A stretch of 64,000 nucleotides of DNA from Mycobacterium kiyosense (GTDB lineage Bacteria; Actinomycetota; Actinomycetes; Mycobacteriales; Mycobacteriaceae). Of this stretch, positions 1 through 64,000 are shown piece by piece; the stretch's first letter is position 1, and every line of letters begins with the position of its first letter. Location of the stretch: contig AP025179.1 in the NCBI GenBank assembly GCA_021654635.1, forward strand, positions 4,960,001 to 5,024,000. Reading direction: 5' to 3'. Below the pieces are notes generated by a model that saw only the letters and a list, made by a program, of their open reading frames with translations, ran no database searches and had not been told where the DNA came from. The position numbers and the translations under genes are program-made.

Positions 1-748
1 CCGCACTGCCCGATACCAATAACCTTGCGGTCCTTAATGATTCGGCTGCGCTAGAGTCGGCGACCAGCCGCGACCACACCGTCGGCACCCCGAAGTACAG
101 CGACCCGCGCGCCGCCGCGTACCCGGCGGGCGTCGGTTTTCCGGTGTGCACGAAGCGATTTCCCACCCGCAAGGATCCGAGCAAGCCGAGGACCAGACCG
201 TGGATGTGATACAGCGGCAGCCCGTGCACCAGCACGTCGTCGGCGGTCCACTGCCAGGCCTCGGCCAACGCATCCAGGTCGGCGGCGATCGCTCGGCGGC
301 TCACCTGCACCCCCTTGGGCAGGCCGGTAGTGCCGGAGGTGTAGACCACCATCGCCGGCGCGTCGGGCGACGGCTCGGCGTAGCGATGCCAAGAACGTGC
401 ATGCAGCCGCACCGGAATGTGTTGCAGCCCATCGGGATCGTCCGGCTGCGGCCCCAGCCACGCCTGGGCGCCGGAGTCGGTGAGCATGTGCCGGCGTTCG
501 GCCACTCCGACGTCGGCGGGCACCGGGACGAACGGCACACCGGCGATCAGGCAGCCGACGACCGCCAGCACGGTCGACGCCGTGGGCGCGGCCAGCACCG
601 CGATCATCCGGGCGCCGGCCACCCGCTCGGCCACCGACGTCGCGGCGCCCACCAGGTCGCCGCGACTGAGCCGGAACCCGTCGATGCTGACCGCGTCGGG
701 GATGTCGTCGGCGGTCGCCGCCGCGGGATTCAGCGAGGTCAGCAGCAC
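1..748 (-). CDS. fadD36: FadD36-type fatty acyl-CoA/acyl-AMP ligase, N-terminal half (partial)
   Basis: Acyl-activating enzyme of the ANL (AMP-binding) superfamily, which adenylates a carboxylic acid with ATP and passes it to CoA. The reading frame is open from a GTG at 748 to the window edge, so about 249 N-terminal residues are present and the C-terminal domain is missing. The reverse strand gives the AMP-binding P-loop YTSGTTGLPKG, then HGLPLYHIHG and FGVPTVWSR, as in M. tuberculosis Rv1193 (FadD36). The GTG start gives VLLTSLNPAAATADD, which lines up with the N-terminus I remember for Rv1193. A hydrolase gene in the same direction starts upstream and ends 10 bp before this start, so the two are probably co-transcribed. 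Family is certain; the substrate is not readable. Confidence 0.9.
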   Translation of the reverse strand, partial: MLLTSLNPAAATADDIPDAVSIDGFRLSRGDLVGAATSVAERVAGARMIAVLAAPTASTVLAVVGCLIAGVPFVPVPADVGVAERRHMLTDSGAQAWLGPQPDDPDGLQHIPVRLHARSWHRYAEPSPDAPAMVVYTSGTTGLPKGVQVSRRAIAADLDALAEAWQWTADDVLVHGLPLYHIHGLVLGLLGSLRVGNRFVHTGKPTPAGYAAARGSLYFGVPTVWSRLVADSSAAESLRTARLLVSGSA

Positions 749-758
749 GCCAGTGAGG

Positions 759-1667
759 CTACCGACCCTCGTCCCAGATCTTCATCAGGGTGGCCAGGAT
801 CTCCTCGCCGCGGCCCAGCCCGGCCAGATGGCTCTCCTCGGGCAGGTGGAACAGCTCGGCGTCGGGCAGTCGCGCGACCACGTGCTCGCCGTGGGAGAAC
901 GGGATGATGTGGTCGTGGTCGCCGTGCCACCACCGCACCGGAACCTTGACTTCGTCGAGCCGGAATCCCCAGTCCCGGGCGAACAGGATGACGTCGTTGA
1001 ACGGCGCCGCCAGTTGCTTGCGGCTGCCGTTGAGTAGGTCGTCGAGGAACATCGCCTTGAACTCGGGCCGGGTCAGCAGGTGCCGGTCGGCCTCGGGTGA
1101 GAGCAGGGCGTACACCTCCAGCGCGCTGGACGCGACGGGCCGGATCGACTGGATCAGCATGCTCGCGCCGATGCGCAGCGGGTTGCCGCCGAACTTCAGC
1201 AGCGGCGCGACCCGCAGGCCAAGGGTCATCGCCCCGCCGCTGATCGCGTCGGGCCCCTGGGTGGGCGCCACTCCCCCGAGCACGCCGAGGGCCACCACCC
1301 GGTCGCTCAGCCGCGCGCCGCAGGCCAGCGCGTAGGGGCCGCCACCGGACAGGCCGACGACGGCCATCTTCTCGATGCCGAAGGTGTCGGCGATGGTGCG
1401 GAGGTCTTCGGCGAACTCCGAGATGGCCTCGTAGCGGTGTGGCGTCGAGGAACCGATGCCGGGACGGTCGATGCCGATCAGCCGGATGTCGTGGTGTTCG
1501 GCGTAGACGCGGGCCTCGGTGGGGATCTGCCGCCGGGCGCCCGGCGTGCCGTGCAGCCAGAACACGGCGCGCCCCTGGGGGGCGCCGAATTCGGCGAAAC
1601 CGATCTGACGGTTCTCGCCGACGGCGATGTTGCCTTCGATCTTGGGGCGATCGATCGCGACAGACAT
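759..1667 (-). CDS. Alpha/beta-fold hydrolase (Rv1191-like)
   Basis: A 302-residue alpha/beta hydrolase. Visible motifs are the oxyanion-hole HG at residues 39-40 (FWLHGTPGAR), the nucleophile elbow GLSGGG with Ser107, an acidic GDHDH segment near residue 250 and a late His in SHLAGLG that would complete Ser-Asp-His. No signal peptide or membrane segment is seen, so it is probably cytoplasmic. It lies directly upstream of fadD36 with a 10-bp gap, the order seen around Rv1191-Rv1193 in M. tuberculosis. It may supply or edit an acid for the ligase, but this is inference from position only. The substrate (ester, epoxide or lactone) is unknown. The ATG start is followed by a plausible N-terminus, and length is typical for the family. 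Confidence 0.85.
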   Translation of the reverse strand: MSVAIDRPKIEGNIAVGENRQIGFAEFGAPQGRAVFWLHGTPGARRQIPTEARVYAEHHDIRLIGIDRPGIGSSTPHRYEAISEFAEDLRTIADTFGIEKMAVVGLSGGGPYALACGARLSDRVVALGVLGGVAPTQGPDAISGGAMTLGLRVAPLLKFGGNPLRIGASMLIQSIRPVASSALEVYALLSPEADRHLLTRPEFKAMFLDDLLNGSRKQLAAPFNDVILFARDWGFRLDEVKVPVRWWHGDHDHIIPFSHGEHVVARLPDAELFHLPEESHLAGLGRGEEILATLMKIWDEGR

Positions 1668-1751
1668 GGCGGGGCGCCTTTCTCTGCGGGTGCGTCTTCG
1701 CGGGTGCGTTGACGCGTCCGGAATCTTACTGGTGCGGCTCGACGCGATTCA

Positions 1752-3973
1752 CTAGGCGTTGAGCACTCGTTCACCGATGATCCGCTGCGCGCGCAGTTCG
1801 GCCAGTTCGTCGGGGGAAAGCCCCAACGCGCAAAGAATCTCGTCGTTGTGCTGGCCGAGGGTGGGCGGCGGGGTGCGGTGATGCCGGGCGGGTCCGGGGG
1901 TGATGCGAAACGGCCAGCCGGGAAAGCGCCGCGGCCCGGTGACGGGGTGCTCGAACTCTTCGTAGAACCGCCGGGCATCGAGCTGGGCGAAATCGCACAT
2001 CCGGTCCCCGGTGGTGACTTGCTCTGCCGGAATTCCTTGCGCGCGAAGGCTTTCGACGACGGCCGCCGCCGTCTGGGTGCGGGTCCAGGCGGCGACCAGC
2101 TCGTCGAACAGGTCGTGGTCGATGCCGCCCGCGTCGGGCAAGGACAGGGCCACCCAGGTCTGGTCTTCGTGGGTCGGATACACGCCCTGCAGCCAGCCGC
2201 GCCGACGGTTGCCTTCGCGGGAACGCACTACGCCGTTCATCGAATACTCGATCACCGGTTCGGCGGTCACCGCGGCGGCGACCTCGATCTGGGCGACCTC
2301 GATCAGCCGGCCCTTCCCGGTACGGCGGCGGTGTCGCAGGGCGGCCAGCAGCGCGACCCCGGCGTGCACGCCGACGATGGGGTCGGCCGGGCCCTGCAGG
2401 TTGCACGGCGGTCCGTCGGCGTACCCGGTGGCGGCGGTCATCCCGGAGGTCTGCTCGATGTTCAGCGCCCAGCCGACGTAGTCACGCCACGGCCCATCCA
2501 GTCCGAAACCGGGCATCCGGACCGCGATGACATCGGGCCGCAGTTTCACCAGCGATTCGTAGTCCAGACCGAACTGCTCCACCACCCGCGGGGAGAAATT
2601 CTCCACGACCACGTCGGCCTGTGCGGCCAGTCGCTGGGCGATGTCGCGACCGCGATCGGTGGTCAGGTCGAGGGTGATGTCCTTCTTGTTGAGGTTGGTC
2701 GCCTGCCACAGAGCGCTGCGCTCGTACCAGTCGTCCCCCTCGAACGGGTAAGCGCCCGAATACCTGTGGCCGTCCGGCCGCTGGATGGATTCGACCTTCA
2801 CGATGTCGGCGCCGAACGCGCCGAGGTAGCAGGTCAGGTAGGCGCCAGCCCAGAAGGTGCTCAGGTCGAGCACCCGAAGCCCTTCGAATCCCGGCGGCGA
2901 GTGCGACGGGGCTGCAACCTGCGGCCCGGGATTTCGCGGTGCGGTTACCTTCGCGGACCGGGAGAACCGGAACGGCGAACCCGGCCGGGTGAAACCACCG
3001 GTCGCCACGAAGAATCCGCGTTTGGCGTACTGCGGCGACTCCAACACGGTGGCGCCGTCGTTGACCGGCGCGGCCGGGATCCGCATGGCCTGGCTCAGTT
3101 CGACGAGTTCGGCGACGGTCTGCGCGGCGAGCAGCGGCTCCGCCCTGGCGAAGAACTCGGCGCGCTGCGGGCCGCCCATCATGATGGCGAGCTGGTGTTC
3201 ACCGAACTCCGGCAGGCCCAGCATCGCGCAGACGTCGAGCCAGTGCTGCCCGGTCAGGCAGTTGATGCCCACCCAGCCGTCGGCGGCGCGCACCACCCCA
3301 GCATCGGCGCGGCCCGGATATTCGGCGGCAGCCCAAGGCTTTCCATCCGTTCGGCCATCAGCATCGGGTAGGGCAGCGTGGCGAGCAGCGACTCGAATTC
3401 CGAGACGTCGACGCACCGGAAGCCGGACCCGGGAAACCGCAGCGCGGTCAGCGCAGCCAGCGCCCCGTAGGCGCCCGGAACATATTCTGAGATTCGGGCG
3501 CCGGCCTGCACCGGCGGGCGGTCCGGGTCGCGGGCGCTGATCCAGCCGGATACCGCCTGCATGGTCAGCGGCGACGCCACGCGGTCACGCCAGGGCCCGG
3601 ACTGACCGAATGCAGAAATGCTCACCAGCACCAGATTCGGGTTGAGGCGGGCCAATTCGCCGGCGCCCAGCCCCCACCCGGCCAGGGTGCCGGGCGGTAG
3701 ATTCTCGACCAGCACCTGCGCCGACGCGATCAGGGCACCGGCCTCGTCCAGGCCGGCAAACCGTTTGCCCGTGTTGAGGTATTCGAACAACCCCGACCGC
3801 TGCGGGTCCGGCACCCCGTCCCGGAAGGGTCCCCACCGCCGCAGCGGATCCCCTTGCGGCGGCTCGATTTTAACGACCTCCGCACCCAGATCCACGAAAA
3901 GCTTTGTGGCGTAAGGGCCGGAGATCTCGGTGGCGATTTCGACGACGTGCAGGCCCGCGAGGGGTCCACTCAC
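1752..3973 (-). CDS. Two-domain class III (CaiB/BaiF) CoA-transferase, with one -1 frameshift
   Basis: Formyl-CoA-transferase-type enzyme that moves CoA between carboxylic acids. Two CaiB/BaiF domains are joined in one polypeptide of about 740 residues, like the double-domain mycobacterial proteins such as Rv1866. Domain 1 begins SGPLAGLHVVEIATEISGPYA and has a GAEVVKIEPPQGD segment. Domain 2 begins near GFEGLRVLDLSTFWAGAY and has FGADIVKVESIQRPDGH. The frame breaks near 3296-3299: a 4-C run on the plus strand where five would keep PMLG-VVRAADGWVGIN in one frame. Everything either side is well conserved, so I treat it as one gene with a probable assembly deletion. The GTG start at 3973 overlaps the stop of the upstream aldehyde dehydrogenase (GTGA), implying translational coupling. 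Together the two could turn an aldehyde into an acyl-CoA without ATP. Confidence 0.8.
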
Positions 3974-5453
3974 GCGGGAACCCCGATCGCCATCGGCTCC
4001 ATGTATTGGTGTACCCCGGTGATGCCGCCGCCCTCGCGTCCCAGCCCGCTCAGCTTGAAACCGCCGAACGGCGCGGCACCCGCACCGCATCCGTTGACCG
4101 CGACCTGTCCCGTCCGGATGCGACGGGCCACACCGACCGCCCGGTCCACGTCGCCGCCCCACACCGCGCCGGACAGCCCGTACTGCGAGTTGTTCGCGAT
4201 CTCGATTGCGTCCCGGTCGTCGCGGTACCGGATCACGCTGAGCACCGGGCCGAAGACTTCCTCTTGTGCGATAACCGAATTCGGTTGCACGCCGGTGAGA
4301 ATAGTCGGCTCGAAATAGAAGCCGACGTCCAGCCCGGCCGGCCGCCGGCCCCCCGGTGGCGAGCTGGGCCCCCCTCGTCGAGCGCCCCGGCGACGTGCGC
4401 CTCGACCCGGCCCCGTTGGGCGTCGCTGATCAGTGGTCCCATCTGCACCTCGGGATCGGCGGGGTCGCCCACTTTGACGGCACGGGCCATCGCCACCAGA
4501 CGTTCGACGACGTCGTCGTGCAGCGAATCGGGCAGCAGCAACCGGCTTTGCAGGATGCAGGCCTGTCCGGAGTGCAGCGAGCAGCAGTCGAACAGCAACT
4601 GCTGCAACATCTCGTCGGTGACCTCGGTGTCGTCCAGGATGATGCACGCCGACTTGCCGCCCAACTCCAGCAGGATCCGCTTGAGCGTGTCACCGGCGGC
4701 CGACATCACCTGCCGCCCGACCACGCTGCTACCGGTGAAGCTGACCATGTCGATGCGCGGGTCGGTGGTGAGCAGCCGGGCCGCCTCGACGCTCGACGGC
4801 GTGACGACGTTGACCACGCCGGGCGGGATGTCGGTGTGCTCGTCGATCAGCCGCGCCAGCGCCAGCCCCGCCACCGGGGTGAGCGGGGACGGCTTGAGCA
4901 CCACGGTGTCCCCGGCGGCCAGCGCGTGGTTGAGCTTCATCACGTTGAGGCAGTGCGGGAAGTTCCACGGGGTCAGGATGGACACCACGCCCAACGGCGC
5001 GTGCCGCAGCACCGTCTTGCCGGCGCCGATCCCGGTCACCTCTTCGTCAACCAGCTGGGTGGCCAGTTGGGCGGCGTGCATGGACATGAACGCCGCACCG
5101 TCGATCTGCATCAGCCGCTCGTTCTCGGTGCATCCCCATTCCGCCCGGGACAGCGCGAAGAAGTCGTCGGCGTACTTCAGCAGCGCCTGGCCGAGTTGGT
5201 TGAGGCACTCGGCGCGGTCTGCGGCGGTCATAGTCGCCCAGGGACTGTCGTCGAAGGCGCGGCGGGCGGCGCCGATCGCCGCACCGACCTGGTCGACGCT
5301 GGCGTCGGGTGCGGTGGCGATGACCTGTTCGGTGACGGGTGAGATGTCTTGGTAGCGGCCGTCTTCGGGTTCGACCCACCGGCCGTCGATGTAGAGCTGG
5401 TAGGTGTCAACGAGCGTCGGTAGCATCTGCGTCCTCACCGAAATGTCGGTCAT
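3970..5453 (-). CDS. NAD(P)-dependent aldehyde dehydrogenase, with two +1 frameshifts
   Basis: Aldehyde dehydrogenase superfamily, oxidising an aldehyde to an acid. Motifs are TPWNFPHCLNVMKL, VSFTGSSVVGRQV, the general-base Glu in LLELGGKSA, the nucleophile Cys in HSGQACILQ, and EEVFGPVLSVI and PFGGFKLSGLGRE near the C-terminus. Start is ATG 5453 with AAGGGG about 5 nt upstream; a longer in-frame extension to 5492 is less likely. Two C6 runs on the plus strand (4349-4354 and 4369-4374) each appear one base too long: removing one from each restores ALDEGAQLATGGRRPAGLDV. Without this the protein is cut at about residue 370. The gene is coupled to the CoA-transferase and is divergent from the P450 operon, which suggests it oxidises the aldehyde made by the P450. 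Confidence 0.82.
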
Positions 5454-5463
5454 CTGTCCCCTT

Positions 5464-5492
5464 GGTGTACACCCGCGCACACCCTGCGTCAA
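5464..5492 (-). promoter_or_regulatory. Candidate promoter of the aldehyde dehydrogenase with a palindrome at -10
   Basis: On the minus strand TTGACG (5492-5487) is followed after 17 nt by TACACC (5469-5464), a plausible -35/-10 pair for the gene starting at 5453. The -10 half lies inside a perfect 10-bp palindrome, GGTGTACACC, at 5464-5473. A repressor bound there would cover the -10 region. The -10 lacks the usual final T, so the promoter call is tentative. Confidence 0.4.
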
Positions 5493-5503
5493 TCGTCGAT
5501 CAT

Positions 5504-5524
5504 CTGAAATTCAAGGTATTTCAG
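5504..5524. promoter_or_regulatory. 21-bp inverted repeat in the divergent promoter region
   Basis: A perfect inverted repeat CTGAAAT-N7-ATTTCAG sits midway between the divergent aldehyde dehydrogenase and P450 genes. Its size suits a TetR dimer, and a TetR gene closes the rightward operon. It does not match the KstR or KstR2 consensus as I remember them. Confidence 0.5.
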
Positions 5525-5539
5525 TGTGTTGAGGGCGTA

Positions 5540-5569
5540 TTGACAGAGCATGTCGCCGGGTAGTAGACA
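5540..5569 (+). promoter_or_regulatory. Candidate promoter of the P450/igr-like operon
   Basis: A consensus -35 TTGACA at 5540-5545 is followed after 18 nt by TAGACA at 5564-5569. Transcription would begin near 5576, downstream of the first in-frame ATG (5572). This favours the GTG at 5620 as the P450 start. Confidence 0.5.
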
Positions 5570-5579
5570 CGATGCGCAG

Positions 5580-5600
5580 GACACTTTCCCCAAAAGTGTC
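5580..5600. promoter_or_regulatory. Probable operator: 8-bp perfect inverted repeat at the start of the P450 transcript
   Basis: GACACTTT-N5-AAAGTGTC is a perfect 21-bp inverted repeat lying just after the predicted transcription start and about 20 bp before GTG 5620. Position, size and symmetry fit a TetR-type operator. The arms differ from those of the 5504-5524 repeat, so two different proteins may bind, or only one of the two sites may be functional. Confidence 0.55.
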
Positions 5601-5619
5601 GGATCGGAGAATCCTGAGC

Positions 5620-6816
5620 GTGCGCGCCGATGCTGAGCTGCACTCACCGGAATTCCCACTGCACTCCCCCGACTTCTACGCCGGCGACCCGTATCCGGCC
5701 TACCGGCAGCTGCGCGCGACGTCGCCGGTGCTGTGGAACGACGTCACCAATTTCTGGGCGCTGCTCAAGTACGAGGACATCCGCTTCGTCTCCAGCAACC
5801 CGGCGCTGTTCACCTCCACCAAGGGCATCAGCATCCCCGACCCGCAGCTGCCGAACCCGGTGCAGGAGGGCAACCTCATCTTCACCGACCCGCCCCGGCA
5901 CCGGCAGATGCGCAAACTGATCAACGCCGGGTTCACCCGCCGCCGTGTTGCGGTGCTCGAGCCCAAGATCCGTGAGATCGTGCGCGGCATCCTCGACCAG
6001 GTCCAGCCCGATTCGGTGCACGAGTTCGCCGAAGAGATCGCCGCCCCGCTGCCCACCCGGATGATCGCCGAGTTGATCGGCGCGCCGCCCGATGACTGGG
6101 AGCAGTTCCGCGCCTGGTCGGACGCCGCCACCGGGACGGCTGATCCCGAGATCGAGCTCGATCCGTTCGTGGCCATCGGCCAGCTCTTCGAGTACTTTCA
6201 GAAACTGATCGCCGCCCGGCGCGCGGATCCGCGCGACGACCTGCTGTCGGTATTGGCCGAAGCAGAGATCGACGAACACCGCCTCAGCGACGAAGACCTG
6301 CTGAACTTCACCTTCCTGCTGCTGGTTGCCGGCAACGAAACCACCCGCAACCTGATCGCGCTGGGCACCTTGGCGCTGATCGGCCATCCCGAACAGTGCC
6401 GGCTGCTGGTGGCCGACCCCACGCTGATCCCGGCGGCGGTCGAGGAAATGCTGCGCTTCACCAGCCCGGTGGTGAGCATGTCCCGGGTCGCGACCCGCGA
6501 CGTCGAGTTGCGCGGCCAGCTGATCCGCGAGGGCGAGGTGGTGTCGATGCTGTACGGCTCGGCCAACCGCGACGAGGACGTATTCGGCAGTGACGCCGAG
6601 GAATTCAAGGTGACCCGGCATCCCAACCCGCACATCGCGTTCGGCTGTGGCGAACATTCCTGCATCGGAGCACAACTGGCACGGCTGGAAGCCACCGTGC
6701 TGTTCGAGGAGTTGCTGCGCCGCTTTCCCCGCCTGGAACTCGTCGGCGAGGTCGACCGGATGAAGGCCACCATGGTGCCCGGGGTCAAGCGGATGCCGGT
6801 ACGGCTGGGAGCCTGA
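5620..6816 (+). CDS. Cytochrome P450 monooxygenase, first gene of the igr-like operon
   Basis: Soluble bacterial class I P450 of about 398 residues. It has the I-helix oxygen-activation motif AGNETT, the K-helix ExxR in EEMLRF, and the haem-binding loop FGCGEHSCIG with the axial Cys. GTG 5620 has GGAGA about 10 nt upstream and sits after the promoter and operator; an in-frame ATG at 5572 would extend the protein by 16 residues but lies before the predicted transcript start. By analogy with CYP125, which opens the igr operon and oxidises the terminal methyl of the cholesterol side chain, it may oxidise a terminal methyl to an alcohol or aldehyde. I cannot assign a CYP family number. It lies 3 bp before the first acyl-CoA dehydrogenase. 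No ferredoxin gene is adjacent. Confidence 0.88.
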   Translation: MRADAELHSPEFPLHSPDFYAGDPYPAYRQLRATSPVLWNDVTNFWALLKYEDIRFVSSNPALFTSTKGISIPDPQLPNPVQEGNLIFTDPPRHRQMRKLINAGFTRRRVAVLEPKIREIVRGILDQVQPDSVHEFAEEIAAPLPTRMIAELIGAPPDDWEQFRAWSDAATGTADPEIELDPFVAIGQLFEYFQKLIAARRADPRDDLLSVLAEAEIDEHRLSDEDLLNFTFLLLVAGNETTRNLIALGTLALIGHPEQCRLLVADPTLIPAAVEEMLRFTSPVVSMSRVATRDVELRGQLIREGEVVSMLYGSANRDEDVFGSDAEEFKVTRHPNPHIAFGCGEHSCIGAQLARLEATVLFEELLRRFPRLELVGEVDRMKATMVPGVKRMPVRLGA

Positions 6817-6819
6817 GGG

Positions 6820-8022
6820 ATGGATCTGGAGTACACGCCCGAACAGCAGCGGCTGCGCGCGCAGATGCGCGCCACCCTGGAACAGGTCATGACGCCCGAG
6901 CGCGTCGCCGCGATCGGCAAGAACATCGAGGGCGGCCCCGCGGTGCGGGAGTGCGTCCGCGCCCTCGCCGCGGCCCACCTGTTGGGTGTCGGCTGGCCCA
7001 AAGAATATGGCGGACAAGGCTTCTCGGCGATCGAGCAGTATATCTTCGGCGAAGAGGCGCGCCGGGCGGGGGCGCCGATCCCGCTGGTGACACTCAACAC
7101 CGTCGGGCCGACGCTGATGCAGCGCGGTACCGAGGAGCAGAAGCGCACGTTCCTGCCGGCGATCCTGGACGGCAGTGTGGAGTTCGCCATCGGGTACTCC
7201 GAGCCGGGCGCCGGCAGCGACCTGGCTTCGATACGTACCACCGCCGTGCGCGACGGGGATCACTACGTGATCAACGGTCAGAAGATGTTCACCAGTGGCG
7301 CCGCCTACGCCGACTACATCTGGCTGGCCGTCCGGACCGACCCGAATGTCAAGAAGCACAAGGGCATTTCGATTCTAATCGTGCCTACCTCGGCACCGGG
7401 ATTCTCCTGGCAACCGCTGCACACCATGCCGGGAGTCTCCACCTTCTACACGTTCTACGACGACGTGCGGGTGCCGGTCAGCGCGCTGGTGGGCGAGGAG
7501 AACCAGGGGTGGCAACTGATCACCACCCAGCTGAACTTCGAACGCGCCGCATTGGGCAATCTGGGCGCGCTCGAGCCGCTGTTCGAGAAGACGCTGCAGT
7601 GGGCTTGCAGCACCGAGCTCGACGGCGCCCGGGTGATCGACCAGCCGTGGGTGCAGCTCGCCCTGGCCCGGGTCGAAGCTCAAGTTGCCGCATACAAATT
7701 GGTCAACCTGCGGGTGAACGCTGCGATGACCAAAGGTGTGCTCAGCATGGGCGAAGCCTCTGCGGCCAAGGTGTTCGGCACCGAGCTGACCCAGCAGGTC
7801 GCCCGGCAGCTGCTGGAAGTGCTCGACGGCAACGGGGTGCGCCGCGGCACCGACGCACCGCTGCGCGGCGCCCTGGAGACCGCGTACCGTCAAGCCGTCA
7901 TCAACACCTTCGGCGGCGGCGCCAACGAGATCCAGCGGGACATCATCGCCATGGCGGGCCTGGGCATGCCGCGCGCACCGCGTGACCTACGCGCCACCGC
8001 CGACAAAGGAGGATCGAGCTAA
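6820..8022 (+). CDS. Acyl-CoA dehydrogenase, catalytic subunit type (FadE29-like)
   Basis: FAD-dependent acyl-CoA dehydrogenase of 400 residues that introduces an alpha,beta double bond. It resembles FadE29 of the igr operon in segments such as LGVGWPKEYGGQGF, FAIGYSEPGAGSDLAS, YVINGQKMFTSGA, HKGISILIVPT and the C-terminal FGGGANEIQRDIIA. Glu241 in QLNFERAALG aligns with the catalytic base region of FadE29 (NNERVMLG). The igr enzymes work as an alpha2beta2 heterotetramer in which only one subunit carries the base; this gene looks like that subunit and its partner is at 8966. ATG start 3 bp after the P450 stop; an AAAGGAGG Shine-Dalgarno for the next gene lies at its 3' end. Confidence 0.9.
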   Translation: MDLEYTPEQQRLRAQMRATLEQVMTPERVAAIGKNIEGGPAVRECVRALAAAHLLGVGWPKEYGGQGFSAIEQYIFGEEARRAGAPIPLVTLNTVGPTLMQRGTEEQKRTFLPAILDGSVEFAIGYSEPGAGSDLASIRTTAVRDGDHYVINGQKMFTSGAAYADYIWLAVRTDPNVKKHKGISILIVPTSAPGFSWQPLHTMPGVSTFYTFYDDVRVPVSALVGEENQGWQLITTQLNFERAALGNLGALEPLFEKTLQWACSTELDGARVIDQPWVQLALARVEAQVAAYKLVNLRVNAAMTKGVLSMGEASAAKVFGTELTQQVARQLLEVLDGNGVRRGTDAPLRGALETAYRQAVINTFGGGANEIQRDIIAMAGLGMPRAPRDLRATADKGGSS

Positions 8023-8565
8023 GTGACCGACTCAGAGCTTCAGGCCAAGGTGCAGGCATTGGTCGGCAAGCCCACCGGTGGCAGCGGAAAACCCTCGGTG
8101 GCACCGGATCCGGTGAATCAGCCGATGATCCGGCACTGGGCGTACGCCATGGACGACCTGAACCCGGTGTACATCGACCCCGACTTCGCGGCGACGTCGC
8201 GGTTCGGCGGCATCGTGTCGCCACCGGTGATGCTGCAGACCTGGACGATGCCGTCGCCCAAGCTGGAAGGAATCGGCGACCGCGGCGGCGCGCCGATCGA
8301 GATCAAGAGCAACCCGACGGCCTTCCTGGACGAGGCCGGTTACACCAGCACCGTGGCCACCAACTCCGAGTTCGAGATCGAACGCTACCCGCGGCTGGGT
8401 GATCTGATCAGCGCGACGACGGTGTACGAGTCGGTGTCGGACGAGAAGAAGACGGCGCTGGGCACCGGGTTCTTCCTGACCTGGCTGACCACCTACACCA
8501 ACCAGCACGGCGAAGTGCTGGGCCGGCAACGCTTCCGCGTACTTCGATTCAGGCCGGCCCGCTGA
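8023..8565 (+). CDS. MaoC-like hydratase, N-terminal-type hotdog protein (ChsH2 N-terminal half-like)
   Basis: A 180-residue protein of the MaoC dehydratase N-terminal type (FAS1-like hotdog). Segments such as MIRHWAYAMDDLNPVYIDPDFA and FGGIVSPPVMLQTW match the first domain of ChsH2 (Rv3542c). ChsH2 in the igr operon is one chain of about 311 residues made of this domain plus a DUF35 domain; here the two are separate genes (180 + 132 residues) overlapping by one base. In the igr pathway this chain pairs with ChsH1 to hydrate the enoyl-CoA. GTG start at 8023 with AAAGGAGG about 8 nt upstream is convincing. No break in the frame suggests the split is real and not an assembly error. Confidence 0.85.
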   Translation: MTDSELQAKVQALVGKPTGGSGKPSVAPDPVNQPMIRHWAYAMDDLNPVYIDPDFAATSRFGGIVSPPVMLQTWTMPSPKLEGIGDRGGAPIEIKSNPTAFLDEAGYTSTVATNSEFEIERYPRLGDLISATTVYESVSDEKKTALGTGFFLTWLTTYTNQHGEVLGRQRFRVLRFRPAR

Positions 8566-8963
8566 TGGCGACCCGAATGGCGCCGGCCATCAGCCCGGAT
8601 ACCGAGTTCTTCTGGAATGGCTTGCGGGACAACAAGTTGCTGATCCAGCGCTGCGACGGGTGCGGGGTGCTGCGTCACCCACCCCGCCCGATGTGCCCGC
8701 ATTGCCGGTCGCTGGAGTGGGAGACGGTGCCGGCGTCCGGCCGCGGCACGGTGTACAGCTACGTGATGCCGCATCAGCCACGCGTTCCGTTCTTCGACTA
8801 CCCCTACATCGTGGTGCTGGTCGAGCTGGAGGAAGGAGTGCGGCTGGTGTCGAACCTGACCGACATCGACCCGGCTGAGGTGAAAGTCGGGATGCCGGTG
8901 CAACTCTACTTCCAGAGTTTCGACAACGACCTGACGCTGCACCAGTTCCGGCCGAGCCGGTAG
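8565..8963 (+). CDS. DUF35 zinc-ribbon/OB-fold protein (ChsH2 C-terminal half-like)
   Basis: A 132-residue DUF35 protein: an N-terminal helix, a rubredoxin-like zinc ribbon with Cys30, Cys33, Cys44 and Cys47 (CDGC...CPHC), then an OB-fold. In the igr system the DUF35 domain of ChsH2 binds the aldolase Ltp2 and is needed for its activity, coupling hydration to retro-aldol cleavage. The start ATG shares its A with the stop TGA of the preceding MaoC gene (TGATG), so the two halves are translated together. All four metal ligands are present. Family assignment is secure; the partner is inferred to be the Ltp2-like protein at 10534. Confidence 0.87.
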   Translation: MATRMAPAISPDTEFFWNGLRDNKLLIQRCDGCGVLRHPPRPMCPHCRSLEWETVPASGRGTVYSYVMPHQPRVPFFDYPYIVVLVELEEGVRLVSNLTDIDPAEVKVGMPVQLYFQSFDNDLTLHQFRPSR

Positions 8964-8965
8964 CC

Positions 8966-10069
8966 ATGGACTTCACCTTCACCGAGGAACAGGAGACCAT
9001 CGCCAAGCTGGCCCGCGACGTCTTCGAGCGCCGCGCCACGCCGGAGCGGCTCAGCGAGCTGGAAGCCGGCGACATCCGCTACGACGCGGCGTTGTGGCAG
9101 GAACTGGCCGCCGCGGACCTGCTCGGGACGGCGCTGCCGGAGTCGTTGGGCGGCAACGGCGGCGGCTTCGTCGAACTGGGGGTGCTGCTGGCCGAGGTCG
9201 GGTGGAGCGTGGCCCCGGTGCCGGCGTATCCGACGCTGGTGCTCGGCGCCGACCCGATCGCCCGGCACGGCACTCCCGACCAACAGCAGCGCTACCTGCC
9301 CGACATCGTTGCCGGGCAACGTATCCTCAGTGCCGGCCTGGCCGAGCCCGGACGCTCCGACCCGGCACACCCGGCCACCACCGCACGCCGGGACGGGGGA
9401 AACTGGCGGCTCGACGGAATCAAGGAACTGGTACCGGCCGGACAATTGGCCGACACGATCCTCATCCCCGCGGCTCTGGACGACGGCAGCGCCGGCCTGT
9501 TCCTGGTGGCGACGGACGCCCCCGGTGTGCAGGTCCGGCCGGTCCCGACCACCAACCGCGAACCCCACGCCGACGTATTCCTGGACGGCGCAACCGTTTC
9601 CGAGGACGACCGGCTCGCCGGCGATGTCGATTCGCTTCACACCCGGGCGTTGGTGGCGCTGTGCGCCGTCCAGCTGGGTGTGGCCGACCGTGCGCTGCAC
9701 ATCGCTGCCGAGTACACCACCGGGCGGGAACAGTTCGGCCGGCCGATCGGCAGCTTCCAGGCCGTGCAGCAGCGGATGGCCGACGGTTTCATCGACGTCG
9801 AGGCGATGCGCTGGACCACCTGGCACGCGGCCTGGCTGGTCGCCCACGACCGGCCGGCCGACCGAGCCGCCCGCATCGCGAAGTTCTGGGCCGCCGAGGC
9901 CGGTGCACGGGTCACCGCGACCGCGCAGCAGGTACACGGTGGCATCGGGATCGACGTCACCTATCCCCTGCACCGCTACTTCCTGTGGGCCAAGCACAAC
10001 GAGCTGAGCCTCGGTCCCGCCTCCCAGCAGCTGGCCCGCCTCGGCGCGACCTATCCGGAAGGACTGTAG
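8966..10069 (+). CDS. Acyl-CoA dehydrogenase, non-catalytic/FAD-binding partner type (FadE28-like)
   Basis: A 367-residue acyl-CoA dehydrogenase resembling FadE28 of the igr operon. It starts MDFTFTEEQETIAKLARDV, has GREQFGRPIGSFQAVQQRMAD, and ends with VHGGIGIDVTYPLHRYF, which matches the characteristic HLHGGMGMDVTYPMHRYY of FadE28. It is expected to form an alpha2beta2 enzyme with the FadE29-like subunit at 6820, contributing FAD binding but not the catalytic Glu. ATG start directly after the DUF35 stop; its own stop is followed immediately by the next ATG at 10070, so translation is continuous. The substrate is presumably a CoA ester with a short branched tail. Confidence 0.9.
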   Translation: MDFTFTEEQETIAKLARDVFERRATPERLSELEAGDIRYDAALWQELAAADLLGTALPESLGGNGGGFVELGVLLAEVGWSVAPVPAYPTLVLGADPIARHGTPDQQQRYLPDIVAGQRILSAGLAEPGRSDPAHPATTARRDGGNWRLDGIKELVPAGQLADTILIPAALDDGSAGLFLVATDAPGVQVRPVPTTNREPHADVFLDGATVSEDDRLAGDVDSLHTRALVALCAVQLGVADRALHIAAEYTTGREQFGRPIGSFQAVQQRMADGFIDVEAMRWTTWHAAWLVAHDRPADRAARIAKFWAAEAGARVTATAQQVHGGIGIDVTYPLHRYFLWAKHNELSLGPASQQLARLGATYPEGL

Positions 10070-10537
10070 ATGACGACCACCACCAGCCGAACCAGCACGC
10101 TCAATTGGGCGGACATCGAAGTCGGCGACCAACTCACCTCACTCGAAATCCCGATCAGCACAACGAAAATCGTCGCCGGCGCGATCGCGTCCAGGGACTT
10201 CATGCCGGTGCACCACGACCGTGACTACGCCAACAAGCAGGGCTCGCCGGACTTGTTCATGAACATCCTCACCACCAACGGCTACTGCGTGCGGTTCCTC
10301 ACCGACTGGGCCGGCCCGGAGGCGATGGTCAAGAACCTCTCGATTCGCCTCGGCGTGCCGTGCTTTCCGAACTCCACGCTGAGCTTCACCGGCACCGTGA
10401 CCAAGAAGACGGCGGGTGACCCGGCCGGTCCAGCGGGCGAGAACTTCGTCGAGGTGACCTTCCGCGGCTGCAACGACCTCGGCGACCACGTCTCGGGAAC
10501 CGCGGTGCTCAGCCTGCTCGACGGAACCCGCGCGTGA
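10070..10537 (+). CDS. MaoC-like enoyl-CoA hydratase (ChsH1-like)
   Basis: A 155-residue hotdog-fold protein similar to ChsH1 (Rv3541c). The hydratase signature is ASRDFMPVHHDRDYA with Asp43 and His48 in the expected D-x4-H spacing, followed by GSPDLFMNILTTNGYCVRFLTDWAGP, which parallels ChsH1. It should pair with the ChsH2-like protein at 8023 to form the heterodimeric hydratase. Compared with ChsH1 it carries a somewhat longer N-terminus rich in Thr/Ser. ATG start abuts the preceding stop; its TGA overlaps the GTG of the aldolase gene (GTGA), indicating coupling. Confidence 0.9.
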   Translation: MTTTTSRTSTLNWADIEVGDQLTSLEIPISTTKIVAGAIASRDFMPVHHDRDYANKQGSPDLFMNILTTNGYCVRFLTDWAGPEAMVKNLSIRLGVPCFPNSTLSFTGTVTKKTAGDPAGPAGENFVEVTFRGCNDLGDHVSGTAVLSLLDGTRA

Positions 10538-11697
10538 GCAGCACGCTGCCGGGCAAGTGCGCAATCGTCGGGATCGGGCAGACCGAGTTCTCCAAGGAGT
10601 CCGGGCGCAGCGAGCTCCAATTGGCCTGCGAGGCGGTCAGTGCCGCACTCGACGACGCCGGGCTGGCGCCCAGTGACGTCGACGGCATGGTCACCTTCAC
10701 CATGGACTCCAGCGACGAGATCGAGATCGCCCGCAACGTGGGCATCGGCGACCTGAGCTTCTTTTCCCGCGTCCATCACGGCGGCGGCGCGGCGGCAGGC
10801 ACCGTCGTGCACGCGGCGATGGCCGTGGCGACCGGCGTCGCCGAGGTGGTGGTGTGCTGGCGGGCGTTCAACGAGCGGTCCGGCTTCCGGTTCGGCGGCA
10901 GCGGCCGCACCAGCGCGGAGACTCCGTTGTTCATGGCGCATTACGCACCGTTCGGGCTGATCACCCCGGCGGCGTGGGTGGCTCTGCACGCCCAGCGCTA
11001 CATGTCCACCTTCGGGGTCACCAACGAAGATTTCGGCCGGATCGCCGTCGTCGACCGCGCGCACGCGGCCCGCAATCCCGACGCGTGGTTCTACGAGCGG
11101 CCGATCACGCTGGAGGACCACCAGAATTCCCGCTGGATCGTCGAACCGGTGCTGCGCCTGCTGGACTGCTGCCAGGAGAGCGACGGAGGTGTGGCGCTGG
11201 TGGTCACCAGCGCCGAGCGGGCACGGGACCTGCGCCGGGCGCCGGCGATCATCACCGCCGCGGCCCAGGGCGCGGCCGCCAACGGCGAGATGATGACCAG
11301 CTACTACCGCGACGACATCACCGGCTTGCCGGAGATGGGAGTGGTCGCCGACCGGCTCTGGCGTGACTCGGGTTTGAAGCCGCAGGACATTCAAACCGCG
11401 TTCATCTACGACCATTTCACGCCGTTCGTGTTCACCCAGCTCGAGGAACTCGGATTCTGCGGACGCGGCGAAGCCAAGGACTTCGCGACGGTGCAGCGGC
11501 TGTCGCTGGGCGGCGAGTTCCCGATCAACACCAACGGCGGGCTGCTCGGTGAGGCCTACATCCACGGCATGAACGGCATCACCGAGGGCGTCCGGCAGGT
11601 GCGGGGCACCTCCTACAACCAGGTCGAGAACGTCGAGCACGTGCTGGTCACCTCGGGTACCGGAGTGCCGACCAGCGGGCTGATCCTGGGGCGCTGA
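10534..11697 (+). CDS. Ltp2-like thiolase-fold aldolase
   Basis: A 387-residue thiolase-superfamily protein close to Ltp2 (Rv3540c). Shared segments include CAIVGIGQTEFSK, FTMDSSDEIEIARNVGIG, HAAMAVATGVAEVVV, RAFNERSG, RLLDCCQESDGGVALVV, YDHFTPFVFTQLEELGFCG and the glycine-rich end VLVTSGTGVPTSGLILG. Ltp2 is not a true thiolase: with the DUF35 domain of ChsH2 it performs a retro-aldol cleavage, releasing propionyl-CoA and a ketone from a 22-hydroxy steroid CoA. The same role on another substrate is the best reading here. Start GTG 10534 overlaps the previous stop by 4 nt. The TetR gene follows 5 bp downstream. Confidence 0.9.
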   Translation: MSSTLPGKCAIVGIGQTEFSKESGRSELQLACEAVSAALDDAGLAPSDVDGMVTFTMDSSDEIEIARNVGIGDLSFFSRVHHGGGAAAGTVVHAAMAVATGVAEVVVCWRAFNERSGFRFGGSGRTSAETPLFMAHYAPFGLITPAAWVALHAQRYMSTFGVTNEDFGRIAVVDRAHAARNPDAWFYERPITLEDHQNSRWIVEPVLRLLDCCQESDGGVALVVTSAERARDLRRAPAIITAAAQGAAANGEMMTSYYRDDITGLPEMGVVADRLWRDSGLKPQDIQTAFIYDHFTPFVFTQLEELGFCGRGEAKDFATVQRLSLGGEFPINTNGGLLGEAYIHGMNGITEGVRQVRGTSYNQVENVEHVLVTSGTGVPTSGLILGR

Positions 11698-11702
11698 GCG
11701 CA

Positions 11703-12335
11703 ATGACCACCGGGGCCGCCGACTTGAGCCAGGCGAACGACACCCGCGAACTCATCATCGAATCCGCTTACGCCTGCTTCGCCAAGCACGGGCTGCAGAA
11801 GACGACGATCGTCGACATCGCCAGAGCGGCGAACGTATCCCGCAGCACCGTCTACGAATATTTCAGCGACAAGCGCGCGATCCTGGAGGCCTGCGCCGAG
11901 AACGCGTCGGAGGAGTTCTACCGGGAGATGTCCAAAGCCATGAATCACGGTGATTCGTTGGAGGACAAGCTGTGTCGGGCCGCGGTGTTCGTGACGCAGG
12001 CAAGCCGCGCGTTCGCTTCGGAGAAGTTCTTCGACGAAGAGGCACTCAGCCTGCTGCTGACCAAGGACGCCGCCGTACTGCTGCGCGAATGCGCCGAGTT
12101 CTTCGCGCCGCATCTTTCCGCCGCCAAGCTCACCGGTGAGGTCCGCAAAGACCTCGACGTGGCGGCGGCCGGGGAGTGGTTTGCCCGAATCCTGTTCTCG
12201 CTGTTCAGCACGCCGTCGTCGACGCTGGACATGGACGATCCGGCGGTGGTCGCCGATTTCGTGCGTGCGCACGTGGTGCGTGGCTTCGCCGACGACCGCA
12301 CCCGAACGCCCAGGGGCGCACCGAAGGTGCGGTGA
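11703..12335 (+). CDS. TetR-family regulator closing the igr-like operon
   Basis: A 210-residue TetR-type regulator. The N-terminal helix-turn-helix is clear: ESAYACFAKHGLQKTTIVDIARAANVSRSTVYEYFSDKRAI at about residues 20-60. The rest is a ligand-binding helical domain without recognisable relatives. As the last gene of the cluster, 5 bp after the aldolase gene, it is the obvious candidate to bind the palindromes at 5504-5524 or 5580-5600 and to be released by a CoA-thioester pathway intermediate, as happens with KstR and KstR2. That link is inferred. Its stop is 8 bp from the convergent proline dehydrogenase gene. Confidence 0.87.
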   Translation: MTTGAADLSQANDTRELIIESAYACFAKHGLQKTTIVDIARAANVSRSTVYEYFSDKRAILEACAENASEEFYREMSKAMNHGDSLEDKLCRAAVFVTQASRAFASEKFFDEEALSLLLTKDAAVLLRECAEFFAPHLSAAKLTGEVRKDLDVAAAGEWFARILFSLFSTPSSTLDMDDPAVVADFVRAHVVRGFADDRTRTPRGAPKVR

Positions 12336-12343
12336 GCCAGAGA

Positions 12344-13303
12344 TCAGGCTCGATGCCGCAGCGCCCGCAGGAAGAAGCCCAGGTTTGCCGGCCGCTCGGC
12401 CAGCCGCCGCATGAAATAGCCGTACCACTGAGTGCCGAACGGCACGTACACCCGCACCTGACTGCCCGCGCCCGCCAGCCGCCGCTGCTCGTCGTCGCGG
12501 ATGCCGTACAGCATCTGGTACTCGAAATCGTCGACACCACGCCCTGATTCGTGTGCCAGACGCGGGACCTCGGCGATGATCGCGGGGTCGTGGGACGCCA
12601 CCATCGGATAGCCACGACCGTCCATCAGTACCCGCAGGCAGCGCAGGTACGAGTCGGTGATCGCGTCGGCATCCCGGTAGGCGACCGAGGCCGGTTCGTC
12701 GTAGGCGCCTTTGCACAGCCGCACCCGGGCATCGGCGAGGTCGCGGCAATCGCCGACCGAGCGAATCAGATAGGCCTGCAAGACCGTTCCCAGCCAGGGA
12801 AAGTCCGCGCGCAGATCACCGGAGATCGACAGCGTCGCATCGGTGGTGCGGTGGTCCTCGGCATCCACCGTGACCCAGGCACCCACCGCGCCGGCCCGCT
12901 CGCAGATGATGCGGGCGTTGTCCAGCGCGATCTTCCCGCCGTCCCGCTGCAGCGCCTGACCCAGCGCGGACAGCTTGACCGACACCTCCAGCGGCCGCAC
13001 ACCCGCATGCGCGGTGTCCGCCCGCCGGCCCAGCGCTTCGAGCAACTCCAGGTATGCCCGCACGGTGGCCGCGGCATCCTCGGCGTCGGTGACGTTCTCC
13101 CCCAGATAGTCGATGCTGATGTACCTTCCGGAATCCCGCAGTGCGGCAACGATTTCCAGGACGCTGTCCAGGCTGTCCCCGGGGACGAACCGGCGCACCA
13201 CCCGACGCGTCACGGCCGAGTGCTCGACGAAGCGACGCAACCCGTCGGCCCGGCCGGCCGCCAGCAGCGCCGGGCGCGCGGTGTGGGCGAACACCCCGGA
13301 CAT
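12344..13303 (-). CDS. pruB: Proline dehydrogenase
   Basis: FAD-dependent proline dehydrogenase, 319 residues, oxidising proline to pyrroline-5-carboxylate and passing electrons to the membrane quinone pool. Motifs of the monofunctional beta/alpha-barrel enzyme are visible: VSVKLSALGQAL, VTVDAEDHRTTDATL, and the substrate-binding RVRLCKGAYDEPASVAY. The C-terminal segment YGYFMRRLAERPANLGFFLR includes the Arg-x-x-Arg typical of the family. It corresponds to Rv1188. It follows rocA with a 1-nt TGATG overlap, so the two enzymes of proline catabolism are co-translated. ATG start at 13303. Confidence 0.92.
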   Translation of the reverse strand: MSGVFAHTARPALLAAGRADGLRRFVEHSAVTRRVVRRFVPGDSLDSVLEIVAALRDSGRYISIDYLGENVTDAEDAAATVRAYLELLEALGRRADTAHAGVRPLEVSVKLSALGQALQRDGGKIALDNARIICERAGAVGAWVTVDAEDHRTTDATLSISGDLRADFPWLGTVLQAYLIRSVGDCRDLADARVRLCKGAYDEPASVAYRDADAITDSYLRCLRVLMDGRGYPMVASHDPAIIAEVPRLAHESGRGVDDFEYQMLYGIRDDEQRRLAGAGSQVRVYVPFGTQWYGYFMRRLAERPANLGFFLRALRHRA

Positions 13304-14937
13304 CAGAGGTCCCCGGCCATGTGCGGGTAGGTGTGCTCGGTGGCGGGCACGAACGTCTCCTTGATGGTCCGGGCGGAGGTCCAGCGCAGCAGGTTCAGCG
13401 GTGACCCGGCTTTGTCGTTGGTGCCTGATCCGCGCGACCCGCCGAACGGTTGGCGCCCGACCACCGCCCCGGTCGGCTTGTCGTTGACGTAGAAGTTGCC
13501 CGCGGCGAACCGCAGCCGCTCCGATGCGGTCAACACGGCCGCACGGTCGTCGGCGATCACCGCGCCGGTCAGCGCGTACCGCGACCCGCTGTCGACGACG
13601 CCGAGAATTCGCTCGTACTGATCGTCGGGGTAGACGTGCACCGACAGCAGCGGACCGAAGTACTCGGTGGCGAACGACTCGTCGGTCGGGTCGTCGGACA
13701 GCAGCACGGTGGGGCGCACGAAATAGCCTTCGCTGTCGTCGTATTCGCCGCCGACCGCAATGGTGACAGCCGCCGCACCCTTGGCCCGCTCAATCGCGTC
13801 GACGTTCTTGGCGAAGGCGCGGCGGTCGATGAGCGCACCGCCGAAGTTGGTCAGGTCGGTGATGTCGCCGTAGGTCAATGTTGCCGCAGTGTGCAGGAAC
13901 TCGTCGCCCATCCGCTGCCACACCGAGTGCGCGACGTAGGCCCGGGACGCCGCCGAGCACTTCTGGCCCTGGTAGTCGAACGCTCCCCGGATCAGCGCCG
14001 TGGCCAGTACTTCGGGGCGGGCCGATGCGTGCGCGACCACGAAGTCCTTGCCGCCGGTCTCCCCGACCAACCGCGGATAGCTCTGGTAGGCGGTGATGTT
14101 GGCGCCGACCCGCTGCCACAGCTGCCCGAAGGTGGCCGTCGAACCGGTGAAGTGGATGGCCGCCAGCCGCGGATCGGCCAGCGCCACATCCGATACCGCG
14201 TACCCGTCGCCGGTGACCAGGTTGACCACGCCGGGCGGCAGGCCCGCGGCTTCCAGCAGTTGCATGGTCAGATATGCCGACAACGTCTGCGTGACAGCCG
14301 GTTTCCACACCACGGTGTTGCCCATCAGCGCAGGCGCGGTCGGCAGGTTGGCCGCGATCGAGGTGAAGTTGAACGGCGTGATCGCGTAGACGAAACCGTC
14401 CAACGGGCGGTAGTCGCTGCGGTTCCACTCCCCCGGGCCGCTGATGGGCTGCTGCGCCAGGATCTGCCGGGCGAATGCGACGTTGAACCGCCAGAAGTCG
14501 ACCTGCTCGCACGGCGCGTCGATCTCGGCCTGGTACACCGATTTCGACTGCCCGAGCATGGTGGCCGCGGCGATCTTCTCCCGCCACGGCCCGGCCAGCA
14601 GGTCGGCGGCACGCAGGAACACCGCGGCACGTTCGTCGAAAGGTGTGGCGGCCCAGCCCGCCTTTGCGGCCATGGCCGCCTCGACGGCGGCGGTGGCCTC
14701 AGCGTGGGTGGCGTTGGTCAGCGTGCCCAGCCGGGCGGCGTGCCGGTGTGGCTGGACGACGTCGATCCGGTCTCCGTCTCCCATCCGGTGCCGTCCGGCG
14801 ATCACGTGCGGCAGCTCGATCGGATCACCGGCCAGCGCGGCCAGTTCAGTGAGCAGTCGGCGGCGTTCGGGTGATTTCGGTGCGTAGTCGTGGACCGGCT
14901 CGTTGGCCGGCATCGGTACCTGGGTGATGGCGTCCAT
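13303..14937 (-). CDS. rocA: 1-pyrroline-5-carboxylate dehydrogenase (PruA/RocA)
   Basis: NAD-dependent P5C dehydrogenase of 544 residues, making glutamate from pyrroline-5-carboxylate, the second step after PruB. Family features: FVYAITPFNFTSIAANLP, IHFTGSTATFGQLW, the general-base Glu in LVGETGGKDFVVAH, the nucleophile Cys in DYQGQKCSAASRAYV, EYFGPLLSVHVYPD and PFGGSRGSGTNDKAG. Equivalent to Rv1187. The ATG at 14937 was chosen because the in-frame extension to 14997 runs through the regulatory region shared with pruC. Divergent from pruC, which controls the pair in other mycobacteria. Confidence 0.93.
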   Translation of the reverse strand: MDAITQVPMPANEPVHDYAPKSPERRRLLTELAALAGDPIELPHVIAGRHRMGDGDRIDVVQPHRHAARLGTLTNATHAEATAAVEAAMAAKAGWAATPFDERAAVFLRAADLLAGPWREKIAAATMLGQSKSVYQAEIDAPCEQVDFWRFNVAFARQILAQQPISGPGEWNRSDYRPLDGFVYAITPFNFTSIAANLPTAPALMGNTVVWKPAVTQTLSAYLTMQLLEAAGLPPGVVNLVTGDGYAVSDVALADPRLAAIHFTGSTATFGQLWQRVGANITAYQSYPRLVGETGGKDFVVAHASARPEVLATALIRGAFDYQGQKCSAASRAYVAHSVWQRMGDEFLHTAATLTYGDITDLTNFGGALIDRRAFAKNVDAIERAKGAAAVTIAVGGEYDDSEGYFVRPTVLLSDDPTDESFATEYFGPLLSVHVYPDDQYERILGVVDSGSRYALTGAVIADDRAAVLTASERLRFAAGNFYVNDKPTGAVVGRQPFGGSRGSGTNDKAGSPLNLLRWTSARTIKETFVPATEHTYPHMAGDL

Positions 14938-14972
14938 GCAGGTCAGAATCCCCGGTGCGGGTCGCCATTCGG

Positions 14973-15020
14973 TTGGCTGATCGGACAACATTTGCACCAG
15001 CTGCTAGTAGAATCAGCCAA
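14973..15020. promoter_or_regulatory. 9-bp inverted repeat and leaderless-type promoter between rocA and pruC
   Basis: TTGGCTGAT (14973-14981) and ATCAGCCAA (15012-15020) form a perfect inverted repeat with a 30-bp spacer, placed entirely in the divergent region; the right arm runs into the pruC ATG at 15020. A -10 TAGAAT at 15008-15013 ends 7 nt before that ATG, so the pruC transcript may be leaderless. PucR-type activators commonly bind spaced repeats, so this is a candidate PruC site. No good -35 is seen. Confidence 0.5.
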
Positions 15021-16594
15021 TGAACGGTGCGGGTGTGGGTCTCGGTCGGCTCTTGCTGGCACTGGACGCCACCATGGTGAGCCTGGTGCAGGCGCCCCGC
15101 GGCCTGGATCTTCCGGTGACCTCGGCCGCACTGATCGACTCCGACGACCTGCGGCTGGGCCTGGCCGCCGCCGCGGGCTCGGCCGACGTGTTCTTTTTGC
15201 TCGGCATCGGCACCGATGAGGCGGCGCGCTGGATCGCCGGCCAGCACAGCACGCCGATCGCGGTGTTCGTCAAAGATCCGTCCGCGGCGTTGGTGACCGC
15301 GGCGGTGCGAGCCGGGTCAGCGGTGGTGGCCGTGGAGCCGCAGGCCCGCTGGGAACGGCTGTACCAGCTGGTCAACCGGGTTCTTGAGCATCACGGCGAT
15401 CCCGCGGGCGACGACCCGGGCACCGACCTGTTCGGCCTGGCGCAATCGCTGGCCGACCGCATTCACGGCATGGTCAGCATCGAAGACGCGCAATCCCACG
15501 TGCTGGCGTATTCGGCGTCCAGCGACGAGGCCGATGAACTGCGCCGGCTGTCCATTCTGGGCCGCGCCGGTCCGCCGGAGCACCTGAAGTGGATCGGCCA
15601 GTGGGGCATCTTCGACGCGTTGCGCGCCGGCGGTGAAGTGGTGCGCGTCGCTGAACGTCCGGAACTGGGGCTGCGCCCACGGCTGGCGATCGGCGTCCAT
15701 CAACCGACCGACCCGCGGGGCTTCGTCGGCACCATCTGGGTGCAGCAGGGCTCTCGTCCGCTGGCCGACGACGCCGACGCGATGCTGCGCGGCGCCGCGG
15801 TGCTGGCCGCTCGGATCATGTCCCGGCTGGCCGCCCGGCCGTCCCACCAGACGCGGCAGGTTCAGCAGCTGCTCGGCCTGCGCGACGGTGAACCCACCGA
15901 CGCCGTGGGCATTGCCCGCGAACTCGGCCTGCCCACTGCCGGCGACGCCGCGCTGATCGGGTGGGACGCCCTCGCGCCGGCTGCACCCGCCGCCCGGTTA
16001 GCCGACGTACTGGCGTTGAGCGCCAGCGCTTTTCGCCACGACGCTCAGGTCGCGGCCAACGGCTCGCGGATCTACACGCTGCTCCCGGCGATCTCGACGC
16101 CCCGCGCGATCGCATCCTGGGTGCGCGGCACCATCGGCGCGCTGCGCGCGGAACTGGGCGTCGAACTGCGTGCGGTCATCGCCGCGCCGGTCGCCGGTTT
16201 GGGTGCGGTGGCCGGGGCGCGAGCCGAGGTGGATCGGGTGCTGGACAGCGCCGAACGCCACCCCGGCGCCCTGAGCCGGGTCACCGACCTGGCCGAGGCG
16301 CGCACCACCGTGCTGCTCGACGAGATCGTCACCCGCGTCCGGGCCGACCACCGCCTGATCGATCCGCGGGTGCGCGAGCTGCGTGACCGGGACCCGGTGC
16401 TGGCCGAGACTCTGCGCGCCTACCTGGACTGCTTCGGCGACATCGCCGCCGCGGCGAGCCGGCTGCAGGTGCATCCCAACACGGTGCGCTACCGGGTGCG
16501 CCGGGTGGAGAAGCTGCTGTACACCTCGCTGGCCGATCCCGATGTGCGGCTGCTGTTTTCGCTAAGCCTGCGAATGACCGAGCCGTCAGCCTAG
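15020..16594 (+). CDS. pruC: PucR-family transcriptional regulator of proline catabolism
   Basis: A 524-residue regulator with the PucR architecture: an N-terminal sensory region, a central GGDEF-like/CdaR-type domain, and a C-terminal helix-turn-helix in LRAYLDCFGDIAAAASRLQ followed by VHPNTVRYRVRRVEKLLYT. It is equivalent to Rv1186c (PruC), known to activate the pruAB genes in mycobacteria. It is divergent from rocA-pruB with only 82 bp between start codons, which fits direct control. The stop codon TAG lies in the palindrome CTAG shared with the stop of the convergent dikinase gene. No transmembrane segments. Confidence 0.88.
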   Translation: MNGAGVGLGRLLLALDATMVSLVQAPRGLDLPVTSAALIDSDDLRLGLAAAAGSADVFFLLGIGTDEAARWIAGQHSTPIAVFVKDPSAALVTAAVRAGSAVVAVEPQARWERLYQLVNRVLEHHGDPAGDDPGTDLFGLAQSLADRIHGMVSIEDAQSHVLAYSASSDEADELRRLSILGRAGPPEHLKWIGQWGIFDALRAGGEVVRVAERPELGLRPRLAIGVHQPTDPRGFVGTIWVQQGSRPLADDADAMLRGAAVLAARIMSRLAARPSHQTRQVQQLLGLRDGEPTDAVGIARELGLPTAGDAALIGWDALAPAAPAARLADVLALSASAFRHDAQVAANGSRIYTLLPAISTPRAIASWVRGTIGALRAELGVELRAVIAAPVAGLGAVAGARAEVDRVLDSAERHPGALSRVTDLAEARTTVLLDEIVTRVRADHRLIDPRVRELRDRDPVLAETLRAYLDCFGDIAAAASRLQVHPNTVRYRVRRVEKLLYTSLADPDVRLLFSLSLRMTEPSA

Positions 16595-19149
16595 GACGCG
16601 GCCGGCGGCTGCAGGGTGGCGTCGTCGACGACCTTCACCACACCCGCGGTGCCGTCGACGTCGACCAGCGTGCCGGTGGGCAGCGTGCTGGTCGCCGCTG
16701 GGACGGCGGTGACGGTGGGGAGGTGATATTCGCGCGCCAATATCGCACCGTGACTGAGCATTCCACCGCTCTCGGTGATCAGCCCGGCCAGCATCGGAAA
16801 CACCGACGTCCAACCCGGGTCGATGGTCTTGGCCACCAGCACCTCCCCTGGCCGCACGTCGCCGAGGTCGGCCAGTTCCTCGACGCAGCGGGTGCGCCCG
16901 CGCGCCGACCCCCGGGACACACCGAGCCCGGTGATCGCGCCGGGCGATGCCTGGGCAACCGAATCGCCTTCACAGAGCTCGCCTTCGGTTTCGACATCGT
17001 CGAACAGGTAGGTGGCCGGAACCCGGTGGCGGTAGGTCAGATAGTTGCTGCGGCGCCGTTCCAGGGCCGCGTAGTCGATCGGATCGGCGGCGCCGGCCAG
17101 TGCCGCCCAGAACTCGTCGCCCGTCAGGAGGAACACGTCGTCGACGGCGCCCAGCAGGCCCCGTTCGACCAACCGCCTGGCCTGTTCACACACCAGCGCG
17201 CGGAGTTGCGCGTGCAGGTAATCCAGGTGATAGCGCTGGTTCTCGCGGTAGACGGTGAACACCTGGGTGCGCGCGCAGATGCTGCGAAAGAGCCTGGCCC
17301 GCAACCCCCCCAGGGGTTTGCGTCGCAAGCGCGTCACCACCTCGTTGAACGCGGCGACCCGGCGAGCAACGGCTTGCTGCTCGGCGATGCGAGGGTCCAC
17401 CGACTGGGCGCCCGGCTGTAGTTGAGCGCGAATCAGCCCGAGGACCACGTCGGGCTGCTCATGCCACCGCGGCGAAGCGATCTCCCGGCTGGACGATCGG
17501 TGCCCGTGGGCCAGCAGGAAATCGGCGAACCGGCGACAGAACGGCGCTTGGGGGAAATCCCGCTGCAGTTGCGACCACGAACGCTGCTCGCACAGGGCGG
17601 CGGCCAGGGAGCCGTCCTCGCGGGCCAGCGCGGCCAATTCCCATAGCTGCGTGTTGATCTTGGCGGTATGGGTTCCCGGTAGACCACTGATCAACGCGGC
17701 ATAGAGTGCGCCGTCTTCATCGCCGGCTTGCGACGCCAGCAGTCCGGCCAGCAACCGGTGCATGGTGCTGTTGTGCACACCCATTCCCCAGCGGATGATC
17801 CGGAAGTGATCCTGGGCGAAGGTCTCCACCTCGTCGACCTGTCTGCGCCACTCGCGCAGGTCCAGTGCCGAATAGTCCTGGCGCAGCTTGGGCACGATCA
17901 GCGCGTCGATCTGGGCGCAATGCCTGTCCATGGCCCGCAGGTTGCGGGCGGCCGACCCGCGTGCGCGGTCCCGGTACGGGCCCAGCGCGAACGCCAGAGT
18001 GCTGCCGGGGCGCCACGGTTCGGCCATGATGCGGTCCAGCCACAGCGGGGTGAACAGGTCGCCGAACATCTTGTGCCGCAGGCTTTTCGGGAAGGAGCCA
18101 GCCAGCCGAACCACGTAGCTGCCGTCCATGTACAGGTAGCCGTTCACCAGCTTGAACGGCTCCCGGACGGCCAGGTCCGGGCGGCCCTGCAGCAGCAGCA
18201 TCTCGATGAACATCGGGATGTCCATCCACCCCGCGGTGAGGTCCGCGGTCAGCGGCAGCGCGTATTCGGACTTGTACTCGTCGCCCCACTTTCGCGACCA
18301 CACATTGTCCGGTGTCGAGCTGGGCAGGCCGGTGATGGGGCGGTCCTGCAGGACGTAGACCAGCCCCTCCTCGATGGCCCATTCGAGGTCGCGTCGCGGT
18401 CCGATGGCGCGGATTACGACGGTGGCACAGTCGTAGAGCGCGGCCAAATCGTGTTCGTCCAAGGACGATTCAAGCTGCCGTTCGGGTGCCACGCATCGTT
18501 CGGTCAAGGACTTGTGATAGACCAACTCGACCCGCTTGGCGGCGATACGCCGCGTTCTGAGCCGGCCGGTGGAGCGCTCGACGACGTAGCTGTCGGGATC
18601 GACCCTGCCGGAGACCAGGGCCTCGCCCAGCCCCCACACACCGAGTCGATGACGATCTCGTCGGCGAACGGACGGCGGGGGGTTGGCGGTCAGCAGTACG
18701 CCGGCGGCGGTCGGCTGGATCATCCGCTGCACTACCAGGGCGATACCGCCGCCGGCATCGCAGTCGTGTGCGGCGCGGTAGACGTCGGCCCGCGTGGATT
18801 CATTCGCCGCCCAGCACTTTTCAATAGCCCGACGGATCTCCTCGAGCGATGCCAGGCCCAGCGCCGTCTCGTAGATCCCCGCAAACGAAGCGCCATCGAG
18901 GTCTTCGGCCACGGCCGAGGACCGCACCGCCCAAACAGCATCCGGATGGTCCGCCCGCACGTGCGCCCACCAGGAGTCCAGGTCGGCCAGAGCGGACTCG
19001 CGGGCAGCCGGGTCCAGTGAGATGTCAGCCGGGACCACCCAGGCCTCGGGCACCGTGAGTCCGGCGGCCAGCAACCGCACCAGACCGGCAGCCTTGCCAC
19101 CCAACCGCTCTACCGCGGCGTCGGTGTGTGCGGTCAGACGCTCCAGCAT
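16591..19149 (-). CDS. PEP-utilising dikinase, rifampin-phosphotransferase-like architecture
   Basis: An 852-residue protein in three parts: an N-terminal PEP-synthase-type ATP-grasp domain (residues 1 to about 280: RLGGKAAGLVRL, AVRSSAVAEDLDGASFAGIYET, ALVVQRMIQPTAAGVLLTANP, DLEWAIEEGLVYVLQDRP), a large middle region, and a C-terminal swivelling PEP-utiliser domain with the phospho-acceptor His in ESGGMLSHGAILAREYHLP. Length and order match rifampin phosphotransferase and related small-molecule dikinases; the middle region would bind the acceptor, which is unknown. Start ATG 19149 was chosen because the much longer open frame upstream is only the shadow of the next gene. Two compensating indels (G6 at 18677-18682, CACACACC at 18635-18642) scramble about 13 residues after TANP; corrected, it reads RRPFADEIVIDSVWGLGEAL. 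It overlaps its upstream neighbour by 16 nt. Confidence 0.82.
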   Translation of the reverse strand: MLERLTAHTDAAVERLGGKAAGLVRLLAAGLTVPEAWVVPADISLDPAARESALADLDSWWAHVRADHPDAVWAVRSSAVAEDLDGASFAGIYETALGLASLEEIRRAIEKCWAANESTRADVYRAAHDCDAGGGIALVVQRMIQPTAAGVLLTANPPPSVRRRDRHRLGVWGLGEALVSGRVDPDSYVVERSTGRLRTRRIAAKRVELVYHKSLTERCVAPERQLESSLDEHDLAALYDCATVVIRAIGPRRDLEWAIEEGLVYVLQDRPITGLPSSTPDNVWSRKWGDEYKSEYALPLTADLTAGWMDIPMFIEMLLLQGRPDLAVREPFKLVNGYLYMDGSYVVRLAGSFPKSLRHKMFGDLFTPLWLDRIMAEPWRPGSTLAFALGPYRDRARGSAARNLRAMDRHCAQIDALIVPKLRQDYSALDLREWRRQVDEVETFAQDHFRIIRWGMGVHNSTMHRLLAGLLASQAGDEDGALYAALISGLPGTHTAKINTQLWELAALAREDGSLAAALCEQRSWSQLQRDFPQAPFCRRFADFLLAHGHRSSSREIASPRWHEQPDVVLGLIRAQLQPGAQSVDPRIAEQQAVARRVAAFNEVVTRLRRKPLGGLRARLFRSICARTQVFTVYRENQRYHLDYLHAQLRALVCEQARRLVERGLLGAVDDVFLLTGDEFWAALAGAADPIDYAALERRRSNYLTYRHRVPATYLFDDVETEGELCEGDSVAQASPGAITGLGVSRGSARGRTRCVEELADLGDVRPGEVLVAKTIDPGWTSVFPMLAGLITESGGMLSHGAILAREYHLPTVTAVPAATSTLPTGTLVDVDGTAGVVKVVDDATLQPPAAS

Positions 19150-20114
19150 GCGAGCTTTTCCCTCAGCGCCAGAGCCAGCACCGGCGCCAGATCCGGTAAC
19201 CGCTGCAACGACTGCCGCCGATCCGCATGCCAGGCGTGTTCCATCACACCCACACCGGCGCGGTGCACGCCGTCGAGCTCGGTCTCGAACCGCGCGTGGG
19301 TCTCCTGCAGAAACAACCCCGTCTTGATCAGCGGCACCTGGGCCAGTGCGGTGGCGCGCACGTCGTAGTGAGTGCCGTCGGCGTCGGTGAGAAGGATGCG
19401 GGCCGCCCGGGGGACGTCGGGTATGCGCGTCCATTCGTATTCGACGACGGCCTGGGCCAACGGGCGGCATACCCCGTCGCGGTGGACGAAACCGGTTGCC
19501 ACGCCGTCGGGCCCGATCAACGACAGCGTCGCATTGAACCCGAAGTCGGCTCCGAACAGTCCGGTGATCCACTCCCAGCCCGAAATCGAAGCCCAGTCCC
19601 GCGCGCCCCACGACTTGTCGCGCTGGCCCACACAGTCGACCTCGTACTCCTTGCCGCGGACGTGGATGCCACCGGTGACGGTACCGGCCTGCTCGAAGTG
19701 CATGGCCGCACCCGCGCCCGACCGGCCAGCGGTCCTCGGGCCGTCGTGGAAGTCGTGCGGTGGTGTCAGTGCGGTCCAATTCAGATCGACGCGGTTGCGG
19801 CCATCCAATCGAATATTCCATCGCGTCAAGGGTTCTCGCATGGTGAACGCCAGCTGCCCAGCCCGCAGCCCGCGGGTGGCGGGCTGGCCCAGCGCGGGAT
19901 CGAAGCGTAGGCCCACGCCCGGGTAGACGTACTCGAGCTTGCCGTCTCGGACGGTCAGTAACAGGCCGTCGACGCGGCCGGCAGCCGGGTTGAAGCCGAT
20001 GCGGGCCAACCCGAAGTACCGCTCGCCCGGGTCTGCCCAGTTGAAGTAGTAGCTCTCCTGCCAAGCCGGGTCGGGGCCGGGCTCGTGCAGTTGCTCGTCG
20101 GTGGGTGCGATCAC
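19134..20114 (-). CDS. Conserved protein, probable lipocalin-like (DUF7064-type) partner of the dikinase
   Basis: A 326-residue protein with no signal peptide. It is rich in Trp, Gly and beta-type segments: WQESYYFNWADPGERYFGLAR, GKLEYVYPGVGLRF, and GQRDKSWGARDWASISGWEW. The last resembles the RDxSWGxRxW signature of DUF7064/CrtC-type lipocalin-like proteins found near lipid or terpenoid metabolism genes. I do not know its activity. The GTG start at 20114 overlaps the stop of a small upstream frame (GTGA), and its own end overlaps the dikinase start, so the two are made together and may handle the same hydrophobic substrate. The family name is from memory and is less certain than the fold type. 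Confidence 0.6.
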   Translation of the reverse strand: MIAPTDEQLHEPGPDPAWQESYYFNWADPGERYFGLARIGFNPAAGRVDGLLLTVRDGKLEYVYPGVGLRFDPALGQPATRGLRAGQLAFTMREPLTRWNIRLDGRNRVDLNWTALTPPHDFHDGPRTAGRSGAGAAMHFEQAGTVTGGIHVRGKEYEVDCVGQRDKSWGARDWASISGWEWITGLFGADFGFNATLSLIGPDGVATGFVHRDGVCRPLAQAVVEYEWTRIPDVPRAARILLTDADGTHYDVRATALAQVPLIKTGLFLQETHARFETELDGVHRAGVGVMEHAWHADRRQSLQRLPDLAPVLALALREKLACWSV

Positions 20115-20296
20115 GCGCCGACCTCCCCACTCGGTTGACAGTTGTCAAGCAACGTCGCGCTGCGCTTTCGGGTCGGCCCGATGCAAACATGTAGTCGAAC
20201 CTGGGGCCCGGTCGCGCCCCCCTCCTGCTGGTCGGCAACAGTATCCAGCAGCCTGTCCAGCAACTCGTCTTCTTCGATGATGTTGGGGCGTGCCAC
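20111..20296 (-). CDS. Small ORF upstream of the lipocalin-like gene, unrecognised
   Basis: A 61-residue frame starting GTG at 20296 and ending in a GTGA overlap with the next gene. The N-terminal part (IIEEDELLDRLLDTVADQQEGG) looks like a charged helix, while the rest is not protein-like. A C6 run at about 20217-20222 may be an indel, so this could be the head of a longer protein. Real coding is possible because of the coupled overlap, but there is no family match. Confidence 0.3.
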   Translation of the reverse strand: MARPNIIEEDELLDRLLDTVADQQEGGATGPQVRLHVCIGPTRKRSATLLDNCQPSGEVGA

Positions 20297-20389
20297 CGAT
20301 ACAGCCTATGTAGCAACGGTATTGAACCGCCACCGGCGACTCGAGGACCCGCGCAAGAGTTATCTTCACCGTGATGGTAAATGGCTGTG

Positions 20390-20417
20390 TTGCAGCGGTT
20401 TTCCGTGCAGCTAGGCT
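20390..20417 (+). promoter_or_regulatory. Candidate leaderless promoter of stf0-cysD-cysNC
   Basis: TTGCAG (20390-20395), a 16-nt spacer and the mycobacterial-type -10 TAGGCT (20412-20417) lie directly before the stf0 start. The predicted transcription start falls on or next to GTG 20424, so the mRNA would have no leader. There is no Shine-Dalgarno sequence before this GTG, which agrees with that. Confidence 0.55.
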
Positions 20418-20423
20418 GCGTGG

Positions 20424-21227
20424 GTGGCCGATCATCCGTCGTCATACCTGGTGCTGGCATCGCAGCGCAGTGGCAGCACACTGCTGGTCGAATCCCTGCG
20501 TGCTACCGGTGTGGCCGGCGAACCGCAGGAGTTCTTCCAATACCTGCCCAGTACCAGCCAGTCCCCGCAGCCGCGGCAGTGGTTCGAAGACGTCGACGAC
20601 GAGTCGATTCTGAGCCTGCTCGATCCGTTGGACGAAGGCAAGCCCGACCTCGCACCACCGGAGATCTGGCGCGACTACATCCGCACCGTCGGCCGCACCC
20701 CCAACGGGGTGTGGGGCGGCAAGCTGATGTGGAACCAGACGCCGCTGCTGCTGGACCGGGTGGCCGGCCTGCAGGAGCGCTCGGGCGACGGACTACTGGC
20801 CGCGATCCGCGACGTCGTCGGCGAGGACCCGCTGCTGATCCACATCCACCGGCCCGACGTCATCTCGCAGGCCGTCTCGTTCTGGCGTGCCGTGCAGACC
20901 CGGGTGTGGCGGGGACGGCCCGATCCGGTCCGCGACGCGCGCGCCACCTACCACGCCGGCGCAATCGCGCACGTGGTCAAGATGCTGCGGGCTCAGGAGG
21001 CGGGCTGGCAGAACTGGTTCGAAGAGGAGAACGTCGAGCCGATCGAAATCTCCTATCCGGTGTTGTGGCGCAACCTGACTCAGGTAGTGGGCGACATCCT
21101 GGAGCGCCTGGGTCTGGACCCGCGGCTGGCACCCGAGCCGGTGCTGCAGCGCCAAGCCGACCAACGTTCCGACGAGTGGGTGGACCGCTACCGGGCGGAC
21201 GCCGAGAGAGAAGGACTGCCGACATGA
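20424..21227 (+). CDS. stf0: Trehalose 2-sulfotransferase (Stf0)
   Basis: PAPS-dependent sulfotransferase of 267 residues that makes trehalose-2-sulfate, the first step toward sulfolipid-type glycolipids. It matches mycobacterial Stf0 closely: [20 protein letters not shown] with the 5'-phosphosulfate loop, [56 protein letters not shown] and [10 protein letters not shown]. It begins at GTG 20424, apparently leaderless, and ends in an ATGA overlap with cysD. Placing the sulfotransferase upstream of the genes that make its donor PAPS gives a one-operon route from sulfate to sulfated trehalose. Confidence 0.93.
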
Positions 21228-22153
21228 CCACTGCGGCCGATACCCGGACCGACTCCCGGCAGGTCGACGAGCTACGGTTGCTGGAAGCCGAGGCCGTGCA
21301 CATCATCCGCGAGGTCGTCGCCGAACTGCAGCGGCCGGTGCTGCTGTTCTCGGCCGGCAAAGACTCGATCGTGCTACTCAGGCTGGCGGAGAAGGCATTT
21401 CGTCCGTCGCCGTTGCCGTTTCCAGTGATGCACGTCGACACCGGACACAACTTTCCCGAAGTCATCGAATTCCGGGACCGCCGCGTCACCGGGGCAGGGC
21501 ACAAGCTGATCGTCGCCTCGGTACAGGAATCCATCGACAACGGCCGGGTGCCCGACCCGGGCCCGACCGCCTCACGCAACCGCGCCCAGACCCGCACCCT
21601 GCTCGACGCCCTGGAGGCCGGGGGTTTCGACGCCGCGTTCGGCGGCGCCCGCCGCGACGAGGAACGCGCCCGCGCCAAGGAACGGATTCTGAGCTTCCGC
21701 GACGAGTTCGGCCAGTGGGACCCGCGCGCCCAACGGCCCGAGCCGTGGACGCTGTACAACGGGCGGATCAAGAAGGGCGAGCAGGTCCGGGTGTTCCCGC
21801 TCAGCAACTGGACCGAACTCGACGTCTGGCGTTACATCGAGTTGGAAGACCTGGAGATTCCGTCGATTTACTACGCGCACGAACGCGAGGTGTTCGAGCG
21901 CGACGGGATCCTGTTGGCGGTGTCGGAGTACGCCGGCCCGCAGGACGGCGAAACAGCCGCCGTGGAATGGGTGCGCTACCGCACCGTCGGCGACCTGACC
22001 ATCACCGGGGCGGTGCGCTCCCAAGCCACCGACATCACCGGTGTCATCACCGAGATATCGGCGGCAACGGTGTCCGAGCGTGGCGAGACCCGCGCCGACG
22101 ACCGCACGTCGGCCGCCGCGATGGAAGACCGTAAGCGAGAAGGGTATTTCTGA
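21224..22153 (+). CDS. cysD: Sulfate adenylyltransferase subunit 2
   Basis: CysD, 309 residues, the ATP-pyrophosphatase subunit of ATP sulfurylase, making APS from sulfate and ATP with energy from the CysN GTPase. The PP-loop reads [13 protein letters not shown] near residue 46, followed by [35 protein letters not shown] and [17 protein letters not shown]. The C-terminal [18 protein letters not shown] is typical. ATG start in an ATGA overlap with stf0 and a TGATG overlap with cysNC, so the three are coupled. Equivalent to Rv1285, which in M. tuberculosis lies at another locus. Confidence 0.95.
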
Positions 22154-24072
22154 TGGCTGTCTCCGAAAAAGTCGAGAAGACCGAGAAAATCCTTCATCCC
22201 AGGGGCGTCACCCGCCAGCTGCTGCGCATCACCACCGCCGGCTCCGTGGACGACGGCAAGAGCACCCTGATCGGCCGGCTGATGCACGACACGGACAGCC
22301 TGCCGCTGGATCATCTGGAAGCGGTCACCGACGAGGAGGGTGTCGCCGATCTGGCGGCCCTGTCCGACGGCCTGCGTGCCGAACGCGAACAGGGCATCAC
22401 CATCGACGTCGCCTACCGGTTCTTCTCCACCGAGACGCGCAGCTACATCCTGGCCGACACGCCCGGCCACGAACGCTATACCCGCAACATGTTCACCGGC
22501 GCCTCCAATGCCCACGTCGCCATCCTGCTGGTCGACGCGCGCGCCGGGGTGCTGCGCCAGACCCGCAGGCATGCCCGGATCGCAAAACTGTTGGGCATCA
22601 AGCACTTCGTCGCCACCGTCAACAAGATCGACCTGATCGACTTCGACCAGTCCGGCTTCGACAGGGTGGCCGAGGAACTCGCCCAGATGGCGGCACGGCT
22701 GGGCGACGTGGACATCACGGTCATCCCGATCGCGGCCAAGCACGGCGACAACGTCGTGCACCGTTCCGAGCGCACGCCGTGGTACACCGGCCCGACCCTG
22801 TTGGAGTACCTGGAGAACGTGGAACTCGCTGCGCCGCAGGCCGAGGCGTCGCGGTTGCGGCTGCCGGTGCAATGGGTGTCGCGACCGACGGACCATCAGC
22901 GCCGCCGCTACACCGGGCGGCTGGCCGCCGGAACACTGCGTGTCGGCGATCCGGTGGTATCGCTGCCCGCCGGCACCCGCTCGACGGTGACCTTGCTGGA
23001 CACCCTCGACGACAACCGAACGACAGGTGTTGCACCGCTGTCGGTTTCGATCGAGTTGGCCGACGACATCGACGTGGGACGTGGCGACGTGTTCGTCAGC
23101 GGAGCCGACGAGGCCGTTGCGCCGGTACTGGCCCGCGAACTCGACGCGCATGTGTGCTGGTTCGTCGACAAACCGCTGCGGGCCGGCGACCGGCTGGCCC
23201 TCAAACAGACCGCCAAGACCGTGCGCGCCACCGTGCAGGAGCTGCACTCACGGCTGGACCCGGAAACGCTCGACGAGCTCGATCAGCCGGTTGAGTTGAC
23301 ACTCAACGACATCGGCACCGTCACGCTGCGCACCAGCTCCGTCGTCGTCGCCGACAGCTACGAAGACAACCGGGACACCGGCGCATTCATCCTGATCGAC
23401 GAAACCACCAACGACACCGTCGGCGCGGGCACCATCATCGAGCCGCGGGAGGTCAAACCGGGCGTACAGCAGCGCACCGACATCCGTTGGCATCCATCGG
23501 CATTGGATCGCAAGCACCGCTGGACGGCCACCGGGCAGTCGGGCGCGACCATCTGGTTCACCGGCCTGCCGGCGTCCGGCAAGTCCACCGTCGCGGTGGC
23601 CGTGGAGCGCGCATTGGTCGAATCGGGCCGGGTCGCCTACCTGCTCGACGGTGACAATCTGCGCCACGGCCTCTCCGACGACCTCGGCTTCTCCCCCGGC
23701 GACCGTGCCGAGAACATCAGGCGGGTGGGGCATTTGGCGCGCCTGCTGGCCGACGCGGGTGTGGTGGCGCTGGCCTCGCTGGTCTCGCCGCTGAAGTCCG
23801 ACCGCGAGACCGCCCGGGCGCTCAGCGAAGCCGCCAAGCTGCCCTTCATCGAGGTGCACGTCGCGACGTCGTTGGCAGAATGCGAAAAGCGCGACCCCAA
23901 GGGGCTTTACGCCCGGGCGCGCAGCGGCGAGCTCAAAGGCCTGACCGGTGTGGACGCGCCCTACGAGGCGCCGGAGAGCCCCGACCTGGTGCTCGACACC
24001 ACCGGAGCCGACATCGACGAACTCGCCGCGCAGGTGATCCGGCTGCTCGACGAGCGCAGCCCACGGCACTAA
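22153..24072 (+). CDS. cysNC: Bifunctional sulfate adenylyltransferase subunit 1 / APS kinase
   Basis: A 639-residue fusion. Residues 1 to about 440 are the CysN GTPase: TTAGSVDDGKSTLIGRL (G1), DTPGHERYTRN (G3) and NKIDL (G4). Residues about 455-639 are CysC APS kinase: TIWFTGLPASGKSTVAVAVE (Walker A), LLDGDNLRHGLSDDLGFS, ENIRRVGHLARLLADAG and the conserved Ser in LVSPLKSDRETAR. It turns APS into PAPS, the sulfate donor for Stf0. Equivalent to Rv1286. ATG start shares a base with the cysD stop. The frame is intact. Confidence 0.95.
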   Translation: MAVSEKVEKTEKILHPRGVTRQLLRITTAGSVDDGKSTLIGRLMHDTDSLPLDHLEAVTDEEGVADLAALSDGLRAEREQGITIDVAYRFFSTETRSYILADTPGHERYTRNMFTGASNAHVAILLVDARAGVLRQTRRHARIAKLLGIKHFVATVNKIDLIDFDQSGFDRVAEELAQMAARLGDVDITVIPIAAKHGDNVVHRSERTPWYTGPTLLEYLENVELAAPQAEASRLRLPVQWVSRPTDHQRRRYTGRLAAGTLRVGDPVVSLPAGTRSTVTLLDTLDDNRTTGVAPLSVSIELADDIDVGRGDVFVSGADEAVAPVLARELDAHVCWFVDKPLRAGDRLALKQTAKTVRATVQELHSRLDPETLDELDQPVELTLNDIGTVTLRTSSVVVADSYEDNRDTGAFILIDETTNDTVGAGTIIEPREVKPGVQQRTDIRWHPSALDRKHRWTATGQSGATIWFTGLPASGKSTVAVAVERALVESGRVAYLLDGDNLRHGLSDDLGFSPGDRAENIRRVGHLARLLADAGVVALASLVSPLKSDRETARALSEAAKLPFIEVHVATSLAECEKRDPKGLYARARSGELKGLTGVDAPYEAPESPDLVLDTTGADIDELAAQVIRLLDERSPRH

Positions 24073-24128
24073 ACTCACCGCGATCAGATCCATTGGCCGG
24101 CAAGGCCAGCGACGCGACAATTTCCGGA

Positions 24129-24266
24129 ATGAGCAGCACAACGCCGCGGGGTGGCCGCGGCCTGGAGCGCCTCGGCTCGATCTCGATCGACTGGTGGGCG
24201 ACGATACTGGCCGGGGTGATCGCCGTGCTGGCGATCACCGACATCCTGCCCCGCATCCCGTGGTGA
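24129..24266 (+). CDS. 45-residue single-pass membrane protein between cysNC and the YeiH exporter
   Basis: A small ORF starting ATG 24129 and encoding 45 residues: a basic N-terminus ([12 protein letters not shown]), then one hydrophobic helix ([19 protein letters not shown]) and a short PRIPW tail. It ends 4 bp before the GTG of the YeiH-type transporter and is in the same direction, 57 bp after cysNC. The topology and tight spacing suggest a small partner subunit or regulator of the transporter. I recognise no family. Confidence 0.6.
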
Positions 24267-24270
24267 CCCC

Positions 24271-25383
24271 GTGAGCACCGTTCGGGTCGAGCCCGAAGAC
24301 GTTCGCACCGATGCGCGTGGTCTACGGCCGCTGGACTACCTGCCCGGGCTGTTGCTGCTGACCGCCGTCGGCGTGCTGGGCAAGTACGCCCAGATCTGGT
24401 GGAACACCCTGGCCCGTCGACAGCACTGGACGGTGCCCGACATCGAGTACGTGCTGTGGGCGATCCTGATCGGGCTGCTGATCGCCAACACCGTCGGTCT
24501 GCACCGGTGGTTTCGGCCCGGAGTGGGGACTTACGAATTCTGGCTGAAGATCGGGATCGTGCTGCTGGGTTCGCGGTTCGTGCTCGGCGACATCGCCAAG
24601 CTCGGGGGCGCCAGCCTGGTGCAGATTCTGGTCGACATGGTGATCGCGGGGACCGTCATCCTGGCGGCCGCTCGAGCGTTCGGGTTGTCGGGCAAGCTGG
24701 GCTCGTTGCTGGCGATCGGCACGTCGATCTGTGGCGTGTCGGCCATCGTCGCCGCCAAAGGTGCCATCCGGGCCCGTAATTCGGAGGTGAGTTACGCGAT
24801 CGCGGCGATCCTGGCGCTGGGCGCGGTAGCGCTGTTCACGCTGCCGCCACTGGGTCATGCGATCGGGCTCACCGACAACGAATTCGGTTTGTGGGCCGGT
24901 CTTTCGGTGGACAACACCGCCGAGACCACCGCCACCGGCTACCTGTACTCCGACCACGCCGGCAAGATCGCGGTGCTGGTCAAGTCGACCCGCAACGCTT
25001 TGATCGGTTTCGTGGTGCTGGGTTTCGCGGTGTTCTGGGCCGCCCGCGGTGAAGCCGACGAGATAGCGCCCGGCGTTGCCGCCAAGGTCGCGTTCATCTG
25101 GGACAAGTTCCCCAAGTTCGTGCTGGGCTTCCTGGCCGTGTCGGCGATCGCGACGGCCGGCTGGCTGACCAAGGGGCAGACCGCCAACCTCGCCAACGTG
25201 TCGAAATGGGCGTTCCTGCTCACCTTCGCCGGCGTGGGACTCAACACCGACATCCGCCAGATCACCCGAACCGGTTGGCGTCCTTTGGTTGTCGCCGTCG
25301 TCGGGTTGGTCGTCGTAGCGCTGGTCTCGCTGGGACTGGTGCTGCTCACCTCGCGCGTACTGCACTGGGGTGTGGGCAGTTAA
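24271..25383 (+). CDS. YeiH-family putative sulfate exporter
   Basis: A 370-residue integral membrane protein with about ten hydrophobic helices, of the YeiH/putative sulfate exporter family (Cons_hypoth698). Typical segments are [58 protein letters not shown] and [20 protein letters not shown]. The family name rests on genome context, not on proven transport. Its position behind stf0-cysD-cysNC supports a role in sulfate or sulfonate balance. GTG start 4 bp after the 45-residue membrane protein. Confidence 0.8.
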
Positions 25384-25440
25384 CCCAGCGTCACTGCTGG
25401 GCTGCGGCTGGGTGCGCCACGATACCGTCGCCGATTGCGG

Positions 25441-26826
25441 TCAATCGGGTCGGTCGTCACCGGGTTCGTCCATGCCGGTTTCGTACAGGATTTTCTCGGG
25501 GTGGTGGTATCGGTTGGTGCGACGCTGGCCGTGATCGAGGTGTGGTGGTGGGATCCATTCCACCTCGCCGTGAGCGTTGAGCTGGGTGGTCCAGCCTTGT
25601 TCGGCCAGCGGGTGGTGTTGCCCGCAGCCCCAGGCCAGGCCGTTGACGTCGGTCTCACCGGTGAGCGCATACGGGATCAGGTGGTGGACTTCGCATTTGT
25701 ACCCTTTGACCGGGCAGCCGGGAAAGGTGCAGCCCCGCTGGCCGGCATAGAGCACCAGCCGTTGCGCGGGGCTGGCCAGGCGTTTGGTGTGATACAGCGC
25801 CAACGCTTTTCCCTGGTCGAAGATCGCCAGGTAGTGGTGGGCATGGCGGGCCAGGCGGATGACATCGGACATCGGCAGGATGGTGCCGCCGCCGGTCAAT
25901 CCGCGCCCGGCCGCCGCTTCGAGTTCCTTCAAGGTGGTGGTGACGATGATGCTGGCGGGTAACCCGTTGTGCTGGCCCAAGGTCTGCGACATCAGCACCG
26001 CGCGTCCGGCGGCCAACAGTGCATCGTGAAACCGCTGGTCGGCCGAGCGCATATCGCGCCGCGCCGCCTCGGGTGAGGGTGCGGCGTCGACGGCGGGGTG
26101 CTCGTCGTCGCGGTTGCACTGGCCCGGAGCACCCAGCTTCGCGTCGATGGCTTCGAGCACCGCGCGCAGTTCGGGGTCGACGTAGCCGCTGATCGCCGAC
26201 ATCCGGTCCGCGCCTTGGCGGCCCAGCCGGATACCGCGCTTGCGGGCGCGGGCTTGATCGTCGGTGGGTTCGGGGCCGTCCTGGTTGAGCAGGTCGAACA
26301 GGGCGCGGGCATCCTCGCGCAGCTCATCGGGACGACACTCGCCCGCGAGCTTGGCGAGCTGCTTTTCGGCTTCGGCGCGCACCTCGGGCTGGATCGAGGC
26401 GGGCAACTCGGCCAAAAAGCTGCGGATCACGCTGAGGTGCTCGTCGTTGATCCGGCCGCGGGCGCGGGCCTGCGCGGTGTGGGGCAGCAACGGCGGCAAC
26501 GGCTCGCCGGTCAACGCCTGGCGCGGGCCGAGGTCGGCGGCCGCCTTGATGCGCTGACCGGCCTGGGTGGGGCTGATGTGCAGGCGGTCGGCGATCACCG
26601 TGCGTAGCCTGCCGCCGATGTCGGCGCTGCTGCAGCGGGCATCGAGATGGTTGATCAGTTCGCACTCGGGGACTCGCGCCAGACGCGCAATCTGTTCGGC
26701 GGTTTCCAGCATCCCCAGCCATTCGGTGCCCGTCAGCGCACCAAAGGTCAACTCCGACCACCGTTTTGCATACGCGCGCAGCCCATCGACCACCTCGGTG
26801 ATCTCCTCACGACTGCTGCACTGCAT
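25441..26826 (-). CDS. HNH endonuclease / DUF222 protein of the 13E12 repeat family
   Basis: A 461-residue protein with an N-terminal DUF222 region (LTGTEWLGMLETAEQIARLARV, RLHISPTQAGQRIKAAADLG) and a C-terminal HNH nuclease motif in CTFPGCPVKGYKCEVHHLIPYALTG with the downstream NGLAWGCGQHH. The Cys and His metal ligands and HNH residues are complete. These 13E12-type genes are present in many copies in mycobacteria and often mark accessory insertions. The biological role is unknown. ATG start; 90 bp from the SDR gene stop and convergent with the YeiH gene. Confidence 0.88.
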   Translation of the reverse strand: MQCSSREEITEVVDGLRAYAKRWSELTFGALTGTEWLGMLETAEQIARLARVPECELINHLDARCSSADIGGRLRTVIADRLHISPTQAGQRIKAAADLGPRQALTGEPLPPLLPHTAQARARGRINDEHLSVIRSFLAELPASIQPEVRAEAEKQLAKLAGECRPDELREDARALFDLLNQDGPEPTDDQARARKRGIRLGRQGADRMSAISGYVDPELRAVLEAIDAKLGAPGQCNRDDEHPAVDAAPSPEAARRDMRSADQRFHDALLAAGRAVLMSQTLGQHNGLPASIIVTTTLKELEAAAGRGLTGGGTILPMSDVIRLARHAHHYLAIFDQGKALALYHTKRLASPAQRLVLYAGQRGCTFPGCPVKGYKCEVHHLIPYALTGETDVNGLAWGCGQHHPLAEQGWTTQLNAHGEVEWIPPPHLDHGQRRTNRYHHPEKILYETGMDEPGDDRPD

Positions 26827-26916
26827 ACCCGAAGACTACGAACCGGCACCGACAACTAGTCGCCCAGAATCCAGCCAATACAGACCATTTCACTCACAGC
26901 GAAACAATCCGCAACC

Positions 26917-27759
26917 CTAGCCGTCGCCGGCCGGTGTCAAGGCGCGCAACCGCTTCAGGGCGAGCCGGCCGAACTGGCGCGACACCGTCTGCGACCACCG
27001 GTCCACGTACCACGCGGCCTTCCACCAGCTGGGCACGATGATGACCCCGTCACCGCGCAGCACCGCACGCAGGGCACGCGCGGCGAACTCCTCCGGGGCC
27101 ATCGGCCGCATCGGCTCCCAATACTTAAGGATCTGTTCGTCGCTGACGCCGGCGAAACGGCCGTACTTACCCATGGTGAGAATCGGAGTCCGAACTGCGC
27201 CCGGACACAGCACCGACACCCGCACGCCGTGACGCGCGGCCTCGAGCCGCAACACCTTCGAAATCGCAACGACCGCATGCTTGCTCGCGGTGTAGCTCGC
27301 CGAACCCGGCGCCGGTAACAGACCGGCCATCGAAGCGGTGTTCACGATGTGGCCGCTGCCCTGCCGGATCATGAGCGGGTAGACCGCTTGGATGCCGTGC
27401 ACCACGCCGCGCAGGTTCACGTCGAAGACGTCGTTCCAGTCCTGAAGGGTGTAGGAGTCGATCTCACCGCCGACCCCGATCCCGGCGTTGTTGAACAGGT
27501 AGTCGATCCGGCCGCAGCGCTGTACCACCTCGCCCACGGCACCCTCGAACGGCGGATAGTCGCGCACATCGAGTTCGATCGCATGCGCCTTCGCGCCGGC
27601 CCGATCCAGCCGTCGCGCCAGGTCCCGCGCAGCCTCGATCTGGCGGTCGGCGATCCATACCTCGGCACCACCCTTGACCAACTCGGCCGACAACGCGGCG
27701 CCGATCCCGGACGCGCCGCCGGTCACGAAGGCGACTTTGCCTGAAACGCTCGCAGTCAT
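26917..27759 (-). CDS. Short-chain dehydrogenase/reductase
   Basis: Classical SDR of 280 residues. The NAD(P) motif GGASGIGAAL is at residues 14-23, DVRD at about 64, NNAGIGVGG at about 90, and the catalytic Ser-Tyr-Lys in NTASMAGLLPAPGSASYTASKHAV. The C-terminal tail is basic and rich in Arg (SQTVSRQFGRLALKRLRAL), as in mycobacterial SDRs that sit at the membrane. ATG 27759 chosen; the longer open frame to 27924 overlaps the esterase gene. Same direction as the esterase upstream (22 bp gap), so probably one transcript. Substrate unknown. Confidence 0.85.
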   Translation of the reverse strand: MTASVSGKVAFVTGGASGIGAALSAELVKGGAEVWIADRQIEAARDLARRLDRAGAKAHAIELDVRDYPPFEGAVGEVVQRCGRIDYLFNNAGIGVGGEIDSYTLQDWNDVFDVNLRGVVHGIQAVYPLMIRQGSGHIVNTASMAGLLPAPGSASYTASKHAVVAISKVLRLEAARHGVRVSVLCPGAVRTPILTMGKYGRFAGVSDEQILKYWEPMRPMAPEEFAARALRAVLRGDGVIIVPSWWKAAWYVDRWSQTVSRQFGRLALKRLRALTPAGDG

Positions 27760-27781
27760 TCGTGAAGACCAATCGCCGCCG

Positions 27782-29041
27782 CTACGACGCGACCGTCGCC
27801 CGCCTGTCCGCTCGCGACGACGCGTAGACCTCGGCCAGGAACTGCTCGACGGCCACCGCGGTGTGCGCCGCGCGCGCCGATCCGAAGATATCGAAAGCGT
27901 GCTGCGCCCAAGGCAATTCGGCATAGACGACGGGTTGGCGGCTCACCTCGCGCAGCCGCGAGGTGAAGCTGCGGGCCTGCTCCACCGGAATCAGCGAGTC
28001 GTTGGTGCCGTGCAGCACGAAAAACGGCGGCGCGTCTTCGGAGACATGGGTGATCGGCGAGGCCAGCCGGAACGGTTCGGCGATCTCACCCCGGCTCAGC
28101 TTGAACACCCGCTTGCCCAGCATGGCCGGCATCATCGGGTGCACGGCGTCGTCGCGGGTGAAGTCGTAGAAGCCGTAGAACGGTACGGCCGCCTGCACCC
28201 GGGTGTCGGCGTCTTCGAAGCCGGTCTGGAACAGGGGGTCGTTCGGGGTGAGTGCGGCCAGGGAAGACAAGTGCCCGCCGGCCGAGCCCCCGGTGATAGC
28301 AATCCACTCCGGGTCGCCGCCGTAGGAGGCGATGTTCTCCTTCGTCCACGCGATGGCCCGTTTGACGTCGACGATCTGATCCGGCCAGGTCGACCGCGGG
28401 CTCAGCCGGTAGTTCACCGACACACAGATCCAGCCGAGTTCGGCCAGGTGGCTCATCAGCGGATGTGCCTGTCCGCGTTTGTTTCCCACCATCCAGGCAC
28501 CACCATGAACCTGTAGCAGCACCGGCGCCCGCCCGTCGCGGTCGAGGTCTGGCCGCCGCCAGATGTCGAGATGGTTTCGGGAGCCGAACTCGCCGTAACT
28601 GATGTCAGCGTCGTGCGCGTAGTCGCGCCAGATCCGCAGCATGCGCGCCGGTCCCGGTTTCTTCGCGGTCGCACCGCCGGATGCCGGGCGCTTCCACAAG
28701 TCCGCGCCGTCGGTGCGGCGGTCCTGACCCAGCCCCTCGTCCAGCGCCGCCGTCAGCGTCTCCTGGGCGTTGTGCCCGGCACGGCGCAGGCCCAGCAGGG
28801 CCACCCACGATGCAACAGCCACCGTCCAGCTGAAGACGGTCGTCCGCGGCGACCGTCGAGGAGTTACCGCGGCCAGCGCAGCGACGTGCGCGGCGAGCCC
28901 ATACAACGGAAGCTCGGAGGCGAGCAGTCCATAACCGAACGCGTAGCCCGCCCCGTAGCCGCGCTTGCTGAACGGACGGTAGCCGTTAACCGCGAAAACC
29001 GCCCCTGCCAGAGCCACCAAAACCGCCGCTATTCGCTTCAT
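27782..29041 (-). CDS. Membrane-anchored carboxylesterase/lipase (LipM/LipQ-like)
   Basis: A 419-residue alpha/beta hydrolase of the hormone-sensitive-lipase type. The N-terminal ~100 residues contain two or three hydrophobic helices (IAAVLVALAGAVFAV, AFGYGLLASELPLYGLAAHV, TVAVASWVALLGL) that would anchor it in the membrane. The catalytic part has the oxyanion motif HGGAWMVG, the nucleophile elbow GGSAGGHLS, an Asp in HGTNDSLIP and the His in WAQHAFDIFG. The architecture (TM anchor plus esterase) is that of LipM, LipQ and LipC. Located upstream of the SDR gene; no clear pathway link. Confidence 0.82.
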   Translation of the reverse strand: MKRIAAVLVALAGAVFAVNGYRPFSKRGYGAGYAFGYGLLASELPLYGLAAHVAALAAVTPRRSPRTTVFSWTVAVASWVALLGLRRAGHNAQETLTAALDEGLGQDRRTDGADLWKRPASGGATAKKPGPARMLRIWRDYAHDADISYGEFGSRNHLDIWRRPDLDRDGRAPVLLQVHGGAWMVGNKRGQAHPLMSHLAELGWICVSVNYRLSPRSTWPDQIVDVKRAIAWTKENIASYGGDPEWIAITGGSAGGHLSSLAALTPNDPLFQTGFEDADTRVQAAVPFYGFYDFTRDDAVHPMMPAMLGKRVFKLSRGEIAEPFRLASPITHVSEDAPPFFVLHGTNDSLIPVEQARSFTSRLREVSRQPVVYAELPWAQHAFDIFGSARAAHTAVAVEQFLAEVYASSRADRRATVAS

Positions 29042-29071
29042 CGCGCGCCTCCCCGTCGTTGCTCAACCAAT

Positions 29072-31495
29072 CTAACCGCCCACACCGGAGCCCAGCTCAC
29101 CCGGTTTCCCCGGCCTCCCCGCCCCGCCGGCGTCCCGGGTCTCCGCGGGCTGCTCGACGATCCGGTAGTCCGGGTCGACGATGGTGACGGGCCCGTTACC
29201 GCTTTGGCGCGGCTTCCCGGTGAGCCGCAGCAACTGACCCGGTTGCACGTCGGCACCGCCATGACGAAACGAGATGGTGACCTCCCCGGTGTCGTCGGCG
29301 ACCACGACCTCGCGCAACGTCTGTCCCCGTTTGGTGATGTCCTCGACCTCGCTGACGCGTCCTTCGAAGGTGGCGCGCTGACCGGGGATCAGGCCGGACA
29401 CCGGAATCAACGACGGTGAGCGGTCAGAGTTGTCGGGATGCGCGTAGGCCTCGGCGCCTCGCGCCTCGTCCCGCGAGACCCACGCTTCGAGCTTGTCGAG
29501 CTCGCGGGCCAGCCGCTGCTCGAAGCGCTGCGGGTACGCCTCCTGGACCCGGGACTGCACGTCGTAGGGCACGATCGTCGCGGCCGCGTTCGGCAGCAGG
29601 CTGATCGCGCGGGCGATCTTGTCAGCGGTGCGGTCGTGCAGCAGCCGCCCAAGCAGCGGCGCATACGTCCGGCGGGGCAGCAACACCGTCACATTGGTAT
29701 CTTTGTGCTCTTTGCTCGCCTTGGCGACCAGTAACTGCGCAGCCCGGTTTATCCGCCGGTCCGGGCAGTCCACCACCCGCAGCGGGGTATCCAGATCGAA
29801 GCTGTCCCAACGCTTTCGCAGCTGCGCGGCATGCTGCGCATCGACCATGAAGTGCACCGCGGTCAGCTCGTCGGCGCGCAATCCTTTGCCGTACCGCAAG
29901 GCTTCGAGCGCCGCGAGGTCAAGCGAATTCACGAAAACGAAGACCTTGTGCCTGGCGTATTTCACCAATTCGGGTCGGTCGGTGCGGAACGTCTCCAAAA
30001 TGGCTGCCTCCGCGCGGTATTCCTTGTTCAGCCGCATCAGCCCGAGCACCAGCAGCGGGAACAGAACGACCACCAGCCAGGCTCCCTCGGTGAACTTCGC
30101 CACCGCGAAGATGCCGACCACCACCGTGGACAGGATGCCCGCGGACAGGTTGATCGCGAGTCGCCGTCGCCAGCCCGGCTCCCGCTGAGTCAGGTGGTGT
30201 TTGGTCATCCCATAGCCCGCCATCGAGAATCCGGTGAACACACCGATGGCGAAGACCGGAATCAGCGCGTTCACCGAGCCGCCGGTGGCCACCAGCAACG
30301 TCACCGACAGCGCGGTGAGCGTGATGATGCCGTTCGAGAAGACCAGTCGGTGACCACGTTTCATCAACTGCCTGGGCAGGAAGCGGTCTTCGGCGACGAA
30401 ACTGGCCAGTGCGGGGAAGCCGTTGAAACTGGTGTTCGCGCCGACGTAGAGAATGGCAGCCGTCGACGCCTGCACCAGTATGTAGCAGATGTTTCCAACC
30501 AAACCGTTACCGAACACCGCCCGGCCGATCTGTGACAACACCGACGGATATTCGGTCAGATACGGCGTTGCATGCGTGACGTGGGCGAGATAGGCGACAC
30601 CGGCGAGCAAGAATCCCAGAATGCACGCCATCGCCGTCAACACCCGGCGTGCGTTGCGGCCCTGCGGTTTCCGGAACACGTCGACGGTATTCGAGATCGC
30701 CTCGACGCCGGTGAGCGACGAACCGCCGTTGGCGAACGCGCGCAATAGCACCAGGATGGTCGCACCCATGACCAAGCCGTTGCCCTGATGAACCGGCACC
30801 GCGCCGGCGATGTGCTCCGGATCGAATGTCGGTAATCCCCAGAATATTTCGCGGACGACACCGACCACGATCGTCAAACCGATCATCACCACGAAGAAAT
30901 AGGTCGCGGCCGCGAACGGCCAGCCCGCTTCGCGCAGTCCCCGCAGGTTCAGGTAGCAGATGGCCAGCACCACGCCGACGGTGATCTCCAAGCTGTAGGG
31001 ACCCAGTGCCGGGATCGCCGACACCACTGCCACCGTTCCCGCCGCCGCCTGCACTGCCACGGTGACGACGTAGTCGATCAACAGTGCCGCGGCGGCAATC
31101 TGAGCCACCCGGGGCCCGAAGTTCTCCCGCGCGACGATGTAAGACCCACCCGCTCGGGTATAGGCCATGACGACCTGCCGATACGACGCGGTCACCAAGG
31201 CCAGAATCACCAGAATGACACCGGTGATGGGGAGCAGCAACGCAAACGCTGCCAGCCCCGCGTGGGGCAACAGTTCGATCAAGACCTGCTCCGGGCCGTA
31301 AGCCGTCGACGAGATCGCATCAGGCGAAAGGGCGCCCAATGCAACCTGATTCGACAGCTTTTCGGCCCCCAGGGACTCGGTGATCAGCGGTCTACCCAGA
31401 AACACCCGCCTGGCCACGTCCCCGATCGACACCGGTATCCGCATTTTGCCGGCCGAATCACCGGTCGAACCCGCAGTGCCACTAGCAGTCGTCAC
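29072..31495 (-). CDS. APC-superfamily permease with C-terminal OB-fold domain
   Basis: An 807-residue protein. Residues about 30-500 are an amino acid/polyamine-type permease with 11-12 helices (EKLSNQVALGALSPDAISS, AYTRAGGSYIVARENFG, LTGVEAISNTVDVFRKPQG, YVGANTSFNGFPALASFVAED). A soluble region follows, ending in an OB-fold-like domain (LIPGQRATFEGRVSEVEDIT, VVADDTGEVTISFRHG, GQLLRLTGKPRQ). The permease resembles Rv2690c and the tail resembles the separate OB-fold protein Rv2694c as I remember them, both near the Trk/Ceo potassium genes. Start GTG 31495 is preceded by AAGGAA at 7 nt; a GTG at 31516 has no ribosome site. Substrate and the job of the OB-fold are unknown. Confidence 0.78.
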   Translation of the reverse strand: MTTASGTAGSTGDSAGKMRIPVSIGDVARRVFLGRPLITESLGAEKLSNQVALGALSPDAISSTAYGPEQVLIELLPHAGLAAFALLLPITGVILVILALVTASYRQVVMAYTRAGGSYIVARENFGPRVAQIAAAALLIDYVVTVAVQAAAGTVAVVSAIPALGPYSLEITVGVVLAICYLNLRGLREAGWPFAAATYFFVVMIGLTIVVGVVREIFWGLPTFDPEHIAGAVPVHQGNGLVMGATILVLLRAFANGGSSLTGVEAISNTVDVFRKPQGRNARRVLTAMACILGFLLAGVAYLAHVTHATPYLTEYPSVLSQIGRAVFGNGLVGNICYILVQASTAAILYVGANTSFNGFPALASFVAEDRFLPRQLMKRGHRLVFSNGIITLTALSVTLLVATGGSVNALIPVFAIGVFTGFSMAGYGMTKHHLTQREPGWRRRLAINLSAGILSTVVVGIFAVAKFTEGAWLVVVLFPLLVLGLMRLNKEYRAEAAILETFRTDRPELVKYARHKVFVFVNSLDLAALEALRYGKGLRADELTAVHFMVDAQHAAQLRKRWDSFDLDTPLRVVDCPDRRINRAAQLLVAKASKEHKDTNVTVLLPRRTYAPLLGRLLHDRTADKIARAISLLPNAAATIVPYDVQSRVQEAYPQRFEQRLARELDKLEAWVSRDEARGAEAYAHPDNSDRSPSLIPVSGLIPGQRATFEGRVSEVEDITKRGQTLREVVVADDTGEVTISFRHGGADVQPGQLLRLTGKPRQSGNGPVTIVDPDYRIVEQPAETRDAGGAGRPGKPGELGSGVGG

Positions 31496-31565
31496 AAGCC
31501 AATTCCTTACCGACACGCGCCGAGAGGAGCATTCGATGCATTCTGCCGCCTCGGATGCCAGGCAC

Positions 31566-32666
31566 CTAGCTCTGCAGGCGCTCGACCGCCGCGGCGACGC
31601 GCTCGTCGGTGGCGGTCAGCGCAACCCGCACGTGCCGCGCGCCGGTGGGACCGTAGAAGTCGCCGGGGGCCACCAGGATGCCGCGGTCGGCCAGCCAAGC
31701 GACCGTCTGGTGGCAGTCTTGGGCACGGCTGGCCCACAGATACAGGCCGGCCTCGGAGTGGTCGACGGTAAATCCCGCCGTGCGCAACGCCGGCAGCAAC
31801 ACGGCGCGGCGCTGCGCATACCTTTCCCGCTGCTGGCGCTCGTGGTCGTCGTCGTCGAGCGCGGCCACCATCGCGGCCTGCACCGGCGTCGGGACGATCA
31901 TCCCGGCATGCTTACGTACCGCCAGCAACTCGGTGATCACCTGCTGGTCGCCGGCCACGAAGCCGGCCCGGTAACCGGCCAGCGACGACGTCTTGGACAG
32001 CGAATGGATCGCCAGCAGCCCGGTGTGGTCGCCGTCGCAGACCGCGGGATGCAGCACCGAAAGCGGCGCCGGTCGGTGGTCGGAGTCCCAGGCCAAACCG
32101 AGGTAGCACTCGTCGGAAGCGACCAGCACCCCACGCTCGCGCGCCCACCCGACCACCTTGCGCAGATGGTCGACGCCCAGCACCCGGCCGGTGGGATTGC
32201 TCGGCGAGTTCAGGTACACCAGCGCCGGGACCTGCGGGCCCAGCTGGGTCAGCGAATCCGCGCGCACGATCTGCGCCCCGGCCAGCCGGGCACCCACCTC
32301 GTACGTCGGATAAGCCAGCTCGGGTACCACCACAGTCGCCGCAGCATCCAATCCCAGCAAGGTCGGCAACCACGCGATGAGTTCCTTGCTGCCGATCACC
32401 GGTAGCACCGCGGACTCGGCGAGCCCGATCACCCCGTAGCGACGGGCCAGCGCCGCCACCGCGGACTGCCGCAGCTGCGGTGTGCCGGCGGTGGCGGGAT
32501 AACCCGGCGCCGAACTCGCCGCAGCCAGTGCATCCCGAATCAGCGGCGCGACCGGGTCCACCGGGGTCCCGACGGACAGGTCGACGATCCCGTCCGGATG
32601 CGCTGCTGCCCTGGCCTTTGCCTCGGCCAGGGTGTCCCACGGGAACTCGGGTAGGGCGGCCGACAA
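31566..32666 (-). CDS. dapC: N-succinyldiaminopimelate aminotransferase
   Basis: PLP-dependent class I/II aminotransferase of the lysine/DAP pathway, 366 residues. It follows Rv1178 (Rv0858c is the other mycobacterial DapC-like gene): PEFPWDTLAEAKARAAAHPD, DLSVGTPVDPVAPLI, YPATAGTPQLR, YLNSPSNPTGRVLG, SDECYLGLAWD and the Schiff-base Lys in HSLSKTSSLAGYRAGF. TTG 32666 was chosen because the resulting N-terminus lines up with the known protein and GGAAGGG lies about 8 nt upstream; a GTG at 32693 is the alternative. It lies directly after fdxC (36 bp), the arrangement conserved in mycobacteria. Confidence 0.88.
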   Translation of the reverse strand: MSAALPEFPWDTLAEAKARAAAHPDGIVDLSVGTPVDPVAPLIRDALAAASSAPGYPATAGTPQLRQSAVAALARRYGVIGLAESAVLPVIGSKELIAWLPTLLGLDAAATVVVPELAYPTYEVGARLAGAQIVRADSLTQLGPQVPALVYLNSPSNPTGRVLGVDHLRKVVGWARERGVLVASDECYLGLAWDSDHRPAPLSVLHPAVCDGDHTGLLAIHSLSKTSSLAGYRAGFVAGDQQVITELLAVRKHAGMIVPTPVQAAMVAALDDDDHERQQRERYAQRRAVLLPALRTAGFTVDHSEAGLYLWASRAQDCHQTVAWLADRGILVAPGDFYGPTGARHVRVALTATDERVAAAVERLQS

Positions 32667-32702
32667 GGCGCCGCCCTTCCGGGGCTGCAGCACCAGGGAG
32701 CT

Positions 32703-33029
32703 CTAGTCGTCCTCGCCCTGCGGGGGCAGATCCTTGACCGCTTGCGGGTCGTTGTCGGTCTGGCCCACCTTGGCCGCGCCACCGGGAGAACCCAGTTCCA
32801 CGAAGAAGTCGGCGTTGATCTGGGTGTACTGGCCCCACTGCTCAGGCACATCGTCTTCGTAGTAGATCGCCTCGACCGGGCACACCGGTTCGCAGGCGCC
32901 GCAGTCGACGCACTCGTCGGGGTGGATGTACAGCATCCGGGCACCCTCATAGATGCAGTCGACCGGGCACTCCTCGATGCACGCCTTGTCCTTGATGTCG
33001 GTGCAGGGCTGGGCAATCACGTAGGTCAC
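32703..33029 (-). CDS. fdxC: Seven-iron type ferredoxin FdxC
   Basis: A 108-residue 7Fe ferredoxin ([3Fe-4S] + [4Fe-4S]), equivalent to Rv1177. It begins VTYVIAQPCTDIKDKACIEECPVDCIY, giving the first cluster Cys pattern, followed by CVDCGACEPVCPVEAIY for the second. The acidic C-terminus (DLPPQGEDD) is typical. The GTG start at 33029 has AGGAGA about 8 nt upstream. It carries electrons for reductive steps and could serve P450s, including the one in this window, though no evidence links them. Divergent from the GNAT gene by 222 bp; a TAGTAT -10-like box on the minus strand lies near 33131-33136. Confidence 0.95.
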   Translation of the reverse strand: MTYVIAQPCTDIKDKACIEECPVDCIYEGARMLYIHPDECVDCGACEPVCPVEAIYYEDDVPEQWGQYTQINADFFVELGSPGGAAKVGQTDNDPQAVKDLPPQGEDD

Positions 33030-33251
33030 GGACGTCTCCTCAACGTGTCCTTCTGGTACGGCTCTGTGGGCTGTCGGTCGCGCCGCCCGGGGGCTTCCAG
33101 ACGGCGGACCGGTACTGCAATTGGTTACTGATACTAGACGTTGCACATACAGGCGGGCCAAATGGCACGCCCGTAACTGTGTCCAGCCACTATCCACCTT
33201 CTTGCCGACCGTCCCGCCTCGGCCCCGGTAGAGATCTGTGACACTGGACGG

Positions 33252-35812
<2,561 letters not shown>

Positions 35813-36080
35813 TGCAGAATTTGTCCGCCCAGTGCGCCTTGCTCTCCGACTCAACCCCGATACGACTCGACACTGCACCGCGTTCGCTACGGAGGCCACT
35901 GTCGCGGTCGCTATTCATTTGTACGGTTGGATAGGCGGACTAGACAATCGCACTCTGACTCAAGGCTGCGGAACTATGCGCGCAGGTGGTCGACGTGGAC
36001 GGAGCTGGCGTGACCCAGCGGCTGTGACGGCGGCGCTCGACGCGTTAGGAATATCCTCCGCGAACATTGCGGAACATCGC

Positions 36081-36443
36081 TCAATGCGGCGTCAAGCCGT
36101 ACACGTAGTAGCACGGCATTGCCGTCTGCCCAGGACCGATAGGCGCCGGCGCGGTACCCGGCGCATTCCACCTCGGAACGCCATCGACGACCCAGCAATT
36201 CTTGTCCGCGAGGTCACCCGTTTGGGGCCTGCCCGTAGTGGGATTGTTGGGAAGCGACGGAAGACCAGGGGCTCCCGGTTGCTGCTGTTCAGAAGACGGC
36301 GCGGGCTGCTGTTCGGAGGACGGCGTGGGCGACGGATTCTCGGGATCGGCGGTCGCCGTCGGCGCACCGGCCAGGATCGGGATCGCGCCTGCGACCACCA
36401 GTCCTCCCAGCAGGGCTCTCCGGCCTTGTCCCGGAATGATCAT
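36081..36443 (-). CDS. Small secreted Pro/Gln/Ser-rich protein
   Basis: A 120-residue exported protein. Signal peptide: RRALLGGLVVAGAIPILAGAPTATADPE, with cleavage probably after ATA or TAD. The mature part begins with a low-complexity repeat (PSSEQQPAPSSEQQQP) and ends with a compact segment containing two Cys (DKNCWVVDGVPRWNAPG and AMPCYYVYGLTPH) that could form a disulfide. ATG 36443 has GAGGAAG about 6 nt upstream; the frame is open to 36470 but that start lacks a site. No family recognised. It lies in a patch of lower GC than its surroundings, between fadH and TB8.4, which I recall as neighbours in M. tuberculosis. Confidence 0.65.
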   Translation of the reverse strand: MIIPGQGRRALLGGLVVAGAIPILAGAPTATADPENPSPTPSSEQQPAPSSEQQQPGAPGLPSLPNNPTTGRPQTGDLADKNCWVVDGVPRWNAPGTAPAPIGPGQTAMPCYYVYGLTPH

Positions 36444-36847
36444 CGGCTTCCTCCCCGTCAATTGATGCAAGTCTGCACAGATGGCACCGAAATAACAGCG
36501 TTTCGCCGAAACTAGGCTGGCCGCCTGCCGACAACCGAACCCACGATCAAGTCAGGTACTCGCAATCGCGGCAGGGCTGTGAACGTCACCTTTGATCGGG
36601 CTGGTCGCGCGGAAGCCCGGGCCAATACCCGCGGGGTCGCGAGTCGGCTGAATTATAGGGAAAACCCTGTATCGATCTCGGTGCCACAATGCGTAGTCTC
36701 AGCGCGACACGTCGCAAAAGTAAGAGCGTCACGCCATAAGAACCGCTCTTCGAGGAATGCCCGTCAGCACCTTTGTCGCGACCGTGGCGATCGTGCTGGC
36801 TAGCCGTATTGACAACGCCTGACACAGGCTTTCGGAAGGGATCGGAC
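36444..36847. other. 404-bp intergenic region between divergent secreted-protein genes
   Basis: No convincing gene on either strand. The composition is more AT-rich than the flanks, with stretches such as GAATTATAGGG. A TTGACA at about 36810 with a CAGGCT box downstream and GGAAGG about 8 nt before ATG 36848 may form the promoter and ribosome site of the rightward secreted protein. Confidence 0.5.
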
Positions 36848-37183
36848 ATGAAGCTAATTAATCGCGGACTGGCAGCCGGCTTTGCCCTGACATGCGTGGC
36901 AGTCGGATTGGCCGGCCCGGCGCATGCCGAACTGCTCGAAGGGACCTACGCGGCAAGAGTCATCGAACCTCAGGGCTTCCCGACGAATACCTGGGTCTTC
37001 AGCTCGTGTGGTCCGGATTGTCTGCTGCGGCAAATAGGTTCTAACGAGAATACGTATGTAGAACTACACCGACAGGGCACTTCCTGGGTCGGAACAGCGG
37101 GCTCCACTACGACAACCATCGATAATGCCTCACTGGTTGTGCATTCAGGTCCCTTCGTTTTTGAGTTGACAAAAGTCGGCTGA
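36848..37183 (+). CDS. Small secreted protein with CGPDC motif (paralogue A)
   Basis: A 111-residue exported protein. It has a clear signal peptide (MKLINRGLAAGFALTCVAVG) cleaved after AHA. The mature part is beta-rich (EGTYAARVI, NTWVFSSCGPDCLLRQIG, YVELHRQGTSWVGTAG, SLVVHSGPFVFELTKVG) with one CGPDC pair. The next gene is of similar size with CGPAC in the matching place, so the two look like diverged tandem copies. ATG 36848 has GGAAGG upstream. No family recognised; related small exported proteins of unknown role occur in mycobacteria. Confidence 0.7.
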   Translation: MKLINRGLAAGFALTCVAVGLAGPAHAELLEGTYAARVIEPQGFPTNTWVFSSCGPDCLLRQIGSNENTYVELHRQGTSWVGTAGSTTTTIDNASLVVHSGPFVFELTKVG

Positions 37184-37237
37184 GCGCAGGTTGACTTGCT
37201 CGTGACTGACTGACCAATCCACAGAATGGAAAGATTC

Positions 37238-37561
37238 ATGAAAATGGTGGTTCCGCAACCACTTGCGTTCGCACTTGCAGCAAGCTCGATTGCCCTGGCG
37301 TCCCCGGCCCTGGCTGATGACCCGCCACCGGTCCCCGTCACTCCGGGACAGCACACCCTGACAATTACTTCTAACGGGCACGCCTTCGCCGTGACGGTCG
37401 CACTGGACTGCGGTCCGGCCTGCTTCTCCATGACGCACGAGACAACGCGCAACGAGTACCAATGGATGGGCGACAAGTGGCTTGATCCGAGCCAAGGGCT
37501 GTGGACCGCCGACGGCATCACGTTCACAAACCGCAACGGCCGCACCGCCATCATGTCCTAG
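37238..37561 (+). CDS. Small secreted protein with CGPAC motif (paralogue B)
   Basis: A 107-residue exported protein with signal peptide (QPLAFALAASSIALASPALA, cleavage after ALA) and a mature part starting DDPPPVPVTPGQHTLTITS. CGPACF sits in the middle, as CGPDCL does in the gene before it. Later segments (YQWMGDKWLDPSQ, ADGITFTNRNGRTAIMS) are Trp and Gly rich. Start ATG 37238 has GGAAAG close upstream; in-frame ATG 37226 is possible. Separated by 54 bp from its likely paralogue. Function unknown. Confidence 0.7.
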   Translation: MKMVVPQPLAFALAASSIALASPALADDPPPVPVTPGQHTLTITSNGHAFAVTVALDCGPACFSMTHETTRNEYQWMGDKWLDPSQGLWTADGITFTNRNGRTAIMS

Positions 37562-37879
37562 GGGAGACACGTGCAACTGGCCGCCGGCCAGTAGAGAGCT
37601 AACCCTCGCGAAGAAGTCACCGACTGCGCGAGAAGGCTGTGAACAACTTAAGACGGCGCTGTGGCCTGGGCCAGAGTCTCCGATTTCGCTCTCCGCAGAA
37701 CTGCCCCGAATCTCCCTCTGACCTGCGATTAGTTACGGATACCCGACGTCTGGCGATATCTGTTTCGATGGAAGCACGCCCCCGGTTCCTGGTATCTTTT
37801 ACCAAAGACGGCAACCGATGGGCAGATGTCGTCGCCGTCTTAGAATGGCGGTGCAATATTTGGGGAAGGTGTCTGCACA
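37562..37879. other. 318-bp intergenic region upstream of TB8.4
   Basis: No gene seen. The 3' part holds the TB8.4 promoter: a -10 TAGAAT at 37841-37846 just after a perfect 8-bp inverted repeat. A GGGGAAGG ribosome site precedes ATG 37880 by about 10 nt. The 5' part is unremarkable, moderately AT-rich DNA. Confidence 0.5.
37805..37841. promoter_or_regulatory. Inverted repeat at the TB8.4 promoter
   Basis: AAGACGGC (37805-37812) and GCCGTCTT (37834-37841) form a perfect 8-bp inverted repeat with a 21-bp spacer; the right arm touches the -10 TAGAAT (37841-37846). Bound protein would cover the -35 to -10 interval. No known regulator site is recognised, and it is not an IdeR box. Confidence 0.45.
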
Positions 37880-38212
37880 ATGAGGTTGTCTGTAATTGGA
37901 ATGGGTGTCGCCGCTGGTGCTGCGGCGGTCTCGCTGGGCTTCGGCGCCGGGATCGCGTCCGCTGACCCACTGGACGCGGCGATCAACACGACGTGTAACT
38001 ACGGGCAGGTAATGGCCGCACTGAACGCGACGGACCCGAGTGCGGCGGCGAAGATCTCCACCAATCCGGTCGCAGTGGCCAAGCTCAATCAGTTCCTGAG
38101 TTCGGGTCCGGACGGCCGCCGGGCGATCGCCGCGCAACTGTCTGCGATACCGGGTGCGCAGCAATACGTCAACGACCTCGTCGTGGTCGCTGACACCTGC
38201 AACAACTACTGA
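37880..38212 (+). CDS. TB8.4: Secreted T-cell antigen TB8.4 homologue (haemophore-like fold)
   Basis: A 110-residue exported protein equivalent to Rv1174c. Signal peptide cleaved after ASA, then ADPLDAAINTTCNYGQVMAALNATDP, two Cys (TTCNYGQ and DTCNNY at the C-terminus) that make the family disulfide, and an all-helical mature chain. This is the fold shared with the mycobacterial haemophore-like proteins; haem binding by this protein is not shown by sequence. ATG start with GGAAGG about 10 nt upstream. Convergent with fbiC. Confidence 0.92.
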   Translation: MRLSVIGMGVAAGAAAVSLGFGAGIASADPLDAAINTTCNYGQVMAALNATDPSAAAKISTNPVAVAKLNQFLSSGPDGRRAIAAQLSAIPGAQQYVNDLVVVADTCNNY

Positions 38213-38217
38213 GTTCT

Positions 38218-38290
38218 GCATAACCGCGGGCGTAGCGCTGCGTCCCGTGCTCTGCGGAGCCGGGATGGCGTTGCGCTCGCGGTTTTATGC
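38218..38290. terminator. Long hairpin between TB8.4 and fbiC, probable bidirectional terminator
   Basis: GCATAACCGCG (38218-38228) pairs with CGCGG-TT-TTATGC (38278-38290) with a 2-nt bulge, and inner GCG and GGGA/TCCC segments extend the stem. It covers the end of fbiC, whose stop is at 38285-38287. No U-tract follows, which is usual in mycobacteria. Confidence 0.5.
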
Positions 38291-40864
38291 GGCCTGTGAG
38301 GCGTACGTCGTGGTGCGCTGACGCGCCGGCCGCCCGATGCCTTCGGCAATCGCCACCAGCTCGGCAACCGACTTCGCCGAACCGTGCTCGGAGCCGGCCA
38401 TCCGCGAGATGGTCTCCTCCATCAGCGTGCCGCCCAGGTCGTTGGCGCCACCGTTGAGCATCACCTGAGTGCGCTCGATACCGAGCTTCACCCAGCTGGT
38501 CTGGATGTGCGAGATGCGGCCGTGCAGCATGATTCGGGCCAGCGCGTGGACCGCTCGGTTGTCGCGGTGAGTGGGACCGGGCCGGGCCGCCCCGGCCAGA
38601 TACAGCGGTGAATTGTTGTGCACGAACGGCAGCGGCACGAACTCGGTGAAGCCGCCGGTGCGGTCCTGGATGCCGCGCAGCACATTGAGATGCCCCACCC
38701 AGTGCCGCGGGCTGTCGACGTGGCCGTACATCATCGTCGACGACGACCGCAGCCCCACCTCGTGCGCGGTGGTGACGATCTCGACCCACAACGACGTCGG
38801 CAACTTGCCCTTGGTGAGCACCCAGCGGACCTCGTCGTCGAGGATCTCGGCGGCGGTGCCCGGGATGGTGTCCAACCCGGCCTCGCGCAGGCTGATCAGC
38901 CACTCCCGAACCGACAGCCCGCTCTTGGTCACCCCGTTGGCGATCTCCATCGGGGAGAACGCGTGCACGTGCATCGACGGCACCCGCGCCTTAACCGCGC
39001 GCACCAGGTCGGCGTAGCCGGTGACCGGTAACTCCGGGTCGATGCCGCCCTGCATGCAGATCTCGGTGGCGCCGGCCACGTGCGCCTCCCAGGCGCGGTC
39101 GGCCACCTCCTGCGCCGACAACGAGTACGCGTCGGCGTCGCCCTTGCGCTGCGCGAAGGCGCAGAACCGGCAGCCGGTGTAGCAGATGTTGGTGAAGTTG
39201 ATGTTGCGGTTCACCACGAACGTCACGTCGTCGCCGACGACCTCGCGCCGTAACGAATCGGCCAGTGCCGTCACGGCTTCCAGCGCCGGGCCATCGGCGG
39301 TGGCCAGCGCCAGGTATTCGTCGTCGGTGCAGCCGCCCGGGTCGCGCTCCGCGGAGCGCAGCGCGGCCAGCACATCGGTGTCGATGCGTTCCGGGGCGCG
39401 GGCCACCAGTTCGTCCACCCGCGACCGGATGGATTCCCAGTCGCCGAACGCACTGTCGAGGTCGCTGCGCGACTCGGTGTTGCGCCCCTCGGTGTCGATC
39501 GCGGCGTTCAGGTCCACCCGGCCCGAGGAGGCCACCTCGTCGGGCTCCTGCCAGGGCATGCCCACCGGGTTGACGTCGCGGGCGAAACCGGTCGCCGGAT
39601 CGGCAAGCGCCACAACGTGTCCACGCACCCGCGGGTCGATCCACGCCGCGCCGGCCTGAACGTACTTCGGTTGCGCGGTCAACCGCTGCACCAGGTCATA
39701 GCCCGCCTGCTCGGTGACGGCGGCCAGGTCATCCAGAGCCGGCCAGGGCCGCTCGGGGTTCACATGGTCGGGCGTCAGCGGCGAAACCCCGCCCCAGTCG
39801 TCGACACCGGCCGCCACCAGCGCCAGGCACTCTTCGCGTGACACCAGATTCGGCGGCGCCTGAATCCGCATGCCGGGGCCCAGCACCAACCGGGCCACCG
39901 CCACCGTCGCCAGATAATCGTCGATGCCGGCGTCCGGCACAGCGGCCATCGCGGTGTGTTGCTTGGCCCGGAAGTTCTGCACGATCACTTCCTGGATATG
40001 CCCGAACTCCTTGTGCGACTTGCGAATCGCATGCAAGGTGTCGGCCCGTTCGGCCAGTGTCTCACCGATGCCCACCAGCAGCCCGGTGGTGAACGGAATG
40101 GACAACCGGCCGGCGTCGGTCAGCGCGCGCAGCCGCACCGCCGGGTCTTTGTCCGGACTACCGTAGTGCGCAAGGCCTTTGGTCTCGAACAGTCGCCGCG
40201 ACGTGGTCTCCAGCATCATGCCCATCGACGGCGCCACCGGCTTGAGCCGCGACATTTCCGACCAGGTCATCACCCCGGGATTCAAGTGCGGCAACAGCCC
40301 GGTTTCCTCGAGCACCCGGATGGCCATCGCCCGCACATAGGACAGTGTCGAGTCGTAGCCGCGCTCGTCGAGCCAGTCCCGCGCCTCGCCCCAGCGGTCC
40401 TCGGGCCGGTCACCGAGGGTGAACAAGGCTTCCTTGCAACCGAGTTCGGCGCCGCGGCGCGCCACGTCGAGGATCTCGTCAGGCTCCATGTAGAGGCCGA
40501 GGCCCTGCGCGCGCAGCCGGCCCGGGACGGTGACGAACGTGCAGTAGTGGCAGTTGTCCCGGCACAAGTGGGTGACCGGGATGAACACCTTGCGCGAGTA
40601 GCTGATCGGCAACCGGCCACCCGGGCCGCGGCGCCCAGCCGATTCCAGGCCGGCGTCGCGCACCCGCGCTGCACTCGCGCACAGGTCGGCGAGCTCGTCA
40701 CCGCGCGCGGTCATCGCAATCGCCGCTTCGTCGACGTTCAGCGCGACGCCGTCGCGAGCCCGCCGGAGCACCCGTCGCAGCGCCGACGCCGTGGGCCTGG
40801 CCGCAGAAGGCGCTGGACGGGGCAGGGGATCAGGCAGAGCCGTGGGCTCCGGAGTTACCGGCAC
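38285..40864 (-). CDS. fbiC: 7,8-didemethyl-8-hydroxy-5-deazariboflavin (FO) synthase FbiC
   Basis: An 859-residue bifunctional radical-SAM enzyme making FO, the chromophore of coenzyme F420, from tyrosine and a pyrimidine intermediate of riboflavin synthesis. The CofG half carries CRDNCHYC (Cys101, 105, 108, CxxxCxxC); the CofH half carries a second cluster site in [17 protein letters not shown]. Strongly conserved relative to Rv1173 throughout. GTG 40864 with GGAAAG about 10 nt upstream was chosen; the open frame continues to 41020 but lacks a better site. F420 made here would serve FDOR enzymes such as the Rv1155-type protein at 57095. Confidence 0.95.
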
Positions 40865-41079
40865 GTTGGTGTAACTTTCCCGCGCCGCGATTTCATCCGC
40901 GCGTCCTGGGTGAGAAACGTGGGCAGCCCTGGTGCCATACGCGCAACAGTAGCGGCAGGGCACCGGCGGCCCGTGACTGACCGGGCGCAGCGAACCAGCC
41001 ATGTTTGCCAAGTACGACATCCGCGACCGACGACCGCGATACGATTCTTGGTTCCTGGTATTAAGTAGGGGTGGGTGAG

Positions 41080-41943
41080 ATGTCGTTTGTGCACGTGGGG
41101 CCAGATGCTCTCAAAGCGGCGGCGGCGTCCATCGCCGACATCGGCACCGAGATCAACTCGGCAAACGCAGCCGCGGCACTGCCGACGACCGGCGTGGTGG
41201 CCGCCGCCGCCGACCAGGTCTCGGCCCAGATCGCGGCCCTGTTCTCCTCACACGCCCAGGGATACCAGCAACTCAGCGCCCAGGTGACGGCTTTTCACGA
41301 CAAGATCGTGCAGGCCATGGGCGCCGGTGCAAGCGCCTACGCCAACGCCGAGTCCAGCGCCGCGCGAACGCTGGTTAACGCCGTGAATGCGCCCGCCGCC
41401 CAGTTGCTCGGGCACGCGCTGCCCAGCCCGGGCGCCCTGGCCGGCAACGTCGTCGGCGGTTTCGGCGCGCAGGTGCAGCGCCTGTTCTCGCCAGCATCCA
41501 CCAACCTGCTCGGCGCGCTGGCGCTGACACCGACGGGTGGGATCAGCGGGTTCGGCAGCCTGGCGGCCGCCAGCTCACTGCTGGGGCAGGCAGCCGCGGC
41601 GCCGGCGGCGTTCCTGCCGGTGTCGTTTGCCACCGCGATCGAGAATCTTTACCTCACCTTCGAGCCGTGGGTGCAATACGGCTTCAACCTGGCCGCGTAC
41701 CTGGCGGGCTGGGTGCCGTGGGTCGGCATCCTGGCGCCGCAGATCAACTTTTTCTATTACCTGTTCGAACCCATAGTGCAGAGCGGCCTGTTCAACACCC
41801 TGGACTGGCTCAGCGGGACGGTCAGCCTCAGTCAGGGCCTGAGCAATTTCTGGTCGGCGACGACGGCGTCGATCAACAACTTCATCCAGACCGAGATCTA
41901 CTGGTTCCTCAGCTTCTTCCCGCCGTTGCCGCCACTTCCGTAG
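41080..41943 (+). CDS. PE-family protein (PE12-like)
   Basis: A 287-residue PE protein at the position of Rv1172c (PE12). The PE domain (about residues 1-95) begins [20 protein letters not shown] and includes [16 protein letters not shown] and a YANAES segment (a YxxxD/E-like export signal, though not the textbook form). The C-terminal region is unique, with hydrophobic segments ([37 protein letters not shown]) and ends [11 protein letters not shown] proteins are exported by ESX systems; role unknown. ATG 41080 chosen over an in-frame GTG at 41071. Confidence 0.85.
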
Positions 41944-41946
41944 CGG

Positions 41947-42408
41947 TCAGGACCGGGTTCTGCTGCGCCACAACACCCACACCGGCGGGACCACCCCGCA
42001 CACGATCAACAGCAACGCGCCGTAGGCCATCACACCCTGGCCGCCCAGGACGATGTCACCGCCCGGACCGCCCAGGCTCAGCCCCGCCACGGTCGACAGC
42101 CAGGTCCACAACGGCAGCGCCGCCACCCGAGGCGAGGTCGTCCACTTGCTCCCGGCCCATACCAACGCGGCGTTGACCAGCCCGCTGACCAACGCGCTCA
42201 CCGGAAATGGAACCGAGCCGATATAGGAAGGCAGCAGCATCGCACCGGCCAGCGCGGAGAGCACTCCGTCGACGGCCAACAGCGTCAGTACAACAGCACG
42301 GATCGCAGGATCCGTCGCGCTCGTCTCTTCGGCCGAGACGGCGCGTGGCTTGGTTTCGGTCAGGTTGGGACGCTGTCGAGCTGCGAGACGATCGACCCCA
42401 GTACCCAC
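41947..42408 (-). CDS. Conserved membrane protein (Rv1171-like)
   Basis: A protein of up to 153 residues with four hydrophobic helices (VVLTLLAVDGVLSALAGAMLL, VSALVSGLVNAALVWAG, LPLWTWLSTVAGLSLGG, MAYGALLLIVCGVVPPVWVLW), equivalent by position to Rv1171. The start is doubtful: GTG 42408 lies inside the small upstream gene and has no ribosome site, while a CTG at 42363, overlapping that gene's TGA, would give a cleaner N-terminus LTETKPRAVSAEE. Function unknown. It lies next to mshB. Confidence 0.7.
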   Translation of the reverse strand: MGTGVDRLAARQRPNLTETKPRAVSAEETSATDPAIRAVVLTLLAVDGVLSALAGAMLLPSYIGSVPFPVSALVSGLVNAALVWAGSKWTTSPRVAALPLWTWLSTVAGLSLGGPGGDIVLGGQGVMAYGALLLIVCGVVPPVWVLWRSRTRS

Positions 42409-42467
42409 TGCAGGCTGTCGAGGCGGTCCTGCCAGTGCTGCTGGTTGGGATCCAGGTCGGGGTCCAT
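42360..42467 (-). CDS. 35-residue protein between mshB and the Rv1171-like gene
   Basis: A small ORF starting ATG 42467 with an excellent Shine-Dalgarno, GGAAGGA, 7 nt upstream. It encodes 35 residues, acidic and Gln-rich (MDPDLDPNQQHWQDRLD, SLQWVLGSIVSQLDS), predicted as one amphipathic helix. It ends next to a possible start of the Rv1171-like gene. I cannot exclude that it is the N-terminus of that gene separated by an indel, since indels are frequent in this sequence. Confidence 0.5.
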   Translation of the reverse strand: MDPDLDPNQQHWQDRLDSLQWVLGSIVSQLDSVPT

Positions 42468-42502
42468 GTGAAATTCCTTCCGTGGCTGCCTAATTAGCTA
42501 GC

Positions 42503-43402
42503 CTACGTGCCCGGCGCGGGGAAGCCCAGACCGGCCAGCAGATCCGTTTCCCAGCCGCGCTCGTCGCGCTCGCCCGCGTCTCCGGCGACCAGAACGTAGT
42601 GTTCCTCCGCCAGGATGGGCAGGGCCAGGTTGTTGGACAGCGCGCCCGCTTTACCAGTAGGACCCACCCGCACCTGCGTGGCGTGCTCGGCCAGCGCGGC
42701 GACCTTGGCCGCGTGCGCGGCCGGGTCGGCTTGGACGACGGCGGTGATGCGGTCGTCGGGATAAGCGAACGGGATGTCCTCCGGCGGCAGCACCCACCCG
42801 GGGTGCAGGTCGTCGGGAGTCATCGCACGCAGGCCGGACGCCAGCGCCCCGCGGCCCAGGAGGGTCCAGTAGAACTTCGGCACGGTCCACGGGTCCCCGG
42901 GCAGATCCGGCCCGGCGGCGCCGGCGCGCGCCACCGCAGCGGTGGTGACGGCGTGGGTGCGCATATGGTCGGGATGCCCGTAGCCTCCGTCGGGGTCGTA
43001 GGTGACGACGACATGCGGGCGCAGTTCGCGGATGAGCGCCACCAACGCGCCGACGGCCTCGTCCTCGTCGGCGTCGACGAACCGGCGTCCACCTCGCGGC
43101 TCGGTGCCCGCCATTCCCGAGTCGCGCCAGTGACCCGCACCGCCCAGGTAGATGGGCTCGGCGACGCCGAGCGCCCGTAGCGCCCTGGTGAGTTCGCCGA
43201 TCCGGTAGCCGCCGAGTTGGTCTGCGTGGTCGGCGGCGAGCTGTGCCCAACGGTCGCCGATGACCTCGCCCTCCTCGCCGAGGGTGCAGGTCACCACGTG
43301 GACCTGGGCGCCGCGCGCGGTGTAGTGCGCGATGGTGGCACCGTTGCTGATGCTCTCGTCGTCTGGGTGGGCGTGGACGAACAACAGCCGTGGCGAATCC
43401 AT
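42503..43402 (-). CDS. mshB: GlcNAc-Ins deacetylase MshB of mycothiol synthesis
   Basis: A 299-residue zinc deacetylase equivalent to Rv1170, removing acetyl from GlcNAc-inositol in mycothiol synthesis. The LmbE/PIG-L motif AHPDDE gives zinc ligands His12 and Asp15, and [11 protein letters not shown] gives His146. Other matched segments are [29 protein letters not shown] and [12 protein letters not shown] start 43402; divergent from a TetR gene by 58 bp. Frame intact. Confidence 0.95.
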
Positions 43403-43460
43403 GGACGCACCCTACCCACCTTCGGCGAACGATAGGAACGCCAGCGGCTACTATCGTTGC

Positions 43461-44075
43461 ATGCCGCACGCCACGCCCACGATGCCGAAAGCCCGGCAGA
43501 GACGTCGTCGCGGCGAAGTTCTGGAGCGGGCGCTTTACGCGGCGACGGTCGCCGAGTTGGCGGCCGTCGGGTACGGCCGGCTGACGATGGAAGGCATTGC
43601 GGCGCGCGCACACACCGGAAAGGCGGCCTTGTACCGGCGTTGGGCCTGCAAGCACGACCTGGTGCATGCCGCCCTGATCCACACGCTGCCGCCACTGCCC
43701 GAGCCGCGCCCCGGCCGCTCGGCTCGGGAGAACCTGCTGTCGGTGTTCACCGCACACCGCGACGTGCTGGCCGGCAAGACCGACTTTCCCGGCCTGCAGA
43801 TCATCAGCCAGCTCATCCACGAGCCGGAGCTGCGCACTATATTCGCCGACGCGGTGGTGCTGCCGCGCACCAGGATCGTCGAGTCGATCCTGAAAACCGC
43901 TGTCGCTGAGGGCGACCTGAATCCCGAGATGCTCACCCCGCTCAGCGCGCGGGTGGGTTCGGCCTTGATCAACCAGCACTTCATGCTGACCGGGACACCA
44001 CCGACCCGTCGCGAACTGGCCACCATGGTGGACACCGTCATTCCACCCAAACTGACTGCCGCGCAAGGCGATTGA
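43461..44075 (+). CDS. TetR-family regulator (Rv1167c-like)
   Basis: A 204-residue TetR-type regulator at the position of Rv1167c. The helix-turn-helix lies in YGRLTMEGIAARAHTGKAALYRRW near residues 40-62. The remaining helical domain ends HFMLTGTPPTRRELATMVD. The start is ATG 43461, divergent from mshB with 58 bp between; an internal ATG at 43482 is an alternative. Targets unknown; the closeness to mshB allows control of that promoter. Confidence 0.85.
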   Translation: MPHATPTMPKARQRRRRGEVLERALYAATVAELAAVGYGRLTMEGIAARAHTGKAALYRRWACKHDLVHAALIHTLPPLPEPRPGRSARENLLSVFTAHRDVLAGKTDFPGLQIISQLIHEPELRTIFADAVVLPRTRIVESILKTAVAEGDLNPEMLTPLSARVGSALINQHFMLTGTPPTRRELATMVDTVIPPKLTAAQGD

Positions 44076-44097
44076 GCGGACAGCCCGGCGCGAACCG

Positions 44098-45192
44098 TCA
44101 GGTGTTGCCGGTGAGCAGGCCGAGCACGTCCTGACCGAACATCAACCCCTGGCCGAAAATACCCGGCAGACCGCCGATTTCGCCGCTGTTGAAGGTTTGT
44201 GATGCACTGCCGGTCAACAGCCCGGCGGTGAAGTTGGCCGGCGTCGGTGCACCGACGAGAACATTCAGCGCCTGCTCGCCGGTGCCCACGAACAGGTTCC
44301 CGACATTGAATGCACGGTTGAGCGCACCGTTCAACGCACTGTCGGTACCGAAAACCTGTTTCTCCCAAGCTATTTCGTTTGTCAACAGCGTGTTGTTGAA
44401 CAACTGCTCGTTGGCGATCAGATTCGCGTGGAAACCGAGCTGCGCCGATTCCACCTGCTGAAACGGCCCCGCCGCCGCGGCCGCCTGCAGCGAAGCGCCC
44501 GCGGCCGCGATCGGTCCGGTGTTGCCGGTAGCCAAGCCGAACAAGTCAGTCGGGACCATCAGCGCCTGATCGAAAGCACCTAACAATCCGCCGATCTGAC
44601 CGCCGTTGAACACCTGGGCGCCACTGCCGGTCAATAGCCCGGCGGTGAAGTTCGCCGGCGTCGGAGCACCGACGAGTACGTTCAGCGCCTGCTCCCCGGT
44701 GCCAACCAACAGGTTTCCTGCGTTGAACGCGCGGTTCAATGCGCCGTTCAGCGCACTGTCGGTGCCGAAAACTTGTTTCTCCCAAGCTACTTCGTTGGTC
44801 AACAGCATGCTGTTGAACAGTTGCTCGTTGGTCAGCAGATTGGCGTGGAAACCGAGAATCGCCGCTTGAAGTTGCTGCGCCGGAGTTCCGGCAGCCGCCA
44901 GCGCCGCAACACTGGCCGCCTCCGCGGACGCATACGCACCGGCACCGCTGCGCAGCGTCTGCACGAACTGGTCGTGGAACTGCGCTGCGCGCGCGCTGAC
45001 TTCCTGGAACGCCTGCCCGTGCGCACCGAACAGTTCCGCGACGGCCGCCGACACCTCGTCGGCGCCGGCCGGCAGCACCGCGGTCGTCGCACCCGCCGCC
45101 GCGGAGCCGGCCGCTCCCAGTGCCGACCCGATGCCGGCCAGATCAGCAGCAGCTGCCGTCACCCATTCGGGCGCCATCGACAAATAGGACAT
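44098..45192 (-). CDS. PE-family protein with an internal tandem repeat
   Basis: A 364-residue PE protein. The PE domain begins [20 protein letters not shown] and includes [15 protein letters not shown] and AYASAEAAS (YxxxE). After it come two copies of a ~77-residue module, each running from GFHANL-NEQLFN through [20 protein letters not shown] to [19 protein letters not shown]. Period is 139 residues. It occupies the place of lipX/PE11 (Rv1169c) in M. tuberculosis but lacks a lipase-like part. ATG 45192 chosen from the PE consensus. Exported via ESX by family; role unknown. Confidence 0.85.
44207..44854. repeat. Tandem 417-bp-period duplication inside the PE gene
   Basis: Two stretches of about 231 bp (44207-44437 and 44624-44854) are nearly identical in translation, 417 bp apart. 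They encode the module [34 protein letters not shown]. Recent in-gene duplication or gene conversion is likely. Confidence 0.75.
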
Positions 45193-45339
45193 CGCAGAAC
45201 CTCCCCGGACCGTCACGCCGGCCCTCCCAGTGCCGAACGTGAACGACTTCACGACGAGCCGATGGTAGCCAACCGACGGGTGCCCGACGGGGTTTTGTAT
45301 AAATTACGTTGGAGATAATAATGGGCCGGGCCCGGGCGG

Positions 45340-47602
45340 TCACCCCAGCGTTGCGCCACCGGTCACGGTGACGTTGCCGGTCAACGCCGCCGAGAGCTGG
45401 GTGAGCAGGTTGGGCAGCCCGCCGGTGAGGGTCACCTGCACCGGGAAGCCCAGCAGGCTCAGCACCGAGGCGTCGAACAGCCACTTCTGCTCGAACGCCC
45501 CCAGCGCGCCGCCGGTCCGCAGGCCGCCGAAGACGTCGCCGTTGCCGCCCAGTGCGAGGCCGGCGTTGAAGCCGGGCGGCACCGGGGCGCCCAACAGCAC
45601 GTCGATGGTCTGCTGGCCGGCACCGATGGCGTAGTTGATCATGTTGCCGAAGTTGTTCAGCGCGCCGTTGAGGGGGCTGGTGGTGCCGAACAGGCCTACC
45701 TGCAGCGCGACCTCGTTGGCCACCAGGTTCTGGTTGAACGCCAACTGGCTGCTCACCACGTTGGCCAGCGACGCGCGCAGGTCGCCCAGCGGCGCCAGCA
45801 ACGACGTGTCGCCGCCGAGTGCCCCGTTGAGCAACACCAGCTGCTCCCCCACTCCCAGCAGGCCGCCGGTCGGGACGATGCCCGGCACCGAGCCGCCGAT
45901 CAGCAGGCTGCCCATGAAGTTGGCCGGCATATCGGCGCCCAGCAGCACGTTGACGGTCTGCTCGCCGGTGCCCAGCAGCAGGTTGAACGCGTTGAAGCCG
46001 TAGTTGACCGCGCCGTTGAAGGCGTTGTCGACGCCGAACAGGGCGCGCTGCAAGGCTATCTCGTTGGCGACCAGGGACTGGTTGAACGCCAGCTGGCCGT
46101 TGACGAAGCCGGACAGCAGCCCGCTCTGGAGGTACCCGGCCTGCTGCACCGCCAGGGTCGGCAGGCCGGCACCGGCGTTCACCAGCGCCGAGACACCGGA
46201 GAAGTCACCGTTGAGGGCGCCCGTCAGCGCCGCGTTGACGTTTGCGTTGAACCCGGAGAGCGCTGCGCTGAGATTGGCTTGCAGCACAGGCAGATTCACG
46301 CCGAGAGAGCCACCCAAGCCGGACAGGGCGGCGTTGAGGTTGCCGGCCAGCGTGGCGCCGGTCTGGGTCAGCACGGAAAGACCCGGTAGGCCGCCGCCGA
46401 AGTTGCCCCCCAGCACGCCGTTGAGCGCCGCGCTGAGTTGAGCGCCCAGGCCGTTCAGTCCCGCGCTGAGGTTTCCGGCCAGGCCGGGGGAGGTTCAGGC
46501 CGAACCCGCCCGTCAAGCCCGGGAACGTGAAGCCCGGCAGGGTGACGTTAGGCAGCGTCAAGTTCGGCAGCGTCAAGTTGGGCAGCGTCAGACCCAGGTT
46601 GGCCACCAGCGCCGGAATCCCGGCATTCAAGTTGGCGCTCAACGTCGCACCCGCTTGCAGCAACGCCGAGATGTCCGGCAGCCCGCCGGAGAAACCGCCC
46701 GACAACGCCGAATTCAGCTGGCCGCTCAGCCCGTTCAGCGCGCCGGTGAAGCTGCCGGCCAACGACCCGCCGGTCTGCGCCAAATTCGACAGTCCGGCCG
46801 TCAGGCTGGTGGCGAGCGTGCCGCCGGTCTGCGACAGCCCAGCCAGGCCCGCATTGACGTTGGCCACCAACGCATTACCGGCTTGCGTCAGCACCGCCAG
46901 GTTGGGCAACGCGGCGCCGAGGTTGCCCGACAGCGCCGCATTGAGTTGGGCACCGAGTCCGGATAGCGCGGCGTCGAAGGCACCCGAGATGCCGCCGAGG
47001 CCGACGTTTCCGGTGACCGACGCATTGACGTTCAGGCTGGCATTGAAATTGGCCGGAACCTGCACTCCCAGTAGGGCATTGATGGCTTGCTGGCCGCCGC
47101 CCACCAACGAGTTGGCCACGTTCAAACCGGCGTTGACCGCCCCGTTGAGAGCGTTGTCGGTGCCGAAAACCAGTCGCTGCAATGCCAATTCGCCGCCCAC
47201 CAGCGACTGGTTGAACGCGATCTCGGCGTTGGCCAGGTTGCCGGTGAAGCCCGCGTACGCCTGGACGAGACCGTCGAACGACACGGCGGGCGCCGCCAAA
47301 CCATTCGCCAGTGTCTGCACAGCGCCGGCCTCGGCCGCCAGATAGCTGTTCGCGCTCGCCGCCACGTTCTTGACGAACTGTTCGTAGGAAGCCGCGACCT
47401 GTGCGCTGAGTTGTTGATAACCCGCGGCGTTCTCGGAGAACAGCGCGGCGATCTGAATCGACACCTCGTCGGCGGCCGCGGCCAGGACGCTGGTCGTCGA
47501 TCCGGCAGCCGCCGCATTGGCCGCGCTCAGCGAGGAACCTATTCCCGACAGCTGCGCCGCGACTGTAGCCATTATTTGTGGCTCGACAAATACAAAGGAC
47601 AT
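45340..47602 (-). CDS. Large PE-family protein with repeat modules, one +1 frameshift
   Basis: A PE protein of about 754 residues when one extra G is removed from the run at 46486-46490; the corrected join reads GFGLNLPGLAGNLSAGLNG. The PE domain begins MSFVFVEPQIMATVAAQLSG. Then comes one FGTDNALNGAVNAGLNVANSL module, a long repetitive middle (LxNLxQTGGxLAxS units and the LPNLT tandem at 46551-46591), and two more modules (FGVDNAFNGAVNYGFNAFNLL and FGTTSPLNGALNNF). The same module occurs twice in the neighbouring PE gene. I see no catalytic motif. Homopolymer context makes the break a likely assembly error. Confidence 0.78.
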
Positions 47603-47794
47603 GGTGACCCCTCACCTGCAGAATTGCTGGCTGACCCCCGCCCGACCAGCAGCCCCCGACAGCTCCAGCGCGAACGTATCGCGGGGGTTGACCACCGGCA
47701 CCGATTCCAAACCGGATTTTTATAACAATTTGGCACAAGCGCAATTGGCTGGCCGAAACGCGGTCCTACCTGGGGTGTCGCGACAGATGGCGGG

Positions 47795-49678
47795 CTAGGA
47801 ACCGATCTTGACCCACTGGCCCGCGTCGCCGACGATGCCGACCGGCACCGCGCCGGTCAGGCTGACATTCTGCACGCTGGGCCCGGCCGCGACGATGGTG
47901 GTGTCCTGCAGGATCGGCAAGACCGTCGCCATGTTCCACAGCCGCGGCTCCACGGCGACGATGACGTCGTTGATGTTCTTGGACCCGTTGAGGGCGGCGT
48001 CGATATTGGACTGAATACTGCGGTCACAAATGCCGGTGAGATTGGACGGCGCTTTCACCAGCGCACCGGGCTCCGGCGGGCGGCTCGGCGTAGTCGGCGG
48101 CTCGGTGGTGTCCGGACCGGCCGATGCCGTCGCGCCGGTGGAGGCGACCGGACCGGGCGATGGCGGCGGCGAAGCGCCGGGCGGCGGAACGGCGGTTGCC
48201 TGCAGCGCGGGACAACCGAACCGCGCCGCCAGCGACGTGGCCAGGTTGCCGCCCGCTTGATGCCAGCCCACCAGCGCGTCGATCTGGTGGTTGTGCAGCG
48301 CGTCGCGGTACAGCGTCACCGGATCCAGCGCCAGCACGCTGGCGGCGATACCGACGTTGCGCAACTGGTCGGCGGCCGTGTTGGCCACCGCCACCGAAGT
48401 CGGATCGTTGGCGGCCACCCCGATGACCAGCGACAGTTGCTTGCCGTCCTTGCTTATCCGGCCGCGCACCACCTCGGTCGGCTCGGTACTCGCCGGCGGG
48501 GTCGGCGGCACCGACGTGGTGCTTTCGACCTGGAACCCCGCGGCCTCCAACAGCCCCAGCGCCGCCGTCCTGCTCAGCGCCGGCGGCGCGGTCGGCACAT
48601 AGCCGGGATCGCTGGGCGAGCGGACCTGCGCCTGGGCCAGGGTGACGGTGTTGTCGCTACCGGCGCCGACCGCGGCCAGCAGGTCGACGTCGAGCAACCC
48701 CAGGATGGCCTTGCGGACCTGCGCGTCGGCCAACTTGGGCTCGTTGGCGCGCAGGGTCAGCTGCATGACGCGCGGGGTCACGATCCGGGCCGTCCGCACG
48801 TCGGGAATCGCCGACAGCTGCGCGAAGGCGGCCGAACCGCCGTGCACCTGAGCGACCTGGGTGTCGCCGTTGCGGACCGAATCGGCCAGCGCGGCAGGCG
48901 CTCCCGCGCGGCGGAACTGGATCAGCGCGGGTTTCGCCGGCGGTCCCCAGTAACGGTCGTTGCGGGCGATCAGGATCTCGTCGCGCTGTGGGTCGATGTT
49001 CTCCACCCGGAACTGCCCCCCGGTCACCGGCAGGGTGCGGGCCAGCCCGGACGCGAAGCCGCCCGGGACGTCCTTGACGATGTGCGCGGGCAGCAGGTTG
49101 CTGAACAGCTCCCGCCAGGCGGGGTACGGCTGGGCGAAGGTGACCACGGCCTGCTTGCCGCCCTCGAGCGACTGGACCGACGTGATCAGGTCGTAGCCGG
49201 CCGGATCCACCACTCCGGGTTCGCCGACCATCTGGCGCCACAGGTACCAGAAGTCGTCGGCGGCGATCGGCGCATTGTCCGTCCAGGATGCTTCCGGCCG
49301 GATCTTGTAGCTGACCGTGAACGGGTTTTCGCTGGTCACCTCGGCAGACACCAGCAGCGTGGGGTCCATTTCCCAGCGCGAACCCGTCGACGAGTTGGCG
49401 TCGGGAACCGGCCGGAACGCGCTCGGCAGCACCAAAGCGCTGATTGCCGCGTTCACCGGGGACAGGTCCGAGAGCAGATGCGGGTTGAAGCCGGCACCGA
49501 TCGAGTCGATGCCCATGATGATCTGGGTGGGCCGCTGCGGGGGTGGCGGCGTGCTGTGCGGGGTGTCGGTGCTCTGCGGGGCCGGCGGCGGACTCACCGT
49601 GCAACCCGACAGCACCAAGCCGATCGCGGCGACCAGCACGCCGATCGCCACCAGCAGGTAGCGGGCCCGGTGCAGCAC
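47795..49678 (-). CDS. lpqW: Lipoprotein LpqW, regulator of PIM/LAM branch
   Basis: A lipoprotein of about 627 residues equivalent to Rv1166. It is built like an oligopeptide-binding (SBP type 5) protein but acts in mycobacteria at the branch between polar PIMs and LM/LAM, in functional connection with PimE. The N-terminus has a hydrophobic helix and lipobox LVLSGC. Conserved stretches are [66 protein letters not shown] and [23 protein letters not shown] 49678 gives the short signal peptide expected; the frame is open up to 49798. pimE lies 2.9 kb away. Divalent Pro/Thr-rich linker near residue 560. Confidence 0.9.
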
Positions 49679-49799
49679 GCCCGTCAGGGTATCGAGGGGA
49701 CCCGGCCGATCCGCGGATGTGGCGGGGCTGGGCGAATCCGCGTCTGCTTTTGCAGTGCCCTGACGCTGGCGCGGCTCACGAGCCCGGCGCGGCGCCAAG

Positions 49800-51689
49800 C
49801 TAACCCCGGGCCTTGGCGCGCGAGCGGCTCCGAGCCCGCGAGGTGGCGTCCAGCTCGACCTTGCGGACCCGCACGATCTCCGGTGTCACCTCCACACACT
49901 CGTCGGGCGCGCAGAACTCCATGGCCCGTTCCAGGTCCAGCTCCAGCGGCTTGGCCAGCGTCTCCATCACATCGGCGGTCGAGGAGCGCATGTTGGTGAG
50001 CTTCTTCTCGCGGGTGACGTTGATGTCGAGGTCCTCCGGGCGCGGGTTGATGCCGACGACCATTCCTTCGTAGGTGTCCTGTCCGGGTTCGACGAAGAAC
50101 TGGCCGCGGTCGGCCAGTTGCAGCAGCGCGAACGGGGTGATCACCCCGGCCCGGTCGGACACCAGCGAACCGGTGTGCCGGGCCCGGATCTCACCGGCCC
50201 ACGGCCGGTAACCGTCGAACACCGCGTTGGCGATCCCGGTGCCGCGGGTGAGGGTGAGAAAGTCGGTGCGAAACCCGATCAGGCCGCGGCTGGGCACGAT
50301 GAAGTCCATCCGCACCCAGCCGGCGGCATGGTTGGTCATCTCCTCCATGCGGCCCTTGCGGCCGGCCATCAGCTGGGTGATGGCGCCGACGAACTCCTCG
50401 GGACAGTCGATGGTCATCGCCTCGAACGGCTCGTGCAGCTTGCCGTCGATGGTCTGGGTGACCACCTGCGGCTTGCCGACCGTGAGCTCGAAACCCTCCC
50501 GGCGCATCTGCTCGACGAGCACCGCCAGCGCCAGCTCCCCGCGGCCCTGCACCTCCCAGGCGTCGGGCCGATCGATATCGACCACCTTGATGGAGACGTT
50601 GCCGACGAGTTCGGCGTCCAGACGCGACTTCACCATCCGGGCCGTCAGCTTGTGGCCCTTGACCTTGCCGGCCAGCGGCGAGGTGTTGGTTCCGACGGTC
50701 ACCGATATCGCGGGTTCGTCGACGGTGATGCGGGGCAGTGCGTGCGCGTGATCGAGGTCGGCGAGGGTGTCGCCGATCATGATCTCCGGAATGCCCGCCA
50801 CGGCGACGATGTCCCCGGCCGATGCGGAGTCGGTGCTTGTTCTTTCGATGCCCTCGGTCACCAGCAGTTCGGTGATCTTCACGGTCGTGATGACGGGATG
50901 CCCGTCCACCTCCCGCATCCAGGCGACCTGCTGGCCCTTTCGGATCCGGCCCTTATAGATGCGGATCAGCGCAAGTCGTCCCAGGAAGGCCGAGGCGTCG
51001 AGGTTGGTCACCAGCGCCTGCAGCGGCGCCTCGGGATCGCCCTGCGGCGGCGGAATGTGCTCGAGCAGCACGTCGAACAACGGATCGAGGTTGTCTCCCT
51101 CGGGGTTTTCGCCGTTGGCCGGTTCTTTGGTGCTGGCGATGCCTGCTCGGCCGGAGGCATACAGCGTCGGCAGGTCCAGGGCGGCCTCGGCGGCCTTCTG
51201 CGCTTCCTCGTCGAGGTCGGATGCGACGTCGAGCAGCAGGTCGTGACTCTCCGAGACGACCTCGGAGATGCGGGCGTCCGGCCGGTCCGTCTTGTTGACG
51301 ACCAGGATGACCGGGAGGTGGGCGGCCAGCGCCTTGCGCAGCACGAAGCGAGTCTGCGGCAGCGGGCCCTCGGAGGCGTCGACCAGCAGCAGCACCCCGT
51401 CGACCATCGACAGTCCGCGCTCCACCTCACCACCGAAGTCGGCGTGGCCCGGGGTGTCGATGACGTTGATGACGGTCGTCGTTCCGTCCGGGTGCTTGCG
51501 GTGCACGGCCGTGTTCTTGGCCAGGATCGTGATGCCCTTTTCTTTCTCCAGGTCACCGGAGTCCATCAGGCGCTCGACCGCGTCGTCGCCACGATGTGTC
51601 AGGGCGCCGGACTGTCGCAGCATGGCGTCGACCAGGGTGGTTTTGCCGTGGTCGACGTGGGCGACGATGGCGACGTTACGGAATGGCAC
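49800..51689 (-). CDS. typA: Ribosome-associated translational GTPase TypA/BipA
   Basis: A 629-residue GTPase equivalent to Rv1165, acting in ribosome assembly and stress adaptation. It shows G1 [10 protein letters not shown], a G2-containing switch ([11 protein letters not shown]), G3 [15 protein letters not shown]4 NKTDRPDAR, a domain II ([15 protein letters not shown]) and the BipA-specific C-terminus ([32 protein letters not shown]). Starts at GTG 51689 with the consensus N-terminus [16 protein letters not shown]; the open frame continues to 51821 without a better start. Basic tail [13 protein letters not shown]. Intact. Confidence 0.94.
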
Positions 51690-51863
51690 GTCGGTGATTG
51701 TGGCAGCGAGGGCTCCGGATAGCGAACTGGCAGGCCGGGATCCGGTGTGCACGAGGGCGGGGTGCGCGCGCCGTTGGCTCTGCGTCCTTGGCGCAGAAGT
51801 GCAAGTAGGTAGCGCCCTCACTGCAGAGTCAACGTCCCGGCATCGGGACCCGGCGGACTCGCG

Positions 51864-52247
51864 CTACAGCGCGGCCACCAGGTCCGGAACCCAGCCACGG
51901 TCGGCGGGCACCCAGTCGACACCGTCCAGGTCCGCGGCCGCCACCCAGCGCAGCGCCTGGTGATCGCGGGGGTGCGGCTCACCGTCGAGCAGGGTGACCC
52001 GGTAGGCCCGCAAGACCGTCGTCTCGCCCAGGGCCACGTCCTGGCCCAGCCGGTCACCCACCGCGACCGCGACGCCGAGTTCCTCGGCCAGCTCACGGAC
52101 CAGCGCGCCTTGCTCGGTCTCGCCGTCGGCGACCTTCCCGCCGGGCAGTTCCCACCGGCCGGCCAGCTCGGGTGGCCGGTTTCGCTGCGCTACCAGAACG
52201 GTGCCGCTGCGGATGATGGCGCCGGCGACGACGACCTGGTTCGGCAT
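51864..52247 (-). CDS. mutT2: Nudix hydrolase MutT2
   Basis: A 127-residue Nudix protein equivalent to Rv1160. The Nudix box is [24 protein letters not shown], complete in Glu ligands. MutT2 hydrolyses dCTP analogues and 5-methyl-dCTP and may sanitise the nucleotide pool. ATG start 52247; divergent from the pterin dehydratase gene with 26 bp between starts, so the promoters overlap. Confidence 0.92.
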
Positions 52248-52273
52248 GGGCAGTGAGGGTATACGTTCGCGTC

Positions 52274-52558
52274 ATGGCTGTGTTATCGGATGAGCAAGTA
52301 GACGCCGCCCTACCCGAACTGGACGGCTGGGAGCGCGTCGACGGAACCCTGCGCCGGTCGGTCAAGTTCCCGGCGTTTCTGGACGGCATCGACGCCGTGC
52401 GTCGGGTGGGCGAGCACGCGGAGTCCAAGGATCATCACCCGGATATCGATATCCGTTGGCGCACAGTAACTTTCGTGTTGGTCACACACTCCGAGGGCGG
52501 CATCACCCAAAACGACCTCGACATGGCGCGCGACATCAACGGCATCGTCGGAACCTGA
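52274..52558 (+). CDS. Pterin-4a-carbinolamine dehydratase
   Basis: A 94-residue protein equivalent to Rv1159A. It has the family motif [19 protein letters not shown] with the catalytic His pair, and [18 protein letters not shown]. Members recycle tetrahydrobiopterin for aromatic amino acid hydroxylases; in mycobacteria the pterin partner is unclear. ATG 52274; convergent with pimE (31 bp between stops). Confidence 0.92.
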
Positions 52559-52589
52559 TCACGCCGCGAACGAAGACCGCACCGCGAGA

Positions 52590-53888
52590 TCAGTCCGCTG
52601 CGGCCGCCGCCTGGTCACGCTCGCGGCGGGGATGCCAGGCGATCCACCCCAACGTCGCGACCGCGGCCGCCACGTAGACCAGCCCGGCCCACGCCAGGTA
52701 CCAGGGTCTGCTGATCACCCAGATGGTCGGTTGCGCGAAGCTGAGCAACCAGGGCACCCCGACCAGTGTCAGCACCAGCCAGCCCCAGCCCAGGATTTTC
52801 GCGCCGAGGTGGTCGCGCAGCGGCCCGTGCAGCAGCCAGATCATCAGCGGCACCAACCACACCCAGTGGTGCGTCCAGGAGATCGGCGAGAGCAACAGGC
52901 CGAACAGCTCCACCACCAGCAGCCGCCCGAGCTGATCGGCGGGCCGGAGCGCCCGCCAGGCCAGCAGTGCGACGACGGTGGTAGCGCCGATAGCGATCAG
53001 CACCGGTGGCCCGTAGCCCGCGTCATAGCCGAGGATGCGGGAGATGGCGCCACGCCAGGACTGGTTGAACGAGGTGGCGACGGGTCCGATCCGATGTGCG
53101 TCGCCGAGCAGGTCGGTGAAGTAATAGCGGGCCTGGTCACCGACCACCAGCAGGGAGATTCCCACCGTGAGCAGGAACACCGCACCGGAGAACAGCGCTG
53201 CCGCCCAGCGCCGGGCGCCGAGCAGATAAAGGCCGGCTACCGCCGGCGTGAGCTTGACCCCCGCGGCCAGGCCCACCAGCAGGCCCGACAGCCACCACCG
53301 GGTGGAATGGATCGCCCACAGCACGGCCAGCACCAGGAACACGTTGATCTGGCCGTAGTCGAAGTTGCTGCGCAGCGGTTCGATCCAGATGGCGAGCGCG
53401 GTCCACAGCATTGCGACACGCCGGTCGCCTGCTGGCCCGAGCAGTCGCTGGCAGAGGCGCACCACGCCGTACAGCGCCGCGACGATCGCGGCGTGCCAGA
53501 GAACCGCCACCAGTGCGAACGGCAGCAGATGCAGCGGGTACAACACCACCGCAGCAAACGGTGGGTAGGTGAACGGCAGCGGGAAATCCGGAGTCTGGTC
53601 GGCGTAGACGTAGCTGTACAGGGTGCCGGGATGATCCAGGGCTGCCCCGCCGCCGATGTATACGTGCAGGTCGACGAAGTTCGCGCCGTGCGGGGCGAGG
53701 TAGGTCCAAGCGAATCGGGCTGTGACGCTGAGGATCAACAGCAGCGGCGCCCAGGTCGCCAGCGAAGTCTCGCGCCGCCTGGCGGTGGCGAGCGCGGCGG
53801 GGGTGGCCGAGGTGGTGTCTATCCGACCGACTTTAGCGACCGCGCCGACGCGCTGAGCCCCTGAACGCGACCGGTGCGCGTCGATAAC
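52590..53888 (-). CDS. pimE: Polyprenol-phosphate-mannose-dependent alpha-(1-2)-mannosyltransferase PimE (5' end uncertain)
   Basis: A membrane GT-C glycosyltransferase (GT87) equivalent to Rv1159, adding the fifth mannose in synthesis of polar PIMs (AcPIM5/6). Ten or more helices are visible; the acidic motif is in [12 protein letters not shown], the family's essential Asp near residue 60. Conserved stretches are [32 protein letters not shown] and [17 protein letters not shown]. The start cannot be set: the aligned N-terminus [26 protein letters not shown] has no in-frame ATG, GTG or TTG nearby, and a GTG at 53899-53897 is one base out of frame. An indel at the 5' end is likely. Confidence 0.85.
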
Positions 53889-54053
53889 GGGGAAATCACG
53901 ATTACCAGGTCGCCGGTCACTGCCTTCGCTCGTATCTATAACGATCCCGTAAATGCCACACGTGTCACTTGAGTCACTTCTGTACCACGATAGCTTCGGC
54001 TTCAGGTCCTTCCGGGGGGCCTGCCGAAGCCCATCGAAGACATCAGGAGAGAC

Positions 54054-54827
54054 ATGCCAACCATTTGGACCTACGTTCGGGCCGCCGCTGTGCTGGCCGG
54101 CTCGGGCGCCGCACTGTTGACGGGCGGCATCGCCCACGCCGACCCCGCGCCGGCTCAGCCGCCGGCCCCCAACATTCCCCAGCAGCTGATCGCCTCGGCG
54201 GCCAACGCGCCGCAGATTCTGCAGAACCTGGCGACCGCGCTGGGTGCCACCCCGCCGGCGCCGCAGGGCGTGCAGCGCGCTCCGGACCCGGCCCCCGCCG
54301 CTCCGGGCGGGTTGAACCTGCCCTCCGTGGTTCCCGGCCTCACCGCGCCGGCCCAGGCCACCGCACCGGCCCAACTGCCGGCCCAGGCGACCGCGCCGGC
54401 AGCGCCTGCGCCTGCGCCGGCCAACTCGCCGGGCACCGTTCCCCCGATTCCGGGTGTGAACGCGCCGATCCCGGGGCTCACCGCTCCCGCGGCTCCAGCC
54501 GCTCCAGCGGCGGCTCCGGCCGGCGTCCCGTCGGTGCCCGGCGTGAACGCACCGCTGCAGCTCACTGCGCCGGCGGCCCCCGTCGCGCCGGCACCGGGAA
54601 CGTTGCCGTCGATCCCCGGGGTGAACACGCCGCTACCCAGCCTGGCCGCACCGGCGGCTCCGGCCGCTCCGGCCGCTCCGGCGGCCTCGCTGCCCGGGTT
54701 GGCGACGTCGCTTCCCGGACTCGCCCAAGCGGCCCTGCCGGGGCTGGCTTCGGCCATTCCGGGGCTCTCGGGTGCCGGCGCGCCGGGTCCGGCGGGACCG
54801 CAGACGCTGCTCGGCGCCCTGCCCTGA
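54054..54827 (+). CDS. Exported Ala/Pro-rich protein (Rv1158c-like)
   Basis: A 257-residue protein with a signal peptide ([25 protein letters not shown], cleavage after AHA) and a mature part dominated by Pro and Ala. It contains an imperfect ~30-residue repeat of the type [23 protein letters not shown], three copies near residues 140-220. Only the first 60 residues after the signal ([26 protein letters not shown]) look structured. Equivalent by position and composition to Rv1158c. ATG 54054. Upstream of the related Rv1157c-like gene by 48 bp, same direction, likely one transcript. Unknown cell-wall role. Confidence 0.82.
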
Positions 54828-54875
54828 GCTTGACCTCCGACGACTGACCAACCACTAGGAACCGGGAGAAACACC

Positions 54876-56010
54876 GTGGCAAGCACTTGGAGTCTGTCCA
54901 AAGGTTTGGCCGCAGTCGTCGTCACATCGGCTGCCGCGTTCGTGCTTTGTCCGAGCGCGGCAGCCGACCCGGCGACGCCGTCGACCGACCCGACCCAGCA
55001 GCTGCCCGGCCTTCCGGCGTTGACTCAGTTGAGCCCGATCATCCAGCAGGCCGCCGGCAATCCCGGACAGGCGACGCAGCTGCTGATGGCGGCTGCCCAG
55101 GCATTCACGCACAACCCGTCGGCACCGACCGAGGCCAAGAATGTGGCCTCGTCGGTGAACCAGTTCGTCGCGGGTCCGGGGGCACCGGCGGGCGCGACCC
55201 CGCCTGAGGCGGCACCGGCACCGCACGTACCGGCACCGGGTGCCGAGCCCGGCGCCCTGGCGCACCTGCCGGCCGGCGTCGACCCGCTGCATGCCGCGGG
55301 GCCGGGCCCGGTCGGCGTGCCGCAGAACCCGCGGCCCGTCTCACCACCGCTGCCCGGGCCGGCGCCGGCCGCACCCGCGCCTGCCGCCGCGCCAGCTCCC
55401 GCACCGGCCGCACCGGCAGCCCAGGCTCCGGCACCGGCCCCCGCGCGCGGCTGCGCCAGCTCCAGCACCAGCACCGGCCGCACCGGCGCCCGCGCCGGCG
55501 GCGGCCCCTCAGCTGCGCCGGCTGCCGCGGCGGCCCCAGCTCCGGCGCCCACCCCCGCCCCGGTGGCGGCGCCGGCGGCCGCGGCCCCCGGCTTCGGCCC
55601 TGACTCCCGCCCACGCAGGACTTCATGTACCCTCGATCGGCACCAACTGCCTAGCCGACGGGACGAACGCCCTGGCCACCGCCCTGTCGGTGGCGGGACC
55701 GGCGGCCATCCCGACGCCGGGCCCGGCTGCCGGCCAGACCGCTTACGTCTTCACTGCGGTCGGTACCCCGGGACCCGCCGAGGTGCAGAAGCTGCCGCTG
55801 AACGTCACCTGGATCAACCTGACCACCGGCAAATCAGGCAGCGCCACCCTGAAGCCGCGCACCGACATCAACGGCGAAGGCCCGACGACGCTCACCGCGA
55901 TCGTCGACACCGGTTCCGGCAGCATCATGTCGACGATTTTCGGTCAGGTCACCACCAAAGACCGGCAGTGCCAGTTCATGCCGACCATCGGTTCGACGGT
56001 GGTGCCGTAG
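54876..56010 (+). CDS. Exported Pro/Ala-rich protein with conserved C-terminal domain (Rv1157c-like), with several indels
   Basis: A protein of about 378 residues with a signal peptide (SKGLAAVVVTSAAAFVLCPSAAA), an N-terminal helical part (QLPGLPALTQLSPIIQQAAGNPGQ), a Pro/Ala linker and a C-terminal domain GLHVPSIGTNCLADGTNALATA to STIFGQVTTKDRQCQF. The linker crosses three frame changes (about 55441-55450, 55505-55508, 55585-55589), each in a GC repeat or C-run; the C-terminal domain is in the +1 frame. Equivalent to Rv1157c. Start GTG 54876 with GGGAGAA about 7 nt upstream. The protein is likely intact in the organism. Confidence 0.72.
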
Positions 56011-56036
56011 CGGCACCGCAACCAGCAGCCGGACCA

Positions 56037-56098
56037 CGCGAGCGTCCTCGAATGTACGTCGCAAAGAGCTTCTGGCCGTACCTATGAGGGCGCTCGCG
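56037..56098. terminator. Hairpin between convergent genes, probable terminator
   Basis: CGCGAGCG-T-CCTC (56037-56049) pairs with GAGG-G-CGCTCGCG (56086-56098): 13 pairs with one G-U, loop of 36 nt. It sits between the end of the Rv1157c-like gene and the stop of the DUF1059-like gene. There is no U-tract. Confidence 0.5.
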
Positions 56099-56114
56099 GC
56101 GCAAAGGCGAGTAC

Positions 56115-56261
56115 CTAGTAGGCCATGAACAAGATCGCGTCCCGGTCGTAGTCCAGACCGGGATGCGCACTGGCCAGGTGGGCCTGAGTCAGCTCGACCA
56201 ACTCGTCCTCGTCCTTGCCCTGAATGGCCTCGCCGCACGGACAGGTGATGTGCGTCTTCAT
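56115..56261 (-). CDS. 48-residue DUF1059-like protein coupled to the HhH-GPD gene
   Basis: A small ORF starting ATG 56261, inside the 3' end of the HhH-GPD gene (ATGA overlap). It encodes 48 residues, MKTHITCPCGEAIQGKDEDE, then LVELTQAHLASAHPGLDYDRD and a short tail ILFMAY. The CPCGEAIxGxxxDELVxxTQxHxxxxHP pattern is that of the DUF1059 small proteins: a paired Cys and two or three His that could hold a metal. Its translation is coupled to the base-excision-type protein upstream. Function unknown. Confidence 0.75.
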   Translation of the reverse strand: MKTHITCPCGEAIQGKDEDELVELTQAHLASAHPGLDYDRDAILFMAY

Positions 56262-56848
56262 GTTGCCGCCTTTCCCTTGGCTGCCTTGGCTGCCGCCTTC
56301 ATCTGCTTCTTATACGACCGCACCTTGCCGAGTGACTCGGCATCGACAATGTCGGCGACCGAGAGGTGGGTGCCGGCCTTGCCGTACTCTCCCGCTGCCG
56401 CCCGCCAACCCGTGGGTGTGACACCGTACTGCTTGCCGAGCAATGCCAGGAAGATCTTGGCCTTCTGCTCACCGAACCCGGGCAGCGCCCTGATCCGCTG
56501 CAGCAACTCTTTCCCATCGGGATCGCCAGCGGTCCACAGCGCGGCCGCGTCGCCGTCGTACCGGTCGACGATGATCTGTGCAAGCGTCTGGATGCGCTTG
56601 GCCATCGCGCCCGGGAAACGGTGAATGGCAGGCTTTTCCGAGCACAGCGCGGCGAACTTGTCGGGGTCGTAATCGGCGATGTCTGCCGCGTCCAAGCCGC
56701 CCATCCGCTCGGCGATCTTCTGCGGACCGGCGAATGCCGTCTCGAAGGTCACCTGCTGATCCAGCAACATCCCGATCAGCAACGCCAGCGGGTTGTCGGC
56801 CAGCAGCTGATTGGCCTGGGGTTCGGTGGCGAGGCAAAGCTGCGTCAT
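56258..56848 (-). CDS. HhH-GPD family base-excision-type protein (Rv1156-like)
   Basis: A 196-residue protein equivalent to Rv1156. It has the helix-hairpin-helix segment RIRALPGFGEQKAKIFLALLG near residues 115-135. The catalytic Lys/Asp of endonuclease III-type glycosylases is not obvious, and there is no 4Fe-4S Cys set, so activity as a DNA glycosylase is unproven. N-terminal MTQLCLATEPQANQLLADNPLALLIGMLLDQQVTFETAFAG is conserved. ATG 56848; the DUF1059-like gene overlaps its stop. Confidence 0.85.
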   Translation of the reverse strand: MTQLCLATEPQANQLLADNPLALLIGMLLDQQVTFETAFAGPQKIAERMGGLDAADIADYDPDKFAALCSEKPAIHRFPGAMAKRIQTLAQIIVDRYDGDAAALWTAGDPDGKELLQRIRALPGFGEQKAKIFLALLGKQYGVTPTGWRAAAGEYGKAGTHLSVADIVDAESLGKVRSYKKQMKAAAKAAKGKAAT

Positions 56849-56885
56849 GGTCGAACTTTAACCCCGCACGCTCGGGCCCGGCCCG

Positions 56886-57044
56886 CTAACCGCTCTTGCG
56901 ACGGAACTCGCGGCGGTTGCCGGCCGCACCGTGTGCCCGCGACTGCTTGCCCCCGCCGTCCTTGTGGTCGGAACCGCCGGACGACTTGGCCATCTTGCGT
57001 TCCAGGGCTTCACGAAACTTGCGTTTGTTGTCGTCCTCGGGCAC
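56886..57044 (-). CDS. Small basic DUF5302-like protein
   Basis: A charged protein of 52 residues from GTG 57044, or about 62 if it begins at ATG 57076, which is one base out of frame. The segment NKRKFREALERKMAKSSGG, then Gly/His-rich KDGGGKQSRAHGAAG and the end RREFRRKSG match the small actinobacterial DUF5302 proteins. The ATG frame would read MAES-EHPESPEVPEDD if one base were missing from this sequence, so an indel near 57060-57070 is plausible. Function unknown. Confidence 0.65.
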   Translation of the reverse strand: MPEDDNKRKFREALERKMAKSSGGSDHKDGGGKQSRAHGAAGNRREFRRKSG

Positions 57045-57094
57045 TTCGGGCGATTCCGGGTGTTCGATTCGGCCATGCCGGAAGCCTAGCGCGG

Positions 57095-58108
<1,014 letters not shown>

Positions 58109-58135
58109 ACGCCGGCGCCGTGGCACCGCTGCAAT

Positions 58136-58501
58136 TCAGTCGTCCGGAACGTTCGTGAGGTAACGCATCGCATCGTTCTTGGTCAGCCCCAGCGCGTGGG
58201 CCACTTCCACGTATTCCTTGGCGGCGGCGGCCATCGCCGCGTCGGTCGGGTCGAATCGGGAGATGAAAGTGCCGAAGCGTCCGCGGGTTTCGACGATCGC
58301 GGCGGACTCGAGTTCGCGGTAGGCGCGGGCTACGGTGTTGGCCGCCACGCCGAGCTGGCCGGCCAGCTCGCGGACCGTCGGCAGCCGGGTGCCCGGCGGC
58401 AGTGAACCGGCCCGCACGCCGTCGATGACCCCGGTTCTGAGCTGGTCGAACAGGGGCTTGCCTGCCTTTACATCCACCTTCAGCAAGTCGCGCAGGTCCA
58501 C
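58136..58501 (-). CDS. GntR-family (YtrA-like) transcriptional regulator (Rv1152-like)
   Basis: A 121-residue winged-helix regulator equivalent to Rv1152. The DNA-binding part reads [49 protein letters not shown]; the short C-terminal helix ([23 protein letters not shown]) is typical of the YtrA subfamily. GTG 58501 gives the N-terminus [11 protein letters not shown] and the family length; a TTG at 58519 is less likely. Divergent from the sirtuin gene by 37 bp, so it may control it. Confidence 0.9.
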
Positions 58502-58538
58502 CCATCCAGTATTGCCCAACCGCGGCTATCTTTGTGGG

Positions 58539-59255
58539 ATGCGAGTGGCGGTGCTGAGCGGTGCGGGCATTTCCGCGGAGAGTGGCGTACCGACATTCCG
58601 CGACGACAAGAACGGCCTGTGGGCCCACTTCGACCCGTACGAGTTGAGCAGCGTGCAGGGCTGGGAGAGCAATCCCGAACGGGTGTGGGGGGTGGTATCT
58701 GTGGCGCCACTACCTGGTCGGCGACGTGCAACCCAACGCCGGGCATCGCGCGATCGCGGACTGGCAACGGCAGGCCCAGGTCACCGTGGTGACGCAGAAC
58801 GTCGACGACCTGCACGAGCGCGCCGGCAGCGCTCCGGTTCATCACCTGCACGGCAGCCTCTTCGAATTTCGTTGTGCGCGTTGCGGTTTGCCGTACTCTG
58901 AGCCACTACCGCTGATGGCCGAACCGGCGATCGAAGTCGAACCTCCGGTGTGCGCCTGCGGCGGGTTGATCCGGCCCGACATCGTGTGTGGTTCGGCGAA
59001 GCCCTGCCGCAGGGTCCGTGGCGCCAAGCCGTCGAGGCGACGGAGAACGCCGACCTGATGGTGGTGGTGGGCACCTCGTCGATCGTCTACCCGGCGGCCG
59101 GCCTGCCCGAGCTGGCGCTGGCGCGCGGCACCGCCGTGATCGAGGTCAATCCCGAGCCCACGCCGTTGTCCCCGCACGCCACGCTGTGCGTGCGCGAGTC
59201 GGCCAGCGTGGCGCTGCCCGGGCTGCTGGAGCGACTGCCGGCCCTGTTGAATTAG
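58539..59255 (+). pseudogene. NAD-dependent protein deacetylase (sirtuin, Rv1151c-like) broken by two indels
   Basis: A sirtuin of about 238 residues, equivalent to Rv1151c (CobB-type lysine deacetylase/deacylase). Frame 1: [25 protein letters not shown] (NAD-binding GAG and R). After a G6 run at 58687-58692 (five expected, [13 protein letters not shown]) the frame moves to [26 protein letters not shown] (catalytic His) and Cys of the zinc site (CARCG...CACGG). A GTGTGTGG at 58984-58991 (GTGTGG expected, [11 protein letters not shown]) then restores the first frame to the end [15 protein letters not shown]. The shifts total +3. All catalytic residues are present, so sequence error is more likely than decay, but as read the gene is not translatable. 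Confidence 0.75.
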
Positions 59256-59890
59256 TCGGACGGCCGCCGCGCCCGGCCCAGCGCCAACTCGGACACCGGC
59301 AGCGGCGCCCACGCCGGCAGCGTCCACTCCCGCCGCGACGTCTGCACCACGAATCCGGCATCGACGATCGCGCGCTCGGTGTCGCGGTGGGTATGACAGT
59401 TCCCGAACATCCGGGGCCACACCGTCGCATCGGCGACACGCTGCAATCGTCCCCGCGCCCCAGCGCTGGCTACGTGTTCCAGAAACCGCAGTTCGCCGCC
59501 CGGTCGCAGCAGCGAATGCAACCGCCGCAAGACGCCGTCCTGGTCGTGCACCGAGCACAACACCAGCGAGCAGACCACCGCGTCGAACGGCTCGCCGTCA
59601 CTGAAATCTTCGGCCGTCTGGCTTGTCACCACCACCGGGATCGGTGCCGTCGCGGCCGCCGCGCGGGCCTTGGGCACCAGGTGCGACTCGGGCTCGACGG
59701 CGACCACCTGGGTGACGGTGTCCGGGTAATACGCGAAATTCGTCCCGCAGCCCGCACCGATTTCCAGCACCCGCCCGGACAGCTCGGCCAGGTTCTCCCG
59801 GCGCAACACCCGCACCGACTCGGCCTCGTGGGCGGCGAAAGCCGGCCAGATCCGCGCAAAGAACGGGTTCTCGACTCTGGTAGACGTCAT
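59252..59890 (-). CDS. SAM-dependent methyltransferase (Rv1147-like)
   Basis: A 212-residue class I methyltransferase equivalent to Rv1147. SAM-binding motif I is [19 protein letters not shown], with [11 protein letters not shown] (motif II region) and [15 protein letters not shown] (motif for the post-I site), then [16 protein letters not shown]. The similar family in bacteria includes phosphatidylethanolamine N-methyltransferase-like and thiol methyltransferase-like proteins; the substrate is unknown. ATG 59890 overlaps the TetR stop by 4 nt (ATGA). Its own stop overlaps the convergent sirtuin gene end by 4 nt. Confidence 0.88.
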
Positions 59891-60588
59891 GCTTCTGCCG
59901 ACCCCCGATGCTGCCTGACCCACTCCAACATCTGCTGAGACGTCGCCTCCGGACCGACCATTCCGGCCACCAGATGACCGCACAGCACCGCGCCGAACAT
60001 CCGGTCGGTGAAGGCGTCGATCCACCGAACGGCAGCCTGCGGTTTGGCGATCAGCACGGTCGCAACCCCGTGCGCGGCCGTCATCAGCGCCAGGGCGACC
60101 GCGCCCGGGCTGTCCGCTCGGAAGACGCCCTCGTCGATCAGCTTCTGCACCGTTGCCCGCACGTGCCGGAACACCGCGCGTTGCATGGCGTCTGCGACGA
60201 CGCCGCCCGTCCGTTCCGCGCTGACGGTGGCCAGCCGGTACAGCTCGGGTGCCTGCAGCGCGTAGCGCACGTAGGCCAGCCCTTGGGCACGCAGCGCCGC
60301 CATACTGTCGGGCTGCCCGTCGGCGGCTCGTACCATCTCCTCGTCGAGCTGGTCCAGATGACGCACGCACACCGCGTCCAGCAGCGCGTCCTTGTCCTTG
60401 AAATGCAGGTATATCGACGGCGACGTGATACCCACCCGCTCGGCCACCGACCGGATCGACACCGCCCTGGCCCGGCCGGTCTCGAGCAGCAATTCGGTTG
60501 CCGCATCGAGGATTTCGTTGCGCAGCCGCTCCCCCGACCCGCGGGGAGCGCGCTGCCGGCGCAACGCCGGCACCGCCATGTCAACCAT
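59887..60588 (-). CDS. TetR-family regulator between mmpL13 and the methyltransferase
   Basis: A 233-residue regulator. The helix-turn-helix segment is ILDAATELLLETGRARAVSIRSVAERVGITSPSIYLHFKDKDALL (about residues 26-68). ATG 60588 overlaps the mmpL13 stop by 8 nt; a second ATG at 60579 is possible. It follows mmpL13 in the same transcript and precedes the methyltransferase with an ATGA overlap. A 21-bp inverted repeat upstream of mmpL13 (63006-63026) is a plausible operator for it, giving autoregulation. I do not recall a TetR gene at this position in M. tuberculosis. Confidence 0.88.
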   Translation of the reverse strand: MVDMAVPALRRQRAPRGSGERLRNEILDAATELLLETGRARAVSIRSVAERVGITSPSIYLHFKDKDALLDAVCVRHLDQLDEEMVRAADGQPDSMAALRAQGLAYVRYALQAPELYRLATVSAERTGGVVADAMQRAVFRHVRATVQKLIDEGVFRADSPGAVALALMTAAHGVATVLIAKPQAAVRWIDAFTDRMFGAVLCGHLVAGMVGPEATSQQMLEWVRQHRGSAEA

Positions 60589-62948
60589 TGCGCGTCACTT
60601 CGACGTGAACCTCGTTTCCGTTATTCGGGGCCGGACTCGCGGCCGGGCCCGGCTTGGCGGTCGCCGCCGGACCGGGCGCTGCGGGCCGGTTTAGCGCACC
60701 GCCCTCGCTGATCCCGAACCGCTCGTGCAACCACACCAGCGGTTTGGGCGCCCACCAGTTCCAGCGGCCCATCACGTGCATGAAGGCCGGCACCAACACC
60801 ATCCGCACCAGCGTGGCGTCGGCCGCAACCGCCAGTGTCAGCCCCAACCCGAACATCCGCATGAACGACACGTGGGCGGCGATCAACGCGGCGAACGACA
60901 TCGACATGACCAATGCGGCCGCGGTGATCACCCGACCGGTGCGCGCAACTCCCAGCGCGACACTCTCGTCGTTGGCGGCGTGGGCCTCGGCCGGGCTCGG
61001 CTGCGCCGGACGGGCCGCGCCCGACCCCAACCAGTACTCGCGGATCCGCGAGACCAGGAACACCTCGTAGTCCATCGACAGCCCGAACGCGATGCAGAAC
61101 AGCAGCACCGGCATGTTGGCGACCAGCGTCCCGCTCGGGGTGGTCCCGAGCGCGCCGAGGTGGCCGTCCTGGAAGATCCACACCAGCGCCCCGAACGCCG
61201 CGGTCAGCGACAGCACGTTCAACACCAGCGCTTTGAGCGGCAGCACCACACTCCCGGTGAGCAGGAACAGCAGCACGAACGTGACGGCAGCCATCATGCC
61301 CAGCACCAGCGGCAGCCGATCGGTGACGGCGTCCACGCTGTCGCGGTTGACCTGCGCGACACCGGCCATCTCGACGGTTCGGCCGCCCGGCCCGGCCACC
61401 TGGTGCAGCCGTTTGAGCTGGGTGTCGGAGGCCTGCGAGAACAGCGGCGCGGTACTGCTGACGGTCAGGAATGCGCTGCCGCCGGCCATCCCGGTCGCTC
61501 CGCCCGGCGGTCCCTGCGGCTTGCCGCCGGCGAACGTGCCGGTGGGCGCCGACACCGCGGCCACGTCGGGCACCTGCGACAACGCGGCGGCGTACCGGCT
61601 CAGATCGTCCCGGCTCAGGCCGTGCGCGTCGGGAATGACCACCGGCACCGCGGTGGCCGAGTCGCGCGCGAAGTTGGTGCGCAGCTGGTCGCCCACCTGG
61701 TGTGCGGACGCCGAGGCGGGTAGTACGCGGTCGTCGGGAAAACCCCACTTGACCGAGAAGAACGGCAGCCCGAGCAGCAGTAGCAGCGCGACCACCGCGC
61801 CGCCGAGTGGCAACCAGCGGCGCATCACGAACTTGCTGGACCGGTACCAGAACAACTGCTCGACGGGCTTGTGCACCGGCTCGGGTCGCCGGAACATCCG
61901 GCGCAGCAGCCGTCGCACATCCAGGGCGTCCACCCGGGGGGCCCATCAGGATGATGGCGGCCGGGGTGACCACGATGGACGCGGTCGCCACGAAGGCCAC
62001 TGTCGCCACGCCGGCGTAGGCGAACGACTTGAGGAAGTACATCGGGAAGGCCACCGTCGCCGCCATGGACAGCGCGACGGTGACGGCCGAGAAGATCACC
62101 GTGCGACCGGACGTGGCCATGGTGCGGATCAGCGCCTGTTCGCGATCCCAGCCCTCAGCCAACTCGTCGCGGTAGCGGCTGATGATGAGCAGCGTGTAGT
62201 CGATGGCCATGGCCAGGGCCAGGCCCAGCGCGGTACTCAGGTTCAGCGCGAAGATCGACACCTCGGTGGCGAAGGTGACCAGGCGCAACACCGACATCGA
62301 ACCGACGACGGCCAGCGCGCCCAGCGCCATCGGCAGCGCCGCGGTCAGCAGCCCGCCGAACACCCACACCAGCACCAGGAAGCTGAAGGGGATCGCGATC
62401 ATCTCCATGACCAGCAGGTCGGCCTGGTTCTGCTTGTTGATCTGGGCGTATTCCATGGCCGCACCGCCGGCCTGGACGGTGACACCGCCGCGATCGTGGA
62501 TGATCCGGTCGGAGAGGGTCTGCGCGTTCTTCTGCACGTCGTTCTCGCCACCCTTGAGGTTGACCACGATCAGCCCGGTCTTGCCGTCTCTGCTGATCAG
62601 GTCGGTGGCAGCCGCGGGCGGCACGGTCCACGGGGAGGTGGCGTTATAGACCAGCGGTGAGCCTTTGAGCTGGTCGACGAGGTCGGTGCCGACCTTGCGG
62701 GCCCGATCGCTACCGGCTCCGTCGGGTGCGGTGACCAGGATCAGCAGTTGCTGGCCGCTCTGACCGAATTTGTCGTTCAACACCGAGATGGCGCGGGCCG
62801 ACTCGGAGTTGGGATCCTGGAAGCCGCCCGGCGAGAGGCTGTTGGCGACGGGGATACCGAACACGGCCGCGGCAATGAAAACGAGAACCGCGATGCCGAT
62901 GATCCGCCGGGGTGCCCTGATGGCCATTCGCGCGATCGCTTGCAGCAT
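60581..62948 (-). CDS. mmpL13: MmpL13-type RND lipid transporter, with one +1 frameshift
   Basis: An RND-superfamily membrane transporter of about 788 residues when the frame is restored. N-terminal half: ARMAIRAPRRIIGIAVLVFIAAAV, SLSPGGFQDPNSESARA, then helices with GLALAMAIDYTLLIISRYRDE. C-terminal half: FWYRSSKFVMRRWLPLGGAVV, VLLFCIAFGLSMDYEVFLVSRIREYW, and VRMVLVPAFMHVMGRWNWWAPKPL. The halves are separated by a G6 run (plus strand 61936-61941) where five give AAIILMGPRVDALDVRRLL. M. tuberculosis itself annotates mmpL13a and mmpL13b as two genes. Start ATG 62948. The promoter and operator lie at 63006-63036. Substrate unknown. Confidence 0.85.
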
Positions 62949-63005
62949 GTGTCATCCCTCCGCCGACGGCGCGGCCCCCCCGACAAGACTGCACCAAACC
63001 CGCGT

Positions 63006-63036
63006 TAACTTAGCAACGTTAAGTTACAAGTGTCAA
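63006..63036 (-). promoter_or_regulatory. mmpL13 promoter with overlapping 21-bp operator
   Basis: On the minus strand TTGACA (63036-63031) is followed after 18 nt by TAAGTT (63012-63007), about 60 bp before the mmpL13 ATG. The spacer and -10 are overlapped by a perfect inverted repeat TAACTTA-N7-TAAGTTA at 63006-63026. This is a classic repressor layout, best explained by the co-transcribed TetR. Confidence 0.65.
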
Positions 63037-63200
63037 ACAACCACCGTCGTTGACACGAACGCAGATGAGCCGCGGTTCAACCGGCATCGAATTGGGTAAC
63101 CTGGCGCGGCGCGGCGAACCCTACCCACCGGTAAGAATTGCCACCATTTTCCGAATCGTGACTCAAAGATTCCTTAATGCGCGCTCCTACGCTCAATGTC

Positions 63201-63332
63201 ATGTGGATCGACGACACCAGTGCCGATGTCATCAAGGCTGACTTCGAGGCTCTCTACCACGGCGACATGCTCGTGGAGGGTGAGACTTCCGAGCAGTTCG
63301 AAGATTGGCAACCCCTTCCGACAGCGAGTTGA
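63201..63332 (+). CDS. 43-residue acidic small ORF
   Basis: ATG 63201 opens a 43-residue acidic frame (MWIDDTSADVIKADFEALYH, GDMLVEGETSEQFEDWQ). No Shine-Dalgarno, but a -10-like TACGCT (63188-63193) ends 7 nt before the ATG, so a leaderless mRNA is possible. Asp/Glu-rich with three Trp/Tyr pairs; no family recognised. A 20-residue ORF and a terminator follow. Confidence 0.4.
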   Translation: MWIDDTSADVIKADFEALYHGDMLVEGETSEQFEDWQPLPTAS

Positions 63333-63341
63333 GGTAACACG

Positions 63342-63404
63342 ATGGGCGTAATAGCGCGGCTTTTGATGGCCGAACCGACCGTCTCCCGTTGGTTTCGTCG
63401 ATAG
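63342..63404 (+). CDS. 20-residue basic small ORF with ribosome site
   Basis: ATG 63342 opens a 20-residue frame, MGVIARLLMAEPTVSRWFRR, preceded by GAGG at about 8 nt. It follows the acidic 43-residue ORF by 9 bp. Charge and size are opposite to the upstream ORF. It could be a leader peptide or part of a small operon ending at the terminator. Confidence 0.3.
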   Translation: MGVIARLLMAEPTVSRWFRR

Positions 63405-63430
63405 ACCGATCAAACCGATAGACCGATCAA
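63399..63430. repeat. Two direct 15-bp repeats upstream of the terminator
   Basis: CGATAGACCGATCAA occurs at 63399-63413 and again at 63416-63430, a 17-bp period. The first copy overlaps the end of the 20-residue ORF. Possible protein-binding site or slippage product; no known element is recognised. Confidence 0.6.
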
Positions 63431-63435
63431 GTAGC

Positions 63436-63471
63436 AAAGCCCCCTGACCGCGGCGTGCGGCAGGGGGCTTT
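63436..63471. terminator. Strong rho-independent-type terminator
   Basis: AAAGCCCCCTG (63436-63446) and CAGGGGGCTTT (63461-63471) form a perfect 11-bp stem with a 14-nt loop that itself has CCGC/GCGG complementarity. Short A and T ends make it work in both directions: it can end transcripts of the small ORFs and of the convergent SDR gene, whose stop is at 63496. Confidence 0.8.
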
Positions 63472-63495
63472 CGCTGTCCGGGGAGTGGCTGGAGG

Positions 63496-64000
63496 TTACC
63501 GAGGCGCCATCCTGATCGCGCCATCCAGACGGATGACCTCACCGTTGAGCATCGGGTTCTGCACGATGTGCACCGCCAGCGCACCGTACTCGTCGGGGTC
63601 GCCCAATCGCGCCGGATGCGGCACCTGCTTGCCCAGTGACTTCTGCGCTTCCTCGGGCAGCGAACCCAGCAGCGGGGTCTTGAACAGCCCGGGCGCGATG
63701 GTCACCACCCGGATCAGCTCGCGCGCAAGATCACGGGCGATCGGCAACGTCATGCCGACCACGCCGCCCTTGGACGCCGAGTAAGCGGCCTGGCCGATCT
63801 GCCCTTCGAATGCCGCCACCGATGCGGTGTTGATGATGACGCCGCGCTCCGGGGAGTCCGGCGGGCCGATCGGGTCGGTCTTGGCGATGCGCTCGGCCGC
63901 CAGTCGCAGCACGTTGAAAGTGCCGATCAGGTTGACCCCGACCACCTTCTTGAACCCGTCCAGCGGGAACGGACCATCCTTGGACAGCGTCTTGATCGCG
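63496..64000 (-). CDS. Short-chain dehydrogenase, 3-hydroxyacyl-CoA dehydrogenase type (Rv1144-like), C-terminal part
   Basis: The C-terminal ~168 residues of an SDR equivalent to Rv1144, resembling HSD17B10/type II 3-hydroxyacyl-CoA dehydrogenases. Seen: [19 protein letters not shown], catalytic Ser-Tyr-Lys in [49 protein letters not shown] and the end [14 protein letters not shown]. The frame is open to the window edge ([20 protein letters not shown]), so the NAD-binding N-terminus lies outside. Expected to oxidise a 3-hydroxyacyl-CoA or short-chain alcohol. The terminator at 63436-63471 follows its stop. Confidence 0.88.

What the first reader, a model, noticed from the sequence alone, without database searches (positions are those of the whole stretch)
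1752..12335. An igr-like side-chain degradation cluster outside the cholesterol locus
Directly visible: P450, FadE29-like and FadE28-like dehydrogenases, MaoC-N, DUF35, MaoC, Ltp2-like aldolase and TetR run rightward, with an aldehyde dehydrogenase and a two-domain CoA-transferase leftward. The order and the partners reproduce the igr operon (cyp125-fadE28-fadE29-chsH2-chsH1-ltp2). I do not recall such a copy between fadD36/Rv1191 and pruB in M. tuberculosis. It reads as a full route for removing a methyl-branched C3-type tail from a steroid, terpenoid or other isoprenoid acid. The substrate is inferred to be different from cholesterol because the cluster has its own activating enzymes and regulator.
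Basis: partly seen in the sequence, partly recalled or inferred. Interest (0 to 1): 0.82.

Follow-up and report, generated by a model that had tools for sequence, protein, structure and literature searches.

The report
A third side-chain-removing gene cluster
Many mycobacteria carry, besides their cholesterol genes, a separate and differently built gene set that probably cuts a three-carbon tail off some bulky ring compound other than cholesterol, under its own switch; what that compound is remains unknown.

Summary
In detail: 1752-12335 encodes P450, two acyl-CoA dehydrogenases, MaoC_N, DUF35, MaoC, an Ltp2-type aldolase and TetR, with a divergent aldehyde dehydrogenase and family III CoA-transferase, both frame-broken in this assembly. 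The genome also has a separate igr operon, about 0.84 Mb away. The cluster is not an igr copy. Its order matches the Rhodococcus bile-acid casLMNOP order; its ChsH2 is split (47 of 47 loci, against 0 of 16 igr and 0 of 10 cas-type); it keeps the four-cysteine ribbon that igr has lost; and it forms a third clade as deep as igr and cas. Window-type Ltp2 occurs in 36 of 98 sampled same-genus genomes, always beside an igr-type Ltp2. Active-site motifs are Ltp2-type, so propionyl-CoA removal from an alpha-methyl C3 tail on a bulky ring is the best reading. A 19-bp palindrome at 5581-5599, unique in the genome and conserved in close relatives, is the likely TetR operator. Some relatives add a zinc alcohol dehydrogenase, completing methyl to acyl-CoA; a few keep only aldehyde dehydrogenase, hydratase and aldolase behind the operator. 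The substrate is undetermined. New variant of a known kind.

The parts
1752..3416 (-). family III CoA-transferase, C-terminal ORF (frame-broken gene)
   Evidence: CoA_transf_3 332 bits; single 798-aa ORF in L077 and L085
3254..4162 (-). family III CoA-transferase, N-terminal ORF of the same gene
   Evidence: CoA_transf_3 167 bits
3970..4647 (-). aldehyde dehydrogenase, C-terminal ORF (frame-broken gene)
   Evidence: best NCBIfam TIGR04284, below its cut-off
4233..5492 (-). aldehyde dehydrogenase, N-terminal ORF
   Evidence: Aldedh 316 bits
5581..5599 (.). 19-bp palindrome ACACTTTCCCCAAAAGTGT, likely TetR operator in the divergent promoter region
   Evidence: only match in 6.35 Mb at up to 1 mismatch; the best site of the locus lies in or within 30 bp of the divergent gap in 19 of 20 clade A loci with P450 and in 6 of 6 reduced loci
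5620..6816 (+). cytochrome P450 (ORF opens at 5572; 398-aa homologues suggest 5620)
   Evidence: p450; nearest solved chains CYP125MRCA, then CYP142 and CYP124; P0001 398 aa
6820..8022 (+). ACAD1, predicted catalytic acyl-CoA dehydrogenase subunit (FadE26/FadE29-type)
8023..8565 (+). MaoC_N, non-catalytic ChsH2-type hydratase subunit (His replaced by Tyr)
8565..8963 (+). DUF35/OB protein with intact four-Cys zinc ribbon, separate from MaoC_N
   Evidence: zf-ChsH2 and OB_ChsH2_C
8966..10069 (+). ACAD2, predicted partner subunit
10070..10537 (+). MaoC, catalytic ChsH1-type hydratase subunit with Asp/His dyad
10534..11697 (+). Ltp2-type retro-aldolase (YDHF motif and second catalytic Tyr)
   Evidence: NCBIfam PRK07855 679 bits
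11703..12335 (+). TetR regulator
   Evidence: TetR_N

Best explanation
A dedicated C3-side-chain-removal operon, a third lineage beside igr (cholesterol) and cas (bile acid). Inferred order: the P450 hydroxylates a terminal methyl of an isopropyl-type group on a bulky alicyclic ring. The alcohol is oxidised to the acid (a zinc alcohol dehydrogenase in some relatives, then the aldehyde dehydrogenase) and the CoA-transferase makes the CoA thioester. The two dehydrogenases, probably an alpha2beta2 enzyme, form the alpha,beta-enoyl-CoA. The MaoC_N/MaoC heteromer hydrates it to a tertiary beta-alcohol, and the Ltp2-like aldolase with its DUF35 partner splits it by retro-aldol into propionyl-CoA and a ring ketone. 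TetR represses both arms from the palindrome. Shown here: gene content, residues, clade, conservation, uniqueness of the palindrome. Inferred: every reaction, the substrate class, repression. Most likely substrate: a polycyclic isoprenoid (terpenoid or steroid) with a three-carbon branched tail, because no first-round beta-oxidation genes were seen when the ORFs in and beside the cluster were read by eye.
For: Gene families. The aldolase keeps YDHF plus the second Tyr that mark C3-cleaving Ltp2 rather than C5-cleaving Sal (PMC12329534 passages). The MaoC dyad and the His-to-Tyr MaoC_N match the heteromeric steroid hydratase (PMC11321319 passages). The closest solved relatives of both dehydrogenases are chains of paired enzymes, 4x28 and 6wy8. 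The P450 is nearest CYP125/142/124 chains. Order conserved in 40 of 40 loci that hold all eight rightward genes. Zinc alcohol dehydrogenase full-length in the ltp2-tetR gap in 13 of 47 loci, a remnant in one more. Likely private operator.
Against: Two genes are frame-broken in this assembly. The window's genome shows no relative of that alcohol dehydrogenase to 1e-30 (no positive control). Five of six reduced loci keep an open aldehyde dehydrogenase without P450 and CoA-transferase, so it could act after, not before, the aldolase. The characterised relatives I found in papers all act on steroids, so the terpenoid option has no direct support.
Confidence: 0.6

Rival explanations
1. A steroid-specific set: it finishes C22 steroids (bile-acid C3 intermediates, or bisnor-cholane alcohols and acids of the 4-HBC type that mycobacteria make from sterols).
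For: Order equals casL-M-N-O-P; ACAD2 is nearest a T. curvata chain, and a bile-acid-specific, C3-preferring T. curvata ACAD is described in PMC8399759 (passage); zinc ribbon kept as in cas-type operons.
Against: The window clade does not fall inside cas or igr. CoA-transferase instead of the CoA ligase CasI. No ring or first-round side-chain genes seen beside it by eye.
Confidence: 0.3
2. Sal-like use: the aldolase releases propionyl-CoA plus an aldehyde, which the aldehyde dehydrogenase oxidises and the CoA-transferase re-activates.
For: Six reduced loci have lost the ACAD pair and an intact CoA-transferase, five of them the P450 too, yet keep both MaoCs, DUF35, aldolase and operator; the aldehyde dehydrogenase is open in five of the six.
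Against: Aldolase residues are Ltp2-type, not Sal-type, and two MaoC proteins are present. Alcohol dehydrogenase in 13 loci fits a role before CoA activation. L069 looks decayed (aldehyde dehydrogenase, TetR and a second P450 in pieces) and L074 has TetR in two pieces; two reduced genomes, G001 and G045, hold a full clade B copy as well.
Confidence: 0.2
3. A redundant cholesterol igr duplicate.
For: Ltp2 67% identical to the genome's igr Ltp2; same reaction types; a window-igr grouping is not rejected by the AU test.
Against: Separate deep clade, different order, split ChsH2, zinc ribbon, other ACAD type, and no KstR-like site near it while one lies before igr cyp125.
Confidence: 0.08
4. In this strain the cluster is decaying and not functional.
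For: Frame breaks in the CoA-transferase and aldehyde dehydrogenase.
Against: Eight rightward genes and the palindrome are intact; igr genes of the same assembly are also broken across frames, which fits sequencing indels.
Confidence: 0.2

Closest known systems
igr operon (cyp125-fadE28-fadE29-chsH2-chsH1-ltp2), cholesterol C3 side chain
   Same: Same enzyme types; to the genome's own copy Ltp2 67%, ACAD1 48%, DUF35 44%, MaoC 44%, MaoC_N 39%, and over the larger piece of two broken matches P450 36% and ACAD2 31%; same aldolase catalytic motifs
   Different: Order, split ChsH2, four-Cys ribbon kept, own TetR and likely operator, aldehyde dehydrogenase and CoA-transferase added, separate clade
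casLMNOP of the R. jostii RHA1 cholate cluster and related operons (Rhodococcus sp. BP22 L109, Novosphingobium ES2-1 L173)
   Same: Gene order ACAD-hydratase-ACAD-hydratase-aldolase; intact zinc ribbon
   Different: ChsH2 fused there (10 of 10 cas-type loci); CoA ligase instead of transferase; bile-acid context; 43-66% identity for L109
Comamonas testosteroni TA441 ORF40-44
   Same: Knock-outs support dehydrogenase, hydratase and aldolase roles in propionyl removal, and separately expressed MaoC and DUF35 worked (abstract and passages of PMC12502768)
   Different: Bile-acid pathway, fused ORF40, different order
ChsE4-ChsE5 (FadE26-FadE27; names recalled)
   Same: ACAD1 53% to a FadE26-type gene of the own genome; 4x28_A is the nearest solved chain
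   Different: Acts on the C8 cholesterol side chain (PMC8399759 passage); no Ltp2-like aldolase beside it in most pair loci
HBC operon (atf1-chsH4-chsE6-kstR3) of M. neoaurum
   Same: TetR-controlled aldolase plus DUF35 outside the main sterol cluster (PMC10398937 passages)
   Different: Acts at C22-23; four-gene operon without P450 or ACAD pair; atf1 is a different gene from ltp2

Membership tests
igr operon (cholesterol) | order P450-FadE28-FadE29-ChsH2-ChsH1-Ltp2 | tested here: not met
igr operon (cholesterol) | fused MaoC_N-DUF35 ChsH2 | tested here: not met
   fused in 16 of 16 igr loci, split in 47 of 47 window-type loci; split in the window itself
igr operon (cholesterol) | DUF35 without the four-Cys ribbon | tested here: not met
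   CCCC in 13 of 13 window-type, 0 of 16 igr
igr operon (cholesterol) | membership of the igr clade | tested here: not met
   igr 100, window 100 bootstrap; AU test leaves the order of the three clades open
igr operon (cholesterol) | KstR-type operator (motif recalled) | tested here: not met
   no exact site in 1-12335; one site before igr cyp125, weak on its own: 43 of 200 shuffles have one
igr operon (cholesterol) | Ltp2 catalytic residues YDHF and second Tyr | tested here: met
cas C3 side-chain operon (bile acid) | order casL-M-N-O-P | tested here: met
   table in PMC8399759 (passage); cas-type loci
cas C3 side-chain operon (bile acid) | fused CasM | tested here: not met
   10 of 10 cas-type loci fused
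cas C3 side-chain operon (bile acid) | membership of the cas clade | tested here: not met
   nine cas loci form their own clade, bootstrap 92
cas C3 side-chain operon (bile acid) | CoA ligase CasI in the operon | tested here: not met
   CoA-transferase instead; an acyl-CoA synthetase, FadD36 by recall, lies beyond the hydrolase
Sal/Shy (C5 side chain) | YDCY aldolase and single-MaoC Shy | tested here: not met
   YDHF and two MaoC proteins
steroid-type alpha2beta2 acyl-CoA dehydrogenase | heterotetramer of two unlike subunits | not testable with these tools
   homology to 4x28 and 6wy8/6wy9 pairs only
any of these | substrate | not testable with these tools
   none

The most novel reading that the evidence does not exclude
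A one-cycle de-isopropylation pathway for polycyclic terpenoids: P450, alcohol dehydrogenase, aldehyde dehydrogenase, CoA-transferase, paired dehydrogenase, heteromeric hydratase and retro-aldolase remove a ring isopropyl group as propionyl-CoA and leave a ring ketone. This would take the steroid C3 machinery beyond steroids, with a reduced module that several species kept under the same operator.
Probability: 0.3. Interest if true: 0.75.

Novelty: new variant of a known kind. Interest (0 to 1): 0.5.

Why it matters
The mycobacterial side-chain papers I saw centre on igr and sterols. A third, separately regulated propionyl-releasing operon in roughly a third of sampled species points to an unrecognised ring-bearing growth substrate of mycobacteria, and offers hydratase-aldolase pairs whose substrate range may differ from the two known ones. 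It also warns that BLAST hits to Ltp2 or ChsH2 in mycobacteria need not mean cholesterol.

Tried and rejected
Rejected: the only igr operon of the genome (one search finds a second Ltp2, and a whole igr set); a recent igr duplicate; a KstR regulon member; the Sal type.

Led nowhere: the branching order of window, igr and cas clades (all three groupings allowed by the AU test, with only 2000 replicates, fewer than advised). A P450 family name was not assigned. The homologue search with the P450 listed mostly orthologues (best 120 of 7341). No paper describing this cluster was recognised in the listings of searches, which cover open-licence PMC papers only. PMC4810484 (passages) surveyed actinobacterial genomes with RHA1 cholate and cholesterol proteins; it left draft Mycobacterium genomes out, and the passages shown do not mention this cluster, though they note two cholesterol clusters in M. 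abscessus subsp. bolletii. A regulon beyond the cluster was sought and not found.

Dropped rows and limits: L066 ACAD2 (stop inside) and the genome's own FadE28 stretch were left out of alignment A1. Tree inputs dropped hits under 75-80% coverage or with stops (44 rows for Ltp2, 33 for ACAD1, 38 for ACAD2). That run hit the time limit after four trees and part of its output, the ACAD1 tree among it, was cut. One search left out the four 'third type' loci. The identity bands A and B are not clean clades: L075 (84%) groups with A in the Ltp2 tree. The 47 window-type loci include some genomes twice (named and unnamed copies), and the window itself is not counted among them. In one search a strict identity cut-off put all ten genes in 35 of 47 loci; L083, L088, L093 and L204 miss it although searches show their CoA-transferase. 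Operator counts use a pattern drawn from these same sequences (a looser one than), and the shuffles were mononucleotide. L072 gave no gap and is the one miss in 19 of 20; L071 scores only 12 of 16; L053 and the window are not among those 20. In 22 clade B loci the best score is 11-13 of 16, and for 19 of them at least 3.5% of shuffles do as well, so the operator is not shown for clade B.
Full report
What is there. The window is G000:C1:4960001-5024000 of a 6.35 Mb one-contig genome. Rightward from 5572 run P450, acyl-CoA dehydrogenase (ACAD1), MaoC_N, DUF35 (OB_ChsH2_C with zf-ChsH2), a second acyl-CoA dehydrogenase (ACAD2), MaoC, an Ltp2-family thiolase-like protein and TetR. Leftward run an aldehyde dehydrogenase and a family III CoA-transferase. 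The two leftward genes are each spread over two overlapping ORFs in different frames but are single ORFs in relatives such as L077. Matches to the genome's own igr P450 and FadE28 are broken across frames too, so assembly indels are plausible but not proved. To the left lie an alpha/beta hydrolase and an acyl-CoA synthetase (FadD36 by eye and recall); to the right the proline-catabolism genes (by eye and recall).

Is it igr? The genome has another Ltp2, 68% identical, at C1:5811040-5812206, about 0.84 Mb away, within a P450-FadE28-FadE29-ChsH2-ChsH1-Ltp2 set. Identities of window to igr proteins: Ltp2 67, ACAD1 48, DUF35 44, MaoC 44 and MaoC_N 39%; the P450 and ACAD2 matches come in two pieces each, the larger at 36 and 31%. 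In the genus sample, 36 of 98 genomes have a window-type Ltp2 (79% identity or more) and all 36 also have an igr-type one (66-70%; counted by eye). Two identity bands exist: A, 87-100%, and B, 79-84%, in other neighbourhoods; five genomes carry both (two of the A copies there are partial). In the family sample the strong ACAD2 orthologues were in 6 of the 15 same-genus genomes listed (others may be among 37 unlisted) and one of another genus (G140); scores then fall from 588 to 381 bits. G140 has the full cluster. In 296 genomes of the class, matches at 1e-120 came from 7 genomes of the genus and one other, G295, at only 406 bits.

Order. Cholesterol-type loci read ACAD2-ACAD1-ChsH2-ChsH1-Ltp2; cas-type loci read ACAD1-ChsH2-ACAD2-ChsH1-Ltp2. 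The window has the cas order, as do 40 of 40 window-type loci that hold all eight rightward genes. The RHA1 cholate table lists CasL (dehydrogenase), CasM (hydratase), CasN (dehydrogenase), CasO (hydratase) and CasP (aldolase) with rising locus tags (PMC8399759, passage). Rhodococcus sp. BP22 (L109) and a Novosphingobium ES2-1 plasmid show this order. I assigned the labels igr and cas by gene order. Unlike both, the window type has ChsH2 split in two: 47 of 47 loci split, against 16 of 16 igr and 10 of 10 cas-type loci fused; four 'third type' loci are also split. Split function is workable: in Comamonas, separately expressed MaoC and DUF35 retained both activities (PMC12502768, abstract).

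Phylogeny. With six proteins joined (40 rows, 1564 columns), the window group (100), igr (100) and nine cas loci (92) are separate clades; their mutual order is open (AU p 0.25-0.60). The single-protein Ltp2 and ACAD2 trees agree that the window group is a deep clade of its own (100 each). ACAD1 and ACAD2 are also close to a pair (48-56% and 43-49% in 12 loci) whose neighbours in L205 and L210 I read as mce4 permease and FadD genes, i.e. FadE26-FadE27 by recall; support for joining window and pair is weak (0.58 for ACAD1). In the own genome ACAD1 is 53% to such a gene and 48% to FadE29. The nearest solved chains are 4x28_A for ACAD1 (recalled as ChsE4) and 6wy8_A, T. curvata Tcur3481, for ACAD2; a bile-acid-specific, C3-preferring T. 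curvata dehydrogenase is described in PMC8399759 (passage).

Residues. The aldolase keeps YDHF and the second catalytic tyrosine in 13 of 13 window-type proteins. By the alignment the second matches Tyr344 of TcLtp2 (numbers from PMC12329534, passages); Sal has YDCY and Gln. MaoC keeps the Asp/His dyad, and MaoC_N has Tyr for His as ChsH2 does, in the window-type motifs printed (PMC11321319, passages). The DUF35 ribbon has four cysteines in 13 of 13 window-type and 10 of 10 cas-type proteins and in 0 of 16 igr proteins. These residues argue for C3, alpha-methyl, tertiary-alcohol chemistry on a bulky ring, with a complex unlike that of igr.

Regulation. A palindrome, ACACTTTCCCCAAAAGTGT, lies at 5581-5599, just before the likely P450 start. 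A search of the own genome with ACACWTTN5AAWGTGT, one mismatch allowed, found only this site. With a looser pattern, in 20 clade A loci with P450 the best match of the whole locus lies in, or within 30 bp of, the divergent gap in 19; in six reduced loci it does so in 6. In clade B the pattern is weak or absent. A KstR-like site (motif recalled) precedes igr cyp125 in L021 but none lies in 1-12335.

Variants that bear on function. A zinc alcohol dehydrogenase sits between ltp2 and tetR, full-length in 13 of 47 loci plus one remnant; none was found in the own genome (without positive control). With P450, aldehyde dehydrogenase and CoA-transferase this makes a complete methyl-to-acyl-CoA series. 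Conversely, six loci (L055, L062, L069, L070, L073, L074) lack the ACAD pair and an intact CoA-transferase, and five of them the P450, but keep MaoC_N, DUF35, MaoC, aldolase and operator. The aldehyde dehydrogenase is open in five of the six and TetR is in one piece in four; L069 looks decayed. G056, G073, G075 and G090 show no window-type ACAD2 elsewhere, whereas G001 and G045 also hold a full clade B copy. So the hydratase-aldolase and aldehyde dehydrogenase may work as a unit on something supplied from outside, which leaves room for an aldehyde product.

Verdict. Reaction logic is well supported by homology and residues; independence from cholesterol is supported by clade, order, ribbon and operator; the substrate is open. 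The cluster has one dehydrogenation, one hydration and one aldol cleavage and no thiolase of the ordinary kind, so the tail should be three carbons long already. Ring-isopropyl terpenoids and C22 steroids both fit.

Noticed in passing
L022 (G000:C1:4607000-4626999): Three Ltp-like and three DUF35-like matches (Ltp 36-38% to the window protein) with aldehyde dehydrogenases, CoA-transferases and P450s: a further candidate side-chain cluster in the same genome.
   Followed up: no
L077, L078, L081, L085 flanks: Clade B copies sit beside luciferase-like, SnoaL, isochorismatase-like or amidohydrolase-2 genes, some with a second P450 and CoA-transferase (families tested on one example each); the own genome has amidohydrolase relatives elsewhere at 58, 52 and 39%.
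   Followed up: partly
L235, L236, L237: A further Ltp2-like type (58-59%) in other genera with split ChsH2 and a YDAF instead of YDHF motif.
   Followed up: no
L171 (R. rhodochrous plasmid pGD02.2.1): Two CoA-transferases, MaoC_N, MaoC, DUF35 and Ltp2 in a row, with a hydroxylase, amidohydrolase and P450, but no dehydrogenase pair in the 31 kb shown.
   Followed up: no
L095: Mycobacterium sp. RYN_129 has only ACAD1, ACAD2 and TetR of the cluster, with a distant Ltp/DUF35 pair nearby.
   Followed up: no
window 1752-5492 and L021 12800-15042: Frame breaks in four catabolic genes of this assembly; sequencing error or decay not resolved.
   Followed up: partly
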